38,949 nucleotides of DNA from a virus: positions 1-38,949 of the IMG/VR virus record IMGVR_UViG_3300032223_001169; one strand, 5' to 3'. The position numbers were made by a program, and so were the translations under genes. Within the stretch, counting starts at the first letter, position 1, and each line of letters starts with the position of its first letter. This document shows positions 1 to 38,949 of the stretch, one piece after another. Under the pieces are notes generated by a model. That model saw only the letters and a program-made list of their open reading frames with translations. It made no database searches and had not been told where the DNA came from.

Positions 1-189
1 CCCCAAAGAGGGGGGGTCCCCCTTCCTTTCCCCCCCTCCCCTTTAATGCGGGCAAAATTTTTTAAAAATTGGGGGTAAAACAGTTGGTGGTGGAGGGAAA
101 AGGGTAGGCAAGGGTCGGCTGAACCATTAGGGTGGGCAAAGGGTTGGATAGGTGACAATGCGCTGCACTAAGGTGTAGGGTGAAAAGCT
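1..189. other. Non-coding leader, low complexity
   Basis: No gene is visible here. The first 45 bases carry poly-G and poly-C tracts that can pair with each other. An AT-rich stretch follows at about 53-70 and then G/T-rich sequence up to the first start codon. A promoter could lie in the AT-rich patch, but no convincing -35/-10 pair can be named. The tracts could also be an assembly-edge effect. Confidence 0.4.
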
Positions 190-924
190 ATGGTGGATGA
201 CAAGGTTTACTGGAAGATGGTGGAGGCGTTCCGAGACAAGCCAGGGAACGTGAGGCATGTCGCGAAGATGGTGGGGGTGGATCGGGACACAGCGAGGAAG
301 GCGTGGCGGGAGGGGTGGCCACGGTTGAAGCGTGTACCGATTCAGGTATTGATTGAGAGGGAGATGGAGGAGGAGCAGGCTCTGAAGAGGACGCGGGAGA
401 TTGCGATCCGGACAGAGACTGAGGCGTTTGCGGCGGCGTTGAGGGGAGACGTTCGGCAGAACGCGTTGGAGGAGTACGAGAGGACCAGTCAGTACTTGAG
501 GGCGGCTACGGTGACGGCTACTTCGTCATTGGCTGAGTGCCACAAGTTGCAGGCTGTGGTGAGGGAGCTGATGGAGTTGGCCCCTCAGTTGGTGGCGAAG
601 GTGGTGGAGGGTGTGGACGACATGAGCCCTGCTGATGCTTTGAGGGCATTGGACAAGTTGGCGATGTTGGGGAAGCAGATCGCCTTGACGACCTATGCAG
701 CCACGCAGCAGGGGGCGAAGGTGGTGGAGGTGCAGAGGGCACGGAGTGCGGACTTGCAGCAGGCTGTGATCAGTGTGCAAGCGACTGCTGTGGAGCCGGT
801 GGACGCCCAGGAGGCTGCGCGGTTGGCGGCTGAGTTGGCAGAGGCGGCGCAGGAGGCGGCGGCTGCTGTAGAGGCTGGCCCACAGTTGAGTGTGTTCAAG
901 GGTGGGGCAGAGGGGGCTGAATGA
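190..924 (+). CDS. Putative terminase small subunit (DNA-binding)
   Basis: A 244-aa protein. Residues about 17-42 look like a helix-turn-helix (GNVRHVAKMVGVDRDTARKA), as in the recognition domain of phage small terminases. The rest is predicted long helices with an Ala/Glu-rich tail, suiting a ring-forming oligomer. Small terminases bind the packaging site and hand DNA to the large subunit. It overlaps the large terminase by four bases (ATGA), which implies translational coupling. The assignment rests on the N-terminal motif and position; sequence conservation in this family is poor. Codons are strongly G-ending (GTG, TTG, GCG), unlike the C-ending codons of the capsid and tail genes. Confidence 0.65.
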   Translation: MVDDKVYWKMVEAFRDKPGNVRHVAKMVGVDRDTARKAWREGWPRLKRVPIQVLIEREMEEEQALKRTREIAIRTETEAFAAALRGDVRQNALEEYERTSQYLRAATVTATSSLAECHKLQAVVRELMELAPQLVAKVVEGVDDMSPADALRALDKLAMLGKQIALTTYAATQQGAKVVEVQRARSADLQQAVISVQATAVEPVDAQEAARLAAELAEAAQEAAAAVEAGPQLSVFKGGAEGAE

Positions 925-2420
925 AGACAGCAGCTGCTTTATTGACCAAGGCGCCCAAGCCGGGGTTTCTGTCCTTGGAGGGGTCGGTTGCGGCGAAGTT
1001 GGCCAAGAAGCGGCTAGCTGAGATGGCGCAGACGAATGGGGCTGCGTTCAATGCCTATGTCTTGAGGGATGAGCAGACGGGAGAGCCATTGAGGCTGGCT
1101 CCCATGCACAGGAGTTGGCATCGGCTGATTGATCAGCAGCACCGGCTGAACATCATTGCCCATGTCGAGAGCGGAAAGACGGCGGCCTTATCGGTGGGAA
1201 GGACACTATACGAGTTGGGGAGGAATCCGAATACTCGTGTGGTGATCGTGTCGAACACGGTGGCGCAGGCTACGAAGATTGTGCGCTCCATTGCGGGCTA
1301 CCTAGAGAAGAGCACGGAGCTGAAGGATGTCTTTCCTGAGTTGAAGCAGGCGCACACGGGACCTTGGACGAATACGCAGCTGACGGTGAAGCGGAAGGGG
1401 AATCCGAAGGACCCCTCGGTGCAGGCTACGGGTGTGCATGGATCCATCGTCGGTGCGCGTATTGATCTGCTGATCCTGGACGACTTGCTGGACTACGAGA
1501 ACGCACGGACGCCTGGGCTGCGTGATGACCTGTGGGACTGGGTGCATTCGACGCTGTTTGGCCGGTTGACTGCCAATGCTCGGGTGATCTGCGTGGGAAA
1601 CGCCTATCACCGAGATGACTTCCTGCACCGGTTGGAGAGGAACTCCTACTGGCACACAGTGCGCTTTCCTGTGGTGTCCGAGGACGGTGTGCCCTCTTGG
1701 CCGGATCGGTGGCCGCTTGAGCGGATCTCTCAGAAGAGGGAGGAGCTTGGGCCAGTTGAGTTCGCACGGCAGATGCTCTGCAAGGCCCGAGATGATGCAG
1801 AGGCCCGGTTCAAGAGGGAATGGATTGATCTGGCGTTGCAGAGGGGAAGTGGCAGGCAGTTGCAGCACGCCATAGTGGCTCCTCCCCCTGGGTGCGCGAT
1901 CTATACCGGGGTCGACTTGGCTGTGCAGCAGCACGCCTCGGCTGACTTGACTGCGTTCACGACCATCATGGTGTACCCCAACGGGGATCGTGAGCTGATC
2001 AACGTGGAGAGCGCCAAGCTGGCTGGTCCTCAGATCATTGAGAGGATCCAGCTGCTGCATCGACGCTATCAGGGTGTGTTCTTTGTGGAAAACAACGCCT
2101 CACAGGACTTCCTGTTGCAGTTCCTGAAGGCATCCGCATCGAACATCCCTGTCAAGCCGTTTACGACAGGCAAGAACAAGGCACATCCCGAGTTCGGCGT
2201 TGAGTCGCTGGCGTCGGAGATGGCGACAGGGAAGTGGATCATTCCGAATAAGGATGGGCGCACTCACCCTGAAGTAGAAGCCTTGATCAATGAGATGCTG
2301 TACTACAACCCCAGGTCGCACACAGGCGACCGCCTCATGAGCTGCTGGTTTGCGCGAGAAGCGGCTCGTCAAGGAAACATTCGGGCCGAGATGGGCTACA
2401 TCCCGTCGTTGCGCCGTTAA
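921..2420 (+). CDS. terL: Terminase large subunit (packaging ATPase/nuclease)
   Basis: A 499-aa protein, normal length for the family. The N-terminal ATPase domain has a Walker A-like loop HVESGKTAAL (residues 81-90, K86), a Walker B strand LLILDDLLD (183-191) and a coupling motif ICVGNAYHRDD (223-233). The C-terminal RNase H-like nuclease has its expected acidic residues in YTGVDLAVQ (D332), FFVENNASQ (E390) and HTGDRLMS (D470). The enzyme docks on the portal, cuts concatemeric DNA and pumps it into the prohead using ATP. It starts inside the stop of the putative small subunit. The motifs and order make this one of the safest calls in the window. Confidence 0.95.
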   Translation: MKTAAALLTKAPKPGFLSLEGSVAAKLAKKRLAEMAQTNGAAFNAYVLRDEQTGEPLRLAPMHRSWHRLIDQQHRLNIIAHVESGKTAALSVGRTLYELGRNPNTRVVIVSNTVAQATKIVRSIAGYLEKSTELKDVFPELKQAHTGPWTNTQLTVKRKGNPKDPSVQATGVHGSIVGARIDLLILDDLLDYENARTPGLRDDLWDWVHSTLFGRLTANARVICVGNAYHRDDFLHRLERNSYWHTVRFPVVSEDGVPSWPDRWPLERISQKREELGPVEFARQMLCKARDDAEARFKREWIDLALQRGSGRQLQHAIVAPPPGCAIYTGVDLAVQQHASADLTAFTTIMVYPNGDRELINVESAKLAGPQIIERIQLLHRRYQGVFFVENNASQDFLLQFLKASASNIPVKPFTTGKNKAHPEFGVESLASEMATGKWIIPNKDGRTHPEVEALINEMLYYNPRSHTGDRLMSCWFAREAARQGNIRAEMGYIPSLRR

Positions 2421-2434
2421 CCATAGGAACTGTA

Positions 2435-2695
2435 ATGCCACGTCCGTCTAAGGAAGTGTATTTGACCGTGCCTACAGAGGCAGGTCCGTTTCGGTATGCG
2501 TGCGACAGGTGTGAGAGTCGTGAGGCATGTCGTTGGGGTATTGCTACGGTGGGCTACGGGGAGCGGGGACAGAAGAAGGAGCAGCGGGTGGGACTGTGCG
2601 ATCCATGCGCGGCGATGGTTGCGGCTCCTGGCTCTAGCCGATCTGCTTTGGGGGGGATGACGCACTCTATCGCAGGAAACGGCAGAAGAGGGTAA
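2435..2695 (+). CDS. Small cysteine-rich protein, possible zinc ribbon
   Basis: An 86-aa protein of unknown function. Two CxxC knuckles (CDRC near residue 24 and CDPC near residue 51), about 24 residues apart, could hold one zinc ion as in zinc-ribbon folds; C32 is a further cysteine. The start has an AGGAA sequence about 7 bases upstream. It sits between large terminase and portal, a place where phages often carry small accessory genes. No role can be inferred beyond possible nucleic-acid or protein binding. Confidence 0.6.
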   Translation: MPRPSKEVYLTVPTEAGPFRYACDRCESREACRWGIATVGYGERGQKKEQRVGLCDPCAAMVAAPGSSRSALGGMTHSIAGNGRRG

Positions 2696-2696
2696 G

Positions 2697-2963
2697 GTGC
2701 GCGCCATGGATGAATCAACCTTGCAAGAAGCCATTGATCACGACCGCGCCCAGAAGGCGCAGGACACCTACAAGGCAGATCCGATCCGGATAGCTGCTGC
2801 GAGCATTGAGAGTGCCGAGGTGGCTTGTCGAGGGGCGGTGGCGGGATTGGTGCTGTGCCGTCCGCCGGCATTGCCGGAATCGCGGAAGGCTGTGCAGTTG
2901 GCGATTGCTGCTTTGGAGCAGGCGCTGGTGCTGATGTCACTTGAGGAGCCGTTCAGTGTCTAA
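2697..2963 (+). CDS. Small helical protein of unknown function
   Basis: A protein of 88 aa if GTG 2697 is used, or 85 aa from ATG 2706. AGAGGG lies about 5 bases before the GTG and 14 before the ATG, so the GTG is slightly favoured. The sequence is Ala-rich and predicted helical, with no recognised motif. Its 3' end overlaps the portal start by 8 bases, so it is probably translationally coupled to the portal. Not recognised. Confidence 0.55.
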   Translation: MRAMDESTLQEAIDHDRAQKAQDTYKADPIRIAAASIESAEVACRGAVAGLVLCRPPALPESRKAVQLAIAALEQALVLMSLEEPFSV

Positions 2964-4611
2964 CATTCGACCCGACATGGCAAAGGCGCGGCAGCTTCAG
3001 GCAGGGCTGGCGCCGGGCATGATGGACAAGGTGGCGCGGCTGGGGATGAGTCCTCGGCAGCAGGAGCTGAACCGGCTCTGGTCGATCTATCGCGGCTCTC
3101 AGTACAGCGCCCGCAAGATTGACTGGGACGGAACGGAGCGGGCTGAAGGAATCGATGCAGAGGCGATTGCCTCGGCAGGGTTCCTGCCCCCTGGCTATTA
3201 CGACGCAGGCGCTACTTTTCCTGTGAAATTTCGCCGTCCCAGCACGCCCTATCACCTTCGCAAGGTCATTGTGGATCGTTTCACGGGGCTGCTGTTCAGC
3301 GACCGGAAGCACCCGATCTTGAGGGTGGAGGGCGACCCTGCGTCAGAGGACTACGTTCGGACGCTGGCCGAGGTGAGCCGGTTGTGGCCATCGATGATCA
3401 TGGCGCGGACCTATGGCGGGGCCATGGGAACGGTGGCTGTGGGCTTCCAGTTCCTTGATGGGCGCCCTGTGGTGGAGGTGCATGACCCTCGCTGGTGCGT
3501 TCCGACCTTTGAGGATCGTCATGCGCTGAAGCTGGCCTCCATTGAGAAGCGGTACATGTTTCCGGTGGATGAGCGGGACCCTGAGACAGGGGCCTGGGTT
3601 CAGCGGCCCTATTGGTACCGGCGGGTGATTGATCGCGAGAAGGACGTGCTGTTCGTGGCATGTCCCGTCTCGGATGAGGAGCCCGAGTGGCAGGTCGAGC
3701 GTGAGGTGGTGCATGGGTTCGGGTTCTGCCCGGTTGTCTGGGCTCAGAACATGCCGGTACAGGATGACATCGACGGCGATCCTGACTGCCTTGGCATTGA
3801 TGACATCTGCGATCAGATCGACGCGCTGCTCTCGCAGGCGAACATCGGGATCATTGCCTCCTGCGATCCGACGCTGAAGATCATCACGGACGCGGAGCTG
3901 GACAGCGTTAAGAAGGGGAACAGGAACGCGCTGAAGCTGCCGCAGGGTTCCTCGGCTGACTACATGGAGATCAACGGGGCCGGGCTGAAGCAGGCTCTGG
4001 ACATGGCCCAAGAGCTTCGGAAGATGGCTCTTGAGGTCGCCCAGTGCGTTCTGGACCATGCGAACGTCCAAGGCCGGACCGCTACTGAGGTTGAGCGCAT
4101 CTACTCCTCCATGCTGGCCAAGGCTGACATCCTGCGCGAGCAGTACGGCGAGCGGCTGGTGAAGCCCCTGCTGGAGATGATGGTTGCAGCTATTCGCATC
4201 CTTGAGACGCCGAAGGCTGTGGAAGGTGCCATCCTGCGGCAGGTCATCCAGCTCCCCAACAAGACGCGCAAGAACGCAGAGGGCGTGGTTGATCAGGCTG
4301 CTCGACGGCTGGGTGGTGGTGGTCAGCTGAACCTGAACTGGGGTCCCTACTTCCAGCCGACGCTGGAGGAAGCTATCCAGGCTACACAGGCAGCGGTCAT
4401 GGCCAAGTCGGGTGGGGTGCTGGACCAGGAGCACGCGGTGGCATTCTCGGCGCCGTTCTTCCTTGTCGAAGATGCCACCACCATGGCGGAAACGATCAAG
4501 TCCGAGCAGAAGGCCATGCTGGATCAGCAGGACGCGATGACGCTGAACCTGATGCAGCCCAACTCGCCCACGATGAACATTCCCAAGGCATCCTCGAAGT
4601 CGGAGGACTGA
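2956..4611 (+). CDS. Portal protein
   Basis: A 551-aa protein. The chosen start is GTG 2956, because GAGGAG ends about 7 bases upstream; an in-frame TTG at 2941 has no such site. Size, position straight after the terminase genes and an extended alpha/beta body fit a phage portal, the dodecameric ring at one head vertex through which DNA passes. The N-terminus has a region (LNRLWSIYRGSQYSARKIDW) typical of portals that begin with a helix and Tyr/Trp-rich loops. The middle contains DDICDQIDALLSQANIGI followed by a predicted long helix (about residues 345-385) that would be the stem/crown helix. No catalytic motif is expected. The call is inferred from context and general features. Confidence 0.85.
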   Translation: MSNIRPDMAKARQLQAGLAPGMMDKVARLGMSPRQQELNRLWSIYRGSQYSARKIDWDGTERAEGIDAEAIASAGFLPPGYYDAGATFPVKFRRPSTPYHLRKVIVDRFTGLLFSDRKHPILRVEGDPASEDYVRTLAEVSRLWPSMIMARTYGGAMGTVAVGFQFLDGRPVVEVHDPRWCVPTFEDRHALKLASIEKRYMFPVDERDPETGAWVQRPYWYRRVIDREKDVLFVACPVSDEEPEWQVEREVVHGFGFCPVVWAQNMPVQDDIDGDPDCLGIDDICDQIDALLSQANIGIIASCDPTLKIITDAELDSVKKGNRNALKLPQGSSADYMEINGAGLKQALDMAQELRKMALEVAQCVLDHANVQGRTATEVERIYSSMLAKADILREQYGERLVKPLLEMMVAAIRILETPKAVEGAILRQVIQLPNKTRKNAEGVVDQAARRLGGGGQLNLNWGPYFQPTLEEAIQATQAAVMAKSGGVLDQEHAVAFSAPFFLVEDATTMAETIKSEQKAMLDQQDAMTLNLMQPNSPTMNIPKASSKSED

Positions 4612-5069
4612 TGTTCATCGCAGTAGACTTCGACGGGGTGGTGGTGCGGAAGGATCGACCCTTCGCAGACACCACCACTCCCTTGCAGTTCATGCCTCAC
4701 GCCAAGGAAGGGCTGGAGAGCCTGAAGCGAGCAGGGCATGTAATACTTCTTTACAGTGCGAGGGCGAACAGGGCTTTACTGTTCACGCCTGAGTGGGACC
4801 CGCTGGTTCGTGCTGGAGTGCGGAGGCCGCATGAAGCTGCATGGGCACAGGGGCGAGAGCTTCACTGGGCGCGCTATCACCAGATGCTGAACTTTTGTGC
4901 TACCGAGCTGCCCGACGTGTTCGCTGCCATAGATGACGGACTACAAGGCAAGCCCTTGGCAGACCTGTTCATAGATGACCGCTCAGTAGAGTTCGGGTTT
5001 GGTGCCCACGGCTGGACCGACCTGATGACCATTTATGGTGCCGCTCCGCAGGCACCTTCGGAGAGTTGA
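4611..5069 (+). CDS. HAD-superfamily phosphatase-like protein
   Basis: A 152-aa protein with the HAD signatures in order: motif I VDFDGVVV (D6 nucleophile, D8 acid/base), motif II LLYSAR (S49), a possible motif III lysine (K114) and motif IV LFIDDRS (D122, D123, Mg2+ binding). It is a compact, capless or small-cap form. HAD enzymes transfer phosphate through an aspartyl-phosphate; in phages such domains occur as 3'-phosphatases of DNA/RNA ends and as nucleotide phosphatases. It begins on the last base of the portal stop codon (TGATG), so it is co-translated with head genes. The substrate is unknown. Confidence 0.75.
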   Translation: MFIAVDFDGVVVRKDRPFADTTTPLQFMPHAKEGLESLKRAGHVILLYSARANRALLFTPEWDPLVRAGVRRPHEAAWAQGRELHWARYHQMLNFCATELPDVFAAIDDGLQGKPLADLFIDDRSVEFGFGAHGWTDLMTIYGAAPQAPSES

Positions 5070-5527
5070 TGAGTGAGTCCAAGCTGATCCTGTCCCCCTA
5101 CGACACAACTCCTGCGCCGGCCAAGGACAAGGTGATCCACCGCCAGAAGTTCATGGGCGGGCAGATGACCCCCGAGGAGGCCCATCGGAAGTGGGGCATT
5201 GGACGCCGCTGCCAGTGTGGCGCTCCTGGAGCGGGACGCATCAAGGTGTTCATGCCCTTGGATGAGCTGCTGAAGCGGGCGCCCAACTTTGTGGCGATGG
5301 TGATGGCGTCGAACCCGGACGAGTCGGGAAAGCTGCCGACCGTGCGGTTCAAGGAGCACAGCGGCGACACCGAGGGCAAGGACTACATCAAGGCCAGCGA
5401 TGTCGTTTACTGCGAGAACTGCCGGGTAGAGGCTCGACTGGCAGCAGCCAAGGGAGCTCCGAGCTGGGCTGTGGTCGAGATTGATGACGGCAAGAAGGAC
5501 AAGATCAGCGTCGGATACGGAGATTAA
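5069..5527 (+). CDS. Cysteine-containing protein of unknown function
   Basis: A 152-aa protein from ATG 5069, which overlaps the previous stop as TGATG; a TTG one codon earlier is less likely. A pair RRCQCGAPG (residues about 46-54) and a second pair YCENCRVEA (about 112-120) could form a split zinc site. The segment between them is predicted alpha/beta. The gene lies in an operon-like run from portal to HNH. No family is recognised. Confidence 0.55.
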   Translation: MSESKLILSPYDTTPAPAKDKVIHRQKFMGGQMTPEEAHRKWGIGRRCQCGAPGAGRIKVFMPLDELLKRAPNFVAMVMASNPDESGKLPTVRFKEHSGDTEGKDYIKASDVVYCENCRVEARLAAAKGAPSWAVVEIDDGKKDKISVGYGD

Positions 5528-5530
5528 GCC

Positions 5531-5914
5531 ATGGGAGAGCAGGCAGCCCGCTACATGAGCTTCCGGCGCAAGCCTGAGAAGCCGATGCCCAGCAGCGATG
5601 CCAAGGCGCTGGAGCGCATCCAAGCTGAAGCTATTGAGCATGGAGCCACCCTGCACTCACAGGGCAGGGGCGGGCTGCCTCCTTCCATCGTGCTGGGTGT
5701 GTTCCGCCGAGATGGCTGGCACTGCCACAAGTGCGGCGGCAAGCAGGACTTGTCGATTCACCACAAGGCCGACATCCTGGCCTCCCCCTACCTGCGGAAG
5801 CTGCATCAGGTAGCCGGTCGAACGGACCCTAAGAACCTCGCCACCATCTGCCATCGCTGCCATGACTCCATCCACCAGCATGCTCGGGAGGAGGGCACCG
5901 AGGCGCCAGAATAA
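5531..5914 (+). CDS. HNH endonuclease, packaging-associated type
   Basis: A 127-aa protein with a complete HNH fold: a zinc knuckle CHKCGG (C65, C68), first-His region LSIHHKAD (H77, H78), the central Asn region KNLATIC (N102) and CHRCHDSIH (C107, C110, H111, H115). HNH proteins next to terminase and portal genes are known in several phage families to assist terminase cleavage, so this one is better read as a packaging partner than a free-standing homing enzyme. GGAG lies 8 bases upstream of the ATG. Base composition matches its neighbours, which also argues against recent insertion. Confidence 0.85.
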   Translation: MGEQAARYMSFRRKPEKPMPSSDAKALERIQAEAIEHGATLHSQGRGGLPPSIVLGVFRRDGWHCHKCGGKQDLSIHHKADILASPYLRKLHQVAGRTDPKNLATICHRCHDSIHQHAREEGTEAPE

Positions 5915-6024
5915 TCAAGATGCGCCGGACGCACAGTGCGCGTTTAACTGGACTGGTAGAGTGGGAGGCATCGTCAGTTTCGGGGTTGAGGCATCAGTGC
6001 AGGAAACGCTGGAAAACAGGGCGC

Positions 6025-6246
6025 AATAATCAAGCTGCGCTGCCTATAAGTACCCAGAGAGAAATACTCAGAGAGAGCTACGCTCTCTCCTCGTATTTGC
6101 GGCTTCTTGACGAAGCCGCGTAGCCAGTATAAGAAAAGAGGCTGGTGAAGAAATAATCAAGATGCGCTGCCTATAAGTACCCAGAAGAGATCTTCTCAGA
6201 GAGACCTTCGGTCTCTCCTCAAAGATGCCGATGCTAGCGCATCGGC
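6025..6246 (+). repeat. Two 95-base structured repeat units
   Basis: Unit 1 (6025-6119) and unit 2 (6152-6246) each begin with a 34-base block differing at one base (starts AATAATCAAG, ends TATAAGTACCCAGA). Both continue with hairpin 1 (GAGAGAGC-TAC-GCTCTCTC at 6071-6089; GAGAGACC-TTC-GGTCTCTC at 6199-6217) and hairpin 2 (8-bp stem 6099-6106/6112-6119; 8-bp stem 6227-6234/6239-6246). Both spans are exactly 95 bases. Hairpin 1 shows a G-C to C-G compensatory change between copies. The first 16 bases recur at 5910-5925 over the HNH stop codon. TATAAG inside the block could alternatively be a promoter -10 element. Confidence 0.8.
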
Positions 6247-6285
6247 GTTCATTTGGTAAGAAAGGCAGGAAGGGATGGGTCAAGG

Positions 6286-6373
6286 GTCCATCCACTCCAG
6301 CCTGAAGCGAAAGCGGGGCTGAGTTGGTCTGGACAGGAAGAGGTTGCGCCCCTCTCCACTCCAGCCTAAAGCG
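6286..6373 (+). repeat. 19-base direct repeat with flanking hairpins
   Basis: TCCACTCCAGCCTGAAGCG at 6291-6309 recurs at 6355-6373 with one mismatch. Around the first copy, GTCCA (6286-6290) can pair with TGGAC (6330-6334), enclosing a small hairpin with a GAAA loop (GCGAAAGC). Before the second copy, CTGGA (6329-6333) can pair with TCCAG (6360-6364) around an AGAGG/CCTCT hairpin. The two foldings partly compete. Confidence 0.6.
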
Positions 6374-6375
6374 CG

Positions 6376-6432
6376 GGCGCTCGGCGAATGGCGTTTGCTT
6401 GGCCGTAAACGGCCCGCCAAGCGCCGAGCGCC
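6376..6432 (+). ncRNA. Long-stem hairpin upstream of head gene
   Basis: GGCGCTCGGCG (6376-6386) pairs perfectly with CGCCGAGCGCC (6422-6432). The loop contains an inner hairpin GGCCG-TAAA-CGGCC and an alternative GCTTGGC/GCCAAGC pairing. It lies 43 bases before the AGGAG of the head morphogenesis gene and has no T-run, so a simple terminator is unlikely. Confidence 0.6.
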
Positions 6433-6487
6433 ACCTCGCCGCGGTCTGTACCCGTCCGACCCCACGAAACGCGCTCAGGAGCCGTTT

Positions 6488-7474
6488 ATGGCGCCCAAGG
6501 TAGATGCAGCCAAAGAGTTCCTGACTGAGATGCGGATTCACCGCGCTGCTCTGGACCGGCTATTGGACAAACGAGGCGTTGCGGTTCTGAAGCGCCTCTA
6601 CGACCAAGGCCAGGACCAGCTCGTGGCTGCGCTGTTCCAGATGGTGCGCGCCGAGCGGAAGGTTGAGCCGCTGAACATTTTTCAGTTGCGCCAGCTGATG
6701 GTGAAGGTTCGGGAGTCGCAGGCAAAGATCGCAGCCGACCTCGCCGCCAACCTTGAGCCGATCAGCCGCGAGGCGCAGGCAGAGGGCATCCGCCAGGTCG
6801 ACCGGACCATCACCAAGGCAGAGCGCCGGTTCGTTGGGGGGATCATCACCCTGCCGCTCCTTGAGGTCGCCACCTTCAACGGTTTGATCGACAAGCGCAC
6901 CGATGCCCTTCGCGAGGCCAATAGGCGGGCTATGGCGCGTTCGGGCACCAATCTGGTGTCTCGTATCGAGGAAGCCCTCACGGTGGCCGTAGCGGCCAAG
7001 GAAGAGCCCGTAGAAGCGATCACCAGAGTTCAGGACGTGATCGAGTCCGACTGGTGGCTAAGTGCGCGGGCTGTTCGCACCTCTGTGGCTGCCGCCTTCA
7101 ACTTCGGGCATACCGACTCGGTTGAGCTGGCATCCGAGGGTGTAACGGATCTTTACAAACGCTGGACTGAGCTTGTCGATGACGTTACAGGCCAGCCGCT
7201 GGACAACCGTGTGGGCAAAGACTCCATCGTGCTGCATGGGCAGGTGGCCAAGCCGCAAAACGTGTTCACGATGCCGCCTGATCCGAGATGCCACCAGTCT
7301 TGGTGGGGTCAGACATGGACGCAGAGCCCCAACCGGCCCAACGACCGCAGCGTGACCATGCCGTGGCGCCCTCAGTGGGGGATTCCCGGCTGGGAATGGA
7401 ACGGTTCATCTCGAGTGCCCATTACGGCCAGCCGCCCTCATGGTGTTCAATCAGTTGACGACGTGACAGAATAA
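6488..7474 (+). CDS. Head morphogenesis (minor head) protein
   Basis: A 328-aa protein. The start is ATG 6488, with AGGAG 7 bases upstream; the frame stays open upstream to 6344, but that part lies in structured non-coding repeats. The N-terminal two thirds are predicted helical (residues 1-190). The C-terminal part carries a Trp/Pro/Cys-rich region (RWTELVDDVTGQPLDNR, then PPDPRCHQSWWG and PNDRSVTMPWRP) laid out like the Mu gpF-type minor head domain found beside portals. Such proteins are injected or internal head proteins needed for prohead assembly. It sits between the portal block and the scaffold/capsid genes, as expected. Confidence 0.7.
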   Translation: MAPKVDAAKEFLTEMRIHRAALDRLLDKRGVAVLKRLYDQGQDQLVAALFQMVRAERKVEPLNIFQLRQLMVKVRESQAKIAADLAANLEPISREAQAEGIRQVDRTITKAERRFVGGIITLPLLEVATFNGLIDKRTDALREANRRAMARSGTNLVSRIEEALTVAVAAKEEPVEAITRVQDVIESDWWLSARAVRTSVAAAFNFGHTDSVELASEGVTDLYKRWTELVDDVTGQPLDNRVGKDSIVLHGQVAKPQNVFTMPPDPRCHQSWWGQTWTQSPNRPNDRSVTMPWRPQWGIPGWEWNGSSRVPITASRPHGVQSVDDVTE

Positions 7475-7523
7475 GCCATTCCGGCGTATTGTGCCGCCTG
7501 TTGACCGTATCGGAGACTTAGAC

Positions 7524-7967
7524 ATGGCCCGCCTGAACCCGCAGATCCTCAAGTCCTACATGGACCAGACCGAGGAAGACAACGACCTCGCCTCGCCCGA
7601 TGACGAGACTGATGGCGGCGATGACTATATGGAGGAGGCGGGCGAAGAGCTGGAGGAGTCTGGCGCCACTGGCGACTACGAAGGCTTCCTGAAGATGCTC
7701 TTCCAGAACGCAGGCGCCATCCAAGAGGCCGCAAGCAAGGTCTTCCTGTCCGTCATCGACCAGGAGCTGCCGGACGAGGCCAAGCAGGAAATTCAAGATG
7801 CGCTGGCTTCCATGCCCAAGGACCTGGTTAAGGGCATTAAGGCGCATCTGGCCGAGCTTGATCCTGACCAGCTGCATGATCTGGTCGAAGAACTGGAAGA
7901 GTCGGGCGCTATCGAGAACGACGCCAGCGTAGTTCCGTTCCTGTATTGGGCTGCACGGCTGTCCTAG
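7524..7967 (+). CDS. Acidic helical protein, unknown
   Basis: A 147-aa protein from ATG 7524, with GGAG about 9 bases upstream; an in-frame GTG at 7491 lacks a ribosome site. It is very acidic, with Asp/Glu clusters at about residues 15-50 and 100-140 (VEELEESGA, echoed by GEELEESGA), and predicted helical. Acidic helical proteins near scaffold genes may be assembly chaperones or internal head proteins. No family is recognised. Confidence 0.6.
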   Translation: MARLNPQILKSYMDQTEEDNDLASPDDETDGGDDYMEEAGEELEESGATGDYEGFLKMLFQNAGAIQEAASKVFLSVIDQELPDEAKQEIQDALASMPKDLVKGIKAHLAELDPDQLHDLVEELEESGAIENDASVVPFLYWAARLS

Positions 7968-8010
7968 CCTACTTGACGGAATCCCCTAGTACGGGGATGG
8001 TGGAGGAATC

Positions 8011-8235
8011 ATGGCGCGCACCGTTGCAATGACATACCCGCTCGACAAGCCGATTGAAGTTCGGCCCGGTGTTATGCACCGTGAGGCTGACTTTCACGGG
8101 TCGGCCAAGTGGTACGCGCTGCCGCCGGAATCGCCGGAGCGTTCACAGGCCGGCGATCTGAGCATGTCCAACATCAAGGACTTCGCGCCCAAGGCTCTCA
8201 CGAGCCCCGGCGCCCCCTTCGTCCTGAAGAAGTAG
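8011..8235 (+). CDS. Tandem mini-protein 1 with PFxxLK tail
   Basis: A 74-aa protein with a clear GGAGG 5 bases before the ATG. It ends SPGAPFVLKK, the first of four consecutive small proteins whose C-termini share a Pro-Phe-x-x-(Leu/Ile)-Lys ending. The N-terminal part (TYPLDKPIEVRPGVMHREAD) does not resemble the other three. Likely a minor virion or capsid-associated protein, by position only. Confidence 0.65.
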   Translation: MARTVAMTYPLDKPIEVRPGVMHREADFHGSAKWYALPPESPERSQAGDLSMSNIKDFAPKALTSPGAPFVLKK

Positions 8236-8243
8236 AGGCCCAC

Positions 8244-8483
8244 ATGGCTGCATACACTCCCCCGCCCTCCCCCGGCACCCTGCGTTCCAGCCGGAACATC
8301 GCCCTTGCGAAGGGCACCAGCCGTGAAGGCTTTGCTGGCGTTGCAGGCTACGATGCCGCTGCTGGCGTGCCTGTGCTTCCCGGCGTGACCACCTCGGGGC
8401 ACTATCAAGAGCTGGCTCCCCAGATCTCGACCTCGGGGAGCCCGATCAACACCTCGACCCCGTTCGCCAATCTGAAGAAGTAG
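8244..8483 (+). CDS. Tandem mini-protein 2 with PFxxLK tail
   Basis: A 79-aa protein from ATG 8244; AGAGG overlaps the previous stop codon. It is rich in Pro, Ser, Thr and Gly, so probably extended or disordered, and it ends NTSTPFANLKK. The segment PPPSPGTLRSSRNIALAKG suggests a flexible linker. It is one of four adjacent genes with the same C-terminal motif. The frame is open upstream to 8109, but that part is antiphase to the preceding gene and lacks a ribosome site. Confidence 0.65.
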   Translation: MAAYTPPPSPGTLRSSRNIALAKGTSREGFAGVAGYDAAAGVPVLPGVTTSGHYQELAPQISTSGSPINTSTPFANLKK

Positions 8484-8493
8484 GAGGCCCACT

Positions 8494-8673
8494 ATGGCCC
8501 AGAACACCGAGATCGCTGCCAGCGTCTCCCCGGCTGCACCCGAGGCAGTCAACGTCTATGACGCCAAGGCAGGCAAGTATTACGACGCAACGTGCCACCA
8601 GACCATCGGCGCGCCCACCATGGCGCTCCCTGGTACCCCTTCGCCCTTCGCCAACCTGAAGGCTGGCAAGTAG
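8494..8673 (+). CDS. Tandem mini-protein 3 with PFxxLK tail
   Basis: A 59-aa protein. TAGGAGG joins the previous stop to the ribosome site, and the ATG follows 6 bases later. Its N-terminal half matches the next gene closely: both carry PEAVNVYDAxAGKY (about residues 16-29 here). The C-terminus is PSPFANLKAGK. The pair clearly arose by duplication. Function unknown; a small head-associated peptide is the simplest idea. Confidence 0.7.
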   Translation: MAQNTEIAASVSPAAPEAVNVYDAKAGKYYDATCHQTIGAPTMALPGTPSPFANLKAGK

Positions 8674-8683
8674 GAGTTTCACT

Positions 8684-8884
8684 ATGGGTATGAACAACGA
8701 GATCGCAGCTGGCCGTTCGGCTGCATCGCCGGAAGCTGTGAACGTCTATGACGCTCACGCCGGCAAGTACGCTGACCAGATGCCCGCGATTGCGACCGAG
8801 GCCAAGCTCCCCACGGCACAGATGCCGATGGCTCCTGCTCCGGCTCCGTTCGTCATCAAGAGCACTGCGGGCGGCGAGCGATAA
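8684..8884 (+). CDS. Tandem mini-protein 4 with PFxxIK tail
   Basis: A 66-aa paralogue of the preceding gene, sharing NxEIAA and SPEAVNVYDAHAGKY in the N-terminal half. It has a Met/Pro/Ala-rich linker (about residues 41-55) and a tail APFVIKSTAGGER. TAGGAG at the previous stop supplies the ribosome site, so the four genes look translationally coupled. The shared tail suggests docking to a common partner, perhaps the capsid or scaffold; this is inference. Confidence 0.7.
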   Translation: MGMNNEIAAGRSAASPEAVNVYDAHAGKYADQMPAIATEAKLPTAQMPMAPAPAPFVIKSTAGGER

Positions 8885-9265
8885 GTGGCAGATCTGTTTG
8901 CCATATCGGGCAGCTACACGGCGACTCCGGCCTCGGGGTCGCCTTCTGCTGACCCGCTGATCACTGCTCCGCTTGATGAGAAGCTGATGCTGGCCACTGA
9001 GCTGGCATCGCAGATCACGCTGAACAGCGATGGTCCGAGCAGCCTCCCGTTCGGTGGGCTGACGGGCGTCAATGCGCTGATCGTCAAGTCGGTGGGCGGG
9101 AAGATCACTGTCACCATCACGTCCGCTGACGGCGCCACTCAGGCGGTCCCGGTGGACTCTTTCCTTGCGCTGGTCTCCTCCAGCGTAGACATCACGGCCA
9201 TTGAAGTGGAGCGGGTTCCCGCTGTGCAGACTGTGGTCAAATACTTCCTTGGCCAGAAGGCTTAG
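8885..9265 (+). CDS. Putative head decoration-size structural protein
   Basis: A 126-aa protein starting at GTG 8885, directly after the previous stop; the ribosome site is weak (GGCGAG). Composition is rich in Val, Ile, Thr and Ser with alternating hydrophobics (ALIVKSVGGKITVTITSAD), so beta structure is likely. Size and position, just before scaffold and capsid genes, fit a decoration or minor head protein, but no family signature is visible. Confidence 0.5.
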   Translation: MADLFAISGSYTATPASGSPSADPLITAPLDEKLMLATELASQITLNSDGPSSLPFGGLTGVNALIVKSVGGKITVTITSADGATQAVPVDSFLALVSSSVDITAIEVERVPAVQTVVKYFLGQKA

Positions 9266-9285
9266 GACTTTTTGGAGCAATAACA

Positions 9286-9651
9286 ATGGCAGCTGAGACT
9301 CTGAAGAGCGCGCTCAACCGCGCTAACCCCAACACGCTTGCTGACGTGCTCGCCAAGATCGACCTGGGCACCATGCTGGACCCCAAGACGGTCACCGTGG
9401 CGCAGACTGCGGCCACCACCATCGTTCTGAACCCGCCGGCTCTGGCAGTCTTCGGCGCTCGCGTGACCGCTGGCGCAGCAGCTGCTGGCCCGCGCCTCAT
9501 CACCGATGCCGCTGGTTCGGCGTCTGCTACCGTTTGTACCCTGTCGGCTGACGGCGCGACCCTGACCTTTGAGGGCAACGTGACCGGCGCAGTTGTGTCC
9601 TACATGCCGCGCCCGGCAGTGGGCATGGCGACTGCTTGGCCGTCCATCTAA
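9286..9651 (+). CDS. Putative beta-rich head protein
   Basis: A 121-aa protein with TTTGGAGC 8 bases before the ATG. It begins with a short helical part (ETLKSALNRANPNTLADVLA) and continues with Thr/Val/Ala-rich beta strands (TVTVAQTAATTIVLNPPALA). Proteins of this size and make-up next to the scaffold are often capsid decoration proteins. No diagnostic motif is seen. Confidence 0.5.
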   Translation: MAAETLKSALNRANPNTLADVLAKIDLGTMLDPKTVTVAQTAATTIVLNPPALAVFGARVTAGAAAAGPRLITDAAGSASATVCTLSADGATLTFEGNVTGAVVSYMPRPAVGMATAWPSI

Positions 9652-9692
9652 GCTCTATCTCGTTTCCGCCCGTGTGCGTTTTGCAGTTCACC

Positions 9693-9780
9693 GACTAGCG
9701 GGACACGGCCCGTTTAGTCATTCCCAGCAGAAGCTCGCACTTCGACCGTCACCACGCTTACGACGGCGGTGAATAGTCGG
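9693..9780 (+). promoter_or_regulatory. Leader with two mutually exclusive hairpins
   Basis: CCGACTA (9691-9697) can pair with TAGTCGG (9774-9780). Its GACTA part can instead pair with TAGTC at 9715-9719, extending to a bulged 10-bp stem with GCGGG/CCCG and loop ACACGG. The second option is local, the first spans the leader and ends about 10 bases before the GAAGGAG of the scaffold gene. This is the layout of an attenuator or translation switch, but evidence is base pairing alone. Confidence 0.4.
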
Positions 9781-9803
9781 AAAGGCGAGAGAAGGAGAGC
9801 GGT

Positions 9804-10658
9804 ATGCAGGAAGAGAACACCCAGTTGAATCCGGTTGCTGACGCCCCCGTGGCGGAAGTGGCTCCTGTCGTCGAGGCTCCGGCCATCGAGGCAGCAGCGG
9901 AACCGGGGCTGCCCACTATCGCGGGTGGCAAGAACGTCATCCTCCCCCAGCACGCCATTGGCAAGCTGAAGGAGGAGCAGCGGCAGCGAGGCAAGCGTGA
10001 AGCGGTGTCGGAGCTGGAGGCCAAGTTCAAGGCCGCCGGGTTCTCGGGCATCGATGACGCTATTGCCGCCATGGCAGCAGTCAAGGCCAACTCGGCCAAG
10101 CCTGCGCCCGCCAAGGCAGCTCCGGTGCAGAAGGCAGCAGAGCCTGAGTTCTACGCGGATGAAGAAGTGCAGACTGCCGCACAGCCGCAGGCTCAGAATG
10201 ATGCAGCCAAGCAGATGCAGCGCCTCCAGCGTGAGCGGGAGAAGCTGGCAAAGCAGTTCGCAGCCGAGCAGGCACAGCGCCGTAAGCTCCAGCGTACCCT
10301 TGAGGCCAAGGAGGCCGAGTTCGCACTTCGCGAAACGGCAGTCTCCAATGGCGTTAAGGACGTGGACTACGCCCTGCGGCTGATCCAGCGTGAACTGGAA
10401 GGTAAGGACGAGAAGGCTCTGGCGTCGTTTGACGAGACCAAGTTTTTTGGCGGTCTCCGTCAGTCGCATCCGTACCTTTTCGGTGAGCTTGTGGTGCCTG
10501 CCACCACTGGCACTGGCGTTGGTGCGGCCCCATCCGCTCCCAAGGCTGGCAGCGTGCAGGCGGCTCAGGGCGCAGCCGGCAAGATGGATGCGCGCAACAT
10601 GAGTCAGGAAGAGTTCCAGAGGCTGATGCGGTCGCGGGGATTCGCCCCGACCATCTAG
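9804..10658 (+). CDS. Capsid scaffold protein
   Basis: A 284-aa protein with a strong GAAGGAG site. The layout is typical of scaffolds: a disordered Pro/Ala/Glu N-terminus (1-45), a basic/acidic helix (50-90), a Pro/Ala/Lys linker (95-130), a highly charged coiled coil (about 131-180) and a C-terminal region with a short polar tail (SQEEFQRLMRSRGF). Scaffolds template the prohead and leave before or during packaging. It lies 54 bases upstream of the major capsid gene, its usual partner. No protease motif is visible, so maturation cleavage is not indicated here. Confidence 0.8.
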   Translation: MQEENTQLNPVADAPVAEVAPVVEAPAIEAAAEPGLPTIAGGKNVILPQHAIGKLKEEQRQRGKREAVSELEAKFKAAGFSGIDDAIAAMAAVKANSAKPAPAKAAPVQKAAEPEFYADEEVQTAAQPQAQNDAAKQMQRLQREREKLAKQFAAEQAQRRKLQRTLEAKEAEFALRETAVSNGVKDVDYALRLIQRELEGKDEKALASFDETKFFGGLRQSHPYLFGELVVPATTGTGVGAAPSAPKAGSVQAAQGAAGKMDARNMSQEEFQRLMRSRGFAPTI

Positions 10659-10712
10659 TGACTGAAAACGCGGTTGGCCGCATGATGCGGGCAACTTGAA
10701 CGGAGATGACTG

Positions 10713-12122
10713 ATGGCAGATTTTTCCACGATCCTTCAGACGCCCGAGATCCGGGCGCTCGTGCAGGAAAACATCCTTGAGCGTGCGTTCCACGACGCGC
10801 TCTTCCCCCGGCTGCTGTTCCGTGGCGAGGCGACCCCCCAGGTGTGGCCTGCCAACATCGGTGACAGCATGGTCTTCACCGGAACGGGCCTTGTTCGCCC
10901 CAAGATGAAGCCCCTCCAGCCGGGATCTGATCCGGCTCCGTCGTCCTACCAGGCCGAGCAGTGGACCGCGACGCTTCAGCAGTACGCTGACAGCATCGAC
11001 ACCCACATGCCGACCAGCATCACGGCGATTGCTAACCTGTTCCTGCGTAACGCCCACCAGCTGGGTATGAGCGCCGGTCAGGCCATGAACCGGATCGTCC
11101 GTGACCGCATGTACAACGCGGCTGAGTCGGGCTGGACCGTTGCTGATGGCAACCAGGCTGCCGTGACCACGCTGCGCGTGAAGCGCCTCAACGGCTTCAC
11201 CCGCGCTCGTCGCCCCGACCTGCCGACCGGCAGCGCGGTGCGTTTCGACACCGTTTCGACCAACAACCCGCTGGTCGTGACCATCTTCGACAGCGGCCTC
11301 GCAGCCCCCGTCACCCGCGCTGTCATCGGCTTCTCGCCTGACGTTGCTGGCGACGAGGTTGGACCGGGCACCATCACCCTGTCGGGTGGCGCAGTGACCG
11401 TTCTGGACCGTGGCTATATCTACAGCGCAGACCGCTCCTACGTCGTGCGCGTCGGTGGCGGCAACAGCGTTGACGACATCGGCTCCAACGACATCCTGAA
11501 GCTGTCGGACATCCGCGCTGCGGTTGCTCGCTTCTGGCAGCAGAACGTGCCGGAGCACGCTGACGGTCGCTTCCACTGCCACCTCGACCCGACCTCGCAG
11601 GCTCAGGTGTTCGCGGATCAGGAATGGCGCCAGCTGCTCACCTCGCTGCCTGACTACTATATGTACCGTCAGTTTGCGCTGGGCGAGCTGCTCAACACCG
11701 TGTTCTTCCGTAACTCGGAGTGCCCGGTTCCCGAGACCGTCGAGGGCGGCGACACCGCCACCTTCACGCAGGACGATCCGTTCGCAGGCGAGCTCTACAA
11801 CGACGGCACCACTGCCGGCGTCAAGGTTCACCGCGCACTGTTCACGGGCCAGGGCGGTATCTACGAGTACCACCAGGACCTGTCGGGCCTGATGACCGAC
11901 GCTGGCATCACCGGCAAGGTTGGCGAGCCCCGCGTGACGAACAACAGCATTGAGGTCTTCACCGACCGCATCCAGCTGATCCTCCGTTCGCCGCTGAACC
12001 GCCTCCAGGATCTGGTTTCGACCAGCTGGAAGTTCATCGGTGACTGGCCGGTTCGCACCGACGCCACCACGGGTGACGCGGCGCGCTATAAGAGGTTCGT
12101 GGTTGTGATGGGCGGCGAATAG
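10713..12122 (+). CDS. Major capsid protein
   Basis: A 469-aa protein straight after the scaffold, preceded by GGAG. The N-terminal part (residues 10-125) has the layout of HK97-fold capsid proteins of the N4 gp56-like kind: ERAFHDALFPRLLF, a strand NIGDSMVFTGTG, and the LQPGSDP loop followed by ATLQQYADSIDTH. A beta-rich stretch (about 145-255) may be an inserted domain. The C-terminal region (RFHCHLDPTSQAQVFADQ, GELLNTVFFRNSEC) fits the P and A domains. Codons are strongly C-ending, as expected for a highly expressed gene. It is followed by a large structured RNA region. Confidence 0.9.
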   Translation: MADFSTILQTPEIRALVQENILERAFHDALFPRLLFRGEATPQVWPANIGDSMVFTGTGLVRPKMKPLQPGSDPAPSSYQAEQWTATLQQYADSIDTHMPTSITAIANLFLRNAHQLGMSAGQAMNRIVRDRMYNAAESGWTVADGNQAAVTTLRVKRLNGFTRARRPDLPTGSAVRFDTVSTNNPLVVTIFDSGLAAPVTRAVIGFSPDVAGDEVGPGTITLSGGAVTVLDRGYIYSADRSYVVRVGGGNSVDDIGSNDILKLSDIRAAVARFWQQNVPEHADGRFHCHLDPTSQAQVFADQEWRQLLTSLPDYYMYRQFALGELLNTVFFRNSECPVPETVEGGDTATFTQDDPFAGELYNDGTTAGVKVHRALFTGQGGIYEYHQDLSGLMTDAGITGKVGEPRVTNNSIEVFTDRIQLILRSPLNRLQDLVSTSWKFIGDWPVRTDATTGDAARYKRFVVVMGGE

Positions 12123-12139
12123 CCACTTGATCGGATAGA

Positions 12140-12181
12140 CTGAGAGGCGCCCTGCCTGAACTACAAGCGGGCGCCTCTCAG
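12140..12181 (+). terminator. 13-bp hairpin after capsid gene, no T-run
   Basis: CTGAGAGGCGCCC (12140-12152) pairs perfectly with GGGCGCCTCTCAG (12169-12181) around a 16-base loop. It starts 18 bases after the capsid stop. No T-tract follows (GTTCATAGG), so it is not a standard intrinsic terminator. It may protect the capsid mRNA 3' end or be the first helix of the structured RNA that follows. Confidence 0.55.
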
Positions 12182-12197
12182 GTTCATAGGAACACAG

Positions 12198-12538
12198 ATT
12201 CGGCCACCCACGATGTGGGTTTATGTGCGGCTCCTTCGGGAGCCACCTTGGCCGAATGCCGGCTTGCTGCTCACCTGTGGTGGGCCTTTGTATGCAGCCG
12301 GTTTGTGCCGGGCCTTTGTTGCCTGGCTTTCGGGGCAACTCCTGACGCTGTTGCGTCATGGATCGCCCCACCCTGCGGTGATAGGACTCGCTCGCCTTTA
12401 TGGCTCGTCGTCCGTCCTATCAGCTTTGTCTGCGGGGCTGGTCTGTTGGGTGCTCTACTACTGTCACGGGGTCAGCTACCCTGGTTAATTGAGCGCCCTT
12501 GTTTGACCAGCCCCGCGCCGCTTTTCCCCTGAGAGGGG
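12198..12538 (+). ncRNA. Candidate large structured RNA
   Basis: Almost the whole gap between capsid and next gene can pair. P1 12198-12206/12249-12257 (9 bp) closes a three-way junction holding P2 (CCCAC-GAT-GTGGG, 12207-12219) and P3 (GGCTCC-TTCG-GGAGCC, 12229-12244). Next come 12272-12275/12279-12282, 12318-12323/12334-12339, TGACGC-TGTT-GCGTCA (12343-12358), a 9-bp stem 12379-12387/12414-12422 and a perfect 12-bp stem 12432-12443/12505-12516. The last encloses an 8-bp stem 12448-12455/12491-12498. A CCCCT/AGGGG hairpin (12526-12538) precedes the next gene. GGGCCTTTGT occurs after two hairpins (12282, 12310) and GCTTTGT after a third (12423). No known RNA family is recognised. Confidence 0.7.
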
Positions 12539-12551
12539 CTAAGGATTCAGC

Positions 12552-12857
12552 ATGGCACGCAAGCGCAAAGAGGTTGAGCAGGAAGCAGCCGCAGCCGTTG
12601 AGGCTGTGGAAGAGCTGGCCGCTCCCGAAGAGGCGCAGCTGGTTGAGGCAGAAGTGCTTCCCGGCAGCGTGGAAGAGCAAGAAGGCGCCCCGGTGGCGCT
12701 CCCGGCCAAGTGGGTTGTGGTCGAGGACTGCCGCGTGAGCTTGTTTGGGCAGATCACCACCCTGCCGGCAGGAACCATCGTCTCCTTGGCCTCCTATGGC
12801 CATGAGGGCGTGCGTCGTATGCTGGAGCAGGGCGTGTTCTTGGAGCCCGCGATCTAA
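12552..12857 (+). CDS. Small protein with acidic N-terminus, head-neck region
   Basis: A 101-aa protein with AAGGA upstream. The first half is a KR start followed by Glu/Ala-rich, probably helical or disordered sequence. The second half (PAKWVVVEDCRVSLFGQI... and SLASYGHEGVRRMLEQGV) looks like a small folded domain, with VVVEDCRVSL and TTLPAGTIVSL as beta strands. Its place directly after the capsid gene suggests a head or neck accessory protein. Not assigned to a family. Confidence 0.55.
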   Translation: MARKRKEVEQEAAAAVEAVEELAAPEEAQLVEAEVLPGSVEEQEGAPVALPAKWVVVEDCRVSLFGQITTLPAGTIVSLASYGHEGVRRMLEQGVFLEPAI

Positions 12858-12874
12858 GCAGAGGTGTGCCGGCT

Positions 12875-13483
12875 ATGGAAGTCTTCTGCGACAACAGCGA
12901 GATCTTGACCAAGGCTTGTCGCAGTTGCGACGAAGTTAAGCCGTATAGTTTTTACCATCGGCATAAAGCAAACAAGACTGGGTACGATTCAATTTGTAAG
13001 GTATGCAGTAAAGCAAAAACCTATGAGTATCGGAAAAACAACCCAGACGTTCACCGTAGAATAGTGGCGGCATCGCGCGCCAGAAACCCAGAAGCGACAA
13101 AGGCGGCGCGTCAAAAATGGCATGACAAAAACCCAGAATACGAGCTAGCGCGCTATAAGCGCCGCAGACAAGATCTGGCGCAGGTGGAAAAAATGCGGGC
13201 CGCCAATCAGCGCCGAAAGGCTCGAAATCGGATCGCTACCCCGATTGAAGACACGCTCACTACAGCGCAGACTCTTTGGCTTAGAGCGCAATGCTGCGCC
13301 TACTGCATGGCGCCAAGCACCGAGTTAGATCACGTTGTGCCAATTTCAGGCGGCGGCGCAAACAGCATTGACAACATTGTGTCTGCGTGCCGTAGATGCA
13401 ATGCCCAAAAAGGTGCTAAATCGCTATTGCAGTTCTTGCTTGCACGCAAGCTGGCAAAGCAAGGGGGTGGCGTATGGCGCTAA
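12875..13483 (+). CDS. HNH endonuclease with N-terminal zinc finger, inserted
   Basis: A 202-aa protein from ATG 12875, with GAGG 10 bases upstream; GTG 12866 is possible but sits on the ribosome site. The N-terminus has a CRSC...CKVC zinc-finger-like pair (residues about 15-44), followed by a long basic helical region (45-125). The C-terminus has the HNH core: CAYC (141-144), ELDHVVPISGGG (H153), DNIVSACRRCNAQKG (N167, C172, C175, N176). Codons are AT-richer than its neighbours (AAA, GAA, TAT, CAA), a sign of separate origin. It overlaps the next gene by 10 bases, so insertion used the neighbour's start. Probably a free-standing homing endonuclease. Confidence 0.85.
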   Translation: MEVFCDNSEILTKACRSCDEVKPYSFYHRHKANKTGYDSICKVCSKAKTYEYRKNNPDVHRRIVAASRARNPEATKAARQKWHDKNPEYELARYKRRRQDLAQVEKMRAANQRRKARNRIATPIEDTLTTAQTLWLRAQCCAYCMAPSTELDHVVPISGGGANSIDNIVSACRRCNAQKGAKSLLQFLLARKLAKQGGGVWR

Positions 13484-13881
13484 CGCTAGAAGAAAAACAA
13501 CGCACCCGCTATTTTTTGGGCTACCCGTCGGTCCAGAGCGCGGCTGCTTTGTCCTACGGCATGGTGAAGCCGCTTCAGACGCTGTTCCTGCTTGAATCGG
13601 CTATGAACCTGATCCTTCCTGTTGCGGAGGACAAGGTTCGGCAGCTTCTTGGCGTTCTTGACGGCATCGAGTGCCGCTTGATCGACGCGCAGGATCGCTT
13701 GGCAGCTAAGAGCGTTGATACGCTGACCATGCGGCCTGATGAGACGGCAGCCTTGGAGGAAGAGTACCGCCGCTGGGCTAACCGGCTGGCCGATGTTCTT
13801 GGTGTGCCTCTCTACGGCTACAGCCTCCGCTTTCATCGGCAGGGTGCTGCCTTCGCAGGGTCCATCCCGGTGACGGAGTAA
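13474..13881 (+). CDS. Putative head-tail connector protein
   Basis: A 135-aa protein. It opens with LEEKQRTRYFLGYPSVQSAA, a start pattern I associate with small helical head-completion or neck proteins that follow the capsid gene. Long helices follow (residues 35-125). It starts inside the 3' end of the HNH gene. Position between capsid and tail-completion genes supports a connector role, although no structural motif proves it. Confidence 0.55.
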   Translation: MALTLEEKQRTRYFLGYPSVQSAAALSYGMVKPLQTLFLLESAMNLILPVAEDKVRQLLGVLDGIECRLIDAQDRLAAKSVDTLTMRPDETAALEEEYRRWANRLADVLGVPLYGYSLRFHRQGAAFAGSIPVTE

Positions 13882-13885
13882 CTGC

Positions 13886-14434
13886 ATGAGCGCATGCAGC
13901 CCGCCTCGGTATACGACGCTGAACGGGCTGGACCTGTCGCGCACTCTTGCGCGCAGGCTGATCTCTACTGTGGATGGCCTACGGGACCTTGCCACTCGGT
14001 TCGGCCTGCGTCCGTATGAGGTCCACATGGTGCGGACCAAGTGGACCGGAGGCGAGCGCGGAGTCGGCCAGGAGTTTGTTGTCTTTGACGAGCCGATCCT
14101 ACCGACCCCTTTGATTCTTGGGCTGGATGGCGTGACTCGCATCGTGCAGCCTGTGGGATTGGACGAGATCGGTGCTTGCCAAGTCACGGAGATCTCAGGT
14201 CGATACGCCGAAGGCTTCCTGACTGGCAACGACTCAGATGGCAACCCGCTGGACCCTGACGTTCAGTATTACTTTGAGGTCGTGTTTCCGACCCCCGGCA
14301 CAGTCAGCGATGGAGCGCCCCGACGCCGCTTCTACGCATCCAGCGTGCCGACCTATGACGCCAGCGGGTTTCAGTGGCGCGTCACGCTCCAGCGTTCGCA
14401 TAGCGACCGCCGGAACGATGGGAGCCCGCCCTAA
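13886..14434 (+). CDS. Putative neck / head-completion protein
   Basis: A 182-aa protein with GGAG 8 bases before the ATG. It has a short N-terminal helix (TVDGLRDLATRFGLRPYEVH) and then an alpha/beta body containing WTGGERGVGQEF, LPTPLILGLDGV and EISGRYAEGFLTG. This pattern recurs in uncharacterised proteins between capsid and tail genes of myophages. A neck or adaptor function is inferred from location. The C-terminal part is beta-rich (YYFEVVFPTPG, FQWRVTLQRSH). Confidence 0.55.
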   Translation: MSACSPPRYTTLNGLDLSRTLARRLISTVDGLRDLATRFGLRPYEVHMVRTKWTGGERGVGQEFVVFDEPILPTPLILGLDGVTRIVQPVGLDEIGACQVTEISGRYAEGFLTGNDSDGNPLDPDVQYYFEVVFPTPGTVSDGAPRRRFYASSVPTYDASGFQWRVTLQRSHSDRRNDGSPP

Positions 14435-14967
14435 TGGCAACTCTTACGGTGCCATTCAACAAGCTGGCGGGCGTCTTTCGGAAGTACGGGGTGTTGACGC
14501 GGCGTGAGACCCCTATCGGTTTGACCGAGGTAGTTAATCGGGCAAAAGTCATAGTCACGTCCTCTACTAGGAATGCGCCTCCGGCAAGCCCTAACGGGGG
14601 CATCGGCGCCGTCAACTATCTCAACTACCTGAAGGCTTGGCAGGTCAAGCGCGCTACGCTGAACGGCAATAAAGGCGTACTAGTGGGAAACACTAGAGTC
14701 TATGCGCCGTACATCGACTACGGACGCAAGCCGGGACGCGCACCTCCGGTTGACGCGATTGCGCTTTGGGCTGTCAAGAAGCTCAATCTGCCCTATGCGG
14801 CTGCACGCAAGATCGCCTGGCCAATAGCTAGAGCGATTGCCAAACGCGGACTTCGCCCCAGGGGCGTTCTGCATGGTAAAAACACGACACAAGACTTCCT
14901 TGACGCTATGGAAGGCTCCATGGGCAAGGCATTAAGCCGCGCCGCCCAGAAACTGGCGATTCCATGA
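14434..14967 (+). CDS. Tail completion / HK97 gp10-like protein
   Basis: A 177-aa protein starting on the previous stop (TAATG). It is basic, and the middle carries RVYAPYIDYGRKPGRAPPVD followed by an alternating helix (AIALWAVKKLNLPYAAARKI) and RGLRPRGVLHG. The Y-x-x-YIDYGRxPGxxPP block is typical of the gp10-like family of neck/tail-completion proteins that seal the head-tail junction. It lies between the putative neck protein and the putative tail terminator, as in other tailed phages. Confidence 0.7.
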   Translation: MATLTVPFNKLAGVFRKYGVLTRRETPIGLTEVVNRAKVIVTSSTRNAPPASPNGGIGAVNYLNYLKAWQVKRATLNGNKGVLVGNTRVYAPYIDYGRKPGRAPPVDAIALWAVKKLNLPYAAARKIAWPIARAIAKRGLRPRGVLHGKNTTQDFLDAMEGSMGKALSRAAQKLAIP

Positions 14968-15683
14968 GCGTATGCTGCCCGACATGCGGTGCTGCCGCTC
15001 CTGCCCCGCTTCAGCCTCCGCGCAATAGCGTGCAGCTGAAGCCAGGGGCGCGCCCGCTCTCGACGCTGGTGCGTGACCCGAATACGGCCAACCAGCTGAC
15101 GGGCTACCGCGAGACGGACACCCATACAGCCATGGCGCGCGGTCTGGCTGAGTACCTCGGCCAGCAGAGCGTCGAGATCGGGGGGCGAAAGCTCCAGCTC
15201 ACGACCTACACCACTTGGGCCGAGCCTGAGAATCAGGTGTCCTACCCCGCAGCCGCAGTCGGGGGCAATGCCGGCATCTACGAGCGTAGCTTCACGCCCT
15301 CCATCGTCCAGACTCTCGACAAGGACATTCGTCTGGTGGCCTTCTCAGAGTTCAGCCAAGAGTTGAACTTGGAGGTCTGGGCTACGGACCCGAAGGAGCG
15401 TTCCTACCTTGTGGCCCTGGTGGAAGAGGCGCTCAACCCCGTCGAGTGGATGTACGGGATGAGGCTGATTCTGCCCTTCTATCACTCAGCCACAGCGGTC
15501 TACGAGTTGAAGAGCAGTCAGTACACAGACAGCAGCGATGACGCGATGGCTAAGTACCGTCGCGCCACCTTTACCGTGCAGGCAACCACTACGGCTTACC
15601 GCACACTTTCATTCCCCACGGCTTATCCTCGCGTCCAGTTAGACGCAATCGGTCAAGGCGTGGTAATCCCTTCCAGCATCTAG
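14964..15683 (+). CDS. Putative tail terminator / neck protein
   Basis: A 239-aa protein starting ATGA over the previous stop. Residues 4-8 are CCPTC, a zinc-knuckle-like start, followed by a Pro-rich linker. The remainder is alpha/beta, with paired strands (LNLEVWATDPKERSYLVALV, WMYGMRLILPFY) resembling tail-terminator proteins that cap the tail tube and end with the sheath gene downstream. The N-terminal CxxC is unusual for that family. Assignment is by position and general fold. Confidence 0.5.
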   Translation: MSVCCPTCGAAAPAPLQPPRNSVQLKPGARPLSTLVRDPNTANQLTGYRETDTHTAMARGLAEYLGQQSVEIGGRKLQLTTYTTWAEPENQVSYPAAAVGGNAGIYERSFTPSIVQTLDKDIRLVAFSEFSQELNLEVWATDPKERSYLVALVEEALNPVEWMYGMRLILPFYHSATAVYELKSSQYTDSSDDAMAKYRRATFTVQATTTAYRTLSFPTAYPRVQLDAIGQGVVIPSSI

Positions 15684-15695
15684 GAGGCTTTCGCC

Positions 15696-17645
15696 ATGTC
15701 ATTTGTTCGCCGCTTCACCAGCCAGCCCAGCGCGGCTGTTATCTCGCAGATCGAAGGCGTAGTCATTGTTGACCTGCCGACACCTGGCCCCATTGAAGGT
15801 GTTAGCACCGGCGTTGTCGGTGTGGTTGGCGAGTTCGCAGACATGACTTATGCCGTGTCCGTTGACGGCTCGGGCAACGTCACCACCAAGTGCCAGCCGG
15901 TGGAGATCATCTCCGCGACCGACATGGTGAACAAGGTTGGCGGCTGGGATGAGACGCTGGGCGACTTCGGTGGCGATGACGGCAACGGCTACGCCATGGT
16001 GGCCAGCAAGCGGTTCTCGCGCCTGATTCTTGCGCCCATCAACTTGGCATCGTCCAAGGGTGTGCGCCTCTACCGCGAGCTGCCGACCAACACCGCAGCA
16101 GCTATGCCCATCGTTCCGATGCAGGCTGCATCTGTTGCTGCTGGCACCGAGTTCAAGAGCGGCACGGATCGCGTTCGTCTGGCGAAGGCTGTTTCCTTCT
16201 CGGCAGCTGGCCAGATCGCCTTCGGAACCGATGGCTCGCATGGCGTCTATGCCACCACGACCGGCACCTTCACCAGCGCATCCGCCAAGTTCCTGACGGC
16301 TGGCGTTCAGGTTGGAGATGCTCTTGTGCTCGGCACCATCGGCGGCTCGGGCAGCCCCGGCACCTATCGCATCGTGGCGGTCAGCTCTGAGACCTCGCTT
16401 GATGTTGAGGCGCTGGACGGCTCGGCGCTTTCTTGGGCTTCCACCTCCAGCCTGCCTTGGCGCATTCATCCGGCATCTGCATTCGACACGGGTGCGGCGC
16501 ACACGTTCTCGCAGGATGCAGGCTATCTGATCCCGGCCCGCAACCTTGTTCAGGCTATTGCTTCCGGCACGGCGCCTTTTGCGCCGGCAGTTGCAGCGGC
16601 AGCAGGAACGGCCACGGCATGGAGCCCTCTGAGCGGCCTGCGCATGGCGTTCAACCCGACCAGCGGCTTGAGCTACAGCGCGGTTCAGGCACCGAATGCC
16701 GTTACCTCGGGCAGCCTTGAGACGCTCTACGCCTCGGCTATTGACGCCATGCTGGCAGATGCAGCCCCGATGCGCGACGTGTCGGTGATGGTTGCGGCTC
16801 GTACCTCGACCGCGATCCGTGGCTACCTCAAGCAGCACGTCCTGTCGGCCTCTTCGCAGGGTCGCGGGCGTATGGCTGTTATCGCTCCCTCGGTTACGAC
16901 TGTTTCGGAGCCCACGGTTCTGGGCGATGCAGCTCCCGGCGTTGGCGCAACCCGCGACGAGCGCGTGATCTACTGCTGGCCGGCTGTTCGCACTCAGGTG
17001 TCCGAGGCATCGGGCTTCAGCATCAAGACCGCAACCGGCGGGTACACCACGGACGGCATTCTGGATCAACGCGCTGACATCTTCATGGCGTCGATCCTTT
17101 CCAACCTCGCAGCCGAGCGGAACCCTGGACAGGCAACTGATCCGGTTCCGACCTGCCTTGCGGGGGTTCTGGACTTCCAGCGCGGCAACCTGCCTGCCTT
17201 CACCATGACGGACTACATCCTGTTCAAGCAGTACGGCATTGCGGCAATCCGCTTTGACCGCACCGCTGGCAAGGTGTTCCAGTCGGGCATCACCACCTCG
17301 CTCACCACCGGTCAGCGGAACATCAACCGCCGCCGGATGGCTGACGAAGTGCAGGACTCGCTGGCCGCGATCTACGAGAAGTTCAGCAAGCTGCCGCTGT
17401 CGAACCAACTGAAGGACTCGATTGATGCGGAGACGGTGGCGTACCTTGAGACGCTGCTCTCGCCCAACAACCCTGCGGCCCAGCGCATTGAGGCGTACAG
17501 CATCGACTCCAAGTCGGGCAACACGCCGCAGCTGAACGCGCAGGGCATCTATGTGGTTATCGTCAAGGTCCGCATGCTGGCCACGGCTGATGACATCGTC
17601 CTCCAGGCCGAGGTTGGCCCGACCGTCACCGTGACGGCAGCCTAA
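15696..17645 (+). CDS. Contractile tail sheath protein
   Basis: A 649-aa protein with a perfect AGGAGG. The N-terminus (QIEGVVIVDLPTPGPIEGVS then TGVVGVVGEFADM) is the typical sheath opening: an early beta strand, a Pro/Gly loop and GVVGxFA. The body includes the inserted variable domain (about 150-300) and the C-terminal core around VMVAARTSTAIRGYLKQHVL, DFQRGNLPAFTMTDYILF and INRRRMADEVQDSLAAIYEK. Sheath subunits polymerise around the tube and contract to drive it through the envelope. Unusually, the tube gene does not follow; the fibre cluster does. Confidence 0.9.
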   Translation: MSFVRRFTSQPSAAVISQIEGVVIVDLPTPGPIEGVSTGVVGVVGEFADMTYAVSVDGSGNVTTKCQPVEIISATDMVNKVGGWDETLGDFGGDDGNGYAMVASKRFSRLILAPINLASSKGVRLYRELPTNTAAAMPIVPMQAASVAAGTEFKSGTDRVRLAKAVSFSAAGQIAFGTDGSHGVYATTTGTFTSASAKFLTAGVQVGDALVLGTIGGSGSPGTYRIVAVSSETSLDVEALDGSALSWASTSSLPWRIHPASAFDTGAAHTFSQDAGYLIPARNLVQAIASGTAPFAPAVAAAAGTATAWSPLSGLRMAFNPTSGLSYSAVQAPNAVTSGSLETLYASAIDAMLADAAPMRDVSVMVAARTSTAIRGYLKQHVLSASSQGRGRMAVIAPSVTTVSEPTVLGDAAPGVGATRDERVIYCWPAVRTQVSEASGFSIKTATGGYTTDGILDQRADIFMASILSNLAAERNPGQATDPVPTCLAGVLDFQRGNLPAFTMTDYILFKQYGIAAIRFDRTAGKVFQSGITTSLTTGQRNINRRRMADEVQDSLAAIYEKFSKLPLSNQLKDSIDAETVAYLETLLSPNNPAAQRIEAYSIDSKSGNTPQLNAQGIYVVIVKVRMLATADDIVLQAEVGPTVTVTAA

Positions 17646-17690
17646 GCCCTGACCGTATCAATCCTCCGCTGATCTTAGAGGCTCACCACG

Positions 17691-20600
17691 ATGGCCAAGT
17701 CACTGTTTCGCAACAACTGCCAGTCGCCCATTACGCTGCCGCCGCCGTACACGGGCATCGTTGCGCCTGGCGATGCGGTTGTTCTGAACGACCCGCCGCA
17801 TGTTGTTATTGCGACACTTGGCATCATCCCTGAGCTGTCGGGATTTGTGAACGTCACACAGGTGCCGGACTCTCAGCCCAGCGATGGCCATGACCGTGCG
17901 GAGGCGGCATCGGCCATCGCGGAGTCGCTCTCGGCGCTGACTGGCCCGCTGGACCTCAACGGCCAGCGGATCATCAATGCGGCAGATCCGATTGATCTTC
18001 AGGATGTGGCGACCAAGTATTACGTCGACACGCATGGTGGCGGCGGTGGTGGCGGCTCCGGTACGGTCACGCAGGTCAACTCGGGTACGGGTCTGACGGG
18101 TGGGCCGATCACCCTGAGCGGAACGCTGGCAGTCGACTTCGGATCGGCGGCAGGGAAGGTCACGGAAGGCAATGATGCGCGTTTGAACCCTGCTCCTGCT
18201 ACGGCAGGGGCGGTGGTTTACGACACCGGCACGGCCTATTCAGAGACGGCAGCGGGCACGCCTGGGCAGGTCCTGACCGTTGGCGTTGGTGGACTGCCTG
18301 AGTGGGATGATGCCTCTAGCACTCCTTCGGGAGCAGCTGGCGGATCGCTTGCGGGAACCTACCCCAATCCGACCATCGCAGCCTCGGCCATCACCAATAC
18401 TGAGGTTTCGGCCACCGCAGCTATCGCCACCAGCAAGCTCTCGGGGGCGCTGACGGATATCGCCAACAACGGGCTGACTGCCTTTGTTGACGCTGCGACG
18501 CAGGTTGCCCAGACCTACTATGTGGCTGTCGACGGTAACGACACCACGGGCAACGGCTCGATCTCTGCCCCTTACGCCACCATCCAGAAGGCCCACGATA
18601 CGGCTGCGCTTGCCTATACGGGCGGCGAGATGGTGATGATTGATGTTGGTCCCGGCTCCTTCACGGGCAACATCAGCCTCACGCGCTATAACACGCTGGT
18701 TCGCGGCTCTGGGCACCGTGCGGAGATGCAGTGCACTCGCATCAATGGTGCGATTACCGTTAACCCGTCTACGGCCACCCAGAAGTACAACCAGCTTGTT
18801 GGCTTGGCTGGCTGCTTTGTGCAGTCGACCACGACTTCCCCTGCGGTCAAGATCACTGGTTCGGGGCTGTTCTCGACCATCTTCAATGACTGCTACCTGA
18901 CGACTGCCAACGCTGCGGCTACTGCAAACGCATTGGCATGCGATGCCACCGACGTTCAGCGCCCCCGCATCACCGTTAACGACAGCATTCTGACGGTTCA
19001 GACTGCCGGTCCTAACATTGTTCAGCTGGATCGCGGCGATGTTCGGATGACGAACACGCAGATCACGCAGGGCTCTAGCGTTCCCACGGGAAGCGCCGGA
19101 ACGGGTGTCGTGGTGGCAAACAACGCCACCCTCTGGCTGGATCATGGCCTGGTCGAGACGCAGACGACAGGCCCAGGCATTAGCGTTACCGGCGCCAGCA
19201 CGGGTGCCAAGCTGACGCTGACCTACAGCGGCATCACCACCAACTACTCGGGCGCGGCAGACACTTCGCACGGCATCTCCGTCACCAACTCGACGGGTGT
19301 GGCGGCTGTCGTTATTGCCACCACCTTCTCGGTTGCAGATACGTCCGCAGCGGTCTACGCCATCAACGGCAGCGCCCCTGCGATTGTGGTTTACGGCGTG
19401 CTGACCTTTACGCCAGGAACCAACTCGACGTTTGCCTCGGCGCTGACGCTGACGCCGATGACTGAGAAGCTGGGCGCTGTGAATCTGCCCATGCTGACGG
19501 CATCGCTGCCTCTTCAGCTTGACGCATCCAAGAACGTGACGGCTGCCGCCCTCGCGCTTTCGGGCGCACAGGTCACGGGAACCCTGCCGGTGGGCAAGGG
19601 CGGCACTGGCATCGCCACGACGCCTCCTGCTGGCTCTGTGGCCTATGGAAACGGCTCGACGCAGGCGTATACGGCAGTGGGCACCTCGGGACAGCCGCTG
19701 ATCTCAGCTGGCGCAGGAACGCCCGCCTTCGGTGCGCTGGATCTCGCAGGTGCAGGTGTGACCGGAACGCTGCCGGCAGGCAATCAGGCCGCGCAGACGA
19801 TGGGTGGCGACGTTTCCGGCACCACGGCAGCAGCAACGGTTGCCAAGATTCAGGGCCGTGCAGTCGACGCAACCGCACCTACGGCTGGGCAGGTCTATGC
19901 GTGGTCGGGCTCTGCTTGGGCTCCCGCTACGATTAGCTCTGGCGGCGGCGGTGGCGGTGGCGGCGGACTCGTCTACTACATGAACTACACGACTGCTGGC
20001 GCGGCTCCGCTGCCGGCAGTTGGCGACAAGCAGCTTGATCTGACCTTCAATACGGGCGCGCAGGTCAATACAGGCGCTGTTACGGCACCGCAGAGCACCT
20101 ACGCTACGCTGGCAGAGTTCGTCACTGATCTGAATCTGCCTGGCGCAACGACCATTCCTCCCGGCAACTGGGACATCGCTGCCTATCTGACGAGCAGCGG
20201 TCCCAACAGCACCTACTTCCGCGCTCGCGTGTTCAAGTGGGACGGAACCACGCTGTCGGAGCTTTCCTCGTCTCCGTCGGACGATGTGGACATCAGCACC
20301 GCCAGCGCATTCCCTGAGCTGTTCACGGCATCTGTCTACATCCAGCAGGCCGTGCTGACTGCGACTGACCGCATCGTGATCCGCTTGGAGATCACGCGCA
20401 CCACGGTCGGAAGCCGCACGGTTACTGGCTACTTCAACGGCAACACCCCGTCGCATATCCACAGCACCCTTGGCGCTCCTGGTGGCACGGGTCTGGTGAA
20501 GGTTGTTGATGGCGTGGTGCAGGCGCCTGCCTCGCTGATCGTCAATGCCGATGTGGCCTCCAACGCAGCCATCGCAGTCAGCAAGCTGGCAGGCGGCACC

Positions 20601-22544
20601 ACCTCGACTGTTCTGCATGGTGGCGCGACTCCCTCCTTCGGAGCGGTTGCACTTGGGTCGGATGTCAGCGGTCAGCTTCCTGTTGGCAACGGCGGCACCG
20701 GACTGAGCAGCGGCACCTCTGGCGGGCTGCCCTACTTCAACAGCAGCAGCACCATGGCATCGTCGGCGGCGCTGACGGCTAATGCGCTGATGCTGGGTGG
20801 CGGTGCTGGAAGCGCCCCCTCTACGCTGGGATCGCTTGGCACCAGCTCGACGGTGCTGCACGGCAACGCCTCGGGCGCTCCTACCTTCGGGGCTGTCGCA
20901 CTCGGCTCGGATGTTAGTGGCTCGCTGCCCATCGCTAACGGCGGCACCAATGCCACGGCAACCCCCACGGCTGGCGCGGTGGCCTACGGCACGGGAACGG
21001 CTTATGCCTTCTCGGCAGCAGGCACCTCGGGCTACATCCTGACCAGCGGCGGTGTGGGCGCTCCTGTTTGGAAGCAGCTGCTGCCTATTACCAACGGCGG
21101 CACCAACGGGACTGCGGTTCCGACGGCCAATGGCGTGGCTTATGGCGACGGCAGCAAGTACGTCTTCACGGCAGCAGGCACGCTTGATCAGGTTCTGAAG
21201 GTTGGCTCAAGCGGCGCTCCTGAATGGGGCACCAATACGGCATCTCCTACCGGAGCAGCTGGTGGCGACCTGAGCGGCAACTTCCCCAACCCCACCGTGA
21301 GCAAGATCAACGGATCGACGGTTCCGGCTGGCGGCGCACTGACCACAGGCAACACGCTGTATGTTTCGGGCGCAGGCGCTCTTTCGTATGGCGCAGTCAA
21401 CCTGGCGGGCGGCTCCAACTACGTCAGCGGTATTCTGCCGATTGCTAATGGCGGCACGGGCATCAGCACGACGCCCACAGGTGGGCAGGTGTTCTATGGC
21501 ACCTCCAGCGGCACCTATGCGCTGCTTGCCAACGGAACCGCCGGCCAGATCCTGAGAAGCGCAGGCGGCACTGCGGCGCCTAGCTGGTCGACCTCCATTG
21601 GGTCCGCTGGCGTTGATGTTACGACGGCTGGCCGCGATGTTGTTACGCCGACCACTGGCTATACGCCCGTTGCGCTGACCCCGATCCCTGTCACGCAGTC
21701 GGCTATTCTGTTCTCTGGTTTGACCGGCAACGTCGACATGACAACGACGTGCCCGACGTTTAACATCACGGGGATCTCTGCTGGAACGCGCCTTACGATC
21801 ATCAACACCTCCGCGACCTACACGGTCACGCTTGGTGACGACACCACCTATGCGGGCACCAAGGTTCAGCTGGGTGGCGTCAGCCAGCGTATTCTCGGTG
21901 CCTATACGGCAGTCTCGTTCACTTACGACGGCACGTACTGGGTTGAGAGCGCCATTGGTGGTTCGGGTTCTGTTCAGTCCGTCTCGGCCTCGTCTCCGCT
22001 GGCTTCTTCGGGTGGCGGATCGCCCAACATCTCGCTGACGGGCACTGTGGCTGTTGGTAACGGCGGCACGGGCGCCACCAGCCTGACTGCAAACGCAGTC
22101 CTGCTCGGCAACGCAACCAGCGCAGTTCAGACGGTTGCCCCCAGCACTGCTGGCAACATCCTGACCAGCAACGGGATGACTTGGGCCAGCTCGCCTCGCG
22201 CATCCATCCCTTACGATGTGGCTGGCATGGTGGCAGCAAAGCCGGATGCAGGCGCCACGGTGTTCTACTTCAAGGCGACTCGGGCATTCACGCTGTCCTC
22301 AACCAGCACTGATCACGTCTTCACTGCCAACACGGCGGCAACCGGGTCCTCCGTGTTCACGGTCTACCGCAACGCAGGCCAGGTACTGACTGCAACCTTC
22401 GCAGCCTCGGGAACGGTGGCAACGATCAGCGCAGTCGCCAATGCCAGCGTGTCGGTGGGAGACATCCTCAAGGTAGTGGCACCGGCATCGCAGGATGCAA
22501 CGCTGGCCGACATCTATTGGACCCTTAGCGGCTCCGTGGCATAA
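17691..22544 (+). CDS. Giant tail fibre, beta-helix plus GGT repeats
   Basis: A 1617-aa protein. Residues 1-60 (RNNCQSPITLPPPYTGIVAP) recur in two downstream fibre genes and probably form the virion anchor. NGQRIINAADPIDLQDVATK is a fibre-type motif at about 90-110, before a Gly-rich linker. About residues 273-583 look like a right-handed beta-helix (VAVDGNDTTGNGSISAPYAT, a pectate-lyase-like start). From about 625 there are six NGGT-type units (LPVGNGGTGL, LPIANGGTNA, LPITNGGTNG and others) and two PNPT units, typical of trimeric fibre shafts. The last 130 residues are a beta-rich tip (ATRAFTLSSTSTDHVFTA). Receptor binding is inferred. Confidence 0.85.
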   Translation: MAKSLFRNNCQSPITLPPPYTGIVAPGDAVVLNDPPHVVIATLGIIPELSGFVNVTQVPDSQPSDGHDRAEAASAIAESLSALTGPLDLNGQRIINAADPIDLQDVATKYYVDTHGGGGGGGSGTVTQVNSGTGLTGGPITLSGTLAVDFGSAAGKVTEGNDARLNPAPATAGAVVYDTGTAYSETAAGTPGQVLTVGVGGLPEWDDASSTPSGAAGGSLAGTYPNPTIAASAITNTEVSATAAIATSKLSGALTDIANNGLTAFVDAATQVAQTYYVAVDGNDTTGNGSISAPYATIQKAHDTAALAYTGGEMVMIDVGPGSFTGNISLTRYNTLVRGSGHRAEMQCTRINGAITVNPSTATQKYNQLVGLAGCFVQSTTTSPAVKITGSGLFSTIFNDCYLTTANAAATANALACDATDVQRPRITVNDSILTVQTAGPNIVQLDRGDVRMTNTQITQGSSVPTGSAGTGVVVANNATLWLDHGLVETQTTGPGISVTGASTGAKLTLTYSGITTNYSGAADTSHGISVTNSTGVAAVVIATTFSVADTSAAVYAINGSAPAIVVYGVLTFTPGTNSTFASALTLTPMTEKLGAVNLPMLTASLPLQLDASKNVTAAALALSGAQVTGTLPVGKGGTGIATTPPAGSVAYGNGSTQAYTAVGTSGQPLISAGAGTPAFGALDLAGAGVTGTLPAGNQAAQTMGGDVSGTTAAATVAKIQGRAVDATAPTAGQVYAWSGSAWAPATISSGGGGGGGGGLVYYMNYTTAGAAPLPAVGDKQLDLTFNTGAQVNTGAVTAPQSTYATLAEFVTDLNLPGATTIPPGNWDIAAYLTSSGPNSTYFRARVFKWDGTTLSELSSSPSDDVDISTASAFPELFTASVYIQQAVLTATDRIVIRLEITRTTVGSRTVTGYFNGNTPSHIHSTLGAPGGTGLVKVVDGVVQAPASLIVNADVASNAAIAVSKLAGGTTSTVLHGGATPSFGAVALGSDVSGQLPVGNGGTGLSSGTSGGLPYFNSSSTMASSAALTANALMLGGGAGSAPSTLGSLGTSSTVLHGNASGAPTFGAVALGSDVSGSLPIANGGTNATATPTAGAVAYGTGTAYAFSAAGTSGYILTSGGVGAPVWKQLLPITNGGTNGTAVPTANGVAYGDGSKYVFTAAGTLDQVLKVGSSGAPEWGTNTASPTGAAGGDLSGNFPNPTVSKINGSTVPAGGALTTGNTLYVSGAGALSYGAVNLAGGSNYVSGILPIANGGTGISTTPTGGQVFYGTSSGTYALLANGTAGQILRSAGGTAAPSWSTSIGSAGVDVTTAGRDVVTPTTGYTPVALTPIPVTQSAILFSGLTGNVDMTTTCPTFNITGISAGTRLTIINTSATYTVTLGDDTTYAGTKVQLGGVSQRILGAYTAVSFTYDGTYWVESAIGGSGSVQSVSASSPLASSGGGSPNISLTGTVAVGNGGTGATSLTANAVLLGNATSAVQTVAPSTAGNILTSNGMTWASSPRASIPYDVAGMVAAKPDAGATVFYFKATRAFTLSSTSTDHVFTANTAATGSSVFTVYRNAGQVLTATFAASGTVATISAVANASVSVGDILKVVAPASQDATLADIYWTLSGSVA

Positions 22545-22571
22545 GGCGGGTGAGTATATGTAGCGGCTGGG

Positions 22572-22593
22572 CACGGTGCGTCCGCACACCGTG
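22572..22593 (+). promoter_or_regulatory. Hairpin between fibre genes
   Basis: CACGGTG (22572-22578) pairs with CACCGTG (22587-22593), and GTGCG-TC-CGCAC gives a local alternative. It lies in the 74-base gap between two fibre genes and lacks a T-run. A role in mRNA processing or translation of the TTG-started gene downstream is possible. Confidence 0.35.
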
Positions 22594-22618
22594 GCGTGCC
22601 TAGCACTAAGAGGCGCGC

Positions 22619-23530
22619 TTGAAGACGCTCATTCGCAATAACACACAAAGCCCTGTCACCCTGCCGTTACCCTATACGGGAATCCTATCGGCAGGCGAGG
22701 GCGTGGTGGTGGACGAGTCCACCAATGACGTTGTAGCTGCACTTTTCGACGGCGATAAGGGGCCACTTACTAACATCTATGCTGTTTCTCAGGTGGCGGA
22801 CGGTGCCAAGGTTGGCCACCACACGCGGGCTGTCGCGGCTAGAAAGATCGGGCAGGCGCTAGCTCGATCCACCGCAGATATTGAGGTGAATGGCGTCCGT
22901 ATTCGCCGCATAGCACCTCCTGCGGCTGACACGGATGCCGCCACCAAGGGCTATGTCGATGTAACGGACCTGACCCTTCGCGCACTCATTGACGCCATCC
23001 CCAAGCACTACACAGGGGAACGGTACTTTGAGCTTGGCGATGTCTCCACAGGGATCTGGTACGTCACGGTGCAGGCCAATGCTTCCTCTCCCGTTCAGCT
23101 CGACCAGCTTGCGGTCGTCAAGGCCGCGTCCTCAGTTGCTGGCCAGCTTGGCACCTTCGCTGTGAATCTGTCCATCCCCTCCGGGGTGGCTATTCAGTCC
23201 ATCACGCTCTTTACCTACACCAAGCGTGAAACTCAGCCTCGGATTGTCCTGACGATGGATAACCCACAAGGGGCCAAGCATGCCCACCAATTTGTTCGGC
23301 CCAGCGTCTTGCAGTTTCCGCCAACAAACTCGCCTACGGATACGGTCACGGTGTCCGTCGCAGACTCTTCTGGAGCCGTTCCAACGACCTACGGCGTGGT
23401 TGGGCAGCTGGACCCGACGGCGACGTACCCGAAGATCCGCATCGTGGCGACCGGATTTTTCTCGGCAGAATCAAACTCAGTAAGTGACCGCCGGTTCAAC
23501 AAGGCGCAATCGCTGATGGTGCAGTTCTAG
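22619..23530 (+). CDS. Short tail fibre with shared N-terminal anchor
   Basis: A 303-aa protein beginning at TTG 22619; AAGAGG lies 6 bases upstream. The rare start is supported by homology: KTLIRNNTQSPVTLPLPYTG lines up with the first residues of the giant fibre. NGVRIRRIAPPAADTDAATK followed by GYVD (about 88-113) is the same fibre motif that the giant fibre has. The C-terminal half is beta-rich (TVTVSVADSSGAVPTTYGVV). Likely a side fibre attached to the same baseplate site. Confidence 0.7.
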   Translation: MKTLIRNNTQSPVTLPLPYTGILSAGEGVVVDESTNDVVAALFDGDKGPLTNIYAVSQVADGAKVGHHTRAVAARKIGQALARSTADIEVNGVRIRRIAPPAADTDAATKGYVDVTDLTLRALIDAIPKHYTGERYFELGDVSTGIWYVTVQANASSPVQLDQLAVVKAASSVAGQLGTFAVNLSIPSGVAIQSITLFTYTKRETQPRIVLTMDNPQGAKHAHQFVRPSVLQFPPTNSPTDTVTVSVADSSGAVPTTYGVVGQLDPTATYPKIRIVATGFFSAESNSVSDRRFNKAQSLMVQF

Positions 23531-23543
23531 GCAGGAGCAGTCG

Positions 23544-24335
23544 ATGGACCGGCCCGTGATCCTCGGTTTTGTGCCAACAGCGGTGACTTCTGTTGCGAGT
23601 GGAACATGGACGGTCACGGCCAGCGTGGATGATCCATTGGAGGCCAACGACGGCTGGATGGTGGCTCGGGGAGATGTGATCTTCCTCGACCATAGACTAA
23701 GCCCTAGCGCCCCAGGGACCGTCAGCCGGTACATTGTTACTGGGATGCTTTCCGCTTCCAGCCGGCAAGTCTCTGTTGAGCTGGAGTGGAGCAGCGCGTC
23801 GGCACCTGTATCTCCCACTGAATGCATGGGCGCTCGGGGCTATCTGGCGCAGCCCCTAGATGTGGCCGGCACGGTCAAGCACCCTACCCAGCAGACCATC
23901 CTGATCGAGCAGGAGGTCATTGACCTCGCGCAGCAGGCCGAGGTGTTCTCTATCGGAGATGGTGGGGGCGGTTCCGCTACCGACACGGAGCAGACCTTTG
24001 TCACGGATGAGGTGCTGACTCCTCGGATGCTTGTGCATGTCCTGCCCAACGGAAAGGCTGTGAAGGCCACTCCGCAGGACTCTTCTCGCATGCCTGCGCT
24101 CGGCATCGTGCTGGCCTACAACAACGGGACCGTGCGAGTTCGCACTGGCGGTATCGTGGCAAGTGCTGCAACCGGCTTGATTCCAGGCGCTCCCGTGTTT
24201 GTTGGTGACGCTGGCTTGCCTGTAACCGACCCTGCGGGCATAACCCTCCCAGCAGCTTTTCAGATTCTGGGAGTCGCCTTGAATAGCTCGGACATATCGC
24301 TGTCGATCACAGGGCAGATGGTCAAACGGGCTTAA
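23544..24335 (+). CDS. Putative fibre-associated structural protein
   Basis: A 263-aa protein with AGGAG before the ATG. The N-terminal half is beta-rich (ILGFVPTAVTSVASGTWTVT). A glycine stretch (IGDGGGGSATDTEQTFVTDE) links it to a second beta domain (LTPRMLVHVLPNGKAVKATP, IPGAPVFVGDAGLPVTDPAG) of a kind seen as short repeated modules in phage fibre proteins. Function is inferred from its place within the fibre cluster. Confidence 0.5.
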   Translation: MDRPVILGFVPTAVTSVASGTWTVTASVDDPLEANDGWMVARGDVIFLDHRLSPSAPGTVSRYIVTGMLSASSRQVSVELEWSSASAPVSPTECMGARGYLAQPLDVAGTVKHPTQQTILIEQEVIDLAQQAEVFSIGDGGGGSATDTEQTFVTDEVLTPRMLVHVLPNGKAVKATPQDSSRMPALGIVLAYNNGTVRVRTGGIVASAATGLIPGAPVFVGDAGLPVTDPAGITLPAAFQILGVALNSSDISLSITGQMVKRA

Positions 24336-24438
24336 ATTCTAGTGTTTTTGAGCGTCGATTAGGCGCTACAGAAAACCCATGGTAACTTTGACTGGCTCGC
24401 TGGGATTCCGCCCCCGGCAAGCCGAAGGAGGGCGGACA

Positions 24439-24840
24439 GTGGGCGCAGCGCCGAAGACACGCAGGACTCGCAAGACCTCACCGGAGCCGGTAGAGGTTGT
24501 GCCTGTTGTTGAAGCCGCAGAGGCGTCTGTGCCTCCCGCACCTCCTACTCATGTGAAGTTGCACGACCTATGGGAGATGCGTCTGGCGCAGCAGGAAAAG
24601 AGAGCAGCAGAAGCCGAGGCAGAAGTCGCCCGCATCAGCAAGCTCTATGTCCTGCAAGCCATCGACCCCAAGGGTCGTGTGGTGGCCTTGGAAAACAAGC
24701 AGTCGACTGCGAAGGCTCTGGCCGAAAAGGCAGAGACGCGGGCGCTGCTGGCAAAGAAGCGGATTGAAGGCACGCTGGGCCGTTCGATGGCTGGCGTGGC
24801 GATTGATCCAGACACCGGCGAGATCGCCATTCAGGAGTAG
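24439..24840 (+). CDS. Coiled-coil protein in fibre cluster
   Basis: A 133-aa protein from GTG 24439, chosen because AAGGAGG lies 8 bases upstream; the frame is also open from ATG 24379. It has a basic N-terminus (KTRRTRKTS), a Pro/Val/Glu-rich linker and a charged coiled coil at about residues 45-110 (EMRLAQQEKRAAEAEAEVAR). It may be a fibre chaperone or connector. No family is recognised. Confidence 0.5.
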   Translation: MGAAPKTRRTRKTSPEPVEVVPVVEAAEASVPPAPPTHVKLHDLWEMRLAQQEKRAAEAEAEVARISKLYVLQAIDPKGRVVALENKQSTAKALAEKAETRALLAKKRIEGTLGRSMAGVAIDPDTGEIAIQE

Positions 24841-24843
24841 ACC

Positions 24844-26367
24844 GTGGCACGCACACTGATCTGGAACACCAGCGCAACTGCACAGACCCTGCCGGCAAGC
24901 TACGGCGGCGGCGCCGTGCAGCCCGGTTATGGCTGGATCGTCGCGGACGAGTCCTCTGTGGTGGTTGCTGCCCTTGGCGGCTTTGATGTCATGGACGGCA
25001 AGTGGTCCGTGGCCGCGATCTCGACGGATGAGGCGCTCGGCACCGTGGACATGAACGCAGCTGGCGTTGCGCTTGTTGCGGACGTGGCAGCAGCTCTTGG
25101 CGGTGGAGGAGGCGGCGGTGGCGGGCCTGTTTCTTGGGCAGCCGTCACGGGCAAGCCGACCTTTGCCACTGTTGCGACCTCGGGCAGCTATGCAGACCTG
25201 AGCAACAAGCCTTCAATTCCGGTTGTGCCGGTTCTGGCAGATGTTGCGACCTCTGGTGACTATGCCGACCTGATCGGCAAGCCCTCCATTCCGGCAGCAG
25301 GCAACACGGCAGCTACGGACATCAGCTCCTCGGCAGCGGCAGGCGTTCAGTCTGCTTACGCTCGCGTCGATCACCAGCACGCACACGGCAGCCAGGCTGG
25401 CGGCACCCTGCACAGCGCAGCCACCACGATGGCGGCTGGCTTCATGTCGGCTGCGGACAAGAGCAAGCTCGACGGGCTGGCAACTGTTGCCACCTCGGGC
25501 GCTTATGCAGACCTGAGCGGAACGCCTTCGCTGTTCTCGGGCGCCTACGCTGATCTGAGCGGAAAGCCTTCGCTGTTCAGCGGGAGCTATACCGACCTGA
25601 CGAATAAGCCGACCCTGTTCTCAGGCTCCTACAGCGATCTGACCAACAAGCCGACGTTTGCAGCGGTTGCGACCTCGGGAGCTTATTCGGACCTGAGCGG
25701 CAAGCCGACTCTGGCAGCAGTTGCTACGACCGGCTCTTACGCATCGCTGACTGGCGCTCCTGCGCTGGCAACGGTTGCGACGTCAGGTTCGTATACAGAC
25801 CTCACCAGCAAGCCCTCGCTGTTCTCGGGTGCCTATGCAGATCTGACTGGGAAGCCCACGCTGGCAACGGTTGCGACCTCGGGAAGCTACACGGACCTGA
25901 CGAGCAAGCCCTCGCTCGCCACCGTGGCAACCAGCGGCTCGTACAACGATCTGCGCGATCTTCCGCTGCTTTCGTTCTCGACCTTCAGCGGCAGCTATAC
26001 GGATCTGACCAACCAGCCGACCCTGTTTGATGGCACCTACGCATCGCTCACGGGCAAGCCGACTCTGGCGACTGTTGCAACTTCAGGCTCTTATGCAGAC
26101 CTGAGCAACAAGCCGACCAAGGCTTATGATATCGCCTCGTTTGCTTCTGGCGCGCTGGCACTCAACGCGACCACCATGAAGTTCTACGCCCCGAAGGCGC
26201 TGACCCTGACGGCGCTGAACCAGGGCGGCGGGGCCACGGTCAAGATCCAGGTGGCTGGGGCTGACATCACCTACCCGAAGAGCGTGACTGCTGGACAGGT
26301 CATCAGTGCGGTTGTGACTGGCGCAGGCACCGATAACTACTTCACGATTTCCGCCGTGGAGGCGTAA
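24844..26367 (+). CDS. Tail fibre with 15 SYxDLxxKP repeats
   Basis: A 507-aa protein with a GTG start; the AGGAG lies at the end of the previous gene. The N-terminus (RTLIWNTSATAQTLPASYGG) resembles the anchor shared with the fibres at 17691 and 22619. HAHGSQAGGTLHSAATTMAA followed by SAADKSKLDG is a common fibre segment. From about residue 110 to 425 it has about 15 copies of a short unit (GSYADLSNKP, GSYTDLTSKP, GAYSDLSGKP), mostly with VATS before them. Such units form repetitive fibre shafts. The C-terminus (YDIASFASG... then FYAPKALTL) resembles the tip of the giant fibre (YDVAGMVAA... then FYFKATRAFTL), suggesting a shared receptor domain. Confidence 0.85.
   Translation: MARTLIWNTSATAQTLPASYGGGAVQPGYGWIVADESSVVVAALGGFDVMDGKWSVAAISTDEALGTVDMNAAGVALVADVAAALGGGGGGGGGPVSWAAVTGKPTFATVATSGSYADLSNKPSIPVVPVLADVATSGDYADLIGKPSIPAAGNTAATDISSSAAAGVQSAYARVDHQHAHGSQAGGTLHSAATTMAAGFMSAADKSKLDGLATVATSGAYADLSGTPSLFSGAYADLSGKPSLFSGSYTDLTNKPTLFSGSYSDLTNKPTFAAVATSGAYSDLSGKPTLAAVATTGSYASLTGAPALATVATSGSYTDLTSKPSLFSGAYADLTGKPTLATVATSGSYTDLTSKPSLATVATSGSYNDLRDLPLLSFSTFSGSYTDLTNQPTLFDGTYASLTGKPTLATVATSGSYADLSNKPTKAYDIASFASGALALNATTMKFYAPKALTLTALNQGGGATVKIQVAGADITYPKSVTAGQVISAVVTGAGTDNYFTISAVEA
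25165..26118 (+). repeat. Degenerate tandem repeat of fibre shaft
   Basis: About 15 degenerate units encode GSYxDLxxKP-type peptides. Units are spaced irregularly (roughly 42-75 bases) and DNA identity between them is moderate, so the repeat is maintained mainly at protein level. Such arrays can expand or contract by recombination and change fibre length. Confidence 0.75.
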
Positions 26368-26636
26368 TGCCGCTTGTATTCGTTCAGAGGTACGCTCCCG
26401 CAGCTATTGCCGCAGGGACCTCTACCCAAGCTGTGACGGGAACCCTGACGCTGGGCAACCCGACGTACATCGAGGTCGACCCCTCCGTCTTTACGGTGGC
26501 CGGGGTCTACACGATCTTTACCTATGGGTCATTGGTGGGCAGTGCCAGCTATCTGCAAGCTGATCTGACCGGGACTGCGTTCTCGTCGGCTGTCTTTGCT
26601 GACACGGGAACCTCCATCACCATGACGTTGAGCTAA
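26367..26636 (+). CDS. Small beta-rich structural protein
   Basis: An 89-aa protein beginning on the previous stop (TAATG) with GGAGG just upstream. It is Thr/Ser/Ala/Val-rich and probably all beta. The segment VFTVAGVYTIFTYGSLVGSA resembles short beta segments of autotransporter passengers, which fits the PATR-rich fibre encoded next. It could be a cap or chaperone for that fibre. No family is assigned. Confidence 0.5.
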   Translation: MPLVFVQRYAPAAIAAGTSTQAVTGTLTLGNPTYIEVDPSVFTVAGVYTIFTYGSLVGSASYLQADLTGTAFSSAVFADTGTSITMTLS

Positions 26637-26649
26637 GGGAGACTCCGCG

Positions 26650-29600
26650 ATGGCCGCCTATTACTTTGATCTCAACGGTGCTACGGCTGGATTCGGTACG
26701 CTGACCGGAAACTGGGATAACGGCACCACGGCAGACTGGTCGACCTCTTCCGCAGGTACGTCAGCAACCGCCGCTGTGACGTTCACCAATGCCGATACAG
26801 CCAACTTCGGCTTTGCCGGCACAACGGCCACCGCTGGAACTGCCACGATCACTACCGGCAACATCATTACGGTCAACCAGCTTGTTACTGCTAACCTTGC
26901 GGGCGGCGCGCAGACAATTGCAGCGGCAGGCACAGGTGCGCTGACTCTTGCAGGGACGACTCCAACGATCAATGTCGGTTCGGCTGGCGGCTTGACGATC
27001 AGTGCGCCTATTTCTGGCACTTCAGGCTTCACGAAGGCGGGTACAGGTCAGCTCAATCTCCCTACTGCATCGACGGGGCTGTCGGGAACGGTGACAATCT
27101 CTGACGGGCAGGTGGTGTTCGGAAACAGCACGAACACGGTCACGTCAAATATCTTCCCCAATGCGTCAGTCAGCATCGCGTCTGGCAAGACGCTGTACCT
27201 GCTTGGCAACGCCGCCTACACCAACACCACCGTCTTCTCGGGTCTGGGCAAGATTCAGATGGCGAGCGGTGGTCTGGGCGGTGCGGGTATCAACTTCGGC
27301 CCCGGAACGCTCAGTGGAATGACGGGAACGACTGCGCCGTCGGGAGCCGCAGGAAGCACGCTTGGAACGGCTGGTCTGGAGGTCTACTCGACCAACAGCC
27401 CCCCCATCTATAACAATCCGATTGTCACGTTGCAGGATATGCCTTCAACGCTGAACTTTATATCGAATCAAACTGCGGCCACGGCGCTCAGCATCACGGC
27501 GTACTACACAGGAACGCCTCCAGTCGGCGGCTATCCGACGAAAATCTATCCCGTCGTCACCGGCAACGGGTTTGTTGCATCACTTACGACACGCTTCTAC
27601 GCAAACCAATCTCTTGCAAACGGCGCACTGGTTTTGACTGGGGGCATCCAGCGCACAACGGATAACACCGGCACGTTCAACCTGTATCTACAGGGTACGA
27701 ACACGCTCAACAACACGATCAGCGGAAACATCATCGATCCCGGCACGACCTATGCGCTGGCTATTACTAAAGCTGATGGAGGCAAATGGGTTTTTTCCGG
27801 CACCAACACCTATACCGGCAACACTCGGACCTCCGCTGGCGAACTGTCGATTACCAACTCGCTCGCGCTACAGAACAGCCCGCTTGACCTGAATACCGCA
27901 GATACGGGAACGCTGACATTCTCGGGTGCGGCAGCTACGGCTGCGACGATTGGTGGCTTTACCACTAGCGGGACGGCTAAAGACTTCGCTATCCCTGCTG
28001 GGTTGGCGCTGACACTGAAGCCTGTCACGGGTACATCGTTTACTTACGCAGGTGTCCTATCTTCGGGCGCAGGCGCGACCTTTACCAAGGACGGCCCTGG
28101 TACTCAAATCCTGACTGGCACCAATACGGTCACCGGAACGGTCACTGTTACTGGCGGCACGCTGACTGCTGGTGCCAACGGCACTACGGGTAACTTTGGC
28201 GCAGCAGCCAACAACATCGTTGTGGGCACGGGCGCTACCGCCTCAGTAAACCGCTCCAATGCCTATCAGATCGACGGTTCGATCACGGGGGCTGGTACCT
28301 TTAGCACGGTTACTGGCGCAGGCACGCTGACGCTGACCAACAGCATCATCTCCGTTTCGACCTTGACTCATTCAGCGGGAACGGTGGTGTTCCCTACGGC
28401 TGGGCAAACGGTTTCCTCGGCTATCGGCGGGGCGGGCGCGATTACGATTAGCGCGCCTGGTACGGTGACGTTCTCTGGGGCCGGTGCAAACACGGGCGCG
28501 TGGGCTGTTAATGCAGGCGCCACACTGAACGTCACGGCAGCTCAGTTGGGGGCCACGGGCGCGATTACGGTAGCAAGTGGCGCAACGCTTACTACCAGCG
28601 CAAATGTCTCTAAGCCGATCACGGTTAGTGCGGGTGGTACGGCCACGATTACTGGAGATACGGGGGCGCTTGGTGCGTACGGAACAGTTGTTCTGAATAA
28701 CGGAACGACGCCTGGCTCAGGCAGCGTGTTTGGCTCTGCCGGAAACACTGCTCTGCTGACGGTTGCTGGAACGCGGAACCTCTCCAGCTCTGGTTCTAAC
28801 GCAGCGCTTGAGTTCAACCTCACAACCGGCAAAATGGCTATCTACCAAACAGGCGGAACCATTACCAATACCGGCACTAACACCGCCGTTTTGGGTTTTG
28901 GCCGTAATGCCGCGCCATACTCATCTACTGCGTATACCTACTATAGAGGTACCGGCGGAACCATCAATGCCTCTCGTTATCTTCTTGCGGGCTGGCTAAA
29001 CAATGATGTGGCAGGCGCCTCCGATGTGGTTTTGGACTTCGCTGGTGTAACAGCTACTACTCCGTTTACATGCTACTTTGGCATGAATAACTGTACCGTA
29101 AACGTAACAGCAGGGTCATTTGCCTCATCTGGAACGGGCGGTTTTGTTATTGGTGGACCGGCTGCGGCTGCCAATACTGAGCGTATCTTTACAATTGATG
29201 CGTCAGCGTCTCCTGCATCAGTTAGCGTAACGAATACCGCTGCGGCCTCCGGTATTAACGCAAATACTGGAAACGACTATATTAATCTTGTGCAAGACGG
29301 TGCATTCAGCGTTGCTGGTTTAGTGTTTCCTAACACCTCAACCAAATACTTTAATATTTGGGGTGGAAAGCTAACCACGACAGGTACAATTGCGGCTAGT
29401 GCTGCTGGTACTATGTCATTTCGATTGTTCAACCGGCCTGGCTATGCAAACCGCTTGTCAGCATCTACGACCACGACCGGCATTATTGACCAACCCATCA
29501 CAGAGGCTACTGGTTACGGCATTTCCAGCCTTGCGTACACACAGGGGGCGGGATACATCGGGCCGCCGTTCATCAAGATCAGCGGAGGCTCGGGAACTGG

Positions 29601-31128
29601 TGCGTCGGCTCGTGCGGTTTGGTCTGCGGACGGAACGATCAGCTCTATCATCGTAACCAGCCCTGGCTCTGGCTATCTGGCAGGAGACACAGTTACATTT
29701 ACGGCAACAAACGGATTGCCGGTCTCTGGCGGAACCGCAATCGTTCCCGGCACCGTGACGCTCGCGGCCAACACGGTCGGCGTAGGCTTCACCAAGGATG
29801 ACTCGGGTACCCTCACACTCACTGGAACCAACACCTATACCGGAACGACTTCGGTTTCTGCCGGCACGCTCCGTATCGGCAACGCTGGCGCAGCTGGTAC
29901 GCTTGGTAACAGCGATGCGGGCGCGGCGGCGATCTCATCCGGCGCAACCCTCGCATTCAATCGAAACGATGCGCGCACCTACTCGGGGACCATCTCAGGG
30001 GCAGGCACCATCAACGTAACGGGTGGCGCACGGGCAACGGTGTCAGGCACCAACACCTTCACCAGCGCAGCAGCAGCTATCGCCCTTTCGACCACAGGCA
30101 GCATTCTGCGCCTGACCAACAGCGACTCCATCGGCCAAGGAACCTCTTTCGGCATCACGGTCCCAACAGGTACGGCACTGGAGCTGGACGGCACATCAGG
30201 AAACCTCACGGGGCTTCCGGCCAAGGCGCTGTCGCTGTCTGGCGCTGGCGTTAGCTCGACTGGCGCGCTGCGTAACATCGCAGGCAACAACACCTACTCT
30301 GGCGCTGTGGCCCTTGCAGCTACCACCACTATCGGGTCGGACTCCGGAACGCTGTCTCTGACCAGCGCATCCGCCATTACGGGTACGTTTGCGCTGTCTT
30401 TTGTTGGCGCTGGCGATGTTGATGTCTCTCAGGCAATCAACATCTCTACCGGCACCGTCACCAAGACGACTGGCGCAGGCGCAGCCATCCTGCGTGGCAC
30501 CTCGTCCTATACGGGCGCCACCACGGCAACGACCGGATACCTTGGATACACGGGCAACATCGCGGCCTCGACGAACGGAAACTTCGGCAACTCCGCCGCA
30601 GGCGTCAACATTGCAGAGAGCGCGGGCCTTCGGTACTACGGCAGCGGCACCTCCACATTCTCGCGTGGCAGCGTCTTCAACGGAGCGACCGTAGGCGCTA
30701 CCTACAAGCTGGAGTCGAACGGCTCAGGTTCGGTGACGCACTCGGTTGCTCCGTCCTTTCAGAGCGCCAACGTCGCCAAGACCCTTCAGCTTGGCGGTAC
30801 GGGTACGGCGTCCAACACCATCAGCTACGTTCTTGCCAACAACGGAACGGGCGCGGTCACGCTCACCAAGGCTGACGCCGGCAAGTGGGTACTCACCAAC
30901 ACCAGCAACTCCTACACGGGCAGCACCACGGTTACGGGCGGCACCCTTGTCCTGTCTGTTGCGACTTGGGCTGCAAATGCCAAGGTGACTGGCACCGGCA
31001 GCGTGTCGGTTAGCGCCGGGGCCAAGATCCAGACGCTCGCGGGTTCTGGTGGCTCTGCCCAGCTTGGCCGGCACACCTATCCCTCTCTCACCTTCGCGGC
31101 TAACAGCCGCATCCGCATCGGAGGCTAA
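26650..31128 (+). CDS. Giant fibre/adhesin of autotransporter-type (PATR) repeats
   Basis: A 1492-aa protein with GGGAG 9 bases before the ATG. It contains at least seven passenger-associated transport-like repeats: SGTNTYTGNTRTSAGELSI, TGTNTVTGTVTVTGGTLTA, TGTNTYTGTTSVSAGTLRI, TSNSYTGSTTVTGGTLVL and others. These predict a long parallel beta-helix. No signal peptide and no C-terminal autotransporter barrel are visible, so it is not an exported autotransporter. A separate module near residues 955-1025 has YIGPPFIKISGGSGTGASAR, a motif of phage and adhesin fibres. The region about 28,800-29,450 is AT-richer, suggesting a patchwork origin. Likely a tail fibre or spike. Confidence 0.8.
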   Translation: MAAYYFDLNGATAGFGTLTGNWDNGTTADWSTSSAGTSATAAVTFTNADTANFGFAGTTATAGTATITTGNIITVNQLVTANLAGGAQTIAAAGTGALTLAGTTPTINVGSAGGLTISAPISGTSGFTKAGTGQLNLPTASTGLSGTVTISDGQVVFGNSTNTVTSNIFPNASVSIASGKTLYLLGNAAYTNTTVFSGLGKIQMASGGLGGAGINFGPGTLSGMTGTTAPSGAAGSTLGTAGLEVYSTNSPPIYNNPIVTLQDMPSTLNFISNQTAATALSITAYYTGTPPVGGYPTKIYPVVTGNGFVASLTTRFYANQSLANGALVLTGGIQRTTDNTGTFNLYLQGTNTLNNTISGNIIDPGTTYALAITKADGGKWVFSGTNTYTGNTRTSAGELSITNSLALQNSPLDLNTADTGTLTFSGAAATAATIGGFTTSGTAKDFAIPAGLALTLKPVTGTSFTYAGVLSSGAGATFTKDGPGTQILTGTNTVTGTVTVTGGTLTAGANGTTGNFGAAANNIVVGTGATASVNRSNAYQIDGSITGAGTFSTVTGAGTLTLTNSIISVSTLTHSAGTVVFPTAGQTVSSAIGGAGAITISAPGTVTFSGAGANTGAWAVNAGATLNVTAAQLGATGAITVASGATLTTSANVSKPITVSAGGTATITGDTGALGAYGTVVLNNGTTPGSGSVFGSAGNTALLTVAGTRNLSSSGSNAALEFNLTTGKMAIYQTGGTITNTGTNTAVLGFGRNAAPYSSTAYTYYRGTGGTINASRYLLAGWLNNDVAGASDVVLDFAGVTATTPFTCYFGMNNCTVNVTAGSFASSGTGGFVIGGPAAAANTERIFTIDASASPASVSVTNTAAASGINANTGNDYINLVQDGAFSVAGLVFPNTSTKYFNIWGGKLTTTGTIAASAAGTMSFRLFNRPGYANRLSASTTTTGIIDQPITEATGYGISSLAYTQGAGYIGPPFIKISGGSGTGASARAVWSADGTISSIIVTSPGSGYLAGDTVTFTATNGLPVSGGTAIVPGTVTLAANTVGVGFTKDDSGTLTLTGTNTYTGTTSVSAGTLRIGNAGAAGTLGNSDAGAAAISSGATLAFNRNDARTYSGTISGAGTINVTGGARATVSGTNTFTSAAAAIALSTTGSILRLTNSDSIGQGTSFGITVPTGTALELDGTSGNLTGLPAKALSLSGAGVSSTGALRNIAGNNTYSGAVALAATTTIGSDSGTLSLTSASAITGTFALSFVGAGDVDVSQAINISTGTVTKTTGAGAAILRGTSSYTGATTATTGYLGYTGNIAASTNGNFGNSAAGVNIAESAGLRYYGSGTSTFSRGSVFNGATVGATYKLESNGSGSVTHSVAPSFQSANVAKTLQLGGTGTASNTISYVLANNGTGAVTLTKADAGKWVLTNTSNSYTGSTTVTGGTLVLSVATWAANAKVTGTGSVSVSAGAKIQTLAGSGGSAQLGRHTYPSLTFAANSRIRIGG

Positions 31129-31132
31129 TCCC

Positions 31133-31438
31133 ATGGCACTTCAGGTTTCGCTCACCATCCCACCCAACCGCCTCCCGGAATCTCCGGATGAGGTTGCGCT
31201 TCCCGATGTGGTTTACCCGGAAGCCTATGCGCGCATCCTGTACATCCGCGTCGACACGCAGACCGCATATCCGCTGGTGGCTTGGTACGAGGACGCAGCG
31301 GCTCGGGAGCGCGGCGATGCGCCGGTCAAGCTCTTTGAGTACGGAACCGCTACCGCATCGCTGACGGGAGACATCTACCCCGCAGCCTACGCATGGCTCA
31401 AGACTTTGCCCGAGTTCTCGGGCGCAACTGACTGCTAA
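31133..31438 (+). CDS. Small protein after PATR fibre
   Basis: A 101-aa protein from ATG 31133, with GGAGG 7 bases upstream inside the fibre's last codons. It is rich in Pro, Tyr and acidic residues (LPESPDEVALPDVVYPEAYA) with predicted beta strands (YARILYIRVDTQTAYPLVAW). Position right after a giant fibre suggests a fibre assembly chaperone or a baseplate accessory, by analogy only. Confidence 0.5.
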   Translation: MALQVSLTIPPNRLPESPDEVALPDVVYPEAYARILYIRVDTQTAYPLVAWYEDAAARERGDAPVKLFEYGTATASLTGDIYPAAYAWLKTLPEFSGATDC

Positions 31439-31480
31439 TCCGCAAGCAGAAAAGACCGACTGGCATTGGGTCAGTCATCT

Positions 31481-31499
31481 GGGGTGCATGGGGCACCCC
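31481..31499 (+). promoter_or_regulatory. Hairpin before coiled-coil fibre gene
   Basis: GGGGTGC (31481-31487) pairs with GCACCCC (31493-31499) around ATGGG. It ends four bases before the AAGGAG that serves GTG 31514, so it could control ribosome access. No T-run, so not a typical terminator. Confidence 0.5.
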
Positions 31500-31513
31500 G
31501 CAAGGAGTGGCAA

Positions 31514-33406
31514 GTGGCAAATGCAAAGAAGTTCCTCTGGCTGGACGCTGATGGTCAGCTGCGCGAGCAGACGACCGCAGAGACCATCCAGGTGGCAGAC
31601 GGCGTGGCATCCGCCGACGCAGTCAACAAGGGGCAGCTGGACGGCGCTGTTGGCGGTCTGACCGACCTGATCAACGCTGAAGCAGCACGCGCAACGCAGG
31701 CCGAGGCGGCTCTGGGCGACAGCCTGACCGCTGAGACTGCGGCTCGCGTTGCGGCTGATGCAGCGATCAGCGCATCGCTGACGGCAGAGACCAACGCACG
31801 CACCGCAGCTGACACGGCTCTCGGTGGGCGTATCGACACCGAGATCAGCGAGCGCCAGGCCGCGATCTCGACCGAGCAGGCTGCTCGTATCGCAGGTGAT
31901 GCGGCTCTCCGCAGCGACCTCGATGCAGAGATCGCCCGCGCAATCGCAGCAGAAGGCTCTGAGGCCACTGCTCGGCAGAACGCCGATGCAGCCCTCCAGG
32001 CGTCGATTGATGCACTCCAGAACGCCAGCAACGCGGCGCTCCAGAGCGCAATCAACAGCCTGACGGCGGGCCTGTCCGCTGAAGAGGCCGCACGCATCGC
32101 TGCTGACGACGCCCTGACGGCATCGCTCAACGCAGAGATCGCACGCGCCACGGCAGCAGAAGGTGCCGAGCAGGCTGCACGCATCGCCGCGATCAACGCA
32201 GCGAACGCAGCCATCAGCGCAGAGCAGGCACGGGCAGAGGCGGCAGAGGCCAAGCTGACCAGCGATCTGGCAGCAGAGGCAGCAACCGCACGCGCTGCTG
32301 AGTCGGCAAACGCCGCTGCAATCGCAGCCGAGCAGAGCCGCGCACAGTCCGCAGAGTCGCAGCTCACCAGCGACCTGACGGCAGAGATCACCCGCGCAGA
32401 GGCAGCAGAGGCTGCAATCGCGGCTGACCTCGCCAGCGAGATCGCACGCGCAACGGCATCCGAGGCCGCCAAGCTCCAGGAGGCCAAGGACTACGCTGAC
32501 GCTCGCGTTCAGGGCCTGTCCTTCAAGACCTCGGTTGACTACGCCTTCAACCGCGTCCAGGGCGCACAGACCCTGCCGGCTGATGCAGTTGCATTCTCGG
32601 CAGCTCAGGGTCTGAGCGCAGGCGACCGCGTCCTGGTCTACGGCGCGGCTCACGTTGACTGCGGCATCTACGTTGTTCAGGCTGGTGGCGCGTTTGCTCG
32701 CGCTGCTGACATGGCAGCGGCGGCTGACGCGGCTGGCGCTTACGTCTACGTCGAGAGCGCCTCGGCTGCTGGCGCAGCCCCCGGCACCTCGTTCGTTTGC
32801 GCGAACGCAGGCACCGCAGCGGTTGGCTCGGCAGCTCTGGAGTTCGTGATCTTCAGCCGCGCCGAGAACCTCTCGTTCGGCGCAGGCGTGCAGAAGGTCG
32901 GCACCGCTGTCTCCGCGAAGGTTGTGGCTTCCAAGCCCGTCTTCGTTGATGGCGACTCGATCAGCTTCCGCATCGACTCCACCGACCTGTCCATCGCGGC
33001 AGGCGGCGAGCTGAAGGTTGACGGCGCCCTCGTTGGTGGCCAGTTCGTGGACGCGGGCGACAAGCACGCGCACTCCTCGCTGGCAGAGACCATGGCATCG
33101 GCAGCAACCGTCGGCGTGTTCGTTGACTCCGCTGGCGCAGCCGCAACCTGGGACGCCGCTGGCGCCTTCGGCTGCGTTGATGCCAAGAACGGTGGCGATG
33201 CTCGCGTTGTGATGGCCGGCCTGTCGAACGTGGCCTCGGGCGCGCTGAACGCCTTCGCTGATGACGAGCGCGTGTACCTCGGCAGCGCCGCTGGCGTGTT
33301 TGCCAAGTACGCAGACGTCCCGAGCGGCAAGTGGGCCGTTCCGGTCGGCTTCAAGCACGGCAGCAAGCTCAAGGTCCACATGCTGCCTGCCGCAATGAAG
33401 GCGTAA
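31514..33406 (+). CDS. Coiled-coil tail fibre
   Basis: A 630-aa protein from GTG 31514, with AAGGAG 7 bases upstream; the frame is open to 31466, but that part covers a hairpin. Residues 1-50 form a small N-terminal part (KKFLWLDADGQLREQTTAET, a fibre-type opening). About residues 50-330 are an exceptionally long Ala/Glu/Arg coiled coil with repeated EIARATAAEGAE and ARIAADDAL units. A globular beta-rich C-terminal part follows (QGLSFKTSVDYAFN, then HAHSSLAETMASAATVGVF), probably the receptor-binding end. The layout is that of a trimeric rod-like tail fibre. A strong terminator follows. Confidence 0.8.
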   Translation: MANAKKFLWLDADGQLREQTTAETIQVADGVASADAVNKGQLDGAVGGLTDLINAEAARATQAEAALGDSLTAETAARVAADAAISASLTAETNARTAADTALGGRIDTEISERQAAISTEQAARIAGDAALRSDLDAEIARAIAAEGSEATARQNADAALQASIDALQNASNAALQSAINSLTAGLSAEEAARIAADDALTASLNAEIARATAAEGAEQAARIAAINAANAAISAEQARAEAAEAKLTSDLAAEAATARAAESANAAAIAAEQSRAQSAESQLTSDLTAEITRAEAAEAAIAADLASEIARATASEAAKLQEAKDYADARVQGLSFKTSVDYAFNRVQGAQTLPADAVAFSAAQGLSAGDRVLVYGAAHVDCGIYVVQAGGAFARAADMAAAADAAGAYVYVESASAAGAAPGTSFVCANAGTAAVGSAALEFVIFSRAENLSFGAGVQKVGTAVSAKVVASKPVFVDGDSISFRIDSTDLSIAAGGELKVDGALVGGQFVDAGDKHAHSSLAETMASAATVGVFVDSAGAAATWDAAGAFGCVDAKNGGDARVVMAGLSNVASGALNAFADDERVYLGSAAGVFAKYADVPSGKWAVPVGFKHGSKLKVHMLPAAMKA

Positions 33407-33474
33407 TACAGCCTTCTGCAAGGGTTGCCTGAACACCCTAGACGGCAGCGGAACCGGCTAGAAGGAGCAGGCAG

Positions 33475-33520
33475 GGAGGGTCACTCGGGACGCCGGGTGG
33501 CCCTCCTTCTTTTGGTTTAT
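33475..33520 (+). terminator. Strong intrinsic terminator after fibre cluster
   Basis: GGAGGGTCACTCGG (33475-33488) pairs with CCGGGTGGCCCTCC (33493-33506), 14 pairs including two G-U, around GACG, and is followed by TTCTTTTGGTTT. It closes the long fibre transcription unit. Confidence 0.9.
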
Positions 33521-33527
33521 CTTCCCT

Positions 33528-33550
33528 TTCGCGCAAGAATGCTGCGCGAA
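33528..33550 (+). promoter_or_regulatory. 5' hairpin of endolysin gene
   Basis: TTCGCGCA (33528-33535) pairs with TGCGCGAA (33543-33550) around AGAATGC. The GGAGG of the endolysin gene lies 8 bases downstream. It may control translation of the lysis gene or stabilise its 5' end. Confidence 0.5.
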
Positions 33551-33568
33551 CACTCGTTGGAGGACTCT

Positions 33569-34279
33569 ATGGCACGACTCACACTCAAGCTGACTACCCT
33601 GCCCTCAGTGCTGGGCATCTATGGCGCTCAGAAGGACATGCTGCCCATGCGAATGGCCCGACTGCACCCAGATGCAGCCGCAGCCTTCCATGCAGCCGAG
33701 ACAGCCCTTGGACAGCGCATCCGTGTTAGCGACATGTTCCGCACCGCCGAGCAGTCCTTGCAGGCCATGCAAGAGAAGAGTGGCGTCCAGCCTCCCGGAT
33801 TCAGCCTCCACAACTACGGCATTGCCATAGATGTCGCTGTGGATGCCATGCTCCCCGCCTTCCGAGGTGACAAGATCACCCTGGATGCCTTCATGCGAGG
33901 GTTTGGCTGGTACTGCCACAGGAAGGACAACAAGCGCGGGAGCGAGGACTGGCACTACAACTACCTTGGCTCCGAAGGGCCAGCACTCATCGCTCAGTAC
34001 AGCCCCAAGAGCTCCAACACCAGCGCAGCCGCTGATGCTCGCATCCAAGCCCTCTATGGCCCAGAGCTAAAGCTGGATGAGAAGGAAGTCCAAGAGTGCC
34101 TGGCCTTCCTCAAACTCTACTCAGGCGAGATAGATGGCAAGATCGGCCCTCGCTCCCAGCAGTCCATCATGGCCTTCCAGAGGGCATGGAAGCTGCCTGC
34201 CACAGGAGAGGTGGACCCGAAGACAGAGAGAACTCTGGCCTATGTCGCTTCTTCTATTGCGCCTGAAATGGGCGCGTAG
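33569..34279 (+). CDS. Endolysin: M15-type peptidase plus peptidoglycan-binding domain
   Basis: A 236-aa protein from ATG 33569 with GGAGG upstream. The N-terminal domain (about 20-145) is an M15-like zinc peptidase: SLHNYGIAID supplies H81 and D88, and EDWH supplies H129, with E126 as likely general base. These enzymes cut D-Ala or L-Ala/D-Glu peptide bonds of peptidoglycan. The C-terminal region (about 171-232; EIDGKIGPRSQQSIMAFQRA) is a typical PG_binding_1 domain. No signal peptide or membrane anchor is seen, so it needs a holin, which is not evident in the window. It sits between two terminators. Confidence 0.9.
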   Translation: MARLTLKLTTLPSVLGIYGAQKDMLPMRMARLHPDAAAAFHAAETALGQRIRVSDMFRTAEQSLQAMQEKSGVQPPGFSLHNYGIAIDVAVDAMLPAFRGDKITLDAFMRGFGWYCHRKDNKRGSEDWHYNYLGSEGPALIAQYSPKSSNTSAAADARIQALYGPELKLDEKEVQECLAFLKLYSGEIDGKIGPRSQQSIMAFQRAWKLPATGEVDPKTERTLAYVASSIAPEMGA

Positions 34280-34334
34280 CGCAATAGCGTCTTCTGGCTG
34301 CAAGTGCAGGCGGGAATGTGTTACAAGTTGAGCT

Positions 34335-34862
34335 ATGGCCCAACTCAAATTCTACAAGCGCGTAAAGGCGCCGCCGGAATACCCCGGCAAGACTTACAAC
34401 AACGGCAACTGCCTTCTGCACCATCTGGTGTGGTGGCAGAACACAGGTGACCTGGTGCCCGTCGGGTTCGTGCTGCATCACAAGAATGAGGACAAGTTCG
34501 ATAATCGGTTTGAGAACCTTGAGCTGTTGTCCAACACGGCGCACTGCCAAAAGCATGGCGAGGCACGGCATGCAGACTTACTTTTACGCTGCCCTGTGTG
34601 CGCCAAAGAGTTCACATGCCCTGCCAGCAAAGCGAGAATGCGGCAAAAAAGAAACGCTGACGGGAATTTGTGCTGCTCAAGGCAGTGCGGCATTCGCCAT
34701 CGGTACGCACGCGGGATCGGACCCCAGCAAGGCGCTTTAGACTTGACTCACGGGTCTGCTGTGGCGTATTCCTACCACAAGTGCAGGTGCGCTGAATGCA
34801 AGGCGGGTCACGCGCAGCGGCACAAAGAATATCGAGAGAAAAACAAGGGGCGCAGGTGTTAA
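34335..34862 (+). CDS. HNH endonuclease, homing type
   Basis: A 175-aa protein. The N-terminal half has the HNH_3-type core: LLHHLVWWQNTG (H29, H30), GFVLHHKNEDKFDNRFENLE (H48, H49, N57, N61) and SNTAHCQKH (H70). The C-terminal half has two cysteine groups (CPVC...CCSRQC, and CRCAEC) that look like zinc-binding DNA-contact modules. The ribosome site is weak. It lies alone between the endolysin and a terminator, as free-standing homing endonucleases often do. Confidence 0.85.
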   Translation: MAQLKFYKRVKAPPEYPGKTYNNGNCLLHHLVWWQNTGDLVPVGFVLHHKNEDKFDNRFENLELLSNTAHCQKHGEARHADLLLRCPVCAKEFTCPASKARMRQKRNADGNLCCSRQCGIRHRYARGIGPQQGALDLTHGSAVAYSYHKCRCAECKAGHAQRHKEYREKNKGRRC

Positions 34863-34930
34863 AAGTTTGCATGCGGGCTTTGCAAGCCTGAGGACAGGGG
34901 GCAGTACCCTGGCGCTCCACCAATAGAGTA

Positions 34931-34972
34931 AAGAGGCTACACGCTAACCCCGTGTAGCCTCTTAATCTTTTT
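34931..34972 (+). terminator. Strong intrinsic terminator
   Basis: AAGAGGCTACACG (34931-34943) pairs perfectly with CGTGTAGCCTCTT (34951-34963) around CTAACCC, followed by AATCTTTTT. The symmetrical A/T flanks could allow termination on both strands. Confidence 0.9.
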
Positions 34973-34989
34973 GGCACTAGGATGCGCCC

Positions 34990-35202
34990 ATGCGATGCGC
35001 TGCGTGCCATAAGACCGAGACGATCATCTGGGCTCACAACGGGGGCGTGGACACGCACCGTTGGGATGAGGTGGATGAGCGTGACTGCCTTTGCCAGCCC
35101 AAGCCGGTGTGCGCCTCATGTGATGCGCCGCTGCTGAAGGAGCATGGCTTCATCGTGCTGGATGCCGTGTGCTTCGGCCACGAGACCAGCACCATTCAGT
35201 AG
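34990..35202 (+). CDS. Small cysteine-rich protein, possible zinc finger
   Basis: A 70-aa protein with AGGAT about 6 bases upstream. It has a CAAC pair at the N-terminus, a CLCQ region in the middle and a CASC pair (residues about 41-44), enough for one or two zinc sites. It follows a terminator, so it probably starts its own unit, though no promoter can be named. Unknown function. Confidence 0.55.
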   Translation: MRCAACHKTETIIWAHNGGVDTHRWDEVDERDCLCQPKPVCASCDAPLLKEHGFIVLDAVCFGHETSTIQ

Positions 35203-35211
35203 GAGTGCAAA

Positions 35212-35403
35212 GTGCCGTTAAAGTCGAAGGCCCAGATGAGATTTCTCTTCGCAGCCCAGAAGCGCGGGGAGGTGCCGGAAGGCACTGCTGAGAAGTTCGT
35301 GGAGGAGACTCCGAAGAGCAAGCTCAAGAAGCTGCCTGAGTACAAGCGCCAAGACGAGAAGACCATGAGGAAGTACGGGAAGGCAAAGAAGGGGAAAAAG
35401 TAA
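35212..35403 (+). CDS. Small basic KSKAQ-type phage protein
   Basis: A 63-aa protein with a GTG start; AGGAG lies at the previous stop. It starts PLKSKAQMRFLFAAQKRGEV and ends with a Lys-rich tail (RKYGKAKKGKK). Short basic proteins with a KSKAQxRF start are widespread in phages and have no settled role. DNA binding is plausible from its charge. Confidence 0.6.
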   Translation: MPLKSKAQMRFLFAAQKRGEVPEGTAEKFVEETPKSKLKKLPEYKRQDEKTMRKYGKAKKGKK

Positions 35404-35410
35404 GCGAGTT

Positions 35411-35537
35411 GCACTAGACTGGAGATAGACAAGCGCACCCGAGCCAAGCCGCTCCCCTCTCGCCTAGTGCGGGCTGGTGCATCCCTTCCCTCCAGCACCC
35501 CCTTCCTGCCCGTGCCGGCCCTCCGGTGCGCTTGTCT
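35411..35537 (+). ncRNA. Structured gap with pseudoknot-like pairing
   Basis: GCACTAG (35411-35417) pairs with CTAGTGC (35464-35470), and AGACAAGCGCACC (35427-35439) pairs with GGTGCGCTTGTCT (35525-35537, 13 bp perfect). The order a-b-a'-b' means the two stems interlock as a pseudoknot or exclude each other. GCTGG/CCAGC within adds a hairpin. The C-rich sequence has no open frame of note. Part of a 274-base gap before the tail tube gene. Confidence 0.55.
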
Positions 35538-35600
35538 CCCTTGACCCGAGGGCTATCTAAGGGTACTTTGCCCCCATGCCCGAATAGGGCGCACGCTACA

Positions 35601-35664
35601 CGTTCGCACGGGGCGAACGGATAGGGCGCGCAGGATGCCGAGAGGCTCTGCGCGCTTTTGCTTT
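35601..35664 (+). terminator. Two hairpins, second terminator-like, before tube gene
   Basis: CGTTCGC-ACGGG-GCGAACG (35601-35619) is followed by GCGCGCAG (35626-35633) paired with CTGCGCGC (35648-35655), with an inner GCC-GAGA-GGC, then TTTTGCTTT. The second hairpin looks like an intrinsic terminator, but it sits only 14 bases before the tube gene's ribosome site. It could therefore attenuate transcription into the tail operon or shape the 5' end. Confidence 0.7.
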
Positions 35665-35677
35665 ATGGAGATTCGTC

Positions 35678-36109
35678 ATGGCGCAGCGTTTAAAGGGGCA
35701 GGAGATTTTTATTGCTGTCCTAGTCAATGGTGTGCAGCAGGCATCGCTGCAAGATGTGAAGAGCTTGTCGATCACGCCTAACCTAGATGTGCTGGAAGAG
35801 GGCTATCTGGGCGAGACTACCAATCGGTTCGATGAGGTTTACAAAGGCATCAAGATTGAGCTGGAAGTTCACACCGAGGATGAGGGCGTGTTTGCTTTCA
35901 TTGAGGCTGTGAAGAATCGCGCCCAGCGCCGCACGCCGGGAACGACCATTAACATCCAGACGACTCTTCAGTACGCCAACGGACAGCGTCCGCGCATTGT
36001 GCTGAAGGACGTGTTTTTCGCAGACATCCCGTTCAACGTGGGTAGCCGTACCGATTACGCCAGCCTTAAGCTGTCGGGCAGCTGCTCTGATTTCACGCGC
36101 ATTGGCTAG
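35678..36109 (+). CDS. Tail tube protein
   Basis: A 143-aa protein with GGAG 7 bases before the ATG. The sequence alternates beta strands and includes LEEGYLGETTNRFDEVYKGI and KIELEVHTEDEGVFAFIEAV, the layout of tube proteins that form the inner hollow cylinder under the sheath. It is followed directly by the frameshifted chaperone and tape measure genes, the conserved tail-assembly order. The usual sheath-tube adjacency is broken here by about 18 kb of fibre and lysis genes. Confidence 0.8.
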   Translation: MAQRLKGQEIFIAVLVNGVQQASLQDVKSLSITPNLDVLEEGYLGETTNRFDEVYKGIKIELEVHTEDEGVFAFIEAVKNRAQRRTPGTTINIQTTLQYANGQRPRIVLKDVFFADIPFNVGSRTDYASLKLSGSCSDFTRIG

Positions 36110-36148
36110 TAGGCAAGTCAACCATCCTCACTCCGCAGGGGAACAAAC

Positions 36149-36517
36149 ATGAACGCATTTGAGCAGAAGTTGGGTCTGGGTCAGCAGGATCGAGTGGTGC
36201 ATCGCTTCAACGTGCCGGCCAGTGTGCCAGGAGAGATCCGCTCTCTCGGCATGGTGGAGATCACGGCAGAGGAAGAGCTGAAGGCCGAGGCTCGGTGCAA
36301 GGGCGCACCGGACAAGCGGGCCAATGAGATGGTCAAGCAGGCCATCGTCGAGATCAATGGAGAGGCTGTTCGCATTGGCGACGGCTCTGTTGATGCAGCT
36401 TGGAACTCTCTGCACCCCAAGGTCCGCACGCTGGCCTCGACGGCTTGGGTGCGTCTGCATCTGGCGGCGGATGACGAGGTTGAGAGTTTTTTCGCCTCGC
36501 GCACGTCCAGCGTCTAG
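36149..36517 (+). CDS. Tail assembly chaperone, short form (G-like)
   Basis: A 122-aa protein with AGGGGAA upstream. It is charged and helical (VEITAEEELKAEARCKGAPD), and lies between tail tube and tape measure genes, the place of the lambda G/GT-type chaperones. These coat the tape measure during tube assembly. Near its end the codons AGT TTT TTC form the slippery heptamer T_TTT_TTC, allowing a -1 frameshift to a longer product. In frame it ends 8 codons after the heptamer. Confidence 0.8.
   Translation: MNAFEQKLGLGQQDRVVHRFNVPASVPGEIRSLGMVEITAEEELKAEARCKGAPDKRANEMVKQAIVEINGEAVRIGDGSVDAAWNSLHPKVRTLASTAWVRLHLAADDEVESFFASRTSSV
36487..36493 (+). other. Programmed -1 ribosomal frameshift site
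   Basis: T_TTT_TTC in the reading frame of the short chaperone is a canonical X_XXY_YYZ heptamer. After slipping, the -1 frame is open from 36493 through 36768. A CGTCTA/TAGACG hairpin (36511-36516 with 36528-36533) lies 17 bases downstream, farther than the usual 5-9 bases but possibly stimulatory. Confidence 0.8.
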
Positions 36518-36768
36518 CTCAGGGGCATAGACGGCCTCGGTTCTCTCAAGCAGTACAGATGGGCGAACTCGGGGCCGTCTTTGCGAAGGTCAGCAGCCAC
36601 ACGACCCGCATCTGGAAGCTGCTGGCCTACGTTGGAAGGTACGGACACCAGCCGGTCAATGTGGCAATGCGATTGACCCTGCGAGAGTTGCGGCAGTTGG
36701 CTGAACAGATTGGGCAGCTGGTCGAAGAAGAGAACGCCCCCGCAGATCGGTTTGGCGGGAGGGATTAG
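36493..36768 (+). CDS. Tail assembly chaperone, frameshift extension (GT-like T part)
   Basis: This is the downstream part of the -1 frame. Fused to the first 115 codons of the short form, it gives a protein of about 206 aa. The extension carries an Arg-rich linker (HVQRLAQGHRRPRFSQAVQM) and then a helical part (VAMRLTLRELRQLAEQIGQL). An internal ATG at 36559 has no ribosome site, so a separate 69-aa protein is unlikely. In lambda-like systems the T part contacts the tail tube while G binds the tape measure. The stop lies 9 bases before the tape measure start. Confidence 0.75.
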   Translation, partial: RLAHVQRLAQGHRRPRFSQAVQMGELGAVFAKVSSHTTRIWKLLAYVGRYGHQPVNVAMRLTLRELRQLAEQIGQLVEEENAPADRFGGRD

Positions 36769-36777
36769 GACGGGAAC

Positions 36778-38553
36778 ATGGCAGATCAAGTAACAATCTC
36801 CACGTTCCTTGAGCTGAAGGACAACCTGACCCCTGGTTTGGCCAAAGTTGAGGCTGCGCTCAAGCGTATGACTCAGCAGGCCGCACTTATGAACGGGGCA
36901 ATGGTAAAGGCCGCAGCTAACGTCAAGTCGACTGACGCTGGATTCAAGTCTGTTGGTACGCATCTCTCCAAGGCAGTTACGCAGGCTAACACACTTGCGG
37001 CGGCTGTGAAGAAGATAAAGGTACCCGCTATTCCAGGCGCAGGTGGAAAAGCCCCTGGGGGTACATCTGCCGGCGCAGGCGGTGCAGCCGATCCGCAAAA
37101 AGGACTTTTCGGAACTCTTGTGAGTGCGAACTTGGCAGCGGCAGCACTTACAAAAGCATTTACTATGGCCGGGGATGCGGCCAAGTTTATGTTTCAAACT
37201 GCTATTCACTATGGCGTGGAGTACGAAAAGATCAACACGGGCATCGCAAGTGCCTTGTTTACGACACATCTTGCCGCATCAATGGAGTCTGGAAAGGCCG
37301 CTGCTCAGGGCTTGATGAAGACCATGCACGACATCTCGCTTACGTTGCCAGGTCAAGCGCAAGAGTACTACGAGGTATTTGAGCGGTCTCTGCCGTCAGC
37401 CATTGCAGTCGGCATTACGGACATGAAAAAATACGCCGGATTCATCTCTGAATATACAGCCGTAGCCATCAAGCGAAATGTCGGAGCCACCAAGGCGGCA
37501 ACAGATATTCAGATGCTGCTGCAAGGCCGCGCCCGCATTACAACGCGCATGTTCCAAGTGCTGAATAACTACATCGGCATGACTCAAAAAGAGTTCAATG
37601 AGCTGATGAAAACAGACCGAAAGCGCGGCGTCGAGCTTTTGATGAAATCCGTAACGCAGGCTGCATCTGGCATGAAGGGTGCTGCGGCAGATGCAATTAC
37701 GGTTTTTGGCGAGTTGCAAACGCGCCTGCAAGACATCGCGATTATTGGAGAGAAGCCTCTCTTTTTGGCGGCAAAGGAAACTGCTGTTGAGATAAACAAG
37801 TGGCTAAAAGATAACGGCACGCAAGTAAATAACTTGGTTAGCGTGATCTCTACGGGCCTTGGTGATTCATTGCGTGGCGTTGCCCATTATGTAACGGACA
37901 TTCTGTCTGGCCTTATGGACATAATGGGTATCGCTAAAACAGACACCAAGAAGCCAAGAACAGCGGCGGTGGTACAAGAGGAGTTGCGATCCGCGTGGAA
38001 AAACGCCATTACAATTGATCTTCCTGGGCAGCGTATTCCTTTGAGCCCAGGCAAGCGTGGCGAGATTGATCGCTTAACGGAAGAACTTAGTAAAATTAAA
38101 AAAGAAGACATACAAATGGCGGCAGTTCAGCGGGAGTTCGCTACGCTGACGACATTTGCGCCAATCGACGTTTCCAAAAACGTTATGGAAATTGCTCGCC
38201 AATCCACTGAGCGGTACAAGGCCGGATGGTTTGAGGGGCATGGCCGACCCGAGTCGGAGGCGTTTGACGTTTACTTGAAGTCTATGGGAGTTGACTCAGA
38301 TAAGCGGCACTCCATCTGGACAGAAATGATAAAAATGGGCGCCGAGAAGCCATTGGCTTTGGCATCAACTGAAACTCCCGAAGGGCGCGCCTCCAACTAC
38401 CAAGACTTCCGCTATAGCCGGTTCGACATCAACCAGGCCTTTGCGGAAGGGTTCGATCCCGACCGGATAGCGGTGGCGTTTGCAACGGATCTGGCCCGTG
38501 TGGGTGAGATGAGGATGCAGTCCATGCACACGCCTACCTTCACAGGCCAATAG
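36778..38553 (+). CDS. Tape measure protein
   Basis: A 591-aa protein directly after the chaperone pair. The N-terminus is coiled-coil-like (LELKDNLTPGLAKVEAALKR), followed by a Gly/Ala/Pro linker (about 82-102) and a hydrophobic region (SANLAAAALTKAFTMAGDAA). Long helices follow throughout. Tape measures fix tail length and help deliver DNA. At roughly 1.5 angstrom per helical residue it would match a tail near 90 nm, a rough inference. Codons become AT-richer from about 37,150 on. Confidence 0.85.
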   Translation: MADQVTISTFLELKDNLTPGLAKVEAALKRMTQQAALMNGAMVKAAANVKSTDAGFKSVGTHLSKAVTQANTLAAAVKKIKVPAIPGAGGKAPGGTSAGAGGAADPQKGLFGTLVSANLAAAALTKAFTMAGDAAKFMFQTAIHYGVEYEKINTGIASALFTTHLAASMESGKAAAQGLMKTMHDISLTLPGQAQEYYEVFERSLPSAIAVGITDMKKYAGFISEYTAVAIKRNVGATKAATDIQMLLQGRARITTRMFQVLNNYIGMTQKEFNELMKTDRKRGVELLMKSVTQAASGMKGAAADAITVFGELQTRLQDIAIIGEKPLFLAAKETAVEINKWLKDNGTQVNNLVSVISTGLGDSLRGVAHYVTDILSGLMDIMGIAKTDTKKPRTAAVVQEELRSAWKNAITIDLPGQRIPLSPGKRGEIDRLTEELSKIKKEDIQMAAVQREFATLTTFAPIDVSKNVMEIARQSTERYKAGWFEGHGRPESEAFDVYLKSMGVDSDKRHSIWTEMIKMGAEKPLALASTETPEGRASNYQDFRYSRFDINQAFAEGFDPDRIAVAFATDLARVGEMRMQSMHTPTFTGQ

Positions 38554-38565
38554 CGGGAGCTCGTT

Positions 38566-38949
38566 ATGGCAGAATCACCCGCAACATCGTTCTCGCTTAG
38601 TGAAGAGGGTGGCGTAACGCTGGAGTTACGGGACCGTGCGCTTCCCTATCGGCCCTTGACCATCTCAGGAAAGCAGCGGGCCGAGTTCACTTGGTATCCG
38701 GGCAATCCAGAGGCTACGGTCCAGATGCTCGGGCCAGAGGAGGGCGTGATCTCCCTTCGTGGCTACTGGAAGGATCGGTTCATTCAGGGGACCGGCGCTG
38801 CTAAGTTTATTAGCGCTGAGGTTAACTTACTTCCCGCCGCCATCCAGAGCCCGGTTACCGACGCAGCAGCAATACGCTCAGTTGCCGATCTTGTGCAGCG
38901 TGTCGATGACATGCGCCGGATGGGGCGGCGGATCACGCTAGCCTGGGCA
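38566..38949 (+). CDS. Tail/baseplate protein, cut by window end
   Basis: A partial 128-aa reading frame with GGGAG 7 bases before the ATG, open to the last base. The sequence (LELRDRALPYRPLTISGKQR, GYWKDRFIQGTG, and VDDMRRMGRRITLAWA) fits a protein right after the tape measure, often a baseplate hub or DNA-circularisation-type tail protein. The true length and C-terminus are not visible. Confidence 0.7.
   Translation, partial: MAESPATSFSLSEEGGVTLELRDRALPYRPLTISGKQRAEFTWYPGNPEATVQMLGPEEGVISLRGYWKDRFIQGTGAAKFISAEVNLLPAAIQSPVTDAAAIRSVADLVQRVDDMRRMGRRITLAWA

Follow-up and report, generated by a model that had tools for sequence, protein, structure and literature searches.

The stretch of phage DNA analyzed here, called the window throughout, is 38,949 nucleotides long and carries a 429-nt gap (12123-12551) between the stop codon of a major capsid gene (12120-12122) and the ATG of the next gene at 12552. 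This downstream neighbour has homologues in many relatives by tblastn and gave zero matches when PHROG and Pfam were searched. The features of the locus, all on the plus strand, are as follows.

10713-12122, plus strand: major capsid gene bordering the gap on its upstream side, matching PHROG 1357 (major head protein) at E = 2.4e-13
12123-12525, plus strand: putative structured RNA element as a whole, with presumed ends running from the capsid stop to the U-run
12140-12181, plus strand: 5' hairpin of 13 bp (12140-12152/12169-12181), with homologous folds and, in its basal part, both-sided changes in 6 of 9 pairs
12198-12257, plus strand: three-way junction with closing stem 12198-12205/12250-12257 and arms 12206-12220 and 12229-12244 (cUUCGg loop)
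12258-12302, plus strand: hairpin with inner stem 12269-12275/12279-12285 (helices 7 and 8 of the close-relative test)
12332-12369, plus strand: core hairpin P, GCAACUCC...UGGAUCGC, supported by covariation in 36 sequences and a match to covariance model R1
12375-12521, plus strand: 3' three-way junction with closing stem GCGG (12375-12378)/CCGC (12518-12521), deduced from homologues
12379-12422, plus strand: medium arm of the 3' junction, with a perfect 9-bp stem (12379-12387/12414-12422)
12432-12516, plus strand: long GC-rich arm, with a perfect 12-bp basal stem (12432-12443/12505-12516) and an inner stem (12448-12455/12491-12498)
12461-12483, plus strand: apical pseudoknot, in which CUG (12461-12463) pairs with CAG (12473-12475) around stem 12467-12472/12478-12483
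12522-12525, plus strand: UUUU right after the closing stem, a terminator-like 3' end
12552-12857, plus strand: downstream neighbour, a 101-amino acid ORF of no assigned family

Just past the downstream neighbour lies an HNH endonuclease ORF (12866-13483; Pfam HNH, E = 9.8e-12). HNH genes of relatives occupy other spots in the same interval, including right after the capsid gene in L067, L068 and L075, a variable placement expected of free-standing homing endonucleases. Elsewhere in the window, 31466-33406 encodes an Ala/Glu-rich, repetitive, coiled-coil-like protein, and the 653-codon antisense frame open across it is probably a by-product of codon bias. A search of all 38.9 kb for tRNA and tmRNA genes found zero.

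Folding and covariation of the element

The original prediction that the gap folds nearly end to end was borne out, with a minimum free energy of -218.8 kcal/mol compared to -168.7 +/- 5.9 for dinucleotide shuffles (z = -8.5). Each helix it had named is present, namely the 13-bp hairpin, the three-way junction with a UUCG-capped arm, the 9-bp and 12-bp stems, and a final hairpin. Two details hold only locally: linker GGGCCTTTGT does occur twice in the window, and GCTTTGT once, but the GGGCCTTTGT linkers are not conserved family-wide, and neither is the final CCCC/GGGG hairpin (12526-12538) that precedes the ribosome site here. That prediction did not include the two parts that are conserved best, namely the apical pseudoknot on the long 3' arm and, in the 12332-12369 hairpin, the internal loop. 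Across eight homologous loci the gap gave z scores of -2.9 to -8.3, compared to mostly -2.8 to +1.1 for flanking coding windows at the same loci, the exception being L031, where the capsid window (z = -4.0) went beyond its own gap (z = -2.9).

Five close relatives align across the element. When 119 pairs taken from the window fold and the pseudoknot were scored in six close relatives, 89% of pair cells were paired, so that homologues keeping the gap without the pairing, the outcome that would have counted against a structured RNA, were not what we found. Both-sided compensatory changes occurred in 41 of the 119 pairs, compared to 20 expected from shuffles, and the covariation score was 0.332 against 0.155 for shuffled alignments. 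Sliding the partners by 1-3 columns lowered pairing to 36-44%, a comparison in which the true register has an advantage because the fold was derived from one of the aligned sequences. In the close-relative alignment, 5 of the 8 closing pairs of the three-way junction had changed on both sides, as had 2 of 6 and 5 of 6 pairs in its arms. Among the six relatives, the medium arm was 100% paired with little variation, and the basal and inner stems of the long arm were 100% and 94% paired, with both-sided changes in 1 and 4 pairs, respectively. Most homologues carry a strong hairpin after the capsid gene, usually lacking a U-run; the 5' hairpin is a possible 5' boundary or processing site.

Distant relatives share the core hairpin, which has the form GC-AAACCC-[hairpin of 3-7 bp]-UGGAACC-GC. 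Its stems covary across 36 sequences, with a score of 0.560 compared to 0.130 when shuffled and 97 both-sided cells compared to 30. Shortly upstream of the core hairpin, L014, L034, L053, L064, L100, L129 and others carry another recurring hairpin, whose loop is (U)CGGUC; it is missing from the clade of the window.

The 3' junction follows the core hairpin and consists of one or two medium arms plus one long GC-rich arm. Its closing stem is GCGG/CCGC here and GGCAG/CUGCC, GUGGC/GCCAC or others elsewhere, so the topology is kept in homologues with different base pairs; the minimum free energy fold of the window gives 12375-12378 and 12518-12521 other partners. The apex of the long arm has the consensus 5'-CCC(U)UA-stem-GGG(G)UUA-stem-GGUUA, forming a pseudoknot whose pairing changes across homologues from CUG/CAG to CCG/CGG, CCC/GGG and CGC/GCG, with both-sided changes in 3 of 3 pairs over 34 sequences. 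Permuting the loops among sequences reached the observed complementarity in 0 of 5000 trials, a count tempered by the shared descent of the sequences and by the manual choice of apex boundaries. With stem ends chosen by eye, 16 of 33 homologues, the window among them, have TTTT at most 12 nt from the closing stem, compared to a background of 1.1%. The combination of a GC-rich stem and a U-run in these 16, as in an intrinsic terminator, explains no more than the 3' end.

Folding energy did not reveal the strand, since the reverse complement of the gap folds as strongly (z = -10.7). The plus strand folded lower in 14 of 32 family members, making the two strands about equal, whereas the sense strand folded better in 15 of 16 RNase P controls. 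Loops were more telling: perfect-stem hairpins carried TTCG 26 times and its reverse complement CGAA 0 times, and the cUUCGg loop is a hallmark of RNA. Within the close group, the 3' domain contained 13 G.U and 0 A.C pairs, a count possibly biased because the fold was derived from the plus strand. Of 455 cells in the core hairpin just 8 were G.U, and comparing G.U with A.C mismatches is uninformative as a strand test because RNase P fails it too. On balance, the cUUCGg loops and G.U pairs favour a plus-strand RNA despite the equal folding of both strands.

Protein coding was considered and rejected, as open frames differ in frame among homologues, stop codons interrupt every sense frame in most copies, and a consistently open frame sought in 36 copies was not found. 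Within the clade of the window, the element bears no sign of coding. In L299-L319, which form a distant clade, an open frame of about 130-175 codons spans the RNA region, and a homologous open frame was observed in the first ~540 nt past the capsid stop of L299, L301, L307, L312, L313 and L315. Differences in this frame spread evenly over codon positions, for example 36/29/36, compared to 57/35/174 for the capsid gene of the same pair; the open frame may reflect either a dual-function RNA or chance.

Distribution and loss among uncultivated phages

IMG/VR yielded 80 loci with related capsids, most of which keep a long gap. Covariance model R1 recognized 33 loci in this capsid set (29 bits or higher), 19 further loci among those picked out when 2.9 million viral contigs were scanned for the pattern, and 5 more adjoining distant capsids that were searched singly. 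The core hairpin is thereby present at about 57 viral loci, a total in which some contigs are nearly identical and in which the sequences that R1 was built from match by construction; the window (34.4 bits) is one of these. Capsid identity spans about 40-97%, and the element measures 400-550 nt across the family and ~400 nt in the window. The carriers are a group of uncultivated tailed phages in which the fold has been kept through deep evolutionary change.

Genomic position was constant. Among the 19 pattern-scan loci, 18 had a recognisable capsid gene upstream (L125 is cut off) and all but L154, cut off downstream, had an orf135 homologue downstream, and every confident copy with readable neighbours sits between these two genes. 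Other genes intervene between the capsid gene and the RNA in L067, L075, L089 and L091, indicating that the RNA is not simply a capsid 3'UTR. Outside this setting, the pattern scan of bacterial and archaeal genomes gave at least 120 matches, and among the 120 listed the inner stem occurred in 8, about the chance rate. GenBank phages had zero DNA matches to 11900-12800, and cultured phages there yielded only three distant capsids, about 27-31% identical; the Kromp and phiKX1 records have the next gene within about 60 nt of the capsid gene.

A capsid tree built with FastTree placed the RNA in the deepest sampled branches and showed it missing from several separate clades, in which the next gene follows the capsid gene within about 50-150 nt. 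Three of the RNA-less loci (L013, L041, L057) have a plain hairpin and T-run after the capsid gene. We read these absences as losses. The number of losses is inexact, since presence labels came partly from gap length, five loci were left unsure, and L026 and L054 were labelled absent although reading them found a version of the element. The L054 copy has lost the core hairpin, which its near relative L060 keeps, and may be decaying.

Searches against known families point to a new one. At the gathering threshold of Rfam 15, no family was found in the window or 20 homologous loci, the covariance models of the GOLLD, ROOL and phi29 pRNA families were likewise unmatched by these sequences, and permissive scans of three copies returned only chance matches. 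A literature search, mostly outside subscription journals, turned up no paper describing the RNA. The family therefore looks new, while GOLLD and ROOL already exemplify its kind, large structured ncRNAs that phages carry and whose function is unknown. The searches and covariation analysis called for by the original prediction thus returned syntenic homologues, no Rfam family, and compensatory changes in all parts tested; together with the sense-strand UUCG loops and the lack of a coding signal, they uphold its central claim of a large structured RNA outside known families.

Proposed nature of the RNA and its relation to known systems

The comparisons show conserved secondary structure, an apical pseudoknot and a fixed genomic position, while transcription of the RNA, its processing at the 5' hairpin, a mode of action in trans and a partner are matters of inference. 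The reading we prefer, to which we give about an even chance, is a stand-alone large structured phage ncRNA that would be co-transcribed with the capsid gene and end at its own terminator. The RNA would most likely be made from the same strand as the capsid gene, as the tail of an abundant late capsid transcript, and terminate at the three-way junction and U-run; its position and U-run fit such an origin. Once folded, it may act by itself or together with a protein of the phage or its host; sites for binding or tertiary contacts could be provided by the core's invariant internal loop and by the apical pseudoknot. Counting against this reading are the equal folding of both strands, the plain terminator that occupies its operon place in RNA-less relatives, and the open frame in the distant clade. 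A more ambitious version, which we hold tentatively and as somewhat less than an even bet, is an undescribed family of large trans-acting RNAs, ancestral in this tailed-phage lineage, co-expressed with the capsid, and using the internal loop as a receptor along with the pseudoknot for a novel function such as assembly, takeover of host ribosomes or RNA, or RNA-only assembly.

The original prediction had offered three roles, a packaging RNA, a regulatory RNA or a stand-alone ncRNA, and these did not fare equally. A regulatory role is possible, at perhaps one chance in three in our estimation: the element could act in cis as a 3'UTR or attenuator between a highly expressed capsid gene and less expressed neck genes, ending or stabilizing capsid mRNA and setting polymerase read-through, perhaps via a bound factor. 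Its confinement to the capsid-orf135 interval, the U-run immediately upstream of the next ribosome site, and the plain hairpin and T-run found at the same operon place in L013, L041 and L057 all suit this role. However, the capsid gene can be separated from the element by other genes, as in the four loci above, and the directly downstream gene differs among relatives. In size, in its invariant loop and pseudoknot, and in tolerating inserted genes, the element exceeds what a terminator needs, and we prefer a stand-alone ncRNA to a cis operon element.

It is improbable that the element is a packaging or assembly RNA that, like phi29 pRNA, works within the prohead or its motor. The element is embedded in the head gene cluster and would probably be made together with capsid protein, but it is missing in several clades that keep the capsid and next genes. 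An essential motor part should not be lost, making an obligatory packaging RNA less likely, and no Rfam family matched. An even smaller chance goes to a DNA-level element, in which the palindromes would form an origin, packaging site or recombination site. Equal folding of both strands and the few G.U pairs in the core hairpin fit palindromic DNA, but the one-sided cUUCGg loops, the excess of G.U over A.C in the 3' domain and a terminal U-run on one strand argue for RNA.

Hardly credible is tRNA sensing. In most members, core strand UGGAACCGC agrees over nine letters with the T-box bulge UGGNACC (role described in PMC7583486) and the first bases of its helix, and it could pair with tRNA NCCA ends. 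CCA ends are invariant, but UGG becomes UAGAACC in L010 and UAGUACC in L058, and it faces a complementary CC. In L010 the opposite strand changes along with UAG, indicating that these bases pair internally. The shared 9-mer thus looks coincidental, and T-box membership was rejected, as a Stem I with specifier loop and a match to the T-box model were also sought in Rfam scans and not found.

Because the RNA is compact, diverse, constant in location and backed by covariation, its structure lends itself to modelling, and a cultured host-phage pair would allow its function to be tested by deletion. Sister lineages that carry a plain terminator instead of the RNA are natural knock-outs.

Set beside known systems, the RNA resembles a T-box antiterminator in the UGGAACCGC identity and in having a 7-nt strand between two helices, and differs from it in the opposite order of strands, an additional invariant AAACCC with no T-box counterpart, a variable UGG, and the lack of a match for other T-box parts. 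Like phi29 pRNA it is a phage RNA that would be produced during head assembly, but it is larger, unmatched in Rfam and lost in several lineages. With a plain intrinsic terminator after a capsid gene, the sole feature in several RNA-less relatives, it shares its position and a terminal GC stem with a U-run, to which it adds about 400 nt of conserved structure, a pseudoknot and an invariant loop. Its resemblance to GOLLD and ROOL, ncRNAs of unknown function found in phages and prophages (PMC12286853), lies in being large, elaborately folded and pseudoknotted. Those two RNAs, which form homo-oligomeric cages, measure about 660-800 nt or more compared to about 430 nt here and lie at tRNA islands, whereas the present RNA adjoins the capsid gene and is always in the head gene cluster. 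Large structured bacterial and phage RNAs without relatives are rare finds, and GOLLD, ROOL and OLE each raised new questions.
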